Source: Eubacterium sp. (GTDB lineage: Bacteria > Bacillota > Clostridia > Lachnospirales > Lachnospiraceae). From it: a stretch of 54,597 nt of DNA. The notes under the pieces were generated by a model. The model made no database searches. It was not told where the DNA came from and saw nothing but the letters and a program-made list of their open reading frames with translations. Positions 1 through 54,597 of this stretch are shown here, piece by piece. The stretch spans positions 1-54,597 of the forward strand of contig JAGBNF010000021.1 of NCBI GenBank assembly GCA_017634555.1, written 5' to 3'. Each line of letters starts with the position of its first letter. Position 1 is the first letter of the stretch. The position numbers and the translations under genes are program-made.

Positions 1-51
1 TAACAAAGGTTCATCCATCTCATCTGACTTCTGCAGTTGCCGCTGTAGAAG

Positions 52-372
52 TCATTTTTCTTCTTTTGCAGTTAATACTTCCAGTACAACCTGAAGCGGT
101 TCTATCACTGCTTCATCGATATTTGTATTTTCATCGAGAAACTGTAGTTCTTCTAATACTGCTTCAAGCTGAAACTGTAATTCTCTTATTACTTTCCTTC
201 CACCGACTATTCGGATTTTTCTTTTTAGCAGACTATCAATTATGTAGTCCTGCTTCGTCATTCCACTTGCAGCAACCTTCAGATCAAGTTCCTTCGCTTC
301 CGCTTCTGACATCCGAAATCCTATAGTTCTAGCTCTAAATCTATTTTTCTTATCCATATTTTTATGACTCAT
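52..372 (-). CDS. MobC-like relaxosome / mobilization protein
   Basis: A 106-residue basic protein with an N-terminal ribbon-helix-helix-like segment (IGFRMSEAEAKEL, then ASGMTKQDYI) and a helical C-terminal half. This is the layout of small MobC-type proteins that bind oriT beside a relaxase. The start chosen is the ATG at 372, preceded by AGGAGG at a 9-nt spacing; the open frame extends further upstream only by overlapping the integrase. It overlaps the integrase stop by 11 nt, so the two are probably translationally coupled. Its function is inferred from sequence style and from lying in an integrative element; a relaxase would be expected just left of the window. An orphan RHH regulator is the alternative. 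Confidence 0.7.
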   Translation of the reverse strand: MSHKNMDKKNRFRARTIGFRMSEAEAKELDLKVAASGMTKQDYIIDSLLKRKIRIVGGRKVIRELQFQLEAVLEELQFLDENTNIDEAVIEPLQVVLEVLTAKEEK

Positions 373-1474
373 CACTGTGTTCCTCCTTATCATCAGATTT
401 TTCAATACGCTCATACATTTCCTCTTTGTCCTTATCCAGGGCATCTGCCATATCATCCTGCTTTGAAGGAAACATATGTGCATATCGGTAAGTAATCTCC
501 TGGCTTTCATGTCCAAGTCTTGATGCTATATCCACTGCTGTAAATCCCTCATTAATAAGTAGAGACACATGTGAATGTCTCAGATCATGGACCCTAATTC
601 TTTTTACTCCCGATATCTTTGAACCTCTGTCCAGTTCATGATGTAGAAAATGCTTTGTTACCGGAAACAGCCTATCAGTATTCTTGATCTTATATAACAT
701 CTGAAAGTATTCTTCCATTTCCTCACATAAGAACCTTGGAAGTTTTATAGTCCGAACACTTTTAGGAGTTTTCGGTTCCGTTATCACATCTTCTCTTTCC
801 AGACGCTGATATGATTTACTTATTCTCATAGTCCTATTTATTAAATCAAAATCTGCCTTCGTAAGAGCCAGCAATTCACCAACTCTTATCCCTGTCCAGT
901 AGAGAAGTTCAAAAGCATAGAAGCTCATAGGCTTATCCATTATGGATTCTGAAAAGGCTTTATACTCATCTTTCGTCCAGAACATCATTTCCTTCTTAGC
1001 TCCCAAGGATACATTTCCTGCTATACGAGCCGCGTTATTTTTCAAGCCATAATACTTGATAGCATGATTGAGAATGGCGCTTAGCTGAGTATGCATTGAT
1101 AAAATGTATGCTCTTGCATAACTGTGATTATTTATCATATCGTTTTGCCATTTCATTACCATCTTGGGATCAATATCACACATTTTTGTATCTGCGAAAT
1201 ATGGAAGCAGTTTTGTCCTTATTAAATGTTCCTTTGATAACCAGGTATTTCTTTTTAGTCTTCCTATCATATCTTCTTTATAGATTTCATAGTATTCCCC
1301 AAAGGTAATATCCATATCCCCTTCTTTTCTGGCTTTATAATTCTTTTCATATTCCAAAGCTTCTTTCTTGGTTGCAAAACCACGTTTCTTTATCTGTAAT
1401 CTCTTTCCTGACCAGTCACAGCAGTAGAACTTCACAAACCATGTTCCCTGGTCTTTATCCTTATAAGCAGGCAT
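362..1474 (-). CDS. int: Tyrosine recombinase/integrase (Tn916-type)
   Basis: A 370-residue site-specific tyrosine recombinase. Residues 1-50 resemble the arm-type DNA-binding domain of Tn916-family integrases (GTWFVKF, KKRGFATKKEA). A SAM-like core-binding domain follows (about 55-155), then the catalytic domain (about 165-345). The catalytic set is visible: Arg in TGIRVGELL, the HDLRHSH box, LGH and the Tyr in YRYAHMF. The start has AAGGAG seven nt upstream. It lies downstream of an excisionase-like gene and upstream of a mobC-like gene, in the usual control module of clostridial integrative elements. It should integrate and excise the element whose end abuts guaA. Confidence 0.95.
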   Translation of the reverse strand: MPAYKDKDQGTWFVKFYCCDWSGKRLQIKKRGFATKKEALEYEKNYKARKEGDMDITFGEYYEIYKEDMIGRLKRNTWLSKEHLIRTKLLPYFADTKMCDIDPKMVMKWQNDMINNHSYARAYILSMHTQLSAILNHAIKYYGLKNNAARIAGNVSLGAKKEMMFWTKDEYKAFSESIMDKPMSFYAFELLYWTGIRVGELLALTKADFDLINRTMRISKSYQRLEREDVITEPKTPKSVRTIKLPRFLCEEMEEYFQMLYKIKNTDRLFPVTKHFLHHELDRGSKISGVKRIRVHDLRHSHVSLLINEGFTAVDIASRLGHESQEITYRYAHMFPSKQDDMADALDKDKEEMYERIEKSDDKEEHSDES

Positions 1475-1511
1475 CTTTTTAATCTCCTTCCTTGCTTTTT
1501 ATATATTTCAA

Positions 1512-1543
1512 CCGGTACCATCCAAAACTATGCATGGTACCGG
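1512..1543 (-). promoter_or_regulatory. 10-bp inverted repeat between xis and int
   Basis: CCGGTACCAT at 1512-1521 is perfectly inverted at 1534-1543 with a 12-nt spacer. It sits between the excisionase stop and the integrase ribosome binding site. No U-tract follows on the minus strand, so it is not a standard terminator. It could be an RNA hairpin tuning int expression or a recombinase/excisionase binding site. Confidence 0.5.
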
Positions 1544-1549
1544 ATATAA

Positions 1550-1735
1550 TCATTTTGTTTCCATTCCATAAAACTTTTCTTTGAAATACTCTCTGCTTAT
1601 CCGTCCTTTGATGGTTATGTACCCTTTTTTCTCTAGCTCTTCATTAAGATTTCTGATTATCTTATATGCTGCTGATCTGGATATATTTAGAAGATTTCTG
1701 ACCTCTTCTACCCCCATAAGAATATTCTCCTGCAT
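1550..1735 (-). CDS. Excisionase-like small helix-turn-helix protein
   Basis: A 61-residue protein with one winged-helix-like DNA-binding segment (MGVEEVRNLLNISRSAAYKI) and a basic tail. It resembles the small excisionase/helix-turn-helix proteins that precede integrases in conjugative transposons. The ATG at 1735 is preferred because GAGGAGG lies 7-9 nt upstream; an in-frame ATG at 1768 has no comparable site. It probably directs recombination toward excision or regulates int, and is co-transcribed with int. Excisionase function is inferred from size, HTH and position. Confidence 0.75.
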   Translation of the reverse strand: MQENILMGVEEVRNLLNISRSAAYKIIRNLNEELEKKGYITIKGRISREYFKEKFYGMETK

Positions 1736-1818
1736 AACTTTCCCTCCTCTCATTAGTTTCTTAAACATCCGATATCAGAGTTCGGATGCTATGGGGTGGC
1801 TTTCTACACATTTATACT

Positions 1819-2054
1819 GCTAGCGTCCCAGCTAGCCTTTAGTTCCCCTAAGCTATTCTTAAACTCATGAACCTGCAGGCCTCTCCTGCTCGAGATCCTC
1901 TCCTGCCCTTTAAAGAAGTGTCTGTAGATGAAGTCTTTTCTCCCCTCTTCATCTACCCCTCGCTCGAGTTACTCTGAAACTGTCGTGGCAAGGGCTGTTG
2001 GTATAAATGCAGCTCATTCAGTTGTATCTGGTGGGTTATTCCAGTTTTTATACC
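1819..2054 (-). ncRNA. Candidate structured leader RNA upstream of xis-int
   Basis: The roughly 400 nt between the leftward promoter (2134-2162) and xis hold no long gene but fold well by eye on the minus strand. GGTATAAA/TTTATACC (2047-2054 with 2000-2007) closes a three-way junction. Inside are a CTGG/CCAG hairpin and a CAACT/AGCTG hairpin (one G-U), using nearly every base. Further on, GCCCTT/AAGGGC (1990-1995 with 1904-1909) encloses a perfect 10-bp hairpin (1924-1933/1947-1956). A GCAGG/CCTGC hairpin (1874-1888) and a GCTAGC pair (1819-1836) follow. An ATG at 2071 with AAGGAG upstream opens a 7-codon ORF (MEIVIRV) whose stop lies inside the closing stem. Function unknown; an RNA switch or attenuator for xis-int, or a recombination site, are possibilities. 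Confidence 0.5.
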
Positions 2055-2133
2055 CTGATTACTATTTCCATTATTTTTATTTCTCCTTACTCTTATTTTC
2101 TAAACATTTTTGTTTAATCTCTATTTTGTGCAC

Positions 2134-2162
2134 ATTCTAACTCTTTTTGTTTAGAATGTCAA
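2134..2162 (-). promoter_or_regulatory. Leftward promoter toward xis-int
   Basis: On the minus strand TTGACA (2162-2157), a 17-nt spacer and TAGAAT (2139-2134) form a near-consensus sigma-A promoter. The second operator repeat occupies the spacer and both hexamer edges, so bound repressor would directly exclude RNA polymerase. The predicted start near 2127 gives a leader of about 390 nt before xis. Confidence 0.7.
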
Positions 2163-2184
2163 CTAATTTTTCTAAACTTTTTTG

Positions 2185-2213
2185 TTTACATTATTTCTAT
2201 ATTGTGTTACATT
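2185..2213 (+). promoter_or_regulatory. Rightward promoter of the XRE regulator
   Basis: TTTACA (2185-2190), a 17-nt spacer and TACATT (2208-2213) form a moderate promoter for the XRE gene. One operator repeat (2173-2188) overlaps the -35 box and another (2231-2245) lies just past the expected transcription start, consistent with autoregulation. Confidence 0.55.
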
Positions 2214-2270
2214 ATCCACATAGTACTTCTTAACAATAATGTTTAGTGAATATAAAGGAGGTCACTCATC

Positions 2271-2804
2271 ATGACAGTAGGTGAACGAATAAAAAGAATA
2301 AGAACATTTAGGCATATGACAATGGAGGAATTCGGTAATGCTCTCGGTTTTGAAGGTAAGTCTGCATCTGTCCGTGTTGCTCAATACGAATCCGGTACAA
2401 GAGTCCCCAAAACTGACATGCTCCGCGAAATGGCCAAAATCTTAAATTGCAGCTACGATGCCTTTAAGGACTATAACGAAGGATCAGCAGAGGATATTCT
2501 TGAAACCTTATTTTGGTTGGATGAAACCAATGACATATGGCTTTTTGAAGTTCCAACATCACCATCTATTTACTCCAAGAAAGGACGCAACAAAAAAGAT
2601 TCAGACTCAGATAATCCTAATACTCCATTTAATGAAGATGATTTCTCTTTTTCGGATACACCTATTGGAATCACTTTTAATTTCAGAACACTTAATGAAT
2701 TTATTAATGCTTGGTATAAAAAGAAAAATGAATTAAAGAACGGGATTATAACCCGTGATGAATATTTTGAATGGAAAATCAACTGGCCATATTCAGATGA
2801 CTAA
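2271..2804 (+). CDS. XRE-family repressor of the integrative element
   Basis: A 177-residue protein with an N-terminal lambda-repressor-type HTH (about 1-65: MTMEEFGNALG, then RVAQYESGTRVPK). A C-terminal region of about 100 residues rich in Asp/Asn/Ser follows, which I do not recognise. AAAGGAGG lies seven to ten nt before the ATG. It is the only plus-strand gene of the element end and is transcribed toward guaA, divergently from xis-int, with operator repeats in between. It probably maintains the integrated state. No peptidase or sensor domain is evident, so the inducing signal is unknown. Confidence 0.85.
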   Translation: MTVGERIKRIRTFRHMTMEEFGNALGFEGKSASVRVAQYESGTRVPKTDMLREMAKILNCSYDAFKDYNEGSAEDILETLFWLDETNDIWLFEVPTSPSIYSKKGRNKKDSDSDNPNTPFNEDDFSFSDTPIGITFNFRTLNEFINAWYKKKNELKNGIITRDEYFEWKINWPYSDD

Positions 2805-2935
2805 GTCGCTCGAACCATTTCACTTCATAACCACTTGCTACACGCTAAATGATCGACAAGCGAAAATCCAGTTGAATCTAACGATGATTTGATATTAATT
2901 TCATAGTTCGTAGTACCACTGTAGTACCAGAGCCT

Positions 2936-2980
2936 AAAAAAATAACTCGCAGTTGCCCTAAAATAGGGCTTCTGCGAGTT
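2936..2980 (-). terminator. Rho-independent terminator of guaA
   Basis: On the minus strand AACTCGCAG and CTGCGAGTT form a stem containing an inner GCCCTA/TAGGGC stem, followed by a run of seven U. It lies directly after the guaA stop. TAGTACC occurs at 2911-2917, at 2922-2928 and inside the guaA end (3003-3009), so the element junction is probably in or near this stretch. Confidence 0.85.
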
Positions 2981-2988
2981 TCTAGCGT

Positions 2989-3966
2989 CTATTCATATTC
3001 TATAGTACCTGTCGGCTTTGGTGTTACGTCGTAGAGGACTCTGTTAACGCCTTTTACCTCTGAGGTGATTCTGTCGGTGAGTTTAGCAAGAAGATCGTAT
3101 GGGATCGGTTCGATGGTTGCGGTCATTGCATCCTTTGTGTTTACAGCACGGATGATTACCGGCCAGTCAAAGGATCTCTTGCCGTCCTTTACGCCTGTAG
3201 ACTTGAAATCAGGTACTACTGTGAAATACTGCCATACCTTGCCTTCAAGGCCTGCATTTGCGAACTCCTCACGAAGGATTGCATCTGCTTCTCTTACTGC
3301 CTCAAGTCTGTCACGGGTTATAGCTCCCGGACATCTTACACCAAGTCCCGGTCCCGGGAACGGCTGACGGAATACCATGTTATCAGGCAGTCCCAGTTCC
3401 TTTCCTACTACTCTTACTTCATCCTTGAAAAGGAGCTTGATCGGCTCAACGAGCTCGAAGTTCATCTCCTCCGGAAGTCCTCCAACGTTATGATGTGACT
3501 TAACCGGACCGCTCTCAAGGATATCAGGATATATGGTTCCCTGTGCAAGGAATTCGATTCCGTCCTGCTTTGCTGCTTCCTCAGCAAATACATCAATGAA
3601 CTCCTTACCGATTATCTTTCTTTTCTGCTCAGGATCATCAACTCCGGCAAGCTTATCCAGGAATCTGTCTGTAGCGTCGACATAGATAAGATTAGCCTTC
3701 ATCTCATCTCTGAATACCTTTATAACCTGCTCAGGTTCTCCCTTTCTGAGAAGTCCATGATTTACATGAACACATACCAGCTGCTGTCCTACAGCCTTAA
3801 TGAGGAGCGCTGCAACCACCGACGAATCAACTCCGCCCGATAGTGCGAGAAGAACCTTCTTATCGCCTATCTGTTCCTTCATCAGAGCGATCTGCTCATC
3901 TATGAAAGCCTTTGCAAGTTCCGGTGTTGTAATGCGTTCCATTGTTTCGGGTCTGACATCTGCCAT
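2989..3966 (-). CDS. guaA: GMP synthase, ATP-pyrophosphatase (synthetase) subunit
   Basis: Amination of XMP to GMP in purine biosynthesis. The 325-residue protein holds only the PP-loop ATP pyrophosphatase domain (SGGVDSS, residues about 44-50) and the C-terminal dimerisation domain (PFPGPGLGVRC; KPTGTIEYE at the end). The GATase domain that makes up the first 190 residues of the usual 510-residue bacterial enzyme is absent. The start is not in doubt: AAAGGAGG lies upstream, and only 30 nt separate it from the next terminator. No separate glutaminase subunit is in the window, so it must be elsewhere or free ammonia is used. The 3' end of guaA is a known insertion hot spot for integrative elements, and one lies right after it here. 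Confidence 0.95.
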   Translation of the reverse strand: MADVRPETMERITTPELAKAFIDEQIALMKEQIGDKKVLLALSGGVDSSVVAALLIKAVGQQLVCVHVNHGLLRKGEPEQVIKVFRDEMKANLIYVDATDRFLDKLAGVDDPEQKRKIIGKEFIDVFAEEAAKQDGIEFLAQGTIYPDILESGPVKSHHNVGGLPEEMNFELVEPIKLLFKDEVRVVGKELGLPDNMVFRQPFPGPGLGVRCPGAITRDRLEAVREADAILREEFANAGLEGKVWQYFTVVPDFKSTGVKDGKRSFDWPVIIRAVNTKDAMTATIEPIPYDLLAKLTDRITSEVKGVNRVLYDVTPKPTGTIEYE

Positions 3967-4008
3967 TTTCTTTCCTCCTTTACATTATATAGTCCTTTAA
4001 CCCCTAAC

Positions 4009-4038
4009 GAGAAAAACGGACATTAAGTCCGTTTCTCT
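4009..4038 (-). terminator. Terminator overlapping the end of the DUF896 gene
   Basis: AAACGGAC (4014-4021) and GTCCGTTT (4027-4034) form a hairpin with a 5-nt loop. It is followed on the minus strand by TTTTTCTC. It includes the stop codon of the upstream DUF896 gene and precedes guaA, so guaA probably has its own promoter in the short gap that remains, or is reached by readthrough. Confidence 0.7.
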
Positions 4039-4199
4039 GATTTTTTAACATTGGCCATCTGTGCATCAATGTTCGCTCTTATCGCTGCAAGGTATTCCTT
4101 TCTCAAAGCCTGCTGTTCAGCTTTCTCGGCTTCCGTGAGTCCGGTCGACTTTGACTTATGATAGAGCTCATTTATTCTCTTGATTTTTTCTTCGTTCAT
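4023..4199 (-). CDS. DUF896 (YnzC/UPF0291) small protein
   Basis: A 58-residue protein whose pattern is typical of DUF896: it opens MNEEKIKRINELYHKSK, then GLTEAEKAEQQ and LRKEYL, then a short basic tail. Members such as B. subtilis YnzC are small two-helix cytoplasmic proteins; some are linked to the SOS operon, and the molecular role is not settled. The ATG at 4199 is preceded by a weak AGGA only 3 nt away. It lies on the same strand as guaA but is separated from it by a terminator. Confidence 0.85.
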   Translation of the reverse strand: MNEEKIKRINELYHKSKSTGLTEAEKAEQQALRKEYLAAIRANIDAQMANVKKSEKRT

Positions 4200-4224
4200 A
4201 ATCCTGGTTCATATGAAGGATAGC

Positions 4225-5490
4225 TTAGTTGCAGTCCTCTGTATGAATCTCCTTCTTCTCTGTGCCTGCGATCTTTTCACGGCTGTCGCACTTCTCAATA
4301 GCCTTATCGATCATCTCTATGAAACGGTCAATGTTACCAACCTCCATAGTTGAAAGAGCAGCCTTGAACTTGTCATATACAGGCTTGTCAGCTGTGTAAC
4401 CCTTCTCCTTGACATAACCCTTAGCAAGTGTAACCATGCCACGCTCTCTGATCTTATGAATATCGATAAGATAGATGAAGTAATCAACGATTTCCTTGTT
4501 GTCCTCGAAGAATCCTGCAAGAGAATCAATCTCACCTGTAAGAATAACTACGTAATCATTCTCTTCAGGAGATGAATTCTTGATAACCTCAACGAGCTTA
4601 TCAGGATTTACAAGTCCGGCATTCTCAATGATGAGACATCCGCCCTTGAGATCCTTCAGCTTTTCAAGACCGATCTTGTTAAGCTGCTTAGCTTTGATCT
4701 TAGCTATCTTCTCTGACTTGATAAGTCCCATTGCGAAGAAGCTTCTTGCGAAATCCTCACCGACCTTAACAGTACCGAAACCGTTACGTCCGAGTACAAC
4801 TATATTCTTAGGCATATCCAGATGCTTCTGGATAGAATTAAGTGCTACTATAACATCATCACCGGTTGTTGAAAGCTTCTCATACTTCTTGAGATATATA
4901 GCTTCTGCAGGAAGTGATCCGAGTGCTACAGTTTCTCCTGTTACAGGATCGACTACAGTCTTACCACTGGAGCTGTTCTGATCTTCCATCTGACGTCTTG
5001 CTGCACGCTGCTCGGCTTTCTTTTCCTCAGCCTCTCTCTTTGCAGCTCTCTCAGCTCTCTTACGAACCTCTGCGTCATACTTCTTCTTTGCTTCGGCTTC
5101 ATCCTTTGCCATCTCAGCTGCAACACGCTTCTCGGTCTCAGCTCTGTCCTTGGCAGCTTTCTTTCTTGCAGCAGCTTCTTCTTCTCTGGCCTTCTTAGCC
5201 TTTGCTTCTGCTTCTTCCTTAGCTTTCTTCTCCGGATCTTCACCGCTTGACTTTTTCTTGGATTTTTCCTTTTCTGCCGGTTTCTTCTCCTGAGCCGGCT
5301 TTGCAGGTTCTTCTGCCTGCTGAGGAATTTCCTCAAACCCCTGTTCAGCGTCATCCGATTCAGTTTCTATAATGTCATCAACAACTGTTCCGATTGACGG
5401 TTTAGCATCCTTCTGCTCACCTTTAAAACTCTTCTTGATACTCTCAAGTAACCTTTTTATTGCATCATACGCGTTCTTAAATGGCTTCAT
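4225..5490 (-). CDS. Coiled-coil protein with degenerate AAA+ C-terminal domain
   Basis: A 421-residue protein in three parts: a short basic/amphipathic N-terminus, a Lys/Ala/Glu-rich likely coiled coil (about 70-185), and a globular C-terminal domain (about 200-400). The latter has the order of a CbbX/SpoVK-like AAA+ module, but its ATP site is eroded. The P-loop position reads VVLGRNGFGTVKVG instead of GxxGxGKT. The Walker B position reads GGCLIIENAG, with Asn where a second acidic residue is usual. A sensor-1-like YVVILTGE follows. It probably does not hydrolyse ATP and may act as a scaffold (inference). The start at 5490 has AGGAGG 10 nt upstream; an earlier in-frame Met lacks one. No function is known to me. 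Confidence 0.7.
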   Translation of the reverse strand: MKPFKNAYDAIKRLLESIKKSFKGEQKDAKPSIGTVVDDIIETESDDAEQGFEEIPQQAEEPAKPAQEKKPAEKEKSKKKSSGEDPEKKAKEEAEAKAKKAREEEAAARKKAAKDRAETEKRVAAEMAKDEAEAKKKYDAEVRKRAERAAKREAEEKKAEQRAARRQMEDQNSSSGKTVVDPVTGETVALGSLPAEAIYLKKYEKLSTTGDDVIVALNSIQKHLDMPKNIVVLGRNGFGTVKVGEDFARSFFAMGLIKSEKIAKIKAKQLNKIGLEKLKDLKGGCLIIENAGLVNPDKLVEVIKNSSPEENDYVVILTGEIDSLAGFFEDNKEIVDYFIYLIDIHKIRERGMVTLAKGYVKEKGYTADKPVYDKFKAALSTMEVGNIDRFIEMIDKAIEKCDSREKIAGTEKKEIHTEDCN

Positions 5491-5627
5491 GTGTGCAATC
5501 CTCCTCGTAAACAAAATGTTATCACGTTAGGCCAAAATATTCCATATCTTTTTTAAGAAATTTACCAATTTTTTTCGGCAATTTTCCTATATTTTAACCC
5601 TTTTCAACAATTTATACAAATTGCTTT

Positions 5628-7313
5628 TTATAAATTGGCTCTTTTTATCACATGATCGGCTACATTTTCCGAATGTCCGCACAATCTCTCATATGCATTC
5701 AGTATATCCAGCAGAGAAACTCCGGCCTGTATACTGCATTCTCCGGATTCAAGTCTCTCAATATGTCCGGCCTTAGCCTTTGCATACATTTCATTGATTA
5801 CGGCATTCATAACCTCGATACGAGAGGCCACAACAACGTCATTATTCTTAAATGCGTGAAATGTATCATTAATACACTGTGTAACCGGTCCCTCTACCGC
5901 CAGTCTTTCTGCTTCGCCCTTATCCGTAAAGGATATTCCGGTATCCTGCTTCTCCTTAGCGATATAAGCAATCTTCATGGCGTAATCACCCATTCGCTCT
6001 ATATCACTTATGGAACTGAGCAGCATAACGACCACTCTTCGGTCATCATCATTCAGCTTCTTTTTCTCGATGCTGATTATATAGCTCGACAGCACCGTTT
6101 CACACTGATCTATAAACTTTTCATTCTTTTCCAGGTCTTTAAAGACCTTCTCATCGTACTCCCTTAACAGTCCCGTCGCCGTATTATAGTTTTCTATAAC
6201 GCGCTCGAACATTTTAATGATCATGTCCTTGGACTGACGCAATGCAACAACCGGAATCTCAAGAAGCCTGTCATCCAGTACCTTAAACTCTGCTCCTTCA
6301 CTCTCTTCCTCAACATCATCCTTATCACGAATTATCACACCTGTAAACTTCGCAATCGATTCTGTGAAAGGAAGGAGGAGCAGGCTTGGTATAAGATTGA
6401 ACAGCAGGTGCACATTTGCGATATCACCTCTGTTGACCACATTTCCGAACCATCCGATTCCCACCGTATAATAAACTCCGTATACCACCATAGTAATCAC
6501 GATACAGCTGAGTATATTGAATATAAGGTACGAGAGGGCTACTCTCTTCGCCTTCTTATCTGCTCCGATACCACCGAGGATTACGGTAGCACATTTTCCG
6601 ATATTCTGTCCGATGATAAACGGGATAGCTGTGGCAAATGTAATGCCTCCTGTTACGGACAGTGACTGAAGTATACCTACAGCCGCACTGGAGCTCTGTA
6701 TAATGGCCGTAAGCACGATTCCGACTAATATTCCGACTATAGGGTTACTGAAGGATACAAACAGCTTCTGGAAGCTCGGATTCGACTTGAGCGGCTCGAA
6801 AACCTTCTCCATGGAAGTCATTCCCAGGAAGAGAACTCCGAGTCCGATAAGCAGCTCCGACAGATCCTTCGTCTTCTTTTTCTTACCGAAAATGTGCATG
6901 AATGCACCGATAGTAATAAGTGCCGGTGCAAATGATGACGGCTTCAGAAGCTTAAGAACAAGGGTTCCCGATCCGAGATCTCCGAGTCTGAGTATCTGTG
7001 CGGTAAATGTGCTGCCGACGTTTGCGCCGAAGACAACCGGCACTGCCTGGATCAGCTTCATGATTCCCGCATTTACAAAACCTATAAGCATCATCGTGGT
7101 TGCCGATGAGCTCTGGATGATACCGGTAACAAGTGTTCCAAGTCCCCATCCCTTAAGTATTCCGACTATTTTTGATTTTCCTGATGTCAGCTTTTCAAGA
7201 ATACTCTGCATTCCCGATCCGGCGAGCTTCTTGAGGGCTGCGCCCATCATGCTCATTCCGTACAGGAAGAGTCCGACTCCTCCGAAAAGCTGTATTACTC
7301 CGATTATGTCCAT
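5628..7313 (-). CDS. Na+/Pi-cotransporter family protein with PhoU domain
   Basis: A 561-residue membrane protein of the NptA/YjbB type. Two inverted Na/Pi repeats (about 10-150 and 190-330) each carry the QSSSA motif (IIQSSSATT and IIQSSSAAVG). A cytoplasmic PhoU-like helical domain follows (about 345-555). Such proteins move phosphate with sodium, in some cases outward. It begins 3 nt after the stop of the preceding HAD gene and is the last gene of the RyR-HAD-MATE-HAD-Na/Pi series. A second family member is at the right end of the window. Confidence 0.93.
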   Translation of the reverse strand: MDIIGVIQLFGGVGLFLYGMSMMGAALKKLAGSGMQSILEKLTSGKSKIVGILKGWGLGTLVTGIIQSSSATTMMLIGFVNAGIMKLIQAVPVVFGANVGSTFTAQILRLGDLGSGTLVLKLLKPSSFAPALITIGAFMHIFGKKKKTKDLSELLIGLGVLFLGMTSMEKVFEPLKSNPSFQKLFVSFSNPIVGILVGIVLTAIIQSSSAAVGILQSLSVTGGITFATAIPFIIGQNIGKCATVILGGIGADKKAKRVALSYLIFNILSCIVITMVVYGVYYTVGIGWFGNVVNRGDIANVHLLFNLIPSLLLLPFTESIAKFTGVIIRDKDDVEEESEGAEFKVLDDRLLEIPVVALRQSKDMIIKMFERVIENYNTATGLLREYDEKVFKDLEKNEKFIDQCETVLSSYIISIEKKKLNDDDRRVVVMLLSSISDIERMGDYAMKIAYIAKEKQDTGISFTDKGEAERLAVEGPVTQCINDTFHAFKNNDVVVASRIEVMNAVINEMYAKAKAGHIERLESGECSIQAGVSLLDILNAYERLCGHSENVADHVIKRANL

Positions 7314-7316
7314 TAC

Positions 7317-8159
7317 TTATCCCTTCTGTTTCAAATGAAGTCTGACTAATTTATCCTTTACACGGATTTCGGTAATCATATCTTTTATCAGCAGCTCTAA
7401 AGCACTGCCTTCACTATAATTCGCCTGCTCGGCATAATCCACCCTGTTATCCCGCATCAGCCCATCCGCTGTGGCTTTCTTCTTTCCCTGGAAAACAGCA
7501 ATGGAATATCCTCCGTTGTTCTTCACCAGCTTCATACACGGAACGTCAGTAAGTCCGTCCGCAATATATATCATATTCCTGAAGGGAACCCTTCTTTCAT
7601 CCTCCGGAATATAATCATTCAATGTCTTGTCATCGGAAAGATCCGATACACCTTTATTAATCCTGAAGAGGAACTGTGTCTTAGTCGTATAATTTACAAC
7701 ATTCTTAGGCCAGCACGCAATACCGTTTACGTCGTACATATATTCGCATGCGAAAATCTCTGTGAATTCCTTTGCGATGGCTGAACCCTCTATGATCTCC
7801 TTAAGCCCCGACGATATTATATAATGTTCTATCTTTACGCCGTTTTCTTCACCGAATTTATTGATCCTCTCAAACCAGGTTTCGACGCCCTTTATAAACT
7901 TAAGCTTCTTGCCCAGTTCAACGAAATCCTGCCTGTGAATACTCATATCATTCTTCTTTGCCGCGTCGATCATCTCATACATATATGCAAGGACCGGATC
8001 CATCTGCTCACCTTTGGCAAGGGAATTCGACTTGCTCCAGAACTGTTCCTCGGACATACCGACACTCTTTATGAATGAATATTCCTGCATATTCTTGGTA
8101 CACAGCGTTTTGTCAAAATCATACATTATGGCAATTACAGGTTTATCTGTTTTTTTCAT
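7317..8159 (-). CDS. HAD-superfamily phosphatase
   Basis: A 280-residue HAD hydrolase. Motif I is YDFDKTLC near the N-terminus, the motif II Ser is in HYIISSGL, and motif IV is YIADGLTDVPCM. This resembles the phosphoserine-phosphatase-like (type I) branch with a helical cap. The ATG at 8159 is chosen over a GTG two codons upstream because AGAGG lies about 5 nt before it. It sits between a MATE exporter and a Na/Pi transporter with gaps of 24 and 3 nt, so it is co-expressed with both. The substrate cannot be told from sequence. Confidence 0.85.
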   Translation of the reverse strand: MKKTDKPVIAIMYDFDKTLCTKNMQEYSFIKSVGMSEEQFWSKSNSLAKGEQMDPVLAYMYEMIDAAKKNDMSIHRQDFVELGKKLKFIKGVETWFERINKFGEENGVKIEHYIISSGLKEIIEGSAIAKEFTEIFACEYMYDVNGIACWPKNVVNYTTKTQFLFRINKGVSDLSDDKTLNDYIPEDERRVPFRNMIYIADGLTDVPCMKLVKNNGGYSIAVFQGKKKATADGLMRDNRVDYAEQANYSEGSALELLIKDMITEIRVKDKLVRLHLKQKG

Positions 8160-8183
8160 AAGCACCTCTTCTCCAAAACAAAA

Positions 8184-9548
8184 CTATTCACGCATCTTCG
8201 TCAATTCGGATACAGCAAAAGGAATTGTGATAAAAAGTGTAAGCAGGTCTGCAACGCTCTGTGTCATCTCAACTCCCTTGAGCCCAAGCCAGGCAGGCAG
8301 CAGCAGAATGAGAGGTATGAAGAAGATACCGTTTCTTGCCGATGCCGTTATCGAAGCCTTTACTCCCTTTCCGATAGACTGAAGCATCATATTTGTCATA
8401 ACGATCAGCGCGTTGAGCGGGAATACTATGGACTGGAATCTGAGCGCGACCCTACCTACAGCCACAACATCCTCGTCATTCCTGAAAAATGCTATTATCT
8501 CCGGTGCATAAATAAAGCACGCCACTGCAATGATCGTAAGGAATACCGTTCCCCATTTTACACAGAACCAGAAGCCTTCACGCACTCTTGACTTAAGTCC
8601 GGCTCCGTAATTAAAGGAGCATACAGGCTGAAAGCCCTGACCGAAGCCTATAAGTGCAGAAGAAAGCAGCAGCATTACTCTCGTAACTATCGACATACCT
8701 GCTATGGCTGCCTCGCCGCCACAGCTGCCGGCAGCTCTGTTCATAAGTATTGCCGCAAGTGCTGCAAGTCCCTGTCTGAAAAGGGATGGAATTCCTCCGT
8801 TTATTATTTCCTTGATGAAATGTCCGTTTATATGGACATCCTTCAGTCGGAGTCTTATATTCCCTCCTCGTCTGCTTCCTATAAGCAGTATAAAGAAGCT
8901 GGTTATCTGACCGGAAACGGTGGCTATCGCCGCTCCCTTGATTCCCATTCCGAGGGTCAGTATCATAAGCGGATCCAGAAAAATGTTGATTATCGCTCCG
9001 GACACAAGGCCTATCATAGCATAAACCGCACTTCCCTGAAACCTCAGCTGATTGTTGATAACAAACTGGCACATCATAAAAGGTGCACCGATCAGTATTA
9101 TCCTGCCGTAATCCGCAGTCATTGCATAGGTTTCGGCAGATACCTCACCCGTTGCAAAGAACCGGATCAGCTCATTTATAAATATATTTCCCAGCACTGC
9201 AAAGACGATACCCGTCATCATAGCAAGCATGAAGCCTGTGGATGCCATCTTGGATGCCTCTTCCTTCTTATCTGCACCGAGCATTCTCGAAAGATAATTA
9301 CCCGATCCGTGTCCGAAGAGAAATCCCACCGCCTGTATTATGGACATCAGCGGAAAGACTATTCCTACCGCCGCGGTCGCTCTTGTGGCATTGACGGGAA
9401 TCTGGCCGACAAAATATGTATCAGCCGAGTTATAAAGTCCCGTTACCAGCATACTGATTATTGTCGGTATCGCAAGCATCGTTATCAGCTTCGGCACGGG
9501 AGTCTGTGTCATATATTCGTATTTATTCTTTTTAGCACTACCTAACAT
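8184..9548 (-). CDS. MATE family efflux transporter
   Basis: About 454 residues with twelve predicted membrane segments and MATE hallmarks (KLITMLAIPTIISMLV, YNSADTYFVGQI near the N-terminus). Such proteins export cationic drugs or metabolites using a Na+ or H+ gradient. The start is taken at the Met of MLGSAKKNKYEYM, with GGAAG nine nt upstream. An in-frame ATG at 9572, one nt after the stop of the preceding HAD gene, is possible and would mean strict coupling. It is flanked on both sides by HAD phosphatases on the same strand. Confidence 0.92.
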   Translation of the reverse strand: MLGSAKKNKYEYMTQTPVPKLITMLAIPTIISMLVTGLYNSADTYFVGQIPVNATRATAAVGIVFPLMSIIQAVGFLFGHGSGNYLSRMLGADKKEEASKMASTGFMLAMMTGIVFAVLGNIFINELIRFFATGEVSAETYAMTADYGRIILIGAPFMMCQFVINNQLRFQGSAVYAMIGLVSGAIINIFLDPLMILTLGMGIKGAAIATVSGQITSFFILLIGSRRGGNIRLRLKDVHINGHFIKEIINGGIPSLFRQGLAALAAILMNRAAGSCGGEAAIAGMSIVTRVMLLLSSALIGFGQGFQPVCSFNYGAGLKSRVREGFWFCVKWGTVFLTIIAVACFIYAPEIIAFFRNDEDVVAVGRVALRFQSIVFPLNALIVMTNMMLQSIGKGVKASITASARNGIFFIPLILLLPAWLGLKGVEMTQSVADLLTLFITIPFAVSELTKMRE

Positions 9549-9573
9549 TTTGCTAATCTTCCATTCCGGCATG

Positions 9574-10221
9574 TTATGCCTGAATTATGTATTCTGCGGC
9601 CTCAAGAAGATTATCCGCTCTTTTTACGATATGCTTCCAATCCTCTTCATCCGGTTCCGTTATATCCGGAATCATAATGACCTTGCAGCCGGCCGCATCC
9701 GCTGCCTTTACACCGTTCGGTGCATCCTCTATAGCAAAGGCATCCGAAGGAGAGACATTCATCCTGCTGCAGGCATAGAGATATACGTCCGGCGCAGGCT
9801 TACCCTGTGCCACCGAACGTGCACTTATCAGCTCATCAAAATACTCGCGAAGTCCGGCTCTTTCCAGATATTCCTCTGTCCTGTCGAGCCTTGTCGCAGT
9901 CGCGACTCCCAGCCTTACTCCGTTCTCCTTAAGGAAAGTCAGGGCCTCAACCGCAGTCGGCTTTACCTGAAGCTCAATTTCCTTCATGACGGGATCCATC
10001 AGTTCCTTACGACGATTTCTTATCTCATCATACGCTTCCGCCGAACCCGTCAGCTGCTCCGCCAGCTTTACCGCAAAGCTGTGTCCCAGGCTTCTGAACA
10101 GGAGCATATCCTTCTCCGTCAGATCATAGCCCAGCTCCTTCGCGGAAATGTTCCAGTATTTCTGATATATCTTCTCGGTATCGATCAAGGTACCGTCCAT
10201 GTCAAAAATTGCTGTTTTCAC
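9574..10221 (-). CDS. HAD phosphatase, beta-phosphoglucomutase-like
   Basis: A 215-residue HAD hydrolase of the beta-phosphoglucomutase/phosphatase branch. Motif I is FDMDGTLIDTE, motif II is ATATR, motif III includes GKPAPDVYL, and motif IV is AIEDAPNGVKAA. Translation starts at GTG 10221, whose G is shared with the TAG stop of the upstream RyR gene, so the two are tightly coupled. It probably dephosphorylates a small sugar phosphate or nucleotide; the substrate is unknown. Confidence 0.9.
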   Translation of the reverse strand: MKTAIFDMDGTLIDTEKIYQKYWNISAKELGYDLTEKDMLLFRSLGHSFAVKLAEQLTGSAEAYDEIRNRRKELMDPVMKEIELQVKPTAVEALTFLKENGVRLGVATATRLDRTEEYLERAGLREYFDELISARSVAQGKPAPDVYLYACSRMNVSPSDAFAIEDAPNGVKAADAAGCKVIMIPDITEPDEEDWKHIVKRADNLLEAAEYIIQA

Positions 10222-11975
10222 TATATTGTACCAACCTTGCTGTCCTTACGTTTCTCATCATCATCCATCTCGTCATATTCCAGAAGATCATGATGCATCT
10301 TGCCCAGATTATTTCTCGAACTCTTATCATGGGAACCACTGTAAATGTATCCCTCAGATCTCATATATGCATTCCATCTGCGGTGTTCGAGCTTCTCAAT
10401 TGCGATTCTCTCCTCATCGGTCATATCATCATCAGCCTTTTCAGCTCCCTGAATATGGCAGTGGATACGCGCTCTCATGTGTATCGCAGACGCAACAGAC
10501 GACTGATAATTATATTCATATCTCCAGAAGTCTTCTTCCTTACCCCACTTGAGATGTCTTTCAAGAGCTTCACTCTCAAGATCGGAATTAATGATTACAT
10601 CCTCGGTGAAGGAAGACTCCACATCTCCGATAAAATCGATATCATACGGCTCACCGCTATAATTTGTGATGCCCTCCAGAGCCTTCTTCTCATATGAGCT
10701 TCTTACCACCGCCTGAATCAGAGGCTTGATATTCATACGCTCAAAAAGCATTCTGAGATTTACTGCAGTACGTATATTTGCTTCATCCGAGCCGAGTGCT
10801 ACAAAGGCAAATGTGGTCTTTGTCAGCTTGGCTATATCATCCGCAAAGGTCTTTGTCATAACATCAACTCCCGGATGTATGGTTATATCATAATTTGCAA
10901 GCTCCGGCATAGCTCCCCAGAATTTATCTGCCGCCAGAGGATTTTCATCGAAGGCATCTATCTTTATCCTGTAGCCGTCCATCTGACAGTACCAGATAAA
11001 GCCCTTCAGCATTTCACTTCCGTGTCCTCCGAGTCCGACGAATACTACGGAAATATCCTTTACACCATCCTCTGCAGCGAGAGCATTATCGAAAATCTTT
11101 CCGCCGTCATCATACAGGTTTCTGTTAACCAGAGATCTTATCTCGTTTACTCTGCGGACCTTCATCTTTCCGTGATCCATCTTCGCAAGAAGCAGCTCAC
11201 TCTCGACTCCCGTAGAGAAAACGTAAAGCCGTACATTTTCCCTATTCCTGTAATTCTCGATTATCTTCAGACCCTGGATCATGTTGCAGTTCTCATCCTC
11301 ATCAATGGAGAAGAAGTTGATCGCAGCCTTCTTGTAATGATTCTTGAAGTTGATTGCCAGAATATCCTTTGTGAAGCAGATAGCCTTTATAGCCTTTGCT
11401 CTCTCCAGGTATTCCGACTGTCTCTCATCATCGTCATCGGTAAGTCCCGTATAAACGATAAGGGCTCTCATGTGCTTTTTCTTTATATCTCTTCCCAGCG
11501 CAAGCGTCTTCTCACTGAGTTCGGAGAAAATATACACATCGCTGAAATAATGATTTATATACTTGATAAATGCGGTCGCATTTCTGAAGAACGAAAGCAG
11601 GAATACGAAGGACATGATCGGTGCGAGTACATAGAAAATCGAAAGAAGGATATAGTATGTATGCGCCAGCCATTCCTGAGGGCATTTCAGTGTTTCGGAT
11701 ATCAGCTCTGTTTCGCCCTCTATAACGAATATCTGTATCGTGCTGAAGAGCGAGAAAAGAAATGTCTGAAACGGGGAATGAACCTCATCCGATATAAGGC
11801 TGTTCTGAACCGGGATCAGAAGCAGAAGGGCAGAGATAAAAACACCTCCAAACATCATATTGAAAGGTGTCAGTACTCTTCCGCTCTTATATTTTCCGTT
11901 TCGTAGCATAAGCGCCATGACCGCCGCAAAAACGATCACGGATATTGAAATTATAAAACAGACAGTCCAGATCAT
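10221..11975 (-). CDS. Membrane protein with TrkA-N-like Rossmann fold and C-terminal RyR domain
   Basis: 584 residues. The N-terminal 135 residues hold about four membrane segments. Two cytoplasmic Rossmann-like parts follow, the second beginning FVGLGGHGSEM (about 311), as in TrkA-N/RCK domains that sense NAD(H) or related nucleotides on K+ channels. The C-terminal 75 residues match the ryanodine-receptor repeat (LEHRRWNAYMRSEGY, about 527-541, then HHDLLEYDEMDDDEKRKD). Bacterial RyR domains have been described fused to such channel or nucleotide-sensor modules. GGAGG lies upstream of the ATG. It heads a five-gene operon with two HADs, a MATE exporter and a Na/Pi transporter. It is likely a ligand-gated ion-flux protein; the ligand is unknown and an ADP-ribose-like molecule is only a guess. 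Confidence 0.75.
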   Translation of the reverse strand: MIWTVCFIISISVIVFAAVMALMLRNGKYKSGRVLTPFNMMFGGVFISALLLLIPVQNSLISDEVHSPFQTFLFSLFSTIQIFVIEGETELISETLKCPQEWLAHTYYILLSIFYVLAPIMSFVFLLSFFRNATAFIKYINHYFSDVYIFSELSEKTLALGRDIKKKHMRALIVYTGLTDDDDERQSEYLERAKAIKAICFTKDILAINFKNHYKKAAINFFSIDEDENCNMIQGLKIIENYRNRENVRLYVFSTGVESELLLAKMDHGKMKVRRVNEIRSLVNRNLYDDGGKIFDNALAAEDGVKDISVVFVGLGGHGSEMLKGFIWYCQMDGYRIKIDAFDENPLAADKFWGAMPELANYDITIHPGVDVMTKTFADDIAKLTKTTFAFVALGSDEANIRTAVNLRMLFERMNIKPLIQAVVRSSYEKKALEGITNYSGEPYDIDFIGDVESSFTEDVIINSDLESEALERHLKWGKEEDFWRYEYNYQSSVASAIHMRARIHCHIQGAEKADDDMTDEERIAIEKLEHRRWNAYMRSEGYIYSGSHDKSSRNNLGKMHHDLLEYDEMDDDEKRKDSKVGTI

Positions 11976-12025
11976 TTCGAAAGTCCTCCACCGTAAATTA
12001 TACGTTTTTTACAGGGTTTTGTAAA

Positions 12026-12057
12026 CAAAAAGAGCCTCCCTTTCGGTAAGGCTCTCT
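12026..12057 (-). terminator. Rho-independent terminator after the ABC exporter operon
   Basis: AGAGCCT with an inner CC/GG pair around a GAAA loop and the complementary AGGCTCT are followed on the minus strand by TTTTTG. It separates the epimerase-to-ABC operon from the RyR operon. Confidence 0.85.
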
Positions 12058-12089
12058 CAGTATTTATAAGGTATTTCACTGTATCTGTG

Positions 12090-14252
12090 TCAGGCCATCT
12101 GCGCCGTGAACAGGTTATAATATATACCCTTTTTCTCCAGCAGCTCACTGTGTGTTCCGATTTCTGCGATCCTGTGTCCGTCTATGACCATGATCCTGTC
12201 GGCATTGTTAAGCGTTGAAAGCCTGTGTGCTATGGCAAATGTGGTCTTTCCCGCTGTAAGTCTCTCCAGCGCCTTCTGTATCATGAATTCGCTCTCCGTA
12301 TCAAGACTGGCCGTAGCCTCATCCAGAATAAGGAGACGCGGATCCGGAAGAATGGCTCTGGCAATGGCTATTCTCTGGCGCTCACCGCCCGAAAGCGTAT
12401 AGCCCTTCTCTCCCACATAGGTATTATATCCGTCCGGAAGCTTGCTTATGAAGTCATGTGCATTTGCAAGCTTTGCGGCCCTGATTATCTCAGGGATCGT
12501 AGCATCCGGCTTCGAGAACCTGATGTTATCTATGATCGTTCCCGAGAACAGGAAGGTTTCCTGAAGCACTACACCCAGCTGTGAATGGTACGAGTGCCTG
12601 CTTATCTCCTTCATATCGGTTCCATCCACCAGGATACGTCCGTCATCTATCTCATAAAGTCCCATCAGAAGGTTGATGAGTGTTGATTTACCCGTACCCG
12701 AAGCACCGACGATTCCTATCATCTCACCCGGCCTTACCACTGCATTTATATCCTCAAGAACAGGCTGGTAGGACTTATATCCGAAGGTTGCGTGGTCAAA
12801 TGTGATTTCACCCTTAATGTCCACATCATGAACCTTTGTGGCATCCTCCTCGGTAACCTCCTGTGCCAGAACGTCATAGATACGCTCCAGACAGCTTGTA
12901 AGTCTCGATACCTCTCTCGGAAGTCTTCCCATCCATCCAACATACTGGAACAGAAGGAGTGTATAGGTAATGAACTGATACAGCTCACCAACCGACATCT
13001 TATCCGAGAAAACATCCATTCCACCGAAATATACAACTATGACCAGTCCCATTCCCATCAGGAATGAAACGATAAAATCAAACATTGCCCAGAATCGGTC
13101 ATTTCTCTTCTGTATCGATGCAAATTCTCCGGCAAGAACCTTGAACCTTTCGGATTCCTGCTTCTCCTTGCCGTAGCTTTTTACGACTCTCATACCTGAT
13201 ATGACATCCTGAAGGTCGCTGGCCACGTCATCATTCTTCTTGAACTGAAGATGGAATATCCTGTCTATGGTCTTTCTCAGACCTATCATTACAGCCGAAA
13301 CGATAGGCACGAAGATAAACGTAAGCAGCGCCAGCTTCACATTTATGATAAGCATGAAGATGACATCCCAGATAAAAATGAAAAGTATCGCAAAAAGGTT
13401 ACAGAATACATCCTCCATGAACTCACGGATGAATCTGGTATCCTCGGTAATCCTGTTAAGCAGCTCTCCCGGTCTTCTGTCATTTATAAAGGACAGCGGA
13501 AGTCTCTGATATTTGTTGAAAAGCTCAACTCTGAGATCTGCGGATATCTTGGCTCCCAGCTTTGCCGATGCGTTGCTCTTAAGTATATTTATAATAACAA
13601 TGGCTGCACTGAGTGAAAACATCAATGCCAGAAATCCCAGGGCCTGACGCATTCCGCCGCCTTCCTTCAGCACATCATTTATGAGACGCTTCTGAATTTC
13701 CGGATTAAGCAGCGTGGTCACGGCAACAAGTACCATCAGAAAGAAAACTCCCAGGAACTCCTTCTTATACGGTCTTGCCATCTTGATGAAAACGCTGAGA
13801 AATCCTCCCTCTCCCGAACACTTCGGGCACTTCTTCGTTCCCGGTATAGCGCGTCCGCACTTAGGACAGATCTTCTCGTATTCGTTACTCTCAACCTCCT
13901 CATATCTTCCCGATATAAGAATGTTTATTCCTCTCGCAACATAAGCAAATCGGCTCAGATGCTTTGAAGAATAATGTACCAGCACCGTTTCAACGTTCTT
14001 GTATCTGCCTGTCAGGATTCCTCCTCCGACTCCCGGCTCTGCCGTAACGGATTCAAAATCCTTTATATCATATATTTTTTTGTCCTCACCGCTGAAAATA
14101 TATATCTTTCGTGTCGTTACCACGAGGTAGGAGCTGTCGGTAAAATTTCCCTGCTTATCTATATCCACAGGTACCGCATAATAGATCCTCTCATCGTTGT
14201 CCAACGTCACTGCCTTCTCGATATTCAGCGGCAGCATATAACGTAATATCAT
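12090..14252 (-). CDS. ABC half-exporter with N-terminal PH-like domain and zinc ribbon
   Basis: 720 residues. An N-terminal beta-rich domain (about 1-125) is followed by a zinc ribbon (CPKCGRAIPGTKKCPKC, about 133-149). Then come six membrane helices of the ABC_membrane type (about 165-440) and an ATPase domain. The ATPase motifs are complete: Walker A GASGTGKST (about 517), signature LSGGERQR, Walker B LLILDEATASLD and a switch His. The start at 14252 has GAGG 8 nt upstream; the frame is open further but without a site. It lies 57 nt after a DUF1854 gene and a second half-exporter, so the two probably form a heterodimer. NCBI names link DUF1854 and such ABC proteins to cyanophycin metabolism, but no cphA or cphB is seen here. 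Confidence 0.9.
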   Translation of the reverse strand: MILRYMLPLNIEKAVTLDNDERIYYAVPVDIDKQGNFTDSSYLVVTTRKIYIFSGEDKKIYDIKDFESVTAEPGVGGGILTGRYKNVETVLVHYSSKHLSRFAYVARGINILISGRYEEVESNEYEKICPKCGRAIPGTKKCPKCSGEGGFLSVFIKMARPYKKEFLGVFFLMVLVAVTTLLNPEIQKRLINDVLKEGGGMRQALGFLALMFSLSAAIVIINILKSNASAKLGAKISADLRVELFNKYQRLPLSFINDRRPGELLNRITEDTRFIREFMEDVFCNLFAILFIFIWDVIFMLIINVKLALLTFIFVPIVSAVMIGLRKTIDRIFHLQFKKNDDVASDLQDVISGMRVVKSYGKEKQESERFKVLAGEFASIQKRNDRFWAMFDFIVSFLMGMGLVIVVYFGGMDVFSDKMSVGELYQFITYTLLLFQYVGWMGRLPREVSRLTSCLERIYDVLAQEVTEEDATKVHDVDIKGEITFDHATFGYKSYQPVLEDINAVVRPGEMIGIVGASGTGKSTLINLLMGLYEIDDGRILVDGTDMKEISRHSYHSQLGVVLQETFLFSGTIIDNIRFSKPDATIPEIIRAAKLANAHDFISKLPDGYNTYVGEKGYTLSGGERQRIAIARAILPDPRLLILDEATASLDTESEFMIQKALERLTAGKTTFAIAHRLSTLNNADRIMVIDGHRIAEIGTHSELLEKKGIYYNLFTAQMA

Positions 14253-14309
14253 TTGTAATCCTCTTATACACCGGCAGACTGCCCCTGACGGCCTGCCGCA
14301 CATTTCTAA

Positions 14310-14846
14310 TTACAGGAAAAGATCAAGCATTCGTTTTTCCTTATGTGTCAAGGCATCCACGTTCCTTATCTCGAATCTGTTCTCATCAACATCCAGAATG
14401 ATGAGTCTAGTATCCGAAAGCTTGGTAACCGCATTGGAGCCCATATTTATCGAAAACTTGCACTCTCCCTTGTCTGTCAGCACATGGAAATACGCATAAC
14501 CGTACTCGTCCTTGATGCTGTATATCTTCTCAATGACCGGCGTAAAATAGCTGAGACTTAGCTGACGATTCAGGATTTCCCTAGTCTCCTCCGACAGCTC
14601 ATTCATGTCCTCAATTATTCCGATCTCTCTTCCGCCGTTTTCGTGTTCCCTTATGGAAATGTACCGCTCAGCATCCGAGAACGGAAAAAGCCTGACCACA
14701 TTTACTCTGTCATAATGGACTCCATCATAATCGAGACTTACGAAGCCTCCCTCAGTCTCCTCGAATCTGTCCTTGGCCGTGATCATATGTATAGCCGTCA
14801 TTTCCTCGGCTCTTTTCTCATATATGTTTACTAAATTCTCTGACAT
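14310..14846 (-). CDS. DUF1854 family protein
   Basis: 178 residues, beta-rich, with the DUF1854 pattern (VVRLFPFSDAERYISIR, then GREIGII, LSYFTPVIEKI and a KMLDLFL-like end). The family is almost always encoded beside ABC half-exporters and has been called cyanophycin-metabolism associated; its biochemical role is not established. AGGAGG lies six nt before the ATG. It is placed exactly between two half-exporter genes, suggesting an accessory or regulatory subunit of that exporter. Confidence 0.85.
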   Translation of the reverse strand: MSENLVNIYEKRAEEMTAIHMITAKDRFEETEGGFVSLDYDGVHYDRVNVVRLFPFSDAERYISIREHENGGREIGIIEDMNELSEETREILNRQLSLSYFTPVIEKIYSIKDEYGYAYFHVLTDKGECKFSINMGSNAVTKLSDTRLIILDVDENRFEIRNVDALTHKEKRMLDLFL

Positions 14847-14865
14847 ATCGTCCTCCTAATATCAC

Positions 14866-17130
14866 CTAGAAGCTCATGCTCTGAGCCATAGACTCCTTCT
14901 GAAGAGTGAGCAGATTATGATATATTCCGCCCTCGATCTTTGAAAGCTCCTCCTCGGTACCCTCCTCAACTATGCGGCCGCCGTCGATTACGATAAGCCT
15001 GTCCGCATCACGAAGGGTCGAAAGTCTGTGAGCTATGGAAAGAGTTGTCCTGCCCTGAACCAGATATCTGAGTGAATTCTGGATTGCCTTCTCTGTTTCC
15101 GTATCCACACTGGCTGTAGCCTCATCAAGGATAAGGATCTTAGGATTGGCAAGGATTGCTCTTGCTATGGAAAGTCTCTGTTTCTCACCGCCGGAAAGGT
15201 CCTTTCCCGCAGCACCGATTATGGTGTCATAACCGTCCGGAAGCTTGGATATGAACTCGTGAGCACTTGCCAGCTTTGCCGCACGTATGATGTCTCCTCT
15301 GGTGGCATTCTCGTTTCCGTATGCTATATTCATGGCCACCGATCCCATAAAAATGTATGTATCCTGAGATACCATTGCTACATTTCTTCTGAGATCCGAA
15401 AGCGCCAGATTCTTTACATCCGTACCGTCTATACGGATAGTTCCCTCATTAACGTCATAGAGTCTTGAGATAAGGTTTACCAACGTTGATTTGCCGGCTC
15501 CCGACCTTCCGACTATTCCCAGCATCTCACCTTCTTTTACCTTAAGGTTTATCTCCTTAAGCACAGGTCTTCCGACCTTATATCCAAAGGTTACATTATC
15601 AAGCTCTATCTCGCCTCTCGGCGCATTCAGTCTCACCGGATCCGCCTTCTCCTTGATGCTCGGTATCGCATCGATTATCTCGAAAAGTCTTTCGGCAGAA
15701 TTAATGCTGTCGGACCACATTCTGAATACCCACGCGAAGAAGTTCATCGGTCCGTTAAGCTGCATTACATAGCCTACAAATGTGATAAGTACACCGAGAT
15801 CTATCCTGTGTGTCTTAAGTACGAAGAATACTCCGACTATCCAGATCCAGATACTCGAAACCTCCTGAACCATGTTGTAAAGTATGGCAAATCTGTTTCT
15901 GAGCTTTACGATATTTATCTCCGCATCACAGAGATTCTGATTCGGATGAAGGAATCTCTCCCTCTCCTCATCCTGCTGTCCGAAGGCCTTTACAACTCTC
16001 GCCCCCGTAAGATTATCGTTTGCCTTTCCTGTTACGGCTCTCTCGGCACGATGTCTCTTACCCGAAAGCGTCCAGAGTCCCGGACGAAGCTTGACCGTCA
16101 TGAATACCAGCAGCGGCAGAAGGATGCACGCCACGAGTGCCATCTGCCAGTTAAGTCTGTACATAACGATAAATGTGACTATTATGGTTATTCCATGTAC
16201 GAAGATCATCGGAAGTCCGTCTATAAAGAACGAATAAACCTTCTCCGAATCACTGAGTACTCTTGTCATAAGACCGCCTGTCTGTTTATTTACATAGAAA
16301 TCCAGAGACAGCCTGCTCATTGCATTGAAAACATCCGTTTTAATATCTCTCACCGCCGAACTCGAAACGTTGGCCATGATAAATACCTGGAAATAACTGG
16401 CCAATGCCTGAATGAGTCTTACGCCTACCATTACGACCGCAACCAGAAGCAGTGCCAGAACATATTTTCTTCCGACTCCGAACTGTGCGAGATAGGCATC
16501 ATCCTTCTCGAGAACATGATCGAACAGTACTTTACCTATAAGATAAGGCCATGCGATATTCATGGCCCCGGCTGTAAGATATGTGATGCATAAGAGTATT
16601 ACCTGAATTCTATACTTCACAAAATATTTAAGTGTTCTTTTGAATATTGAACGCTTATTCTTTTTGCTTGTATCTTCCTCTTCCTGTTCCTCTTCATCAT
16701 CCTCTTCGACTGTTATCTCTCCGCCCTTTACGAACGACTTAAGCTGACGGAAGAACACATTCATTTCTTCCTGAAATCTGTTCGTAAATGCTGCAATCTT
16801 CTCAACAACACCGTTATATTCGCCATACAGTACATTTGTTCCTATATAGCTGTCCAGATGGATATGCGCCAGTTTATCAATATCGTAAAACCTGATATCG
16901 TAATCCCTGAATTCCTCATCGGAAAGGTCATCATCACGTTTTACACCCTTAAAATACTTCACGTTATCAGCCGGGAGAAACATGGTGCATATTCCCAGCT
17001 TATCCTTCGTGACAAACGCATATCCACGGATATAATCACCGTCAAATGACAGATCTATGGGACTGTGAAGAAGTATATCCGCTTCCTCGATATTATAGGT
17101 CTTAAGCTGCCCCAGGACCCTTTTTGTCAT
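14866..17130 (-). CDS. ABC half-exporter with N-terminal accessory domain and acidic linker
   Basis: 754 residues. An N-terminal domain of about 135 residues, similar in style to that of the partner gene, is followed by an acidic linker (EEDDEEEQEEED, about 140). Then come six membrane helices (about 165-470) and a full ATPase domain: Walker A GRSGAGKST (about 543), signature LSGGEKQR, Walker B ILILDEATASVD. The ATG at 17130 is used because AGGAAAAC precedes it; a TTG six codons upstream is unlikely. It probably pairs with the half-exporter encoded two genes downstream. The substrate is unknown; neighbouring envelope genes suggest a cell-surface or glycopolymer-related compound. Confidence 0.9.
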   Translation of the reverse strand: MTKRVLGQLKTYNIEEADILLHSPIDLSFDGDYIRGYAFVTKDKLGICTMFLPADNVKYFKGVKRDDDLSDEEFRDYDIRFYDIDKLAHIHLDSYIGTNVLYGEYNGVVEKIAAFTNRFQEEMNVFFRQLKSFVKGGEITVEEDDEEEQEEEDTSKKNKRSIFKRTLKYFVKYRIQVILLCITYLTAGAMNIAWPYLIGKVLFDHVLEKDDAYLAQFGVGRKYVLALLLVAVVMVGVRLIQALASYFQVFIMANVSSSAVRDIKTDVFNAMSRLSLDFYVNKQTGGLMTRVLSDSEKVYSFFIDGLPMIFVHGITIIVTFIVMYRLNWQMALVACILLPLLVFMTVKLRPGLWTLSGKRHRAERAVTGKANDNLTGARVVKAFGQQDEERERFLHPNQNLCDAEINIVKLRNRFAILYNMVQEVSSIWIWIVGVFFVLKTHRIDLGVLITFVGYVMQLNGPMNFFAWVFRMWSDSINSAERLFEIIDAIPSIKEKADPVRLNAPRGEIELDNVTFGYKVGRPVLKEINLKVKEGEMLGIVGRSGAGKSTLVNLISRLYDVNEGTIRIDGTDVKNLALSDLRRNVAMVSQDTYIFMGSVAMNIAYGNENATRGDIIRAAKLASAHEFISKLPDGYDTIIGAAGKDLSGGEKQRLSIARAILANPKILILDEATASVDTETEKAIQNSLRYLVQGRTTLSIAHRLSTLRDADRLIVIDGGRIVEEGTEEELSKIEGGIYHNLLTLQKESMAQSMSF

Positions 17131-17181
17131 TTTGTTTTCCTGTTTCAAAACCCGTATTACACTCCTTTGATGTCAAAAACA

Positions 17182-20100
17182 CTATTTCTTTTTCCGCTGC
17201 TTTCTTGTCACCGTGAGATATTGGAATTTAGCGGCAAGACGCGGATTTGAACGCGCCTTGGTCATTTCATATGATGAGGTGAGCAGCTGTGGATTTTCAC
17301 CCGCATAAATCTTGTTTATCATTCCCCTTGTTACAGGAGGTGCGAAAGGACGCTGCTTACCGTAAATGCCTATAGAATCTACCAGTGAGCCTATACACTC
17401 CGAAAGAAGAGGATCATCCTGATGTTCGCTGTAGTACTTAAGTACAAAGTCAAACAGCTCACGATCCAGTCTTTCCTGATCCAGGAACTCTATCCTGCAG
17501 TAATTGCGTGCAAATTCAGGAAGAAGCTCCCTCATTGCCATATAAAGTCCATTATCAAATGTGCGCTTCTGCTTTACAGGCTCTACCCTGCCGTCAACTC
17601 TCTTATATTCCACAACCGTGTTGTAAGGCATATTCGCAAAGATCGCCTCAACAAAGTGAAGTGATACCGTCTTTCCGGCAAAGTTATATCTGATGTCATG
17701 TCCGATAGAAGGATAGATGGAACGTGCATAGAAGAAAATGTCATCCATCTCACGATTTCCCGCCGCAAGACCGAGAAGTCTTGTGAAACAGGTCTGCGTA
17801 TAACCTCGTCCCCAATATTCAACAAAAGCAAACTTCTCCGAGAAATCTATCTCCTGCTTCAGATAATCCAATACTATAGGTCTTGTCTTCTCTGCCTTAT
17901 CCAGCAGGAACTTTCTGTAATCCGCATTTCCCTTTGCAGACTCGGTTATCTCATCCCTCTTCTTTGCAGGTATTATCGAAGCAGTTCTCAGACTTGCATA
18001 CTGAGGGAAGAAACCTGCGAATTCCTTATCCTTTAACTGCAGTGCATCAAGCAATGCATGATAAGTATTTACCTGAACGAAATTACCGACTGTGGAGAAG
18101 AACTCATCATCAACCCCGTCTATAAACGAAGGGATACGCCATGCGTTTCTCGAACCATAAATATACTTCGTCTTGATCGGCAGCTTCTTCTCTGAAATGA
18201 TAGTATCCGCTATCCTTTTCAGATGATATCCGTCTCTCGAAATGAAGTACAGGGTCTGCAGCCCCATTCTCATGGCACGATTTATAACCTGATTGATATA
18301 CGGAACAAAACAGAGTGATACGAAGGAGTATACAAATCTATCCTTCGGCTCTGTAAGTTTCGTTCCAAAGCGGCACAGCTCTGCTGCCATGAGGTAGCTG
18401 TCATAGCTGTTGACCGTACTTACCAGATTCTTCTCATAATCATTAAACTGTGGTATCTCATGGATCTTAGGTGTGATTCCAAGACTCTCCGCACATTTTC
18501 CGTCTGCGTTGGCATTGTCACCGTAATGGATCCATTTCTTATACTGATACGGCTTTTCCGAAAGATAGGCCTCAAGATAGAGTAAGCCCGTAGTCTTCTG
18601 AACACCGTAATCACTGGAAAGGAAAAGCGGCAACTCTGCCAGCTCAGGATCCGCCTTGGCAAGAAGCTTCCTGATAAACTCCTTATCCAGATACATATCG
18701 CTGAGAAGAAGCACACGGTCTCCCCTATGCTTTCTCTTCAGCAGTTCATCTATTTTCTCTCTGCATGGGATAACATTATCCAGCTCAGCCTCAAGCTCCC
18801 ACTTCTTCAGAAGCTCGCACTGCTCATCAGTGATCTCATAGAGATCCTGCATGCGGTTAAAGATCATATCATGTGTTATCTCTCGTCTGTTATCCTTTCG
18901 GAATTCAAGAGATTTACTGTAATACTCTCTCGCATTTGATTCACAGAATTCTCTTACAGCCGCATAATTTGCCGTAAGATATCCGGGGAACGGAATCTCC
19001 GAATTTCTCATTTTATAACGAACCTGGAAGAAGATTCCCTTCGGCTGAAGCACCTTTCTTGCGATAAGAGTATCGAAAATGTCATAGGAATAAAGTGTCG
19101 GAAGATCACTCTCCTTCTTAGGTATGAAGTTAAGTGCCGCCTCTACTATCTTCTCGAAGGAATCCGGCTCGGCATACTTCCAGAACAGGTCGTAAATCCT
19201 GTCGCCTTCCGCATCCTCTACGTCACCTATATGCTCCAATGAAGACAGCAGCTCGTCAAAGCTCTTGCACATAGTGCCGCTTGTCATTTCTTCAGGATCA
19301 TATACAAAATCTCTGAGGTTCTTATCCTTATCCTCATAATCAAAGAAATATCTGATAAAATGCTTTACTCCGCCGGCCAGCATATCGTAGTAGATCGATG
19401 AATAATCCACTATTCCAACATCGATCCTCGGGAAGATCTCATAGAAATCATTTGCATTATCCCAGAACATCAGATGCTTCTCCTGCTTATATTTCTGCTG
19501 GATATTTTTATATACAGGATTGTTTATCATCTGCGGATGAAGCTTCATTATCAGCAGTATATTTTCATTCTTTAATGTCTTGATCAGACTGTCGAAATCA
19601 GGGATTGCATTTCCCCAGAAATCAAATTCCGCATCATCCCTGTAGGTCGGAACATAAGCGGCGATCCTGGTATTTTCAGGCAGTCCTCTCTTCTTCAGGA
19701 TATCTCCGTCAAATGTGGATATCGGTTCATAGGTATTCTGATACATACATCTCGGATATCCGGCTCTGATCAGATTATCCTTACTGAGTCCCATCTGCTT
19801 TGCAAAATGCTCCTCCATCAGAGGTGAAGTTACAAGAAACAGCATATGGGTATAGTAAAAATCATTATATGTTATATATTTCTTGGCAATCCTTCTTGTA
19901 AGGAAACCGAAGTCTACGAATTTCTCTATGGTCTTGCAGCCGACACCGTGATAAAGGTTTAACAATATAACATCGTCCGGCATATTTGAAGGAATCTGCT
20001 CCTTAACCTGTTCAACGCAGAATACCCCCGTTCTCTGCTGAAGCTTTATTGCCGCATGTGACTTAAAGGTATATGCATTGTATCCAAGACTCTTAATCTG

Positions 20101-20403
20101 CTCGACTGTCTTCTCACTGTCACAGATCCAGTAAGCCTCGATATCCTTTCTGTACTTGCAAATGTATATAAAGAGCCATTTAGGATTTCCCGCGAAGATA
20201 TCTCCCGCGTTAAAAGCCCATGTATGCTTAAGGTCCGCAATATCCGCCTTTATTTCCTTCTGCTGCGGATGAGCCTTGTTTACCTTCTTCCATACAGCGC
20301 TCTCCTTAATGCTGTCTCTTGTATCCTGATATTTGTAGTACATTTCATGCGCAATCGGATTCAAAATCTTAGATTTTTTTATCGTATCCTTCAGCTTTGA
20401 CAT
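17182..20403 (-). CDS. CDP-glycerol glycerophosphotransferase fused to HAD and a large C-terminal domain
   Basis: A 1073-residue protein. Residues about 50-400 match the TagB/TagF glycerophosphotransferase family, including the HG motif in LYHGVGCKTIEKF (about 153) and SSIYYDMLAGG. Residues about 435-640 form a HAD domain: YSYDIFDTLIARK as motif I, LLSDMYLD, then HYGDNANADG as motif IV. The last 430 residues (ISRDGYHLKRIA, VEYWGRGY) resemble C-terminal parts of some surface-polysaccharide HAD proteins, but I cannot name them. GGAGG precedes the ATG at 20403. It probably builds a teichoic-acid-like phosphopolymer on the inner membrane face. It lies downstream of a phosphodiesterase and an epimerase and upstream of the ABC exporters. 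Confidence 0.88.
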   Translation of the reverse strand: MSKLKDTIKKSKILNPIAHEMYYKYQDTRDSIKESAVWKKVNKAHPQQKEIKADIADLKHTWAFNAGDIFAGNPKWLFIYICKYRKDIEAYWICDSEKTVEQIKSLGYNAYTFKSHAAIKLQQRTGVFCVEQVKEQIPSNMPDDVILLNLYHGVGCKTIEKFVDFGFLTRRIAKKYITYNDFYYTHMLFLVTSPLMEEHFAKQMGLSKDNLIRAGYPRCMYQNTYEPISTFDGDILKKRGLPENTRIAAYVPTYRDDAEFDFWGNAIPDFDSLIKTLKNENILLIMKLHPQMINNPVYKNIQQKYKQEKHLMFWDNANDFYEIFPRIDVGIVDYSSIYYDMLAGGVKHFIRYFFDYEDKDKNLRDFVYDPEEMTSGTMCKSFDELLSSLEHIGDVEDAEGDRIYDLFWKYAEPDSFEKIVEAALNFIPKKESDLPTLYSYDIFDTLIARKVLQPKGIFFQVRYKMRNSEIPFPGYLTANYAAVREFCESNAREYYSKSLEFRKDNRREITHDMIFNRMQDLYEITDEQCELLKKWELEAELDNVIPCREKIDELLKRKHRGDRVLLLSDMYLDKEFIRKLLAKADPELAELPLFLSSDYGVQKTTGLLYLEAYLSEKPYQYKKWIHYGDNANADGKCAESLGITPKIHEIPQFNDYEKNLVSTVNSYDSYLMAAELCRFGTKLTEPKDRFVYSFVSLCFVPYINQVINRAMRMGLQTLYFISRDGYHLKRIADTIISEKKLPIKTKYIYGSRNAWRIPSFIDGVDDEFFSTVGNFVQVNTYHALLDALQLKDKEFAGFFPQYASLRTASIIPAKKRDEITESAKGNADYRKFLLDKAEKTRPIVLDYLKQEIDFSEKFAFVEYWGRGYTQTCFTRLLGLAAGNREMDDIFFYARSIYPSIGHDIRYNFAGKTVSLHFVEAIFANMPYNTVVEYKRVDGRVEPVKQKRTFDNGLYMAMRELLPEFARNYCRIEFLDQERLDRELFDFVLKYYSEHQDDPLLSECIGSLVDSIGIYGKQRPFAPPVTRGMINKIYAGENPQLLTSSYEMTKARSNPRLAAKFQYLTVTRKQRKKK

Positions 20404-20426
20404 TATTAATCCTCCACAGTGACTGA

Positions 20427-21617
20427 TCAATTCTTTTCGATAACGATCAGCGGTATCTCATACTCCTCAGGAGTAAGTCCCGCGTGACCTCCCGGCATTA
20501 GTTGTGCCTCCAGATGTGTATTAAACACCGAAAGCTCGGAAACTGCAAGTGCAACATAGTCACCTACCATTCCTTTCAGTCCCTCTCTATCCTCTCCAAT
20601 ACCGAAAAGCTTCTCTTCCAGAACCTCTTCCCTTGTCAGAAGAAGAAACTCGTCTCCGAAATTCTTCCTGAATATTTCCGGGAATGTGTCCAAATATTCG
20701 TCCTTCACATAGAGGTTAAGTGTTCTCGGTTCTATAGACGGCAGCCGTTTCAGACACTGCATTATCTCAGGATAATCCAGTATACATACATTTCTGCTGT
20801 CCATATGTCCGTGATCTGCTGTGATTATAAGTAATGTATCCTCAAGCCTTGATGCAAATTCCTCGACCTGTTTTTCCAAGGCCGTAATAACCGAATGCGT
20901 CTCATCACTCTTTGTCCCCGTCAAATGCATTGTATTATCGGGTTCGTTCCAGTATGCATAGATATATTTTTCTCCGGGTTCTCTGCAAAGCTCTTCGACC
21001 CGGGCAAGTATCGCATCAGTATCCTTCGGAAACGGCGGCATGAACGGCATTGAAAAATATGCTTTTCCGCCCGCATCATTTATCTTATCGATTATGGTCT
21101 TATACGGTATGTACGTCCTCGCCACATCATAATCGGCAGCGGCTGCATCGGTTATTACCGAATCCCGCCCCCACACTGTCTTCCCGTCGACATCTGATTC
21201 TTTAGGTGCAGCACCTTCCTTCTCTACCATCTGCTCGGTATTTCTGAACACCGTTACATTTTTCCCGACCTGAGGAAAGTAAACATCCCAGCCCAGCCAG
21301 CCGTGTTCGTTCGGATAAAGACCTGTGAAGACCGATGTGGTTGCCGCAACCGTTGTCGGCGGATATACCGAGCTGTAGGAACCGGCAACATGCGACCTGA
21401 AGAATCCATCCTTATCAAGATGCTTTTCCAGGATCGACATTCCCATAGCATCCAGAAGGAGCACGACCACATTTCTATAGTCCTTGGTGAGATATTTATC
21501 AGCCAGCGGCAGTGTATCCGCAGTGGTATCAACACCAAATCTTTTAAGCACTGAATTCGCCAGGTTTACCAGGCAATTGTTGTAATCCAAAAACACAGGC
21601 AGCTTAGTCTCTTTCAT
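20427..21617 (-). CDS. NPP/alkaline-phosphatase-superfamily phosphodiesterase
   Basis: 396 residues of the type I phosphodiesterase/nucleotide pyrophosphatase fold. The metal-binding Asp is in LLLDAMGM (about 57), the nucleophile Thr in YPPTTVAATTS (about 86-91). The metal ligands are in ITADHGHMD (about 268) and GGHAG (about 372). No signal peptide is visible, so it acts in the cytoplasm. It begins 2 nt after the epimerase stop and uses GAGG formed by the end of that gene. Likely roles are hydrolysis of nucleotide-sugars, CDP-glycerol-like precursors or other phosphodiesters. Confidence 0.87.
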   Translation of the reverse strand: MKETKLPVFLDYNNCLVNLANSVLKRFGVDTTADTLPLADKYLTKDYRNVVVLLLDAMGMSILEKHLDKDGFFRSHVAGSYSSVYPPTTVAATTSVFTGLYPNEHGWLGWDVYFPQVGKNVTVFRNTEQMVEKEGAAPKESDVDGKTVWGRDSVITDAAAADYDVARTYIPYKTIIDKINDAGGKAYFSMPFMPPFPKDTDAILARVEELCREPGEKYIYAYWNEPDNTMHLTGTKSDETHSVITALEKQVEEFASRLEDTLLIITADHGHMDSRNVCILDYPEIMQCLKRLPSIEPRTLNLYVKDEYLDTFPEIFRKNFGDEFLLLTREEVLEEKLFGIGEDREGLKGMVGDYVALAVSELSVFNTHLEAQLMPGGHAGLTPEEYEIPLIVIEKN

Positions 21618-21619
21618 GT

Positions 21620-22483
21620 TTATTTATCCTCAATGTAATAATCTAATAATTCATATATCCATTCATTTATATCTGTGAAGCTGAAGCCCAGCGACTTTGC
21701 CTTGTCGGTATTTATACTGAACTCAGGATCTCCGTTATAAGGCGCATTGTCACCTGCACTGTCAAGCACTGCCTTAGCTCCCGTTTTTTCTTCAACATAG
21801 TTTATTATCTCTCTCAGAGAAATGGTTCCTCCGGAGCTTCCGTTTATGGCTCCCTCTATATCCTTATCAACAAGATATGTAAGGAATCGGCCCGCCTCAT
21901 CGGATCTGATATAGCTCATCTGATAATCTATGTTATCGATATTCATCGCAGTCCCATTCTTTACATGGTCCACATAGAACTTAAGTCTTCCGGTATAGTC
22001 ATCCTTTCCCATGACAACGGGATATCTGACAGCCAGCCAGTTCTTATCGGAATAAATCTGCCAGAGCGCTTCTTCGGCCTGACGCTTTATCTCATCATAA
22101 GGAAAGTCGCCTCTGCTGCACCAGGTGAACTGACGATTTCTTCCGTCAAAATCCTCTTCGACTGTGTTAAGCTTCTTCGGATCGTAAACCGCCGTGGTGG
22201 ACATCTCTATATATCTGTCACAGTCAAGACTTTCCATGGCATACTTCACATCATTGGATGCGTAAGCCAACTTATCGATCACCACATCGAAGTGCTTATC
22301 CTTAAGTGCACTCTTCATATTCTCGGGATCGGTTCTCTCGACAACAATCCTCTTAACTCTGTCACCGAAGGGATCCTCGGCTCTGCCCCTTGTTGCGATG
22401 GTCACATCATGACCATTCTTCAGCAGCTCCTCTATCATATGGATTCCGAAGAATCTCGTTCCGCCCAATACCAATACCTTCAT
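21620..22483 (-). CDS. NAD-dependent epimerase/dehydratase family protein
   Basis: 287 residues of the extended SDR fold. The dinucleotide-binding loop is VLGGTRFFG at the N-terminus, MSTTAVYD gives the active-site Ser/Thr region and FPYDEIKRQAE the YxxxK pair. It modifies a nucleotide-sugar or similar substrate, or may belong to the RNA-binding-like SDR group that begins GGTRFFG. GAGG lies 6 nt before the ATG at 22483; the longer open frame upstream overlaps the neighbouring pseudogene and should be ignored. It is the first intact gene of the envelope operon. Confidence 0.88.
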   Translation of the reverse strand: MKVLVLGGTRFFGIHMIEELLKNGHDVTIATRGRAEDPFGDRVKRIVVERTDPENMKSALKDKHFDVVIDKLAYASNDVKYAMESLDCDRYIEMSTTAVYDPKKLNTVEEDFDGRNRQFTWCSRGDFPYDEIKRQAEEALWQIYSDKNWLAVRYPVVMGKDDYTGRLKFYVDHVKNGTAMNIDNIDYQMSYIRSDEAGRFLTYLVDKDIEGAINGSSGGTISLREIINYVEEKTGAKAVLDSAGDNAPYNGDPEFSINTDKAKSLGFSFTDINEWIYELLDYYIEDK

Positions 22484-22502
22484 CTCACACCTCAATTGAA
22501 TT

Positions 22503-23047
22503 TTAAAATCTGCTGCTGAGAAATTCCGCAACTCCGTCAGCCTCATTTGACGCGATAACCGCCGTTGCATATTTCTTCAGCTCCGGCAGTGCATTTTCCA
22601 CCGCATATGCCTCATCAGCAATCTTAAACATCGGAATATCATTTACCGAATCGCCAAACACAACTATCTTATCCAGCCCCAGCTTCTCCTTCAGTCTTAC
22701 GATAGCTTTTGCCTTTGTGCTGTTCTCAGGACAAAGCTCAAGCCAGTATTCCGTATCATAGGAATCCTGCTGAAATACCGACTCCCATCCGTAAAGATTG
22801 CCTTTTCCATTATCTCCAACGAATGAGGTGCGGCAAGTGCTGTTCCGTTTCTTACCACAAGCGGGATTGAAATATCCATCGGCTTAACTATATCCTTTAC
22901 ACTGCTCACCGATCTCGCCGTTGCGACAGTAAAATTCGCACCTTCGGCTATAAGGTTATTTATGATTTCGAGAGAATGCCCGGAAATGCTCTTGTCATTT
23001 CTCATAAGCGTTCCGTCAAGATCGGTAACATACAGTGTCTTATCCAT
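22503..23047 (-). pseudogene. Cof-type HAD phosphatase with internal deletion and frameshift
   Basis: The N-terminal part (MDKTLYVTDLDGTLMRND through about residue 82) is intact and resembles the complete Cof-type gene at 27453-28274. The reading frame then shifts. A second frame from about 22810 down to the TAA at 22503 encodes the C-terminal part, with YWLELCPENSTKAKA, VVFGDSVNDIPMF and EADGVAEFL. By alignment with the intact neighbour, about 100 residues of the cap domain are missing between the halves. The nucleophile Asp and motif IV survive on separate frames, so no active enzyme is expected. A sequencing error cannot explain the missing block. Confidence 0.85.
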
Positions 23048-23101
23048 TTGCTCTCATGTCCTCCGTACAGTAAAGTAATCACCTCTGCCCCTACAGGCCG
23101 A

Positions 23102-23794
23102 TCATTCCATTGCAAGCTCAATCAGCTTCTTAATGTGAATCTCCACGCTGTCCAGACATGGGACAGGAGTGTTATCGGAATTAAGAAGAAGCGGAAGCTC
23201 CGTGCAGCCAAGTATAACTGCTTCGATACCCTTCTCATCCTTCATCTTGTTGATTATATACGTAAACTCCTTAAGAGTAGATTCCTTAACTATTCCGAGC
23301 TCAAGCTCCTCAAAGATTCTTTTTGCGATCAGCTCTCTGTCAGCCTTATCCGGGATGTAGATTTCAATTCCCGCCTGCTCAAGATCCTTCTTCATGTAAT
23401 CCTGTTCCATTGTGAAGATTGTTCCGAGAAGTCCGACCTTCTTAAAGCCTCTTTCTACCACTTCATCAGCGATGGCCTTCGGAATGCTGACAAGCTCTGC
23501 CTTAACCTTTTCAGACAGCTCATTTATAACAATATGCATGGTGGCTGCTGTCAGAGATATAACCTCCGCTCCGCCTTCATAAAGGTTGTTCACCTTCTCT
23601 GCAAGATAGTCCGTAAGCTTCTCGTAATCGGCTGAAACAACATAGTCCCAAGCCCTACGGAAATTCACGCTTTCAATCGAGAGATCCGGCATAGCCTTTC
23701 CTTCTGTCAGACTGTCTATACGGCTGTTAAGCTCCTTATAATACATAAGGGTGGACTCCGGTCCCGTGCCTCCTACCAAGCCTATTTTCTTCAT
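23102..23794 (-). CDS. Aspartate/glutamate racemase family protein
   Basis: 230 residues of the Asp/Glu racemase fold: GLVGGTGPESTLMYY at the start and the C-terminal cysteine motif ILGCTELPLLL. The site of the first catalytic cysteine reads SLTAATMH, with no Cys. Either a Thr takes the role, as proposed for some family members, or the activity differs. AAGGAG lies 8-9 nt before the ATG at 23794, and a TATAAT (23832-23837) lies about 40 nt upstream. An imperfect dyad CACATT/AATGTG (23851-23880) lies upstream of that. The leading gene of this transcription unit, it precedes the HAD pseudogene and the epimerase operon. Confidence 0.85.
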   Translation of the reverse strand: MKKIGLVGGTGPESTLMYYKELNSRIDSLTEGKAMPDLSIESVNFRRAWDYVVSADYEKLTDYLAEKVNNLYEGGAEVISLTAATMHIVINELSEKVKAELVSIPKAIADEVVERGFKKVGLLGTIFTMEQDYMKKDLEQAGIEIYIPDKADRELIAKRIFEELELGIVKESTLKEFTYIINKMKDEKGIEAVILGCTELPLLLNSDNTPVPCLDSVEIHIKKLIELAME

Positions 23795-23880
23795 GTTGAT
23801 TATCTCCTTTTTTACTTCTGACACTTATGTCATTATATAGATTTTTGCATCACATTTGTATAAACCTATAGTATAATGTG

Positions 23881-25191
23881 TCACTCCGCAAGTATCTTAT
23901 TTCTCAGTTTTTCCACGATTTCGTCTTCAACTCCGATGCTTCTGAAGTACGCCTCGACGGTACCGTGCTTTCTGCGGAAAAGCTCCATGAAATCCATGAT
24001 ATATGATTCTCTCGGAATGATTATATTCAGATCCATATCCGGATGATGCGCCGCCGCAAGCTTAAGCAGTTCCTTATTGCTTTCCCTGGTCAGCATATAA
24101 TCTGCAACTATCTCTTCATCCTTTACTCCCGCCAGCATAAGTAGTATAGCGGAAATTACTCCCGTTCTGTCTTTACCCGCGGAACAGTTAAACATTACTC
24201 CTGCCTCCGCATTTCCCATGGTCGTAAAAACGTCCTTTATCACAGCTGCTTCCGAGATTATCATATAGCTTCCCGGTACTGCTTCCACGGATTCCGGCAC
24301 CTTACTTCCTTCCTCTATCGGGAAGTTATAATACTTAAAGCCTTCCAGCTCCAGAAATCCGCTTGGCTTAGCCTTTACGCTTTCTTCCTCACGAACATCA
24401 ATGATTGTAGTGATGTTATTATCCAGCAGAAAATCTATATCATTCTTACTCGGATATGCCTGTCTGCTGCTTCGTATAAATCTCCTGAACTTAGTCACAT
24501 TTCCGTCGTAACAAGGATGACCTCCCAGATCTCTGGTATTCAGGGTTGTTTCAATCAGGCTGTGTGACTCTTCCCACCATTCAAGTATGGAACCTATCTC
24601 GGAAACACTGTCGGCTATAAAGTTTGGAAGCTCTTCTTCACCATTAAGCTTCCACATTCCGCCAAGGCCCTGTCTCACCCACATGGTTCTCATTCCAATG
24701 TCCTTTGCAGGCATGATATCGTTATCGATCCTGTCTCCAATCATCATTGCATCCTCAGGTGCACAGCCGGCTCTCTCAAGTGCGATCTCAAATATCTTTC
24801 TGTCAGGCTTCGCAACTCCTTCCTCGGCAGAAGCAACCACAAGATCGATATACTTAAGTATCCCGAAGGCTTCAAGCCTGTCCGCAGTTCCGAGACTCTG
24901 ATTTGCGATGACGCCGATCTTATATTTCTCACTGAGATTTTTTAGAAGCGCTTCTGTATCATCATACAGAAACTCCAGCTCCGCTCTCCATTTCGGAAGC
25001 TCGGCTCCGAATGCTTCAGCCGCTCCGATATCTCCACGCTCGTTATGTCTGTAAAGCTCCAAAGCCCTTTCTGTTACGGCTTCTGCTGAAACACCTGCAT
25101 CCTCTGCAATCTTCTTAAATCTCGCCTCATAACACTTTGACTCATCAACCAGTGTCGATCCTACATCAAAAAATAACCACTTAATCTTCAA
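23881..25191 (-). CDS. HAD hydrolase fused to tyrosine/serine phosphatase
   Basis: 436 residues. Residues 1-215 are a HAD domain with motif I FFDVGSTLVDE, in which the second Asp is replaced by Gly, and motif IV GDRIDNDIMPAKDIG. Residues about 220-430 are a Y_phosphatase3-type domain that begins TTLNTRDLGG and carries the CX5R signature NCSAGKDRTG (about 336-345). The start is TTG 25191 with GGGAGA upstream. Each half is a known phosphatase family, but the fusion is unusual. The missing general acid suggests the HAD half has changed activity or binds rather than hydrolyses. Possible substrates include phosphoproteins, phosphoinositide-like lipids or nucleotides. Confidence 0.88.
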   Translation of the reverse strand: MKIKWLFFDVGSTLVDESKCYEARFKKIAEDAGVSAEAVTERALELYRHNERGDIGAAEAFGAELPKWRAELEFLYDDTEALLKNLSEKYKIGVIANQSLGTADRLEAFGILKYIDLVVASAEEGVAKPDRKIFEIALERAGCAPEDAMMIGDRIDNDIMPAKDIGMRTMWVRQGLGGMWKLNGEEELPNFIADSVSEIGSILEWWEESHSLIETTLNTRDLGGHPCYDGNVTKFRRFIRSSRQAYPSKNDIDFLLDNNITTIIDVREEESVKAKPSGFLELEGFKYYNFPIEEGSKVPESVEAVPGSYMIISEAAVIKDVFTTMGNAEAGVMFNCSAGKDRTGVISAILLMLAGVKDEEIVADYMLTRESNKELLKLAAAHHPDMDLNIIIPRESYIMDFMELFRRKHGTVEAYFRSIGVEDEIVEKLRNKILAE

Positions 25192-25253
25192 AACAAATCT
25201 CCCAATACTATTTCTCTCATATGATAAACCCCTTTTCTATCGAATCATATAGA

Positions 25254-26642
25254 CTACTGGTATAACTTTTCCAGATACTCCGCTATTCCGTCCTCATCGT
25301 TGGAGCCGATGGTAATATCTGCCGCTTCCTTTACCTCCGGAAGTGCATTTCCCATAGCAACTCCGGTGCCGCACATTTTAAGGCTTCCTATATCTGCAAG
25401 GTCATCTCCGAAGGCAGATATCATCTCAAGTCCCACTCCGAGATGAGCCGCCAGCTTCTCTATCGCTGTCTCCTTTGTAATTCCTGCCTTTGTGACCTTG
25501 TACCAGTCACCGTCCGTGAAATGTATGAAGTCGCATTCACCCAGCTCCTTATGCAGGCGCTCTGCCTTCTCTTCACTGTCGATCTCAAAACATATCTTCA
25601 GGGAAGGCTTATGGAAATCCTTGAAATCCGTTTCTATGCTGATTCCCCAGCTCTTCTCCAGTTCGTCCTGCGGCGGAGTGAAGTTGCGATAAAACTCCGC
25701 ATCCTCCTCAGCCGTATCAACTGTAATATTCAGGTCACCGATGACCTCTCTCGCCTTTGCTATAATATCTGCCGTCTCGTCTCCGGAGAATCCCTCGAGA
25801 ACTATCTTGCTTCCGTAAGCATTCACCATGGCGCCGCCGCTGGAAATTATGATATCCGGTGAAATGCTGTCGATGAAGCTGAGACTGTTGTTCTCGCTTC
25901 TCGAAGTTGAAACTCCGATAAGATATCCCTTTTCCTTCGCCTTGAGCACGGCCTTCAGAGTCTTCTCGGAAATGGTCTTATCACTTCTGAGCAGAGTTCC
26001 GTCGAGATCAAAAAGAAGTATCCTTCTGCTCTCCTTGAGCCAGCCCCTGGCGATGGCTCTGTTCATGTTTTCTTCAATCCACTTATAAACCTCAGGCATG
26101 AATTCTTTGATAACAGCCATTCTCTTTTCAACCACAGCTCTGTTGGTTCCGCTTTCAACCCAGGTAAATCCATCGGTCAGTGTATTGTGGAGGAACGGCT
26201 GCAGTCTGTCCATACAGGCTGCATACTTGGAATCGGGAGTCTCCATTGCATCGAACTCCTCCCACAGACTTCTTATCATCGCTCCCTGCTCTTCGGGAAG
26301 AAGCTTGAACAGCTCATCAGCTGCTGCCTTTTCCCTATCGGCCTTTCCCACATTTGCAGCCACATCATAGGCAAATGTATCGCCGGCGTAGATTTCTATA
26401 AGATCATGAACCACGCACATCTCAACGGCACGCGGTACATTTACGGGCTCCGATGCATATTCCTCAAAGAGCATAGCCATTGCTGCAATATGCCATGAAT
26501 GCTCCGCATCGTTTTCACGTCTGCTCTTATCGATAAGCATGGTCCTTCTCAGGATTCCCGTCATCTTATCGATCTCCGCAGTGAACCTGAGCTGCTGATC
26601 CAGTCTCACATTTCCGCTTGATAAAAAGTCTCCGATTCCCAT
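25254..26642 (-). CDS. HD-domain nucleotidase-like protein fused to Cof-type HAD
   Basis: 462 residues. The N-terminal 190 residues are an HD-domain protein of the YfbR/HDDC2 type (NDAEHSWHIA, then VVHDLIEIYAGD), which in relatives removes phosphate from 5'-deoxynucleotides. From about 207 a Cof-type HAD begins (LLFDLDGTLLRSDKTIS) and runs to SAFGDDLADIGSL and ADITIGSNDEDGIAEYL. CGGAGG precedes the ATG. Both halves keep their catalytic motifs, so it is probably a bifunctional phosphatase of nucleotide or cofactor metabolism. It lies between another HAD fusion and a nucleoside phosphorylase. Confidence 0.9.
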   Translation of the reverse strand: MGIGDFLSSGNVRLDQQLRFTAEIDKMTGILRRTMLIDKSRRENDAEHSWHIAAMAMLFEEYASEPVNVPRAVEMCVVHDLIEIYAGDTFAYDVAANVGKADREKAAADELFKLLPEEQGAMIRSLWEEFDAMETPDSKYAACMDRLQPFLHNTLTDGFTWVESGTNRAVVEKRMAVIKEFMPEVYKWIEENMNRAIARGWLKESRRILLFDLDGTLLRSDKTISEKTLKAVLKAKEKGYLIGVSTSRSENNSLSFIDSISPDIIISSGGAMVNAYGSKIVLEGFSGDETADIIAKAREVIGDLNITVDTAEEDAEFYRNFTPPQDELEKSWGISIETDFKDFHKPSLKICFEIDSEEKAERLHKELGECDFIHFTDGDWYKVTKAGITKETAIEKLAAHLGVGLEMISAFGDDLADIGSLKMCGTGVAMGNALPEVKEAADITIGSNDEDGIAEYLEKLYQ

Positions 26643-26666
26643 CTTTCACCTCCGTCTTTATTCAGT

Positions 26667-27428
26667 TTATTCTGTTACAAATCTGGCAAGTTCCAGTGCA
26701 ATATCAAAATGTCCCGGATCGTGCTGTGTATGCTTCTTCTGATTCTTCTCCATACGGGCATCCCACTTCGGTGCATCAAGAAGATCGCCGCAGGTCAGGA
26801 AATAATACACGTCCAGTCCTCTGAAATCACACATGGCAACGATGGAAGCGCACTCCATCTCAACTGAGATACAGCCTTCATTCTTACGCTTCTCGAAGTT
26901 GCCTCTGGTCTCGCGATGAACCGCATCGGTGGTCCAGGTCTTTCCCTTAATATACGGAAGACCTGCCTCCTCCATAAATGCAGCAACCTTGTCTGCATTT
27001 TTCACAGCGATATAATCCGACGCCTCCGCATAATGATAGGAGGTTCCCTCATCTCTGTAGGCCTCTGTCGGGATCATGACTCTGCCTCTTGCAATCTCCT
27101 TGTTGAGACAGCCGGAACCGCCGAAAACTATATACTTATCTGTCTTTATCACCTGCATGGTGTCCTCCATATCGCCCACGCTTCCCGGGCCTCCCACAGG
27201 CGACATATATATCGCAAATTTTCTGTTCTCATATTCAAAACCGTAGATAGACTTTCCTCCGTTTGAAGAGTATATCTTTCCGAGCTCTGTACATTCGTGA
27301 GTTTCGAGAACATAGTTTAAAATCTCGTTGGAAAAGGTAGCAATACATGCATCCACCTGTACGGCGTCTTCATTCTTCCAGATTTTCAGTATTTCCTCGG
27401 TATGTGGGTCAAATGTTTCTGTGATCAT
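26667..27428 (-). CDS. Nucleoside phosphorylase (uridine phosphorylase-like)
   Basis: 253 residues of the PNP/UDP phosphorylase family: PVGGPGSVGDMEDTM for phosphate binding, VFGGSGCLN and the substrate/metal loop CISVEMECASIVAM. It cleaves a nucleoside with phosphate to give base and ribose-1-phosphate. AAGGAGG lies 8 nt before the ATG. Its neighbours are HAD and HD phosphatases on one side and nadR-pnuC-nudC further upstream, suggesting a nucleoside/nucleotide salvage cluster. Confidence 0.9.
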   Translation of the reverse strand: MITETFDPHTEEILKIWKNEDAVQVDACIATFSNEILNYVLETHECTELGKIYSSNGGKSIYGFEYENRKFAIYMSPVGGPGSVGDMEDTMQVIKTDKYIVFGGSGCLNKEIARGRVMIPTEAYRDEGTSYHYAEASDYIAVKNADKVAAFMEEAGLPYIKGKTWTTDAVHRETRGNFEKRKNEGCISVEMECASIVAMCDFRGLDVYYFLTCGDLLDAPKWDARMEKNQKKHTQHDPGHFDIALELARFVTE

Positions 27429-27452
27429 TATCTTTTCCTCCTTGATCTTAGT

Positions 27453-28274
27453 TTATTTATAATTTTCTAAAAGCCATTTAGCAACACCGTCGTTTTCGTT
27501 GCTTTCTATAATTCCTGTTGCTACGGCTTTAAGTTCATCCACTGCATTTTCTACAGCGTAGCATTCATCTGATATTTCAAACATCGGGATATCGTTGATG
27601 GAGTCACCGAAGGAGATAACCTTCGAGCAGCCCCACATTTCCTTGAGCTTCTTTATGGCATTATATTTCGAGGCTCTTGCCGGCATGATCTCACACCAAT
27701 ATTCCGGACGATACAGTTCCTGCTGAATGGTGCATCTGAAATCATCATCCTTGGAAAAAATGTCATATACCGGCTGCAGCTCTTCCTCTGTGCCGATGCA
27801 GGTATAGTAGAATACTTCTCCTTCATAGAGTGCGTCATTATCCTTTATCGGACGAAAACGGGGATCACCCTGTCGTTTACTGAGATATCGCTTTACTCCT
27901 TCGTTTTCATATTTCGGAATCCAGGATACTCTCTCCACCCGGTTGATGAAGGAATAAACCATAGGGCTTATGCCATGCTCTATAAGGGTATTTCTGACCT
28001 TCTGTCTCTGCTCATCGGTAAAATCCTCCTTTGAAAGGACTATACTTGTTGATGGCTGAAATATAAATACTCCGTTATAAGCAATGATCGGAATATTTGT
28101 GGACAGTCCGTCCGTAACCTTCGATGCCGATACCAGTGACCTTGCAGTTGCATAGGTAAATATCATCCCCTTATCCACAAGGCCGTTGATTGTCCTTATA
28201 CTGAAGGGATTGATGGTATCCGATTGGTTGAGAAGTGTACCGTCAAGATCTGTGACATATAGTATCTTTTCCAT
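27453..28274 (-). CDS. Cof-type HAD phosphatase
   Basis: 273 residues with an intact set of motifs: YVTDLDGTLLNQSD at the N-terminus, TYATARS, Lys in SKYNAIK and SFGDSINDIPMF near the C-terminus, ending ENDGVAKWL. AAGGAG precedes the ATG. It is the full-length relative of the broken copy at 22503-23047, so the two are likely paralogues. Cof-type enzymes dephosphorylate sugar phosphates, FMN or other cofactors; the substrate here is unknown. Confidence 0.9.
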   Translation of the reverse strand: MEKILYVTDLDGTLLNQSDTINPFSIRTINGLVDKGMIFTYATARSLVSASKVTDGLSTNIPIIAYNGVFIFQPSTSIVLSKEDFTDEQRQKVRNTLIEHGISPMVYSFINRVERVSWIPKYENEGVKRYLSKRQGDPRFRPIKDNDALYEGEVFYYTCIGTEEELQPVYDIFSKDDDFRCTIQQELYRPEYWCEIMPARASKYNAIKKLKEMWGCSKVISFGDSINDIPMFEISDECYAVENAVDELKAVATGIIESNENDGVAKWLLENYK

Positions 28275-28306
28275 GATTCTCCTTTAGCCCTATCAATGCA
28301 TATGTT

Positions 28307-29581
28307 TTATCGATTGTATTCGTAGAACACAAGTGTCATCTTATCGTTTACCTGTTCCTCATCTCCGACTCTTCTAAAGCCGCATTTCTCATAGAGATGA
28401 CAATTTCCTTTTTCCTGCTTTATGGTATCAAGCTTCCATGTTTTTACATTCGGATACATGGAAAATGCTTTCTGAATCGCTGCGTATGCAAGTCCCTGAT
28501 TCTGATATTTCGGAAGCACAAATATAGGACTGATAAAGCTTACCTCATGTTCATTCGGATCGTTATGTCCCACATTTATAACTCCCACCCTTTCTCCGTC
28601 CTTAAGAATGAAGAAGTATTTTCTGTTTGGAACAGCTGCCCTGTTTCTTATTCTTTCTATGGATTCGAGTGCCGGAGAGATTTCATCATGATACTTCTCA
28701 TAGAGCGGCATGAAGCTTTCAATCTGCATCGAGAGAAGCTCCTCCAGTTCTTCCTCCTTCACCTCTTCGAAATCCACTTCCGGATATGTCTTTTCCAGAT
28801 GTACATCTTTTCTCATGTAATTGTATGTATAAAGCTTTTCATAGCCCAGCTTTTTATATAGGTTAATGGCAATCTCATTTTCCTCTATTACCTGAAGATA
28901 TGAGTACTCTGCTCCGCACTCCTTTGACTTCGCAATCGCAGCCCGGCACAGCTTCTTTCCCAGTCCCAGTCCACGGCAGGACGCGTCAACCACAACATTG
29001 TGAAGCAGGCTGTATCCGTCTTCTATGGAAAGTGATGCTACTGCCACAACCTTTCCCTCATGCAGTATTTTGATATATACCTGCTCAGTCTTGACATTCG
29101 AATGGATCTTCATGCATAATTCCCGGTTCTTCGGATCATTCTCTTCTTCAAATCTGAAGTATGTTTCAAACCAATCGTCCGGCTTCGAACTGAACTCGGC
29201 ATCCTTCATAACCTCTGATATATCAAAATCCAGATTCTCATCCTTAAGCTCAAGTGTCATAACATCCGTAGGACACACGACTCTGTAGCCTCTTTGAAGC
29301 AGGCGATCTTTAAGGTCATTATCTACATCAGCAAGCTTAAATATACATGGGAGATTATGCTCTTTATATTCCTTCTCACAATATGCAATCTTCTCATCTA
29401 TATCTATCGCTGAAGTTCCCTCAATGATAACGGAGTTTGTTCTTCTCGTATAACCCTCCGTAAATCCCAGCCGCCAGCCGTCATACTCCTTACTCTCCAA
29501 TGCAGCGAAACCGTCGGCCGCATTCTTCTCCAGAAACCTCACCTTATCAATATCTGTCTTGTCTTCAATTTCAGTACTCAT
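28307..29581 (-). CDS. Tandem GNAT acetyltransferase
   Basis: 424 residues containing two GNAT units. The first acetyl-CoA binding loop is in DASCRGLGLGKKLCRAA (about 200) and is followed by LYKKLGYEKLYTYNYMRKD. The second, in PKYQNQGLAYAAIQKAF (about 370), is followed by LYEKCGFRRVGDEE. Tandem GNATs include mycothiol synthase-like and aminoglycoside-modifying enzymes. AGAGGAAG precedes the ATG. It follows nadR by 20 nt, so it is probably co-transcribed with the NAD genes. The substrate is unknown. Confidence 0.88.
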   Translation of the reverse strand: MSTEIEDKTDIDKVRFLEKNAADGFAALESKEYDGWRLGFTEGYTRRTNSVIIEGTSAIDIDEKIAYCEKEYKEHNLPCIFKLADVDNDLKDRLLQRGYRVVCPTDVMTLELKDENLDFDISEVMKDAEFSSKPDDWFETYFRFEEENDPKNRELCMKIHSNVKTEQVYIKILHEGKVVAVASLSIEDGYSLLHNVVVDASCRGLGLGKKLCRAAIAKSKECGAEYSYLQVIEENEIAINLYKKLGYEKLYTYNYMRKDVHLEKTYPEVDFEEVKEEELEELLSMQIESFMPLYEKYHDEISPALESIERIRNRAAVPNRKYFFILKDGERVGVINVGHNDPNEHEVSFISPIFVLPKYQNQGLAYAAIQKAFSMYPNVKTWKLDTIKQEKGNCHLYEKCGFRRVGDEEQVNDKMTLVFYEYNR

Positions 29582-29601
29582 AATTCTTCCTCTTTTATTT
29601 C

Positions 29602-30645
29602 TTAATAGCTTTTATTTTCCAGTAATTCTTTTACATACTTTACAGCCTGATCGAATCGGTTGTTATAATCACCGCTTATGGTCTTAAACTCAAAGCCATA
29701 CTTAGTATAAAGTGCTTTGATCATATCACCGTATTTTTCCCGATCTGCAGCGATCACTTCACTTCTGTCACCATCCTGAACCCACTCAACGTCGGGTTCA
29801 AGATAAAGGATAAGATCATAGGAATTAAGCTCTGCGATGGCCTCTGCCAGACGCTCATTCTTCTCTATATTTTCATCCTCAAGAAATCCCATGAAAAATC
29901 TGGTGATAAGGCAGTCCGTATCCTCGAAAAACACTTTGTTGCTCTTATCTATAAGGCGCATTTCCTTCGCCTTATGCTCCAGAAGGATTCTTGTAAAATC
30001 CTCCGATAACATATATACATCCGTACCCGAGAGCTCCGACAGATCACGTCCGACCTCCTCGAGATATACAGTGTTAAAATAGTTCGCGAGATTTACGGTA
30101 AGTGTTGATTTTCCTGAACTTTCACCACCTATCAGAAGCACTCTCTTTGTAAAGTAGGATCTTACTATCTGAGGCATCCAGTCCCAATGACCGTAGATGT
30201 CTTTTCTGATATCGGTGGAGTTATATTCATTCCTTGGAAATACCACAAATTCCGAATCCGGATAGCATTTGTTCCAGAAGCTGTTCTCATCATAATCTCC
30301 GCCGCAGAAAACAACGTCTATCGGCTTTCCTATGCTTTCTCTTACCTTTCTGCAGTCCTCGGTCCAAAGCTCCTCCACATAATCTTCCTTGTTGGTGAGC
30401 TTATCCTCCAGAGGGATCGGCCGCACATTTCCTATATGCTTTGTAAGCTGATATATCCATCTGATCTTAACTCTGAGCGGAATGTCGGTTTTATTCTCTC
30501 TGTATGAGATAACGATATAAAGCTCTTCGCACAGTCCCGCGGCCTTGATGATACACTCAAGATGTCCGAGATGAAGCGGATTGAAGGCTCCTCCATACAT
30601 TCCGACTTTATACTTTTTCTTATTTACCATGATCCTGTTCCCCAT
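29602..30645 (-). CDS. nadR: Bifunctional NadR-type NMN adenylyltransferase / ribosylnicotinamide kinase
   Basis: 347 residues. The N-terminal half is an NMN adenylyltransferase (GGAFNPLHLGHL, the HxGH nucleotidyltransferase motif, and NSTDIRKD). The C-terminal half is a ribosylnicotinamide kinase (P-loop GGESSGKST, about 173-181; FFEDTDCLITRFF). It turns nicotinamide riboside into NMN and then NAD+. No N-terminal HTH is present, so unlike the E. coli protein it is not a repressor. Its ATG overlaps the pnuC stop (TGATG); a second Met at 30630 is also possible. Together with pnuC it imports and phosphorylates nicotinamide riboside. Confidence 0.95.
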   Translation of the reverse strand: MGNRIMVNKKKYKVGMYGGAFNPLHLGHLECIIKAAGLCEELYIVISYRENKTDIPLRVKIRWIYQLTKHIGNVRPIPLEDKLTNKEDYVEELWTEDCRKVRESIGKPIDVVFCGGDYDENSFWNKCYPDSEFVVFPRNEYNSTDIRKDIYGHWDWMPQIVRSYFTKRVLLIGGESSGKSTLTVNLANYFNTVYLEEVGRDLSELSGTDVYMLSEDFTRILLEHKAKEMRLIDKSNKVFFEDTDCLITRFFMGFLEDENIEKNERLAEAIAELNSYDLILYLEPDVEWVQDGDRSEVIAADREKYGDMIKALYTKYGFEFKTISGDYNNRFDQAVKYVKELLENKSY

Positions 30646-31379
30646 CAGCCTTCGGCTTTCGCCACAGCCTCTTCCGATTTTTTCTCTGGCTGATCTTTAG
30701 ATTCCTTCAGCCACTTAACAAACATGATTACCGCATTTGCGAGATATACACTCCACATCATAAGTACAGCGATGCTTGAGCCTTCTGTAAAAAGAGCTGC
30801 GATCCACATGATAACGGATACGACATCTACAACGATCCAGATGATCCACTGCTCCATAAATCTCTTAATCATGAGTATCTGCGCTATGACCGACAGCACC
30901 GTACTCATGCTGTCTACAAGCGGAAGGTTACCTCCCAAACGCTTAAGTATGTATCCATAGCCCCATATGCCGACCACGCTGACAACAAGCAGAATCAGGT
31001 CCTGTTTCCACGTCATGCGTCTCTTGTATACCACATTTGTTTCCTTATCCATATGCTTTTTCCATACGATCCAGCCGAGGATATTCGTCGGAAAATAGTA
31101 GAACAGGTTCAGCATCACATCGCCGTAATACTTGGCCTTATAAGCAACTATCGCATAAAGGATAACATTTATGGTGCCGAAGAAATAGTTGGAAACCTTT
31201 CCCATTCCGCATAGGATAACGCAGATAACACCAGTAACGGACGCCGCTATACCAAGCACCGTATCGCCCTGATAGATCGATATTCCCATGATCATCGCAT
31301 TGGCGAATATCATCCAGAATATCTGCCATTTCTTCCAGCCCGTGAACTCTTTTTTTATACTCTTGATAAGCTTGTTCAT
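30645..31379 (-). CDS. pnuC: PnuC nicotinamide riboside transporter
   Basis: 244 residues with about seven membrane helices and PnuC motifs: GMGKVSNYFFGTIN, YYGDVMLNLFYYFPTNILGW and the EQWIIWIVVDV segment. It facilitates entry of nicotinamide riboside, trapped inside by the kinase of the overlapping nadR. Its ATG lies 1 nt after the nudC stop. The stretch after about 225 is a charged cytoplasmic tail. Confidence 0.95.
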   Translation of the reverse strand: MNKLIKSIKKEFTGWKKWQIFWMIFANAMIMGISIYQGDTVLGIAASVTGVICVILCGMGKVSNYFFGTINVILYAIVAYKAKYYGDVMLNLFYYFPTNILGWIVWKKHMDKETNVVYKRRMTWKQDLILLVVSVVGIWGYGYILKRLGGNLPLVDSMSTVLSVIAQILMIKRFMEQWIIWIVVDVVSVIMWIAALFTEGSSIAVLMMWSVYLANAVIMFVKWLKESKDQPEKKSEEAVAKAEG

Positions 31380-31380
31380 A

Positions 31381-32220
31381 TCAGATAAGTCCTTCCTTGA
31401 AAATATGCATCATCTCGTTAGTAAGACTCAGGTTATTGGGCTGAAGTACTACATCCTCTCTCCTAACCCATTCAGCATATTTCAATTCATTTTCATCCAT
31501 GTGGATTTCAGATCCTTCCTCTGCATCACAGAAGAATCCCACAAGGATATCCTGTGCCATTCCCCATGGCTGAGATTTATAATATCTGATATTTTTGACC
31601 GAGACTCCCGTCTCCTCCATAACCTCTCGCTTTACGGTTTCCTCAAGGGTTTCACCGATCTCCGTAAAGCCCGCCACCAGCGCGTTATGCTGATAGCCTC
31701 TTCTGTATCTTGTAAGGAGGATTGAGTCCCCTTTGGTAACTCCGACTATGACTGCAGGATTGATACGCGGATAGATCACATTTCCGCAGTCCGGACATCT
31801 GAGAGCTCTCTCCTTTGTATCAAGTATGAGACGCTTTCCGCACTTGCCGCAATACCTGTTGTCACTGTACCATTTCCATAAATGATATGCCGTAAATGCG
31901 GCGAAAACATTTATATCGTCCTGCCCCGAAAAATGGTCACGGATCTCTCTTACGGTATAATATGAGAAGCCGTCCTTCATATATTTATCGGTGCTTTCCG
32001 AATCTTCTAACAGCAGAAAAAATCTTCTGTCATCCAGTGAAAAAAGATATACCGATTCCTTATCCTTCAATTCACTTCCCGTGTGGAAGATCATTCTTCC
32101 TTCGCTGTCACACACCATGAGCTTTCCGTCATCACTGAAGATAAGTATGCTGTCCTCGTCTCTCAGCTTATAATCCTTATATGCATTATCAAACTTGCTC
32201 GGATAAATATCCTGTATCAT
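31381..32220 (-). CDS. nudC: NAD(H) diphosphatase, NudC-type Nudix hydrolase
   Basis: 279 residues. A zinc ribbon (CGKCGKRL, then CPDC) sits in the middle, followed by a Nudix domain with the box GFTEIGETLEETVKREVMEE and then SQPWGM. The last matches the SQPW signature of NudC, although the usual following PF is GM. NudC cleaves NAD(H) to NMN(H) and AMP and in bacteria also removes NAD caps from RNA 5' ends. GGGAGG precedes the ATG. It is in one operon with pnuC and nadR, so the set both makes and turns over NAD. Confidence 0.93.
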   Translation of the reverse strand: MIQDIYPSKFDNAYKDYKLRDEDSILIFSDDGKLMVCDSEGRMIFHTGSELKDKESVYLFSLDDRRFFLLLEDSESTDKYMKDGFSYYTVREIRDHFSGQDDINVFAAFTAYHLWKWYSDNRYCGKCGKRLILDTKERALRCPDCGNVIYPRINPAVIVGVTKGDSILLTRYRRGYQHNALVAGFTEIGETLEETVKREVMEETGVSVKNIRYYKSQPWGMAQDILVGFFCDAEEGSEIHMDENELKYAEWVRREDVVLQPNNLSLTNEMMHIFKEGLI

Positions 32221-32242
32221 TTCTGTTCCTCCCGATCTGCAA

Positions 32243-32788
32243 TTAAAACTGTAATACCATCAGAATATCATCTGCATAAGTACCATCATCATATTTATTT
32301 GCATTCGGACGTCTTCCGTATTCCACAAAGCCTACGCTTTCATACAGATGACGCGCTCTGTCATTTCCTTCGATAACGATGAGTTCAACCTGCTCATAGC
32401 CCAGTGACTTGATGAATTCCAGAAGGTTTGTCAGCATGATCCTTCCAAGTCCCAGTCCTGTGAACTTCTGGAATAATGCGATTCCTATTCCCGCTCTGTG
32501 AGCGTTTCTTCTGCTCGCTCCCTCTCTGTTGAATGAACAGTTTCCTATATATTCGCCGTCATAGAGACCTATTATGAGTGTGCTGTCATCCGACTCCATA
32601 TGCTTTCTGATGAATTCCTTTTCATAATCAAGTGTAAGACTCACCTCATCTTCCTCAAACATCAGAAATCTTGTCTCTCCACAGACCTGCTTCAGATAGC
32701 TCATCAGCATTTCCGTATCTTCCTCTGTTGCACTGCGGAGCACCAGCTCCTTTCCCCCTACCTCGAATCTTTTTTCTTCAAATATCAT
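32243..32788 (-). CDS. GNAT family N-acetyltransferase
   Basis: 181 residues of the RimJ/RimL-like GNAT fold. Acetyl-CoA binding is at FTGLGLGRIMLTNLLEF and the C-terminal motif at HLYESVGFVEYGRRP. GGAAGTGAG lies upstream of the ATG, 25 nt after the next GNAT gene. The substrate, whether an antibiotic, a protein N-terminus or a polyamine, cannot be assigned. Confidence 0.88.
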   Translation of the reverse strand: MIFEEKRFEVGGKELVLRSATEEDTEMLMSYLKQVCGETRFLMFEEDEVSLTLDYEKEFIRKHMESDDSTLIIGLYDGEYIGNCSFNREGASRRNAHRAGIGIALFQKFTGLGLGRIMLTNLLEFIKSLGYEQVELIVIEGNDRARHLYESVGFVEYGRRPNANKYDDGTYADDILMVLQF

Positions 32789-32813
32789 TTAACTCACTTC
32801 CTTCACGAAAAAT

Positions 32814-33347
32814 TTATCTGCCGCTTTCATAATCAGCCCTGGAAATCTCAAGTTCTACAACCTTCCACTGTTCTCCGTGTACCTCCATGTAAGAATCCGG
32901 AAGCTCCGACGGTTTATGAAATCCTACGCCCTGATAGCATTTATATGCAGGAATATTATTCTCAAATACTCCCAAAGTAGCCTTATCGGCGCCCAAAATA
33001 TCAAAGGCATATTTAAGTCCCAGCTTCAGCATTCTCTGTCCCAGATGCTGTCCTCTCTTAGTATCATCTACGATAACCCATCCGAATCTGAGAAGCTTCT
33101 TATCTTCTTTAATATAACGTATTATGAAGCTTCCTATCACTCTGTCATCTTCTATAGCTGTCATGGGGTAGAAGTTATCCGCTTCCTTACATCTTCCGTT
33201 ACCGTTAATATAAACATCATTCAATATGTCTTCTGTAATAGGGTAGGCACCTATAATTTCTCCTCCCCATAATTCAAATATTTCAGGATCGCTGCTCCAC
33301 TTTATAAGAGATGCGGCGTCACATGGTTTGTATGGTCTGAGTCTCAT
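32814..33347 (-). CDS. GNAT family N-acetyltransferase
   Basis: 177 residues, RimJ/RimL type: RPYKPCDAASLIKWSSDPEI at the start, DTKRGQHLGQRMLKLGLKYA for acetyl-CoA and CYQGVGFHKP at the end. AAAAAGGAG lies upstream. It is the middle member of three consecutive GNAT genes between the MutS-like gene and nudC, all closely spaced on the same strand. Its substrate is unknown. Confidence 0.88.
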   Translation of the reverse strand: MRLRPYKPCDAASLIKWSSDPEIFELWGGEIIGAYPITEDILNDVYINGNGRCKEADNFYPMTAIEDDRVIGSFIIRYIKEDKKLLRFGWVIVDDTKRGQHLGQRMLKLGLKYAFDILGADKATLGVFENNIPAYKCYQGVGFHKPSELPDSYMEVHGEQWKVVELEISRADYESGR

Positions 33348-33372
33348 AATTGTCTCCTTTTTACTTTACAGT

Positions 33373-33846
33373 TTATACCAGGTTGTACTGCATAAAGTTT
33401 CCGTTATGTTTAAATCCGTATGCTGTATAGAGCTTCACGCCCATATCCGATGCAGTGATATGTACTGCGCCGCAGCCGTAAGCCCTTGCCTCCTCCACGA
33501 CTCGATGGAGAAGTTCTTTTGCAATGCCTTTTCTTCTGTATTCAGGATCCGTAAACATACTCGAAAGCAGTCCCAGTCTGCCTGTCGGGCAGGTAAAGTA
33601 AGGAGGTTTCTCAACAAAAGACATACCGCTTGTACCGACTATCTTATCTCCGTCCATTGCAAGCCATGATACAAATGTACCGTCTGCCATATGCCTATGA
33701 TAGAAATCCAGCAGTGCAGCTCTGAGGTCCACATCCTTCGGAACTTCTCTTCCTTCGGAAACATATTCTTCTGTCAGCTGTGTGATCCTCATATCAATAA
33801 AAGTATCAAGTTCTTCTTCCGAAAGCTTCTTATAAACTATTTCCAT
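33373..33846 (-). CDS. GNAT family N-acetyltransferase
   Basis: 157 residues: an acetyl-CoA loop at EYRRKGIAKELLHRVVEE and the C-terminal VKLYTAYGFKHNGNF. TAGGAGGATGAC lies directly before the ATG, 25 nt after the MutS-like gene. It lies downstream of the leader-peptide attenuator at 35911-36149 with no terminator seen in between, so it may share that control. Confidence 0.88.
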   Translation of the reverse strand: MEIVYKKLSEEELDTFIDMRITQLTEEYVSEGREVPKDVDLRAALLDFYHRHMADGTFVSWLAMDGDKIVGTSGMSFVEKPPYFTCPTGRLGLLSSMFTDPEYRRKGIAKELLHRVVEEARAYGCGAVHITASDMGVKLYTAYGFKHNGNFMQYNLV

Positions 33847-33871
33847 CTGTCATCCTCCTATCCCTGATCTG

Positions 33872-35461
33872 CTAAGCACTTACGTCACGTCTGTTCTCCG
33901 CTGTCTCAGTAATCTTCTTCGGGAATCCCATTCCCTTCATAAGTTCAATCGCATTTGTTATCTTATTTATTCCTTCACGCATCTCATAGCTGAACTTTAC
34001 TTCACCGTTATTTACAAGGCATTCGAAGTAGTATGCGTCATACAGCTTTTCCATCTGTTCAACCAGCTCGATATCGTGTGTTGCCGTAACTACCACTGCA
34101 GATGTGTCCGATAAGTATTCCAGCACTGCTCTCGATGCCGCAACTCTTTCCTTTGTATTTGTTCCCTTAAGTATCTCATCGATAACTATAAGTGTCTTCT
34201 CTCCGGTTTCTACCTGCTCAAGCATTCGCTTCAGATATTTGATCTCACGAACATAGTAGCTTTCTCCGTTCAGCACATCATCTCTGAGTGCCATCGATGT
34301 CATGACATACATTTTCGGGAAGCTCATGCTGTCCGCGGTACAGGTATATATCGTCTCGCCAAGGATCACATTTATCGCTATCGCCTTCATAAATGTGGAC
34401 TTTCCCGTTGCGTTTGCTCCCGTGAAGAAAGAATTCTTCTTCATCAGAAAACCGTTCTTTACCGGATGATCTATCAACGGATGATAAAGGCCCTCACAGC
34501 TTATAGTTCCGTCTTCCGTGATCTCAGGCTTGCAGCTGTCCAGACTCCTTCTGAATGAAGCAACCGAAATCGCCGCATCTATACGTCCTATCATTTCATA
34601 AAGACGTATAAGCTCATTCTCATGAGCACTAACCTTTCGTAATGCTATAGAACAGAGTATCGGATCGATCATTGTGATCCCGTATATATACTGCAGGATC
34701 AAAGCATAAGGCTCTCCGTTATCCGTAAGACTTTTTGTATACTTCATGAGTATCAGCATCCTGGTTATCTTATCAAGAGTAACGAGTGAATCTGCCATTT
34801 CTTTATCCATATACATTTTCGAAAGCTTCTCCGAGCTCTTGATCTTTTCGCCGAGTTCAACCAGCTCCCTGATAGAACTGATCGATACAAACGTATTCTC
34901 GTATCTTAACTTCATGACCGAATAAACTGTCAGATTTATAACTGCCATAACTATCGCCGCACCCATAAATGACGGGCGGATGATGCCTGCAACAATCGAA
35001 GCGATAAGCAGCAGCAAAAGAAGCGGATAGATAAATGTGTGGCCCAGGTTTAACCCTGCCAGACTCCAGATGGTATCCGGAAGATAGTAATTCGAATACC
35101 TCTTTCCGAGAGTTCTAAGCTTCATCTCCGTATCAACTCTTAACTCTTCATCCTGATCAAATGCATCTGCCTCAGCATCTATGGATTTATTATCTTTTTT
35201 GATCATATGAAGCATATGGTAGAGAATCTGCTCTCCCGCAAAGCTTCTTGTATGATTGACTCGGAAGAACACCTCATCCATTTCGATGTCTTCCCATGTA
35301 ATATCATCTATCATCCGAGCATCCTTCTCCTCTTTCTGCTCGTGATAAACCTTAACCAGTCGAAGCATATCAAGAGATTCTTCTTTGCTGCTGATCTCCA
35401 GCGGATTCATTCCGTACTCTTCCCTGATGCGTCTCTTCATCTCCGATTTACTCATTTTCAT
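33872..35461 (-). CDS. Membrane-anchored MutS-like ATPase
   Basis: 529 residues. The C-terminal third is a MutS ABC-type ATPase: Walker A GANATGKST (about 346), Walker B TLIVIDEILKGTN (about 427) and the His of TATHDIEL (about 460). The N-terminal mismatch-recognition domain of MutS is absent, as is the Smr domain of MutS2. Instead two membrane segments lie at about 140-185 (HTFIYPLLLLLLIAS). This architecture is known among uncharacterised MutS-family proteins and is unlikely to act in standard mismatch repair. AAGGAG precedes the ATG. Its ribosome binding site overlaps the stop of the ABC remnant, so it is transcribed from the attenuated promoter upstream. Confidence 0.85.
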   Translation of the reverse strand: MKMSKSEMKRRIREEYGMNPLEISSKEESLDMLRLVKVYHEQKEEKDARMIDDITWEDIEMDEVFFRVNHTRSFAGEQILYHMLHMIKKDNKSIDAEADAFDQDEELRVDTEMKLRTLGKRYSNYYLPDTIWSLAGLNLGHTFIYPLLLLLLIASIVAGIIRPSFMGAAIVMAVINLTVYSVMKLRYENTFVSISSIRELVELGEKIKSSEKLSKMYMDKEMADSLVTLDKITRMLILMKYTKSLTDNGEPYALILQYIYGITMIDPILCSIALRKVSAHENELIRLYEMIGRIDAAISVASFRRSLDSCKPEITEDGTISCEGLYHPLIDHPVKNGFLMKKNSFFTGANATGKSTFMKAIAINVILGETIYTCTADSMSFPKMYVMTSMALRDDVLNGESYYVREIKYLKRMLEQVETGEKTLIVIDEILKGTNTKERVAASRAVLEYLSDTSAVVVTATHDIELVEQMEKLYDAYYFECLVNNGEVKFSYEMREGINKITNAIELMKGMGFPKKITETAENRRDVSA

Positions 35462-35473
35462 TTGTATAACTCC

Positions 35474-35857
35474 TTATGTAAAACCCATTATGTAATTAGC
35501 ATCGCGTCCAACTTTTTGGTCATCAAAAAACGAGAATGAAAGCTTCTGATAATGAGCGAAGATCTCGGCTCTCATATCATATTCCATCTTCGCGCCCATG
35601 ACGTGTCCGATGTTTGTTATAAAATAATTTGCTCCGAATTGGATTAGCACCAGAACAGCGAGTATTATGCATACGATAACGATCCGCCTGACTGCAGTCT
35701 CCATATCCATTTTCACTACATCGGTGGTTATATATCTTACAACCAGCGGGATTACGAGACTTATCAATGATGCAAGAAATGCAAAGAAAATATCCAGATA
35801 AAATGTACCCATGTATGGCTTGTAATAGCCAGCCATTTTTTTCAGATTATACTTCAT
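35474..35857 (-). pseudogene. 3'-truncated ABC exporter (membrane-domain remnant)
   Basis: 127 residues equal to the first membrane helices of an ABC_membrane half-exporter: MKYNLKKMAGYYKPY, three helices, then FSFFDDQKVG. The match stops just where the family continues, and a nonsense tail (RDANYIMGFT) leads to a stop. The remaining membrane helices and the whole ATPase domain are missing. GGGGAG lies before the ATG at 35857. The stop is fused to the ribosome binding site of the MutS-like gene. A deletion seems to have placed that gene behind the exporter's promoter and attenuator. Confidence 0.8.
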
Positions 35858-35910
35858 TTCACTCCCCTGACTATAAATACTAACTATAATTTTATCACTA
35901 AAATCAAATA

Positions 35911-35942
35911 AAAAAACCACTTATCCTCAAAAGATAAGTGGT
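35911..35942 (-). terminator. Attenuator terminator with alternative pairing partner
   Basis: On the minus strand ACCACTTATC and GATAAGTGGT form a perfect 10-bp stem with a 7-nt loop followed by at least six U. Upstream, AAAGATAAG (35991-35983) is exactly complementary to CTTATCTTT, which spans the 5' arm and loop (35938-35930). That 9-bp pairing would prevent the terminator. The upstream strand begins 9 nt after the stop of the 28-codon leader ORF, so ribosome position would decide which pairing forms. Confidence 0.75.
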
Positions 35943-35999
35943 ATAAATTCAAAAAGAATATACGGAAATATAAATCCTGTTGCTTATCTTTACCGGAAT

Positions 36000-36086
36000 C
36001 TAAATACAAAAACTATGACGGTACACGTAAGGCTTGTATACTGTCACGTATGATGTTTCTGTAGTTCTGGTAATAATGTTAAACAT
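36000..36086 (-). CDS. 28-residue leader peptide
   Basis: ATG at 36086 with AGAGGAAAACC upstream opens a 28-codon ORF ending in TAG at 36000. The peptide begins MFNIITRTTETS and is rich in Thr and Tyr/Val. It lies about 28 nt after the predicted transcription start and just before a terminator that has an alternative partner. Size, ribosome binding site and context point to a regulatory leader peptide for the ABC remnant/MutS-like operon rather than a functional protein. It shares spacing and Thr positions with the leader at 42487-42597. Confidence 0.65.
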   Translation of the reverse strand: MFNIITRTTETSYVTVYKPYVYRHSFCI

Positions 36087-36120
36087 CAGGTTTTCCTCTC
36101 CGATTTTATATATTGCCAAA

Positions 36121-36149
36121 GTATAACGACTGTCATATAAACTGTCAAG
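36121..36149 (-). promoter_or_regulatory. Consensus promoter of the leader/ABC-remnant/MutS-like operon
   Basis: TTGACA (36149-36144), 17-nt spacer, TATACT (36126-36121) on the minus strand. The predicted start is near 36114, about 28 nt before the leader ATG. A nearly ideal core promoter fits a unit controlled after initiation, by attenuation. Confidence 0.8.
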
Positions 36150-36190
36150 CATCTTTTTATTTTTGTGGAAAATTGTTAGTCAATTGATGA

Positions 36191-36964
36191 TCATCCATTT
36201 GCTTCGTTAATCTCATTCACCACATCTATCGGCTTAACTGTCATCTCAACCCAGGCAGGAACGAATCCGCTTTTAAATGCATTCTTTACAGATCTCAGAT
36301 TAGACCATGCTGTACAGTAAAATGGTACCTTATCGCGTGCCATTATCTCCTTTGCAAGTCTTACGGTCAATGCGGAAGCGATACCCTTCCTTCTATACTC
36401 CGGAAGAACATCTACTCCTATCTGCCACATTTCATCTGCATCTGCAGAGCATGCCGCAAGCCCACAAAGCTTATCATCATAAGCTCCAACTCCGAGAACA
36501 TCTAATTCCTTTCTGTCCTCACAGATTGCATTACTCCATTCCGGCAGATATAAATCCTTAAAATCCTTCTGCCCCAAAACACGAAGCTCATAGTCGCATG
36601 ACTGCTCTGCCATTTTCCTTGTATCAGGGAGATAATACTCCGCCATAAAACAAGCCTTATATCCCAGAGGTGCTATCCTTTCATCCAGCCAATAAAGATT
36701 AGGTGCTTCAAAGCAGTGATAAAATGTGTATTTATCTATATATTCCTTTGCAATATCCATTAATTCCTCAGAAGCACCCACAACAACATTGTTGCCGTAT
36801 GAAATGAAATTGCATACTACAGGTTCTTTATAATAATTCTTAGCGTGTGCTCCGAGTTTTATCGGAACTATCACATTTGTATCCTTTAAAAAATCTTCAG
36901 CCTGACAGCCTATATCCTTCGCAGACTGCTCCATTGCAGTCTTCATCATATACTCATTTGTCAT
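36191..36964 (-). CDS. GNAT family N-acetyltransferase (two-domain)
   Basis: 257 residues. The C-terminal half is a GNAT domain with QIGVDVLPEYRRKGIASALTV for acetyl-CoA and a CTAWSNLRSVKNAFKSGFVP end. The N-terminal half is a degenerate partner domain. GGAGGGC lies before the ATG. It is divergent from the TetR gene, with about 190 nt between the coding regions, and ends before the leader promoter. The TetR protein may regulate it too, but the operator pair lies on the TetR side. Confidence 0.87.
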   Translation of the reverse strand: MTNEYMMKTAMEQSAKDIGCQAEDFLKDTNVIVPIKLGAHAKNYYKEPVVCNFISYGNNVVVGASEELMDIAKEYIDKYTFYHCFEAPNLYWLDERIAPLGYKACFMAEYYLPDTRKMAEQSCDYELRVLGQKDFKDLYLPEWSNAICEDRKELDVLGVGAYDDKLCGLAACSADADEMWQIGVDVLPEYRRKGIASALTVRLAKEIMARDKVPFYCTAWSNLRSVKNAFKSGFVPAWVEMTVKPIDVVNEINEANG

Positions 36965-37064
36965 TCTTCAAGCCCTCCTTTTTCTGCCGACTCATGTATT
37001 TCAGTTTTTAAGTTTACAATATACGAAGCATTTTTTCATCAAAAAAATCTTTTCACAATTTCTG

Positions 37065-37130
37065 TTGACAAATCACATTTAACGCATTAAAATGAACCGC
37101 AGTTCACTTTTATTAGTGAATCCGGGTTCA
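37065..37130 (+). promoter_or_regulatory. TetR-type promoter with two overlapping operators
   Basis: TTGACA (37065-37070), 17-nt spacer and TAAAAT (37088-37093) form a consensus promoter. Two related dyads follow: TGAACCGCAGTTCA (37093-37106), which overlaps the -10 and start, and TGAATCCGGGTTCA (37117-37130). Together they are arranged symmetrically around an AT-rich centre. They fit dimers of the TetR protein encoded just downstream and would give strong autorepression. Confidence 0.8.
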
Positions 37131-37154
37131 TTTTTTAATAAAGGAGACAATACT

Positions 37155-37814
37155 ATGCCAAAGGTTTCAAGTGAATATTTCGAAGCAAAGAAACAGGAAA
37201 TATTAGATGCGGCTTACAGAGTTGCACTCAGAAAATCAGTCAGTAGCATGACTCTTATGGATGTCCGAGAGGAAGCGGGAATGGCAAGAGGTGCCATATA
37301 CAGATACTATAATAATCTGGATGAGATACTTGCCGCACTGGTCGTTAAGATCAACAAGGATAATCTCTACATGGAGGAAGTCGACAAAATATTCAGTAAG
37401 TCCGATAAGCTGTCACCTGCAAAACTTCTCAAAAAGCTCTGCGACTTTATGTACAGTTATCTCGTATCCACGGAGCTGGATGTTATCACTCTGAGTCTGC
37501 AGTTTGATGTTTTCTTCATCCACGAGCCTGAAAGAGTTTTGAAAATGATCAGCGAGACCGAAGGCTATGAAAGCAGCTTCTCTTATCTGATGACGAGTTT
37601 TCAGAACTATATAAAGCATGAATCAAAGGCAGGCAATCTTCATCCTGTTATGCCTGTCAAAAAGCTTCTGGATTATCTCTTTTCGGTTTATGAGGGAATC
37701 ATGCTTCAATATACACTTGATGTAAAAGCGGGCACAAATGATTACGATGCAAAAGCATCCGTAAATGCTCTGTACCGTACCATGCTTGCCTTGCTTGAAG
37801 TAGAAAAAGAATAA
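37155..37814 (+). CDS. TetR/AcrR family transcriptional regulator
   Basis: 219 residues. The N-terminal HTH is typical (KKQEILDAAYRVA, then AGMARGAIYRYYNN), and the helical ligand domain follows. The ATG at 37155 is preceded by AAAGGAG at eight nt; the frame extends upstream only through the operators. It is co-transcribed with the alpha/beta hydrolase that follows after 18 nt. It probably represses this pair until a small hydrophobic ligand binds. Confidence 0.93.
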   Translation: MPKVSSEYFEAKKQEILDAAYRVALRKSVSSMTLMDVREEAGMARGAIYRYYNNLDEILAALVVKINKDNLYMEEVDKIFSKSDKLSPAKLLKKLCDFMYSYLVSTELDVITLSLQFDVFFIHEPERVLKMISETEGYESSFSYLMTSFQNYIKHESKAGNLHPVMPVKKLLDYLFSVYEGIMLQYTLDVKAGTNDYDAKASVNALYRTMLALLEVEKE

Positions 37815-37832
37815 ACAGAAAAGGCAGATAAA

Positions 37833-38834
37833 ATGAAAAAAAGAATACTTAAGATACTGAGTATAGTACTTATAACCATTATAGCATTGGTCGCGGTACT
37901 TGCCGTGAGACACTACTTTATGTCCAAGTCAGACAGAGAGCTTTTTGCCGATGCTTACGGAGAGTACTACACCACTCCAGATGGCGAGCGCATCAACTAC
38001 ACCTTCTACGACAGCGAATCCGATAAGGTTGCGGTGCTTCTTCCGGGTTTCGGCTCTTCATCCGCACATTATGAATTCGATACTATCGCTAAAGGATTGA
38101 ATGATGCATATAAGATCATAATCGTAGATCCTCTCGGAGTCGGTCTCAGCGATGAAACAGACAGAGAACGTTCCGTTTCCAACTACTGCGAAGAGCTTCA
38201 CGGGCTTATGACTTATCTCGGCTACGACCACTATACTCTGATAGGACATTCGATAGCAGGCTTATATGCTCTTGATTATTCCAACAGATACCCTGAGGAA
38301 GTAGACGCATTTATCGGAATAGATGCATCAATACCTCACATGATCGAGATATGTCCGAAGGAAGCTCTCCCCGACAACATGTATAAATCCTATAAGTCCG
38401 CCAGACATATTCTGGTAGATACAGGTCTGTACCGTGTCTTAACCGAGCTTTCATACACAAAGACCGCCGAAATGATACCTACCCTTTCCGAGGATGATAA
38501 AAAAATCTACCTCGCCCTTAACTGTACCGATCAGCTGAACGATACTCAGTTAAGAGAGATAGGTAGACTTTCCGAAAATATCAAACTCTGTTATGACGAA
38601 AAATTTCCGGAATCGGTTCCGGTTCTTTATCTTCTTTCAAATGACAACAACAAGCTGATGCCGGGTTGGGATGAACTCCATAGAAAGCTTATCACAAATC
38701 CCTCCGGTCAGGTCATCGTACTTGAAGGCGGCCATTATCTTCACCTCGAAAACAGTGAAGGCATTATCAGTGAAATCCTGAAATGGACTAATTCACTGCA
38801 AACGAAAACCACCGCAAAAACTAGCGAGCCGTAA
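37833..38834 (+). CDS. Membrane-anchored alpha/beta hydrolase
   Basis: 333 residues. One N-terminal membrane helix (about 5-28) is followed by an alpha/beta-hydrolase domain. The oxyanion region is LLPGFGSSS, the nucleophile Ser is in IGHSIAGLYAL (about 150), and the Asp and His come from LSNDNNK and GGHYLHLE. It is likely an esterase-, lipase- or lactonase-like enzyme at the membrane. It follows the TetR gene in one operon, which suggests induction by its own substrate. The last 14 nt overlap the convergent nucleoside hydrolase gene. Confidence 0.9.
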   Translation: MKKRILKILSIVLITIIALVAVLAVRHYFMSKSDRELFADAYGEYYTTPDGERINYTFYDSESDKVAVLLPGFGSSSAHYEFDTIAKGLNDAYKIIIVDPLGVGLSDETDRERSVSNYCEELHGLMTYLGYDHYTLIGHSIAGLYALDYSNRYPEEVDAFIGIDASIPHMIEICPKEALPDNMYKSYKSARHILVDTGLYRVLTELSYTKTAEMIPTLSEDDKKIYLALNCTDQLNDTQLREIGRLSENIKLCYDEKFPESVPVLYLLSNDNNKLMPGWDELHRKLITNPSGQVIVLEGGHYLHLENSEGIISEILKWTNSLQTKTTAKTSEP

Positions 38835-39708
38835 ACAGCTCCAGCTTAGCGATAAAATCTTCAAGTATATATCTTGAATCCACATCCTTATATATCTTAA
38901 CGATAGGATTTATCGGGCACTCCGTTGAAGATGTATCTTCTTCGACGTGAGGTGCCGTGACATATTCATATCTTCCGCAATCCGGATTCATGGCAAGTGC
39001 CGGTGCAGGCGAGTCACCCAGTGACCAGCTCTCACCCTTAGTCCATCCGGCAAATTCCGAATGATTATAATCCATCAGATTTTTATAAAGATGTTCTCCT
39101 ATCTTTCCGCAGCCTGAAATGCGTCTCTTGATTTCAGCTATTCCAATATTCACTGTGATATAAACATACGACGGAACCAGCCAGAGATCTATACCGCTCT
39201 CCAGCACATAGTTTGCGGCCTCAATATCATTTCCTGCATTAAACTCTCTGAATGGAGCCTTATTCGGTGCAGTACCGTGAGTTCCTATCCAGATGACCGT
39301 CATCCGTTCCTTAATCTCAGGACACTCCCTGATGGCTGCGGCTACATTTGTTATAGCTCCCTGACACAGAACGAAGAGAGGCTTCTCATCCTCCTTCAAT
39401 GCTTCTTCGATGATGAACCTTACAGCCTCGGAAATCTCAGGATCAGCCGCAAGCGGACCCTTCTGACCCTTAAAGCATGGGACATCATCTATATCCATCG
39501 CTTCAAGTATCGTACGGATCTCTTCGTAGCTTCGTTCCATGGAACCCTCTTCCACAAAATGTTCTGCTACGATTCCCTTTACGATAAGCTTCGGACTGAG
39601 TATCGCATGCACTATGGCATAGGGATCATCCGCCTCACATGCCGCATCGGTGTCTACGATAACTCTTACCTTTTTGTAATCAGGTATGCTGAATAAATCT
39701 TCGATCAT
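38821..39708 (-). CDS. Nucleoside hydrolase (IUNH family)
   Basis: 295 residues of the inosine-uridine nucleoside hydrolase family. The N-terminal Ca2+-binding Asp cluster is VIVDTDAACEADDPYA, and LFVLCQGAITN and WIGTHG follow. It hydrolyses ribonucleosides, possibly nicotinamide riboside, to base and ribose. It starts 2 nt after the kptA stop and is the last gene of the methyltransferase-GNAT-GNAT-kptA operon. Relatives often use preQ0 or pyrimidine nucleosides; the substrate here is open. Confidence 0.88.
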   Translation of the reverse strand: MIEDLFSIPDYKKVRVIVDTDAACEADDPYAIVHAILSPKLIVKGIVAEHFVEEGSMERSYEEIRTILEAMDIDDVPCFKGQKGPLAADPEISEAVRFIIEEALKEDEKPLFVLCQGAITNVAAAIRECPEIKERMTVIWIGTHGTAPNKAPFREFNAGNDIEAANYVLESGIDLWLVPSYVYITVNIGIAEIKRRISGCGKIGEHLYKNLMDYNHSEFAGWTKGESWSLGDSPAPALAMNPDCGRYEYVTAPHVEEDTSSTECPINPIVKIYKDVDSRYILEDFIAKLELFTAR

Positions 39709-39710
39709 AA

Positions 39711-40256
39711 TTACTCCTTCTCCTCTTCTTTATTCAGGTATTTAGTCGGAACCTCCTTGGTCAGCCACACTCCGTTGACTGACTGATAGAAGGTATATCC
39801 GTCCTGCTGCATTTCCCCGCTTTTCACCTTATAGATTACCGGCTTTCCGTGACGGGCTCCGACTACCTTTGCAGTACCCGAATCCGCCGACAAATGTACA
39901 TACAGCCTCGACTTAGGTATAAGCCCTTCTCGGTCTATAGCCTCAACAAACTTCTCACCTGTACCGTGCCACAGAATTTCAGGTGGTTCCTTTGCCTCAA
40001 GCTCAACATCCACAGGAATTGAATGTCCCTGATTCGCACGGATCTTGGTCTTATCCTCGTTAAAGGAATACCTCTGTTTGTTATCGGTATTAACTATCTC
40101 CTCCAGCGTTTCCATATCGAGATGATGAGTTTTGCTGATGCCTTTTATCAATTCAGAAACATCAGCCCAGCCGTGTTCATCCAGAGTAATCCCGATGGTC
40201 TCAGGCTTATGTCTCAGTATCAGCGATATGTACTTACTGGTTTCATTATTTGACAT
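39711..40256 (-). CDS. kptA: RNA 2'-phosphotransferase, Tpt1/KptA family
   Basis: 181 residues with the full Tpt1/KptA motif set: SLILRHKPETIGI, RANQGHSIPVDV, LWHGTG and RLYVHLSAD. The enzyme transfers an internal 2'-phosphate from RNA to NAD+, giving ADP-ribose 1'',2''-cyclic phosphate and nicotinamide. In yeast it finishes tRNA splicing; its natural role in bacteria is unknown, and the fold is that of ADP-ribosyltransferases. Its ATG directly follows the GNAT stop and the nucleoside hydrolase follows after 2 nt. In this operon it might repair RNA or ADP-ribosylate a small molecule (inference). Confidence 0.95.
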   Translation of the reverse strand: MSNNETSKYISLILRHKPETIGITLDEHGWADVSELIKGISKTHHLDMETLEEIVNTDNKQRYSFNEDKTKIRANQGHSIPVDVELEAKEPPEILWHGTGEKFVEAIDREGLIPKSRLYVHLSADSGTAKVVGARHGKPVIYKVKSGEMQQDGYTFYQSVNGVWLTKEVPTKYLNKEEEKE

Positions 40257-41036
40257 TTAAATGTCACCCCTTCTTATAACTGTTTTTTCTCTTACTTTTA
40301 CAAATCCGATCTTTTCGGCTGTTTTTGCGGATGCTGTATTCATCGTAGAGCATGCCCATACAGGCTTCTTGCCGAGCGCGAGTACAGCCTCGCACATTTT
40401 AGCCGCAACTCCTGCTGCAAGGCCTCTGCCTCTGTAATCCGAATCAGTCTCGACACCGATATCAATCTCCGAAGAACTGACCGCACTCGAAAATGCAACA
40501 GCCACAACATGGTCTTTATCCATCGCTGCATAGCCCAGGCCTTTTTCCAGGAAGGCTTCATTACTGTCCCAGGAAAATGCAGGAATGATTCGTCCCTTTA
40601 TGCTGTTTATATTTTCCGCTGATACCGGCACTATGTCAATATTCGGATTTCTCTCCATCATACCATCCAGTGCACTCTTCGTCTTTTCTCGTCCGTATAC
40701 TTCATCATATTCAAACTCGAATCTCTTCTCAGTATGAACATCCGCTTTTACACTAAGCTTACCGATAACATTATCATCATCGGTAATGAGGATAAACCTT
40801 CTGTCGAGTTTCGGCTGTATAAAATCCTCATATACCTCTTCCAGGAATTCATCCGACAGTTCGCCGGCTGCGTAACCAAAACCGCAGTAATGCCAGAAGA
40901 GTGCCGCTTCGTTACCCACATATATATCGCCCTTCTGAATTCCTTCAAGGATTGAAAGAGGGTATGCCTTACTGTCAGCACATTTTATATCCGAATACTT
41001 ATCGAATTCTGTTTTTTCTATCTTTCTAAGCTTCAT
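40257..41036 (-). CDS. GNAT-like acetyltransferase (two-domain)
   Basis: 259 residues. The C-terminal half is a GNAT domain (EIDIGVETDSDYRGRGLAAGVA, then STMNTASAKTAEKIGFVKV). The N-terminal half is a related but degenerate domain, as in the GNAT_acetyltran (ZBM2-like) family. It overlaps the preceding GNAT gene by 11 nt and is followed directly by kptA, so it is a core member of the attenuated operon. The substrate is unknown. Confidence 0.87.
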   Translation of the reverse strand: MKLRKIEKTEFDKYSDIKCADSKAYPLSILEGIQKGDIYVGNEAALFWHYCGFGYAAGELSDEFLEEVYEDFIQPKLDRRFILITDDDNVIGKLSVKADVHTEKRFEFEYDEVYGREKTKSALDGMMERNPNIDIVPVSAENINSIKGRIIPAFSWDSNEAFLEKGLGYAAMDKDHVVAVAFSSAVSSSEIDIGVETDSDYRGRGLAAGVAAKMCEAVLALGKKPVWACSTMNTASAKTAEKIGFVKVREKTVIRRGDI

Positions 41037-41526
41037 CTATATCTGCCTCCATATATCCGCACGTGAACGGGAAGAAATCGTATTTCACCGAAGATACATG
41101 TTTAATCCCAAAGCTTTCATACCACTTGCGGAGTCTGACATTCTCATCAACGATTCCGAGCTTCAGCTTCTTCATACCCATAGCCTTTACTCTTTCCATG
41201 CAGTCCTCCAGAAGCTTCTGTCCGATACCTCTATGTCTCACTTCCGGAAGCACCGAAAGATTGTTCAGTTCTACTTCGTCATTCTCCAAGAGAGCCAGTG
41301 AATAATATCCAACAACTTTGCCGTTCAGAATATACACATACATCGGTTTATGTTCTTCCGCAAACTGATATTTGAGCCTGTCATCACACATTGCGTAAGC
41401 CGTAAATCTCGGTGCGTTTTCCTCAGTAAATCCAAACTCATCTGCAACGGTTTTGAAGGCTGCTCTTATCACCTTAACGCATTCCGGAATTTCCTCAAAT
41501 GATAATTCTCTGATCATACCATCCAT
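41026..41526 (-). CDS. GNAT family N-acetyltransferase
   Basis: 166 residues with a canonical GNAT core: NLSVLPEVRHRGIGQKLLED for acetyl-CoA binding and LRKWYESFGIKHV. It follows the methyltransferase by 13 nt and overlaps the next gene by 11 nt. Small-molecule acetylation is likely; the target cannot be told. Confidence 0.88.
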   Translation of the reverse strand: MDGMIRELSFEEIPECVKVIRAAFKTVADEFGFTEENAPRFTAYAMCDDRLKYQFAEEHKPMYVYILNGKVVGYYSLALLENDEVELNNLSVLPEVRHRGIGQKLLEDCMERVKAMGMKKLKLGIVDENVRLRKWYESFGIKHVSSVKYDFFPFTCGYMEADIDEA

Positions 41527-41539
41527 ATATTTGCCCTCC

Positions 41540-42367
41540 TCAGTCTTTCTTTTTAAGTATCCATATCAGATTGCTCTTATACTTCGCTGCCGAATTCGGA
41601 TCACTCAGATCTTCCTTATCACCGTTATATCCACGGTAAATATCAAGGACCTCGAAGCCGCAGAGCTCGGCAAGAAGGAATATTTCGGAACGATATGTCT
41701 CTCTCATAAGAAGCGGTCTTATACGCTCATCGATCACATTTCCTTCTGCATCATATGTCTCAAACTTCCAGTTTCCGAAAAGCTGCTGTGTATATGGATT
41801 ATAGGAAATTGCATTATATATCTTCTCTCTGTTTCCTTCGCTGTTTACATACTCCAGTCTGAAGGAATAATCATCAGGCCCTGTCGCCATCTGCTCCGCC
41901 TGCATAACCGGCCATGGATCAAATGTATTAAATGTGAGGATGCCGCCCGGAAGAAGCTGCTCTCTGATATTCTTCAGCGCTTCTATCTGAAGCTTCTGAT
42001 CCGGAAGATGCATGAAGCCGCTTCTTGCGATAATGGCAAGAGAGTAACGTCTGCCCGAACTGAATGTTGTCATATTTGCAGGAAAAATGTTCAGCTTAAG
42101 ATTCATCTTCTCAGCCTTAGCTGCCGATACCCTGCACATTTCCTCTGAGAGATCTGTTCCGTCAACATCTATTCCTCTCTCAGCCAGATATAGAAGCACT
42201 GCTCCTGTTCCACAGGCTATATCAACTACTCCGTCCTGACCATACTTCTCTGCCAGCTTCAGATAAAACTCCTGAAAATTCTCATGATTATCCTGATCAC
42301 CGGCATACATTACTTCCAGGTATCTGTCATAATTTTCCGCAACATCTTTAAAATCGTGTAAATCCAT
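41540..42367 (-). CDS. Class I SAM-dependent methyltransferase
   Basis: 275 residues. The SAM-binding motif I is VDIACGTGAVLLYLA (about 58) with an acidic VDGTDLSEEM strand after it, then LLPGGILTFNTFD. The ATG at 42367 is preferred because GGAGG lies 8 nt upstream; the frame is open 7 codons further. It is the first gene after the leader/terminator region at 42416-42664 and heads the operon with two GNATs, kptA and nucleoside hydrolase. Its target (RNA, antibiotic or metabolite) is unknown. Confidence 0.9.
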   Translation of the reverse strand: MDLHDFKDVAENYDRYLEVMYAGDQDNHENFQEFYLKLAEKYGQDGVVDIACGTGAVLLYLAERGIDVDGTDLSEEMCRVSAAKAEKMNLKLNIFPANMTTFSSGRRYSLAIIARSGFMHLPDQKLQIEALKNIREQLLPGGILTFNTFDPWPVMQAEQMATGPDDYSFRLEYVNSEGNREKIYNAISYNPYTQQLFGNWKFETYDAEGNVIDERIRPLLMRETYRSEIFLLAELCGFEVLDIYRGYNGDKEDLSDPNSAAKYKSNLIWILKKKD

Positions 42368-42415
42368 ATTATAGTCCTCCATTAACATTATACATTTATC
42401 CTGGCCAGGGATAAT

Positions 42416-42454
42416 AAAATAAAAAGACCACTTATCCGGGTTGGATAAGCGGTC
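42416..42454 (-). terminator. Attenuator terminator before the methyltransferase operon
   Basis: GACCGCTTATCC and GGATAAGTGGTC form a 12-bp stem (one G-U) with a 5-nt loop followed by TTTTTATTTTATT on the minus strand. It stands between the leader ORF and the methyltransferase. Upstream, CTGATTA/TAATCAG (42463-42481) is a first hairpin. GGTTAAT (42472-42466) can instead pair with ATTGACC (42457-42451), breaking both that hairpin and the base of the terminator. This gives a 1:2, 2:3, 3:4 set as in classical attenuators. Confidence 0.75.
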
Positions 42455-42486
42455 AATAAAAACTGATTAACCTATAATCAGACGCT

Positions 42487-42597
42487 CTAATCTTCTCTCA
42501 TTCCCGAATAATTACATACAAAATGAAAACCATTCCCGGTAGTCCCGTGGCTGGTCTTAGTTGTTGTGTATGTAGTTTCGGAAACGAATCTACGCAT
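42487..42597 (-). CDS. 36-residue leader peptide
   Basis: ATG at 42597 with AGAGGGG upstream opens a 36-codon ORF ending in TAG at 42487. It begins MRRFVSETTYTT and is rich in Thr, Gly and aromatic residues. The stop lies 6 nt before the first strand of the attenuator set. It starts about 32 nt after the predicted transcription start. Aligned from the Met with the leader at 36000-36086, both have Thr or Ser at 6, Thr-Thr at 8-9 and Thr at 11. It is probably a regulatory peptide whose translation is sensed. A genuine small protein is the alternative. Confidence 0.65.
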   Translation of the reverse strand: MRRFVSETTYTTTKTSHGTTGNGFHFVCNYSGMRED

Positions 42598-42635
42598 GAA
42601 AAGTATCCCCTCTGAATAATAAAAATATTGAGCTT

Positions 42636-42664
42636 AGACTACTACGATTCAAAACGTATGTCAA
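42636..42664 (-). promoter_or_regulatory. Promoter of the leader/methyltransferase/kptA operon
   Basis: TTGACA (42664-42659), 17-nt spacer, TAGTCT (42641-42636) on the minus strand. Transcription would start near 42629. The remaining stretch to the response-regulator stop at 42749 holds no other gene that I can see. Confidence 0.7.
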
Positions 42665-42748
42665 CAAAAAATATTCAGACTATTTTGAAAATCATCAGAT
42701 CCTGTTCTTTATTTCTGCCTCTGAAGGATAGCTGCCTGTCTTATCGCA

Positions 42749-43483
42749 TCATTTATTTCCCGGTGAAAACCTCTGCTTAAACTCATCATATTTTTCCGCT
42801 GTCATAAGCGCTGTTTCATCAGTATCCTTAAGCCTGACCGTATATGTCCATCTTCCGTATACTTCCAGCTTCTTTATCGCATCCGTCCTTATAATATAAG
42901 ACTTGTGACATCTGATAAAGCTTTCCGGATTCAGCTTTTCTTCAAGTGATGTAAGGGACTGTGAGGTGAGATAAGTTTCATCCTCTGTCACGATCCTTGA
43001 CATACCGTCCGTTCTCTCTATCATGATGATGTCATTAACATCAATGATATTAATCTCCTCTTTGCCCCTGATTATAAGCTTCTCATAGGATGCCTCTGTC
43101 TTTTCCTCACTCGCTCTTTCCGGCATCATACTCTTTATCCTGTCCAGAGTCTTTGCAATCCTTTCCATATCAAAAGGCTTTACCAGATAATCAAATGCAT
43201 AGATTTCAAAAGCATTTGCCATATATTCACTATGAGCGGTAGCGAAAACGATCTTTACCTTCGGGTCAACCTCTGTAATAGCCTTTGCACAATCAATACC
43301 GCTCTCGCCACCCAGATCGATATCCATAAATACCACATCAGGGCGAAGCTTGATAAACTCATTTATAGCCGACGCAAAGTTTCCGCATGTTGAAACCACA
43401 CGGCAGCCTTCATTTTTCTCTATCATCTTCTTCAGGATGTTACGGATCTGCTCCTCATCCTCAACTACCATAACCTTTATCAT
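42749..43483 (-). CDS. LytTR-family response regulator
   Basis: 244 residues. A receiver domain (MIKVMVVEDEEQIRN, phosphoacceptor Asp in VVFMDIDLGG, KPFD switch Lys) is followed by a LytTR DNA-binding domain (about 135-240, NPESFIRCHKSYIIR). AGGGG precedes the ATG. It is the last gene of a four-gene set with a histidine kinase, NfeD and FloA, and is probably phosphorylated by that kinase. Confidence 0.93.
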   Translation of the reverse strand: MIKVMVVEDEEQIRNILKKMIEKNEGCRVVSTCGNFASAINEFIKLRPDVVFMDIDLGGESGIDCAKAITEVDPKVKIVFATAHSEYMANAFEIYAFDYLVKPFDMERIAKTLDRIKSMMPERASEEKTEASYEKLIIRGKEEINIIDVNDIIMIERTDGMSRIVTEDETYLTSQSLTSLEEKLNPESFIRCHKSYIIRTDAIKKLEVYGRWTYTVRLKDTDETALMTAEKYDEFKQRFSPGNK

Positions 43484-43527
43484 TTCTTACCCCTCATGGT
43501 CATAACTAAATGGTCATAAAAATAATT

Positions 43528-44490
43528 CTATTTATCAGTCTTCTTATCTACATACTCGATAACACCTGTTCCGATGTTATTCTTCATCTTTGTATCTGCC
43601 TCAATATTCTGAAGCTTGTAATGATCGAATACTCCGAGATTTCCTGATCTGAGCGCCTCGGCCATTGCCTTCGGAACCTCAGCCTCTGCCTTAACCACTT
43701 CAGCTCTCATTTCCTGCTCAAGAGCTACTGCCATTGCTCTTCTCTCCTCAGCCTTGGCCTGAGCGATCTTTGTATTTGCTTCGGCCTGTAAGCTCTGAAG
43801 ATTTGCACCGATATTTCTTCCGATATCGATATCAGCAATATCAATAGAGATGATCTCATATGCAGTACCCGAATCAAGGCCCTTCTCAAGAACCACCTTT
43901 GAAATGTCATCCGGATTCTCAAGTACGCTGCTGTGAGCCTGTGCGGAACCTACCGTTGTTACGATACCTTCACCTACTCTTGCAAGTACTGTTGCCTCAC
44001 CGGCACCACCAATCAGCTGATTTATATTTGTTCTTACAGTTACACGAGCCTTAACAAGAAGCTCGATACCGTCCTTTGCAACTGCAGAAATCTGAGGAGT
44101 TTCGATAACCTTTGGAGTTACACTCATTGTTACCGCTTCAAAGACATCACGTCCTGCAAGATCGATAGCAGATGCCTGCTCAAATGACAGATTCATTCCC
44201 GCTCTCTCCGCAGCGATCAGTGCATTTATAACACTGTCCACATTTCCACCTGCCAGATAATGTGCTTCAAGCTCATTATTCTTCACCTTGATTCCGGCCT
44301 TTGTTGCCTTGATCATAGGTCTTACGATCTTAGCCGGCTTTACACGACGAAGCTTCATTCCAACAAGCGAGAAGATGCTTATCTTTACACCGCTGGCTAC
44401 CGCAGAAATCCACATTCCCACCGGAATGATAGAGAAAAATACGATAACTAATATGATAACTACTGCTGCTATAACGAAAGGTCCGTTCAT
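43528..44490 (-). CDS. floA: Flotillin-like protein FloA
   Basis: 320 residues: an N-terminal membrane hairpin (about 5-27), an SPFH/band-7 region and a Glu/Ala-rich coiled coil ([18 protein letters not shown]). FloA organises fluid membrane microdomains that gather signalling and secretion proteins in Firmicutes. GGAGGG lies directly before the ATG and the NfeD gene ends just upstream. Here it sits inside a two-component-system operon, which is less usual than the simple yqeZ-floA pair. Confidence 0.95.
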
Positions 44491-44493
44491 GTC

Positions 44494-44970
44494 TTATCCC
44501 TCCTCAACAAAAATCTTATTATTCTTAATTGCTGTTATTACCAGCTTCGACCCTCTCTTTATATATCCCGAAGTCAGTATATCCAGCTTGACTCCGTCAA
44601 ACTCGCCCTTACCCGAAGGTCTGAGATCTGTTATTGCGTGACCTGTTTTACCTACAAGATATTCCATATCCTTTTCTTCTATAAACAGATTTTTACCTTG
44701 CAGATCCGTTTCCAGTTTTATCGGCGACTTAATACTCTTTGAATTAAATATGATAATGCTTACTACCAGCATTACCGCTATCACTAAGATAGCAACTACT
44801 CCCACCAGAATCCTTTCCGACATATTCCTTCCCGTCAGGAAGATTCCCGCTACCGTACATATAGTTCCGCTTATTCCCGGGAGTCCAAAGCCCGGCATAT
44901 ATACCTCCACTCCGACCAGAATTATCCCGATGATCAGAACGACTATTCCCAAAATCTGTATTGCTTCCAT
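44494..44970 (-). CDS. NfeD-family membrane protein
   Basis: 158 residues: two to three membrane helices (ILGIVVLIIGIILVGVEVYMPGFG) and a C-terminal OB-fold (LVGKTGHAITDLRPSGKGEF). It is the short NfeD form without the ClpP-like protease domain. NfeD proteins partner with flotillins. The ATG at 44970 has AAAGGAG at a 7-nt spacing and follows the kinase stop by 1 nt. Confidence 0.92.
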   Translation of the reverse strand: MEAIQILGIVVLIIGIILVGVEVYMPGFGLPGISGTICTVAGIFLTGRNMSERILVGVVAILVIAVMLVVSIIIFNSKSIKSPIKLETDLQGKNLFIEEKDMEYLVGKTGHAITDLRPSGKGEFDGVKLDILTSGYIKRGSKLVITAIKNNKIFVEEG

Positions 44971-44971
44971 G

Positions 44972-45772
44972 TCATTCTCCTTTATCAAAACTCACCGTAA
45001 ATACGGTTCTCTCATCATCCGTATTTAGTTTTATATTTCCGTTATTTTCATCCAGTATCTTGGTAACTATCGAAAGCCCCATTCCGTGGCCTTCTTCTTT
45101 TTTCGTTGTGAATCCTTTCTTGAAAATGTGCTCCTTAATATCATCAGGTATCTTCGGACCATTATTTTCAACATCGAAAATGTACTCTTCCTTTGTCTCG
45201 GTTATATTAACGCGTATTTTCTTTTCTTCCTTATCCGATCCCTCCAGAGCCTTGATCGCATTATCGATCAGATTCGACAGAACCTTACAAAGCTCCCAGT
45301 CTTCAATTCCGATACTCTTCAGATCTGATTTCACTTCGATAAGAAGCTCAATCTCCTTTGCCTCACATTCGGCAAGCTTCGCCGCCAGCAGTGCATTTAT
45401 CGCTGCCTTTGATGTTTTTATAGCCTTTCCCGTCTTAAGCAGTTCCTTATAAACCTTCCTGAGATAAGCATTCATTTCACCATATTCCTCAAGTTCCATA
45501 AGGCCGTATACGATCTGAAGATGATTCAGATAATCATGTCTGTCCATTCTAAGCTTATCGTTAAGCTTGCCCAGATTCTCGATACTCTCATGAAGTGTTC
45601 TGTTCCTGTTCATCAGCCTTAAATAGCTTTTAACCAGGATAAATATGCACCCCATCATAACCACTGCCAATATAACCAAAAGTACAAGATAGAACGTTTT
45701 ATCTTTCACAATTTCCTCCGTGATCACTTCATGATCCAAGAATATCATTTCCCCAAATATAAACAATCGCAT
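44972..45772 (-). CDS. Membrane sensor histidine kinase (Spo0B-like/GHKL)
   Basis: 266 residues. One membrane helix (about 20-45) is followed by a dimerisation segment with the phosphoacceptor His in MDRHDYLNHLQIVYGL (about 77) and a GHKL ATPase domain (LSNLIDNAIKAL N-box, GHGMGLSIV). This is the AgrC/CitA-like type that pairs with LytTR regulators. The start is uncertain: an ATG at 45772 lies only 8 nt after TATAAT, which would make a leaderless mRNA. A later ATG at 45748 has GGGG three nt before it. Confidence 0.88.
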   Translation of the reverse strand: MRLFIFGEMIFLDHEVITEEIVKDKTFYLVLLVILAVVMMGCIFILVKSYLRLMNRNRTLHESIENLGKLNDKLRMDRHDYLNHLQIVYGLMELEEYGEMNAYLRKVYKELLKTGKAIKTSKAAINALLAAKLAECEAKEIELLIEVKSDLKSIGIEDWELCKVLSNLIDNAIKALEGSDKEEKKIRVNITETKEEYIFDVENNGPKIPDDIKEHIFKKGFTTKKEEGHGMGLSIVTKILDENNGNIKLNTDDERTVFTVSFDKGE

Positions 45773-45780
45773 TCTTCTCA

Positions 45781-45809
45781 ATTATACAAAAAAGTGGCTG
45801 AATTGTCAT
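45781..45809 (-). promoter_or_regulatory. Promoter of the kinase-nfeD-floA-LytTR operon
   Basis: ATGACA (45809-45804), 17-nt spacer and TATAAT (45786-45781) on the minus strand. The -35 box sits in the loop and stem of the terminator of the upstream MFS gene, and the U-tract falls in the spacer, so the two signals share the same bases. Confidence 0.6.
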
Positions 45810-45817
45810 TCAGCCAC
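45788..45817 (-). terminator. Rho-independent terminator of the MFS gene
   Basis: GTGGCTGAAT and ATTCAGCCAC form a perfect 10-bp stem with a 4-nt loop, followed by six U on the minus strand. It lies 15 nt after the MFS stop codon. Confidence 0.92.
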
Positions 45818-45831
45818 CTCTATACATATCA

Positions 45832-47115
45832 TTACTCCGAATAATGATATTTACTTAATCTATTTGCAAACGCAAGACATACCATAACTCCGGCTACTCC
45901 CAGTATAAACAGCATAAGAGCCGCTCCGGATCCCTTTCCGCTTCCGAAAAGAACGGTTAATACTCCGCTTTTTCCTGCCATGAAAGGTTCGCACACCTCA
46001 TCCACCATAAATCCTCCGAACAACAATCCGATAGGAATTGTAAAGAACTGAAATGTGTTCCTGCAGGCATATACTCTTCCCTGAAGCTCTGTAGGAATGG
46101 TATTCTTCATTATTACATTTTGATTCGTACTCATTACCGGAACAAATATCCATCCCAGTATCTGTGCTATACACCACACAACCGGACTCCTTGAAAACGC
46201 GAGAAGGAAATTCTCTGTTGCCAACGAGAACAGCATGCTCAGATATATAACCCTAACTCTGTCCTTCGGCTTTGGCATAGCTGTGGCTATCAGACTACCG
46301 ATCACCATCGCTACTCCCGAACAGGATTCAACCACACTCAAAACACCGTTGCCGCCTCTCGGATTCGGAATGATCATACCCTTAAGTACCGCATTAAAAG
46401 CGGAGGAGATAAAGTTTACTCCCGACATAAACAGGATCACATATAATATCATTGGATTCTGTCTCAGATATTTCATACCTTCCTTGGCAAGCTGCATCAC
46501 CGACCCTTCATTCTTACGTTCTTCCGATATCTTCGGAATTGTGACGAAGAACGCCAATGCAATAAATGCAACGACGAAGGTTGTCAGATCAAACATGATC
46601 GCAGCATCGAGTCCTCCAAATCCATAAAAGATTGCCGCGATAATCGGATGTCCGATGGAAATAAGAGATCTCGATAAGGACTGCAGTGCGCTTGTTTTCT
46701 GATAATACTTCTTAGGTATGATCATGCTGTTTGCCACCTCAGATGCAGGCTGCTGAACAGTATTCATAAGGCCCGATATGAAGTTGATCAGATACAGATG
46801 CCATGCCGCAAGCAGATCGGTCTTGTACAGAAAAAGTACTATCATCGTACTTACTGCCGCCATCAGATCACACACCAGCATGGTTCTCTTCTTGTCAAAC
46901 TTATCTGTGATCGCACCCGCAAAAATGCTCATCAATACATAGGGCGTATACGTACATATGGTTAATGCCGCAGTACCCAGCGTTGATCCGGTCTTGTTGT
47001 AAAGCCACAAGGTCAGCGCATAAGCTGTTACCGCACTTCCGAGTTGTGATAAGCTCTGAGTACTCCATAAAATATAAAAATTGCGTAATTCTTTATTATG
47101 TTTTTTATTATTCAT
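45832..47115 (-). CDS. MFS exporter, MefA-like
   Basis: 427 residues with twelve membrane helices. The pattern fits the MFS_3 group that includes macrolide exporters (FYILWSTQSLSQLGSAVT at the start, then MSIFAGAITDKFDKKRTML). It probably exports drugs or peptides with proton antiport. AAGGAG precedes the ATG. Upstream are a perfect dyad (47253-47270), a 12-codon ORF and a hairpin, suggesting transcriptional and possibly leader-peptide control. Confidence 0.9.
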   Translation of the reverse strand: MNNKKHNKELRNFYILWSTQSLSQLGSAVTAYALTLWLYNKTGSTLGTAALTICTYTPYVLMSIFAGAITDKFDKKRTMLVCDLMAAVSTMIVLFLYKTDLLAAWHLYLINFISGLMNTVQQPASEVANSMIIPKKYYQKTSALQSLSRSLISIGHPIIAAIFYGFGGLDAAIMFDLTTFVVAFIALAFFVTIPKISEERKNEGSVMQLAKEGMKYLRQNPMILYVILFMSGVNFISSAFNAVLKGMIIPNPRGGNGVLSVVESCSGVAMVIGSLIATAMPKPKDRVRVIYLSMLFSLATENFLLAFSRSPVVWCIAQILGWIFVPVMSTNQNVIMKNTIPTELQGRVYACRNTFQFFTIPIGLLFGGFMVDEVCEPFMAGKSGVLTVLFGSGKGSGAALMLFILGVAGVMVCLAFANRLSKYHYSE

Positions 47116-47153
47116 TTCTTTGCTCCTTATTCTTTATTACTTCAAAAGAGCAA

Positions 47154-47196
47154 AGCCTGAGGATTTATTCACTCCTCCATACAGACTCCTCAAGCT
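47154..47196 (-). promoter_or_regulatory. Hairpin between the leader ORF and the MFS gene
   Basis: On the minus strand AGCTTGAGGA (47196-47187) pairs with TCCTCAGGCT (47163-47154), 10 bp with one G-U and a 23-nt loop. TTGCTCTTTT follows. The 5' arm overlaps the end of the 12-codon ORF. The U-tract is poor, so this is a possible attenuator, not a proven terminator. Confidence 0.4.
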
Positions 47197-47228
47197 CTGC
47201 ATGGAGCATCATCAATACACATTCTCAT
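47190..47228 (-). CDS. 12-residue leader peptide before the MFS exporter
   Basis: ATG at 47228 with AAAAAGGAG 9 nt upstream encodes MRMCIDDAPCRA and stops at 47190. It lies about 75 nt before the exporter start, and its stop is inside a potential hairpin. Genes of the mef/msr and erm type are known to be governed by such short ORFs. A chance ORF cannot be excluded at this length. Confidence 0.45.
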   Translation of the reverse strand: MRMCIDDAPCRA

Positions 47229-47252
47229 ATTCTGTTTCTCCTTTTTAAATAT

Positions 47253-47270
47253 TATGACCTAAGCGTCATA
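47253..47270. promoter_or_regulatory. Perfect dyad upstream of the MFS gene
   Basis: TATGACCTAAGCGTCATA has perfect 6-bp arms around six bases. It lies about 25 nt before the 12-codon leader, where the transcription start is expected. It looks like an operator for a dimeric regulator; no regulator gene is adjacent. Confidence 0.5.
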
Positions 47271-47284
47271 TTTATAATATCACA

Positions 47285-47863
47285 TTATCTGGTCAATCCG
47301 CCATGAAAAACACATTCATATACCCGAGTATCATTCCAGTATATTTCCTCATAGCCTTGAAACCAGGTAAAGTCTCCTGTCACACTGCATTTGTATGTAT
47401 ACTCACCTGACTGATAAACAGCCGGTCCTCTGTAAGGCATATTCTTATCTGCTGCCCGAAGGGCTTCTTTTAAGAAATCACCGCTGAACTTATCATCCAG
47501 TACACGGCCCATATAATTCATGGCATATACTGTGACTCCCTTTTTCCAGACAGCCTCTTCTCCCGCAAACTCTTCTCCACCAACGTAGGTATCATGATAC
47601 ATATAATCTCCGCTTTCATATCTGAAATCATGTGATGCCGGTCTTGTGGCATCCACTTCATTCATATATGCAGCATATGTATTAACATTTGCTTCCAGTC
47701 TGAACTCGATCAGCTCATCTATATCCGTTCCCTGCTGCTGAGATATATTCACAGCACAATCCTGATCCTTAACCAGATAATCAACACTGACATTCATCAT
47801 ATTACTGATCTGGATAAGATTATAAATATCCGGATATACCTGACCTGATTCCCACTTTGCTAC
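47285..47863 (-). pseudogene. 5'-truncated XRE regulator with DUF5680-like domain
   Basis: Reading from 47863 the frame gives VAKWESGQVYPDIYNL, the second half of an XRE HTH, then VDYLVKD and a C-terminal domain of about 130 residues (HDFRYESGDYMYHDTYVGGEEFAGE) resembling DUF5680. A stop codon (47864-47866) lies directly upstream, and the first roughly 35 residues of the HTH are absent. A shorter ORF from the ATG at 47800 could be translated but has no ribosome binding site. The break is next to the end of a GNAT gene. Confidence 0.75.
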
Positions 47864-47881
47864 TTACATTATACATTTTAC

Positions 47882-48436
47882 TTATCCATCCCACTCTGTC
47901 CTAAGTATGGAATACCAGCTGGCATCTACTATTCCCTGATTGTTTCTGTCCGAACTTCTGAGTGTACCATCATATTTCATACCGCACTTTTTCATGACCA
48001 TTCCTGAGTGCGGATTGTTTGGATCATGATATGAACTGATAGAATTGGCATCTACTACATTAAAGAAAAAATCTATTATCGCCCGCAGTGCCTCAGACAT
48101 AATTCCCATATGCCACCAGTTTCTTCCAAGGCTATAGCCTGCACGAATGGATTCCGTATCATCATTCACAAGTCCATGGATCGTTCCGATCGGTTCATCT
48201 CCCTTATCCTTCAGGGTAATTGCCCAATGATAATAACTTTCATCTTCATATAATGGCATCCAGCTCTCAAGCACAGATCTGCTTACACTGACATCCGTAT
48301 GTGTCGGCCAGGTAAGAAACTTCGTCACCTCAGGATCAGATGCCCAATTGTTATATACAGCCTCCGCATCAGATACTCTGAGTCTCCTGAGTATCAGTCT
48401 ATCTGTTTCTAAGGTCAGTGTTCCGCAATGATTCAT
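47882..48436 (-). CDS. GNAT family N-acetyltransferase, RimJ/RimL type
   Basis: 184 residues: LETDRLILRRLRVSDAEAVY at the start, SLGRNWWHMGIMSEALRAII for acetyl-CoA binding, and NPHSGMVMKKCGMKYDG. This is the group that acetylates ribosomal protein N-termini or antibiotics. The ATG at 48436 has GGGAGAAG upstream; a GTG 7 codons earlier overlaps that site and is not used. Confidence 0.88.
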   Translation of the reverse strand: MNHCGTLTLETDRLILRRLRVSDAEAVYNNWASDPEVTKFLTWPTHTDVSVSRSVLESWMPLYEDESYYHWAITLKDKGDEPIGTIHGLVNDDTESIRAGYSLGRNWWHMGIMSEALRAIIDFFFNVVDANSISSYHDPNNPHSGMVMKKCGMKYDGTLRSSDRNNQGIVDASWYSILRTEWDG

Positions 48437-48473
48437 ATCACATCTTCTCCCTATCACATTTCAAGTATTTCTT

Positions 48474-49175
48474 CTAGTCATTTTTTCGAATAATCATATG
48501 GTGAAAAAAAGCTATATTCATAAAGTCCTCTGATTCAGAAACCCGGAGTTCAATATCCATCATTTTCTTCTGCCATTCTTCATCAGAATGTTTATCCTGG
48601 TTCTGCTGCAGATCCCAGAATGTACGGATTCCATATGTCTTTTCAATAAATAATTCAGAACTCCATTCTTCTATCTGAGAGTCCTCATAATACCTTATTG
48701 CTCCAAACTTTGATGCCGTGCTGTTTTCACCATCAAGCAGGGCATTCGCTTTATCAAAATCATCCAGAAGAACCGCCATCTGCATAATTCTTCCGTTACG
48801 ATTATGCTTAACAAGCGAGATAAAGCCCTTCGGATTTAATACCCTTTCCAGCTCCCTTAATACAGCTTCCTTATCATCTATATATTCAAGAACATTATGA
48901 CAGATAATGATATCAAAACTGTTATCTTCAAACTCTTTAAGCGCACTGATATCACCAATGACCTGCCTATACTCATGGTCAGTCCATGCATCCTTCAGCA
49001 TATCTTCCCATGGTTCAACGGCAACCACTCGATTATTCTCCGCAAAATGATCAGCCGTTATACCTTCACCGCTTCCGAAATCAAGTATATATTTGTCCTT
49101 GATATCTCCCAGCTGTTTCCAGACTATCTTCTTAAAAAGTCGTTCCCATGCAGGTAATTCTTTTAGATCTCTCAC
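48474..49175 (-). CDS. Class I SAM-dependent methyltransferase
   Basis: 233 residues. Motif I is YILDFGSGEGITADHFA (about 29-45), followed by VVAVEPWEDML, FDIIICHNVLEYI and VLNPKGFISLV. The start is GTG 49175 with AAGG upstream. The substrate is unknown. It stands alone in a patch of accessory genes. Confidence 0.88.
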   Translation of the reverse strand: MRDLKELPAWERLFKKIVWKQLGDIKDKYILDFGSGEGITADHFAENNRVVAVEPWEDMLKDAWTDHEYRQVIGDISALKEFEDNSFDIIICHNVLEYIDDKEAVLRELERVLNPKGFISLVKHNRNGRIMQMAVLLDDFDKANALLDGENSTASKFGAIRYYEDSQIEEWSSELFIEKTYGIRTFWDLQQNQDKHSDEEWQKKMMDIELRVSESEDFMNIAFFHHMIIRKND

Positions 49176-49227
49176 TATAACCTTGTCCCCCCTGTAATTC
49201 TCGTTCTGTAAATCGGATTAATACTTC

Positions 49228-49704
49228 CTATTTTAGCTTAAGTATTCGTTTATATCCCTGATTAATCATTACCACATATACTATGCAGGATATGCCAAAT
49301 GCAAATATCAGCATCATTATGCAAGCCGAAATAATAATGGCTGCATTGTTTTCTTTGTCTAAAGTAGATATCAGCATCATTGGAATAACTGCCGCCAGTA
49401 AACTCACGACTCCAAATATTATTCCAAGAAGAAATGTGTGTTCGAAGGATTTTTTATATTCTTCCACCACACCACGAACCCCAAACCCCAATTCCACATT
49501 TTCTTCTGAAAAACGCTTATATGGAGTCAGCTTCCAAAGAGCAAAAATGATGATAACAACCATAATCTTATTTAGATCAGGAGTAGTCTGTGCCATTTCC
49601 CACTTGGAAACAGCCTGCCGGCTCACTCCTATCTCAGCACCGAATTCTTCCTGAGAGAGACCATTTCTTTTCCTGAGTTCAGTTATTTTTTCAGAAAGAA
49701 GCAT
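49228..49704 (-). CDS. XRE HTH-membrane protein, internally shortened
   Basis: 158 residues. A complete-looking XRE HTH start (LSEKITELRKRNGLSQEEFG, SRQAVSKWEMAQTTPDL) runs directly into membrane helices (MVVIIIFALWKL, then two more near the C-terminus). In relatives a longer stretch finishes the HTH (typically up to a DYLL motif) before the membrane part. Here it seems removed without loss of frame (NKI joined to MVV). AGGAG precedes the ATG. It may be a functional mini-regulator or a decayed gene. Confidence 0.65.
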   Translation of the reverse strand: MLLSEKITELRKRNGLSQEEFGAEIGVSRQAVSKWEMAQTTPDLNKIMVVIIIFALWKLTPYKRFSEENVELGFGVRGVVEEYKKSFEHTFLLGIIFGVVSLLAAVIPMMLISTLDKENNAAIIISACIMMLIFAFGISCIVYVVMINQGYKRILKLK

Positions 49705-49707
49705 CTG

Positions 49708-50692
49708 TTATTCTCCTGCTAATGTTTCAATAAAATCATCTATCTCTATCTTGACTTTGTCAGGTATTTCAGTATAAAAATAATGACTTGCTTCAAGTTC
49801 AACCAGCTTCCCCTTCGAGACATTATCCATATAATTCTTATGGATCAGCAGCCAGTTATCCATATCCTGCATCATCGGCTCCAGTATCTTATCATTTGTT
49901 ACAAACATAAGCGTTGGGACATCCGGAATAGGTCCATCATGAAGCGCTTTCATCTGTTAAATACTCTGACTTTAATGCAGGAAAAATATCCTTCGCATTC
50001 ATATATCTCATAAGTCCAACATCATAACAAAAGAAATTGTAAAATCCCATTTCCTTTGCTGTTTCTTCCGGATTTTCCGGTTGCAGATTATCAAAATCCA
50101 CTCCCATATAATCATATTCTTCCGGGATTCCCATATCAAGACCGATTATAGCCTCTACTTCTTCGGGATAATGATTTGCCCAGTACATTGCCTCAAAACC
50201 GGAAGCAGAATGAGGGCATAGAATATACGGACCTTCAACCCCGGCTTTTGATAAGGCTTTGCGATCTTGTTCCGTTAATATATCTACCGTTCTCTCACCA
50301 TCAATTTCATCACTATAACCATAACCGAATTTTTCTATAATAACAACCTTGTAATCATCCTTCAGTCTGTCGGTCAATGGTTTGAAATCCAAAATAGGGG
50401 AAGGTGTTCCGGCTCCCGCAAGAAAAACGAGCGTCTTTTCTCCTTCACCTTCTATGAGCAAATTCATATTATGACCATCAACCTCAACATACTCACCCTT
50501 ATGTTGGATCAACTCTGCTTCTTTCTTAAGGCTTGCCTTGTTGTAAAGATAGGTTCCGATTACAAGTATTACCATAAGCGCTAATATAATCACTATACTT
50601 ATGATAAATCCCTTTGTAATCTTCAGAATAATTCTTTTAACAGATGTTTCTTTTTTTGCAGTTTTGTTTCTCGTGGTTTTGTTTTTAAACAT
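49708..50692 (-). pseudogene. Alpha/beta hydrolase broken by deletion and frameshift
   Basis: The frame from ATG 50692 gives a membrane anchor, VFLAGAGTPSP, the nucleophile in CPHSASGFEA and the core domain down to LKSEYLTDE, then a premature stop at 49937. A second frame from about 49953 to 49708 supplies the missing C-terminus (DVPTLMFVTND and the catalytic His in EASHYFYTEI). Compared with the intact hydrolase at 37833-38834, about 30 residues are missing at the junction. The nucleophile and His are thus on different frames and the enzyme should be inactive. Confidence 0.8.
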
Positions 50693-50699
50693 AATCAAA

Positions 50700-50747
50700 C
50701 CGTCCTTTCCTGGTATATTTTCTCATTCAACATACCTAAAAGGACGG
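50700..50747 (-). promoter_or_regulatory. Hairpin sequestering the hydrolase ribosome binding site
   Basis: CCGTCCTTT (50747-50739) pairs perfectly with AAAGGACGG (50708-50700), and GGTAT/ATACC extends the stem inward around a 15-nt loop. The 3' arm contains the AAAGGA that serves as Shine-Dalgarno for the hydrolase ATG at 50692. Translation would be off while the hairpin stands. Whether protein, RNA or temperature opens it is unknown. Confidence 0.6.
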
Positions 50748-50814
50748 TTGCTATCTACCATCTACGGCTTGCAATGTGTCAACCACCGGGTTGCAATCAT
50801 TTAAATCTTACCAT

Positions 50815-51306
50815 TTATTCTGAGACATACCTCCATTTTATTTTTTCCTTACTTCTCACGATAAATCCTATGCTCTCGTATAATCGGAGAGCTCCCTGAT
50901 TCCACGCTGCCACATGGAGTGTTATGGGATTAAGATTCTTCTCTCTGATATGATTCATTCCCCATAACAGAAGCTTTCTTCCGTAACCCCGTCCCTGTTC
51001 AGAAGTCACTACAAACAGGTCATCAATCTCATTTCCATAACAGGCTACAGCACCGATAATCTTCCCGTCCCGGATAAACATATAAGTATCAGCCGCCTTC
51101 TCTAAGACAGCACTTTCCTCTGAATACCAGTTATATGGTTCTATATCAAGTGCCTTTCTCATCGGATAAAAAGCCGCATTGTATGCTGTCATATAATCCT
51201 GAATGTACGCCTTATCAAAACCGATACATTCTATATCCGATTCAGGCACTGCCGGCTTATCGAAGACCATCTCGTAGGCATAATATATTTCATTCTCTTC
51301 CATCAT
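50815..51306 (-). CDS. GNAT family N-acetyltransferase
   Basis: 163 residues: FVVTSEQGRGYGRKLLLWG for acetyl-CoA binding, ALRLYESIGFIVRSKEKI at the end. Its ATG overlaps the phosphorylase stop (ATGA), so it is coupled to that gene. The substrate is unknown; a nucleoside-linked metabolite is conceivable from the pairing. Confidence 0.87.
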   Translation of the reverse strand: MMEENEIYYAYEMVFDKPAVPESDIECIGFDKAYIQDYMTAYNAAFYPMRKALDIEPYNWYSEESAVLEKAADTYMFIRDGKIIGAVACYGNEIDDLFVVTSEQGRGYGRKLLLWGMNHIREKNLNPITLHVAAWNQGALRLYESIGFIVRSKEKIKWRYVSE

Positions 51307-52097
51307 TTCATCCCTGCTATCTTAAATATCAAATCCGGTATAACAACACTTCTTGTATAACAGTACTTTTCTGCCAGATCCTCACCTCTTCCGAGAAGCG
51401 GTACTCCTGTTGCAGAATTATCTGATACGGCAAGTAATGCAATCGACGGCACCTCAAAAAGATCCATCAATGTATAAAATGTACTCGTTTCCATTTCAAT
51501 AAGTCCCGCTCCCGTCGCTTTTATCTCATCAAGATGAGAATACTCAAGGGAAACCGAATCTGTACAGAATACCTTTGCATATTTAATATCATATTCTGAA
51601 GCTTCAATGATTTTTTCAATATCCTCAGTATATTCCTTATTCGGATATATCTTTTCATATGGTGTAAAGTCCGGAAGCTTCTCATCCAGATAATGGTTCA
51701 TATAAACACCGGAGATACATTCAGCCGGCGTACATAAGTCACCGATCTGATAATCTTCAGTCAGTCCACCTACCGCTCCGACAAATATACATTTTCCAAA
51801 GTTCATATCCGCACAGATAATAACATGATCCAGCAGATTACATGCTCCTGAAGCCGTCTGCGCCCATGCCACCTTGAATCCGTCCTTCTCAACCAGATAT
51901 CCGGAAAAGTAAGAATGCTGTTCAAGTACAGTAACCTTATATGCAGGATCTCTTATTATCTTCGTCGGCTTCCATCCCGGAGCTACGACCAGAACATCAT
52001 AATAAGTATCCGGATCAAAACCAAAAATCTCCTGATACATTACTCCTGCATTATACTTTTTCATATTATCCAGTACTTGTATTAGTCTTTGTTTCAT
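51303..52097 (-). CDS. Phosphorylase superfamily (nucleoside phosphorylase-like)
   Basis: 264 residues of the PNP/UDP-phosphorylase fold: IFVGAVGGLTEDYQIGD, the GLIEMETSTFYTL substrate loop and ALLAVSDNSATG. The ATG at 52097 is chosen because AAGGAG lies upstream; the open frame extends 16 codons more. It is a second nucleoside phosphorylase in the window, not closely similar to that at 26667-27428. The substrate is unassigned. Confidence 0.85.
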   Translation of the reverse strand: MKQRLIQVLDNMKKYNAGVMYQEIFGFDPDTYYDVLVVAPGWKPTKIIRDPAYKVTVLEQHSYFSGYLVEKDGFKVAWAQTASGACNLLDHVIICADMNFGKCIFVGAVGGLTEDYQIGDLCTPAECISGVYMNHYLDEKLPDFTPYEKIYPNKEYTEDIEKIIEASEYDIKYAKVFCTDSVSLEYSHLDEIKATGAGLIEMETSTFYTLMDLFEVPSIALLAVSDNSATGVPLLGRGEDLAEKYCYTRSVVIPDLIFKIAGMK

Positions 52098-52154
52098 AAA
52101 CCAAATACTCCTTATGTTCAAACATTTAGTCAAGTGAAGCATCAAAATTCTGTG

Positions 52155-53243
52155 TCATACTTTAGACCCACGGTATTTTGTGTTACCCGGTTTAGAATAA
52201 TATTCCATTTTATCCTTATACATCATTTCATCCGACTCTTTAAGCATGTCATCTATATCCTTATCTCCGTTCGAACTGTAACTGTATCCGATTGCACAAT
52301 GGTATTTAGTTTCAGAAACCTTATTTTGAATACGCTCGATAAGATTCCGAACATCTTCTTCAGAAACTTTTCTGCAAACTATTACAAATTCATCTCCTCC
52401 GAGTCTGTAAACAGAATCCTTTGCCGAAGCTGCCTGCAAAAAACAAAACGCAAGGGTTGCCAATGCCTTATCTCCTGCCGCATGACCTTCCTGATCATTT
52501 AATGCTTTCAACCCATTCATATCAATCGAAACTAAGGCATTTAAGTCCTTTTTATTATTACCTGTCGAAGCATAAAATGACTGACGATTCAAAACCCCTG
52601 TAAGTGCATCCTTTTCTGATAGCTGGAGGATCATAAATACATAATATACAAAAAGCGCTATGATAAGTGTCACACAAAAAATCTTTGAGTATTCCTTTCC
52701 AAGTATAAACGGAAGAATCAGGCCTGATGATAAAGCAAGACATAGAAATGCTATCGGAAAAATCTCTGAATTCCGTTTATTACTTCGTTTATACAGCAGA
52801 TTCACAAGCAGTACAGAATATACGCCTACCATTATATAAGGAAGATAGCCCAACAAACCACGATGAAGCTTTCCTTCATTGTCCAGGGAGAAAACAATTC
52901 CTGTAAAGATTGATATTATATCTATGATAGCCAGTATTATAGCCGGAATAAACACCCTCCAATGCACATTTTTAGCGAGGGTAAAAATAATAAATGCAAT
53001 AATTAATGGTGTTGCACTGTATCGTACAGACATCAGAACGAGTCTAACATTCGGCAACTCACCCTTTTCTTCCAGCGCAAACTCCAAAAAGACTATCATA
53101 GAAAAAATGAATAATGTAAGAATTAATGCATATAATCGTAGTATTGTCCTCTTTTCCAAAAACACTGTTGTCCTGAGCAAAATTGCAAAAGCTACAAGAA
53201 CTAATACATTTGCCCAGTTCTGAATAATTAATTCTCTAATCAT
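52155..53243 (-). CDS. Membrane GGDEF protein (putative diguanylate cyclase)
   Basis: 362 residues: about seven N-terminal membrane helices (1-200), then a GGDEF domain (DALTGVLNRQSFY, RLGGDEFVIV at about 281). The active-site loop is intact. The I-site RxxD is not clear; SEEDVRNLIER follows. It probably makes cyclic di-GMP in response to a membrane signal. A weak GGA lies before the ATG. Confidence 0.9.
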   Translation of the reverse strand: MIRELIIQNWANVLVLVAFAILLRTTVFLEKRTILRLYALILTLFIFSMIVFLEFALEEKGELPNVRLVLMSVRYSATPLIIAFIIFTLAKNVHWRVFIPAIILAIIDIISIFTGIVFSLDNEGKLHRGLLGYLPYIMVGVYSVLLVNLLYKRSNKRNSEIFPIAFLCLALSSGLILPFILGKEYSKIFCVTLIIALFVYYVFMILQLSEKDALTGVLNRQSFYASTGNNKKDLNALVSIDMNGLKALNDQEGHAAGDKALATLAFCFLQAASAKDSVYRLGGDEFVIVCRKVSEEDVRNLIERIQNKVSETKYHCAIGYSYSSNGDKDIDDMLKESDEMMYKDKMEYYSKPGNTKYRGSKV

Positions 53244-53279
53244 ACACAGAATTCCTTTATATAAAAAATCAACTTTGTA

Positions 53280-54597
53280 TTATTGAAGCCTTTTTATATT
53301 ATATTTCTGCTCATACTCTTCCATAATACTATTAAAAATAGATTTTTCTTCTACTCTCACCTTTTTAAGATATTCATGCGGATCATATATATCAGAATCA
53401 GCTTCGATTATAGCTACTGCTATATTGGAACAATGATCTGATATTCTCTCATAATTATTTAAAATATCTGCAAGAATAAAGCCCTTTTCTATAGTGCAAT
53501 GTCCTTTCTGAAGACGTGCTACATGATTTTGGCGGATAGATTCCACCAGCATATCAATAACCTGTTCCAATGGCTCTATTTTCGAAGCTTCTGAAACATC
53601 CATTTCTTTATAAGCTCGAACGGTAATATCCATTATTTCATTTACAGCTTTTCCAAGAATCTCAAGTTCATTTATGGCGCTTTCCGACATTTCAATCTTC
53701 TTCTGTGATATTTCTTCAGATGATTTCACAAGGTTAAGTGCATGGTCGCTTATACGCTCAAAATTTCCTATTGAATGTAGTATTTTTGACATAGTTCTAC
53801 TATCACTTTGAGACAACTTTTCGCCAGCTATTCTAACCAGATACGAACCAAGTCTATCTTCATATACATCAACCTGCTTCTCCAGATCAGCTATAGTTTC
53901 ATTTGTTTCACCCGAATTAATAAAAAGATTATTTAACGAATCTTCAACAGCATCCTTGGTAAGTAGTGCCATTTCATTAGAGAATTTATTACACTCTGAA
54001 ATCGCCACCGAAGGTGTCTCGAAGAGTCTTTCATCCAAAAATGCAATCCTTTTTTCAGAATCAGTTTTTATTGTTTTTGTAGCTATCTTTATTAGTAGAT
54101 TACTGAAGGGCAGCAGTAGAATTGTCGTTGCAATGTTAAATATACTGTGGCACAAAGCAATTCCCATAGGATTTATCTCTTTATCAACAAAAGCAAAATC
54201 AAAGATGGTATGTAGTCCAAAGTATACCAGCATGAAAAATGCAGTACCGATCAGGTTAAAGGAAAGATGAATAACTGCAACTCTTTTTGCATTCTTCCCA
54301 ACACCAATACTAGAAAGAACTGCTGTTGCACATGTTCCTATATTTTGCCCCATTATTATAGGTATAGCCATTCCATATGTAATATTTCCAGTTACTGATA
54401 AAGCCTGAAGCATACCTACAGATGCGGCTGAACTCTGAATAACAGCAGTAACTATCAGGCCTGCCAAAACTGCAAGTATTGGATTCTTAAATGAACCTAA
54501 CAAGTTTAGAAATACTGGTGACTCAGCCAACGGTCTCACCGAACCACTCATCATTACCATGCCATACATCAGTATGGCAAAGCCTATAAAACTATTA
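53280..54597 (-). CDS. Na+/Pi-cotransporter family protein with PhoU domain (5' end outside window)
   Basis: 439 residues are visible; the frame stays open to the window edge, so the N-terminal Na/Pi repeat is cut off. Seen here are the second repeat (VTAVIQSSAASVGML), further helices and a PhoU-like helical domain (about the last 210 residues, ISDHALNLVKSSEEI and ISDHCSNIAVAI). Same family as the complete gene at 5628-7313, but with a distinctly more AT-rich codon use. Confidence 0.92.
   Translation of the reverse strand, partial: NSFIGFAILMYGMVMMSGSVRPLAESPVFLNLLGSFKNPILAVLAGLIVTAVIQSSAASVGMLQALSVTGNITYGMAIPIIMGQNIGTCATAVLSSIGVGKNAKRVAVIHLSFNLIGTAFFMLVYFGLHTIFDFAFVDKEINPMGIALCHSIFNIATTILLLPFSNLLIKIATKTIKTDSEKRIAFLDERLFETPSVAISECNKFSNEMALLTKDAVEDSLNNLFINSGETNETIADLEKQVDVYEDRLGSYLVRIAGEKLSQSDSRTMSKILHSIGNFERISDHALNLVKSSEEISQKKIEMSESAINELEILGKAVNEIMDITVRAYKEMDVSEASKIEPLEQVIDMLVESIRQNHVARLQKGHCTIEKGFILADILNNYERISDHCSNIAVAIIEADSDIYDPHEYLKKVRVEEKSIFNSIMEEYEQKYNIKRLQ

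Follow-up and report, generated by a model that had tools for sequence, protein, structure and literature searches.

In the trp, thr and his attenuators of enterobacteria, the antiterminator strand is preceded by a hairpin and becomes masked once a ribosome sits at the leader stop. The macrolide arrest leaders of the erm type exert mostly translational control. The bmrB leader of Bacillus subtilis bmrBCD is described in PMC4191407 as a translated leader with an intrinsic terminator and an antiterminator, in which slowed ribosomes bring about read-through and the antiterminator is less favourable than the terminator. For uORFC-6-1, located before hflX mainly in Bacillales, PMC8632094 suggests that ribosomes stalled at a leader ORF affect the transcription of a stress gene. 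The leader described in this paper, very probably a transcription attenuator controlled by ribosome position through the antiterminator set out below, is a new family of this known mechanistic kind (trp/bmrB). A literature search that covered subscription journals little returned known attenuators and uORF motifs, none of them in Lachnospiraceae with these genes.

The DNA analysed (the window) is a stretch of 54,597 nt from a Eubacterium sp. assembly (2.33 Mb, 47 contigs, 71.85% complete). As seen in Table 1, a short ORF with a ribosome binding site stands upstream of an operon, and an intrinsic terminator lies between this leader and the first gene. The promoter-like pair, the AGAGGGG sequence, the 36-codon ORF, the spacer complementarities and the 12-bp terminator with U-tract listed by the first-pass annotation are all present on the minus strand. 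Its placing of the first spacer strand, CTGATTA, 6 nt past the leader stop is confirmed, as is, by Pfam, its gene order of methyltransferase, GNAT, GNAT, kptA and nucleoside hydrolase.

Table 1. Features of the leader, the operon behind it and the second leader in the window
Feature	Position	Strand	Basis or remark
-35-like TTGACA	42664-42659	(-)	Promoter-like pair with TAGTCT
-10-like TAGTCT	42641-42636	(-)	17 nt from -35
Shine-Dalgarno AGAGGGG	42613-42607	(-)	9 nt 5' of ATG
Leader ORF	42597-42487	(-)	36 codons and stop; MRRFVSETTYTTTKTSHGTTGNGFHFVCNYSGMRED
Motif G[LF]xx[VI]C in leader ORF	codons 23-28	(-)	GFHFVC in window
In-ORF hairpin strand 1, AAGACCA	42558-42552	(-)	Window folds and r1:r2 covariation
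In-ORF hairpin strand 2, TGGTTTT	42532-42526	(-)	Window folds and r1:r2 covariation
Predicted antiterminator 5' strand, TTCGGGAATGAG	42508-42497	(-)	Within codons 30-34
Spacer strands CTGATTA / TAATCAG	42481-42475 / 42469-42463	(-)	Complementary
Spacer helix GGTTAAT / ATTGACC	42472-42466 / 42457-42451	(-)	In predicted folds; window-specific
Intrinsic terminator hairpin, 12 bp	42454-42426	(-)	32 nt 3' of leader stop; then TTTTTATTTT
Predicted antiterminator 3' strand, CTTATCCAACCCGGA	42449-42435	(-)	Terminator 5' arm, loop, first 3'-arm bases
U-rich tract of terminator	42425-42416	(-)	
Class I SAM methyltransferase	41540-42367	(-)	Pfam; listed ORF from 42388
GNAT acetyltransferase	41026-41526	(-)	Pfam
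GNAT acetyltransferase, PF12746	40257-41036	(-)	Pfam
kptA, RNA 2'-phosphotransferase	39711-40256	(-)	PF01885; NF002014, 255.5 bits, cut-off 239
Nucleoside hydrolase	38821-39708	(-)	PF01156
Second leader-family member	36086-35916	(-)	Before shortened ABC-exporter-like ORF 35474-35920

A scan of both strands of the window for the combination of ATG, Shine-Dalgarno sequence, promoter-like -35 and terminator returned 2 leaders only (42597 and 36086). The second is matched by the RNA model R1 described below (E 4.7e-5), though it is absent from the rows of that model. Its ORF of 28 codons ends earlier than those of the 36-codon relatives, and the ABC-exporter ORF behind it is listed with 148 aa, compared to 574-582 aa in relatives with complete ORFs. 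Since both are shorter than in relatives, this leader and its gene look degraded together. At gathering thresholds, Rfam gave 0 matches in the window to a riboswitch, T-box or known leader, and NCBIfam gave no match to the window leader peptide at E <= 1. Across nine leader-bearing loci, Rfam at E <= 5 gave 6 matches, only one of them above gathering, a cobalamin riboswitch near the G194 leader locus (RF00174, L146:2507-2696, 39.1 bits, gathering 31.5). Of 26 genus leaders, 25 have TTGACA at most 110 nt 5' of the start of the leader (the exception is G072), and the columns AGTA..CTAA are invariant in 9 aligned leaders, the alignment rows being cut at TTGACA.

Altogether, 61 leaders were tabulated in Lachnospiraceae, besides two divergent ones before methyltransferase homologues whose discovery did not depend on the leader. 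Of 61 relatives' genomes searched at the DNA level, 8 gave a match, with five extra matches before other genes; the match in G042 was rejected as chance, as it sits in a longer open frame (L009) without leader anatomy. When a nine-row peptide alignment was searched against 61 genus genomes, 18 of them contained a total of 26 matches at E <= 4.5e-11, of which 9 were rows of the alignment itself, and peptide relatives outside the query alignment matched with E down to 1.7e-19; the leader in G028 contig C26 was placed by this search at 17247. With a 16-row alignment, 348 family genomes yielded the own leader, G102 and, weakly, G296, and 392 order genomes the own leader, G102 and, weakly, G724. 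A wider alignment matched 129 of 397 family genomes at E <= 0.5, mostly weakly. Nine of its weak loci were inspected, and the full leader anatomy was present in four (L113, L114, L115, L122) and absent in L117, L129 and L130, L120 and L137 being left unparsed by the script; many of the remaining weak matches are probably chance. The covariance model R1 was built on the second half of the module and spans about the last 20 ORF codons. At E <= 0.1 it had matches in 33 of 397 genomes from the family and in 29 of 61 from the genus, weak ones included. Because the genome draws overlap, counts from different draws are not additive. From the R1 matches 40 loci were parsed, and 28 of these entered the set of 61; G000c, G750, G427, G391b, G000d, G033b, G073b, G012, G027, G067b, G066b and G004c were dropped for want of a convincing leader ORF. 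G015a was excluded from the duplex and folding sets, its stem having been missed by the strict terminator finder. Eubacterium ruminantium ATCC 17233 (L107), of the same genus as the window genome, also carries the leader.

Several loci depart from this anatomy. Seven genus loci (G033b, G073b, G012, G027, G067b, G066b, G004c) match the terminator part alone, with no leader ORF by the criteria of the script. Partial matches at L221, L222, L224 (near a contig end), L225, L226, L234 and L238 show this terminator sequence in front of GNAT, methyltransferase-like and other genes, with no leader ORF by the criteria used. Terminator-only loci are either decayed leaders or cases of the terminator spreading alone. 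At L079 (G079:C49, about 320-565) the spacer end and terminator are tandemly duplicated, giving two terminators behind one leader. TTTCAG occurs just past the leader stop in five other-genus loci (L113, L114, L115, L122, L109), and no role for it was found. Additionally, four weak R1 matches (E 0.006-0.017; L211 in G238, L212 in G427, L217 in G142, L218 in G184) lie before genes that we take to be RtcB-like, with ACCGCTTA-type terminators and no clear leader ORF match. Three rows of the 61 are linked to genes presumed to be of the same RtcB-like kind, and in these the ORF is doubtful and the pairing, reckoned from the stop assigned, is weak. The four weak matches are possibly a distant sister attenuator.

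The ORF was examined in 19 full-length R1 matches (E <= 5e-4) outside both the R1 rows and the 26 peptide matches. R1 lacks the first half of the ORF, and the last 20 codons are partly selected by it while the start half is not. An ORF of at least 27 codons with ATG and Shine-Dalgarno sequence, ending in the allowed stretch before the terminator, was found in 18 of the 19 loci, compared to 0.50 expected from dinucleotide shuffles under the same search; G032b is the one full-length match without a long ORF. Substitutions in 13 pairs gave pN/pS 0.69, with 80, 72 and 89 differences at the three codon positions, suggesting weak purifying selection on the leader ORF. This ratio gives weaker support to the ORF, as is expected if RNA pairing restrains silent sites too.

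Loci that had kept the operon and lost the ORF and pairings were named in advance as evidence against a leader switch. A search for the methyltransferase without use of the leader (180 family genomes, E <= 1e-20) returned four carriers, the own genome, G227 (81%), G254 (65%) and G102 (64%). The G227 locus holds just a few bases 5' of the methyltransferase start codon and does not contain the leader region. G254 and G102 have leaders of 37 and 36 codons with GF[IV]SVCKIRS near the end, a terminator that begins AGACCTTATC and a 9-bp antiterminator, GATAAGGTC/GACCTTATC. Since leader and terminator are divergent in both genomes and the pairing logic is the same, ORF and switch appear to have been kept while the sequence diverged. 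Three close methyltransferase orthologues in the genus, found by protein search (G068, G006, G026), also have the leader. The judged carriers thus keep the ORF.

As read from the sequences, the conserved antiterminator is a predicted pairing of the last leader codons, often with the stop, to the 5' arm and loop of the terminator. The strength of native pairings was compared to that of segments re-paired among different leaders. For 33 leaders, pairing of the last eight codons and stop with the 5' arm and loop of the terminator came to -10.92 kcal/mol natively and -8.93 kcal/mol when re-paired (0/20,000 permutations). The in-ORF hairpin was not outstanding in this unclustered set (5,824/20,000) because it is shared by most rows. 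When 58 leaders, the three doubtful RtcB-type rows omitted, were clustered at 75% identity into 31 clusters, the antiterminator gave -10.96 natively versus -8.80 kcal/mol (sd 0.34) re-paired (0/50000), and the native terminator beat the median foreign one in 26/31 clusters. The in-ORF hairpin (r1:r2) in the same clusters gave -13.16 versus -10.02 (sd 0.56), also 0/50000, with the native pairing better in 25/31. The control pairings r2:T5, r1:T5, spacer:T5 and r2:C were null or weak, with z of -0.4, 0.0, -2.0 and -2.0. The first of these, r2:T5, corresponds to the 2:3 pairing of trp and was rejected as a conserved switch. Because the leaders are related, these re-pairing counts are not independent events, the clustering notwithstanding. 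Examples of the pairing are AAAGATAAG with CTTATCTTT in the ABC-exporter leaders, GGATCAGGATAAG with CTTATCGATCC in G102b and TGCGAAGAAGAG with CTTATCTTTGCA in G105; it is weak in G385 and G194 (-7.7). The terminator stem is paired in 99.2% of 242 cells over 22 aligned leaders, with two-sided changes in 6 of 11 pairs (0/500 shuffles). By sequence and covariation, antiterminator and terminator are mutually exclusive.

A reading without a switch, in which the ORF would code for a small protein with a function of its own and the terminator would be an ordinary one, draws on the peptide similarity that is recognisable across genera. It is very improbable given that the terminator and the ORF 3' end covary and that the leader module recurs before several gene families. 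Moreover, in four leaders whose ORFs stop early (window 36086, G187, G072b, G068d), the pairing strand is kept about 6-16 nt past the stop. Leader-peptide transcription attenuation, the reading proposed at the outset, is supported in that ORF, terminator and exclusive antiterminator are conserved and covary.

The pairings assigned to that switch fared differently, for of the three originally proposed it is the terminator that covaries. The spacer would act in the classical manner if CTGATTA/TAATCAG and GGTTAAT/ATTGACC were the alternating helices, with strand 1 past the leader stop. All of these strands are present in the window, CTGATTA/TAATCAG appears in folds with the complete terminator, and GGTTAAT/ATTGACC, which holds the base of the terminator, appears in the pre-terminator fold whether the ribosome is absent or placed at codon 23. 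However, the spacers of six methyltransferase-type relatives (G026, G006a, G068a, G385, G286, G296) contain no exact copy of any of the four heptamers, and over the 31 clusters spacer and terminator pair only weakly better than when re-paired (z -2.0, 1337/50000). Both complementarities are real here, and that they are the alternating helices of the switch is improbable; in this single genome, GGTTAAT/ATTGACC may add to the antiterminator.

The effect of the ribosome was modelled by folding the span from its leading edge (P-site +15) to the stage at which the terminator loop has emerged and the 3' arm has not. With the P-site at codons -18 to -10 before the stop, 54-56 of 61 leaders formed at least 5 antiterminator pairs; 2/61 did so at codon -4 and 0/61 from -3 to the stop. 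Leading edges of +12 and +18 gave 50-56/61 at sampled codons from -18 to -10 and 0/61 at -1. According to this model, ribosome position would decide between antiterminator and terminator. With no ribosome, at least 5 pairs still formed in 22/61 leaders, and the untranslated state is therefore not uniformly off. In the window leader, a ribosome at codons 8-9 gave 11.3-11.4 antiterminator pairs, at codons 11-16 merely 1.0-2.1, at codons 17-19 7.1-9.8, and at codons 20-25 11.7; the value fell to 8.6 at V27 and 4.2 at C28, and was 0.0 from codon 35 on and also without a ribosome. With a ribosome at codon 23, too, the complete terminator remains the fold of lowest energy, and for this reason the antiterminator has to prevail by kinetics.

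The window leader has Thr at codons 8-9, 11-13, 15 and 19-20, and its three closest methyltransferase-type leaders are Thr-rich as well. These codons raise the reading of a threonine attenuator, with the ribosome stalling along the Thr-rich stretch when charged tRNA-Thr is scarce. Antiterminator pairs indeed number 9.8-11.7 with a ribosome at Thr 8, 9, 19 or 20, but only 1.0-2.1 with one at Thr 11, 12, 13 or 15. Many other family members are not Thr-rich, no single amino acid's codons are common to the family, and none of the classified downstream genes, not all of them Pfam-tested as first genes, is for Thr biosynthesis or for charging tRNA with Thr. Leader peptides and ribosome-position pairs together led to the rejection of threonine attenuation as the function of the family, and we regard it as hardly credible.

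The leader ORF, the terminator, the in-ORF hairpin and the antiterminator are conserved, and their geometry fits control by the ribosome; we infer termination and read-through in cells, the ribosome as the switch, and what might hold it. RNA polymerase would transcribe the 36-codon leader ORF with a ribosome following. A ribosome finishing the leader would cover the last codons and the stop and prevent their pairing with the terminator 5' arm and loop; with the last codons masked, the terminator would form and the operon would be off. A ribosome held about 10-18 codons before the stop, near G[LF]xx[VI]C, would leave the last codons free. These could then form the antiterminator with the 5' arm and loop just transcribed, and polymerase would read into the operon. 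Slowed ribosomes thus probably switch the operon on. The in-ORF hairpin probably serves timing, or shields the antiterminator strand when the ribosome is absent.

Ribosome-position control could be refined by making the peptide a drug-specific arrest peptide, with G[LF]xx[VI]C stalling the ribosome solely when a particular compound is bound, in the manner of erm leaders. The candidate motif is present in 50/61 leaders, 22-41 nt lying between its first codon and the antiterminator strand (the script chose an earlier residue in G028a, G079a, G015b and G074a), and by this geometry a ribosome with the first codon of the motif in its P-site leaves the strand uncovered. The motif thus sits where a held ribosome would free the strand. 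In the 26 of 31 clusters that could be aligned, by a rule favouring hydrophobic residues at +4, G is found at position 0 in 23/26 and V at +4 in 17/26, and the divergent methyltransferase leaders keep GF[IV]SVC. On the other side, the motif varies (GPIFAF, RPFFDV), and because the position-0 codon is GGT in 21/26 clusters, RNA pairing can explain part of the conservation. Arrest by a specific compound is possible and, on balance, doubtful.

The first genes behind the 61 leaders were classed by sequence motif, and fifteen representatives were tested with Pfam. There are 11 ABC exporters, 14 GNAT proteins in three groups, 6 DLHD-type methyltransferases, 6 phosphorylases, 4 proteins with a GNAT domain and what we take to be a P-loop motif, 3 of the MKYYRVH type, 3 RtcB-like genes (the weak rows), 2 IDNGK-type methyltransferases and seven others occurring once each; 5/61 leaders have no ORF in reach. 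Pfam gave no match for the MKYYRVH type or for the P-loop part. First genes belong to at least 7 Pfam kinds: ABC exporter, GNAT, methyltransferase, phosphorylase, transglutaminase-like, phosphodiesterase-like and P5C-reductase-like.

Compared to the trp, thr and his attenuators, the proposed switch is alike in that a ribosome at the leader stop would mask the antiterminator strand and in its preceding hairpin. It differs in that no run of codons for a single amino acid is common to the family and that the downstream genes are not for amino-acid biosynthesis, except the P5C-reductase-like gene after G102b. The hydrophobic conserved segment at the proposed stall site recalls the erm leaders, whose control is mostly translational, whereas a transcriptional switch is proposed here. 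As in bmrB as described, the finished terminator is energetically preferred over the antiterminator; bmrB controls ABC transporter genes, and 11/61 leaders here, by motif and with one Pfam-tested, precede ABC-exporter-like genes. By comparison of descriptions, the bmrB terminator lies inside the coding region, whereas here it lies 26-69 nt past the leader stop, and unlike in bmrB the predicted antiterminator strand is supplied by the last part of the leader ORF. Like uORFC-6-1, the family has a leader ORF at which stalled ribosomes may influence transcription; taxon and downstream gene, compared by description, are different.

The genes of the window operon are spaced by -11 to 13 nt. The methyltransferase probably starts at 42367 (275 aa, Shine-Dalgarno GGAGG at 42380-42376) rather than at 42388, where the listed ORF has its first ATG. 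Its match to PADLOC mad2 is partial (160/492 profile positions, E 2.7e-18), and an anti-phage role was rejected, the match probably reflecting the shared methyltransferase domain alone. The literature was searched for a connection between microcin C-like compounds and nucleoside hydrolases and GNATs, and none was found. In G006 and G026, two genus relatives with sequence past the methyltransferase, that gene is followed by two ORFs judged GNAT-like by resemblance, and kptA was not found in the 8-9 kb around the leader. Accordingly, kptA is not constant in the regulated set, and it and the nucleoside hydrolase seem to have been added locally. Tpt1 is described as inessential in exemplary bacterial systems (PMC6333775), and PMC11833690 calls the relevance of RNA phosphate ADP-ribosylation, an activity of Tpt1/KptA among others, unclear.

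The downstream genes resemble detoxification enzymes and exporters, that is, small-molecule modification and export, and a translation inhibitor or slowing is therefore favoured as the signal. The leading guess is a ribosome-targeting compound or a general slowing of translation; that ribosome-targeting compounds are the natural signal is plausible without being probable. Speculatively, the leader family may be a portable sensor of such compounds across Lachnospiraceae, joining unrelated detoxification enzymes and exporters into one translation-stress regulon by which kptA was captured here, although we consider this extension unlikely. The leader family offers a sequence-based route to genes possibly induced by disturbed translation. 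For kptA, the leader gives a concrete inducing condition to try.
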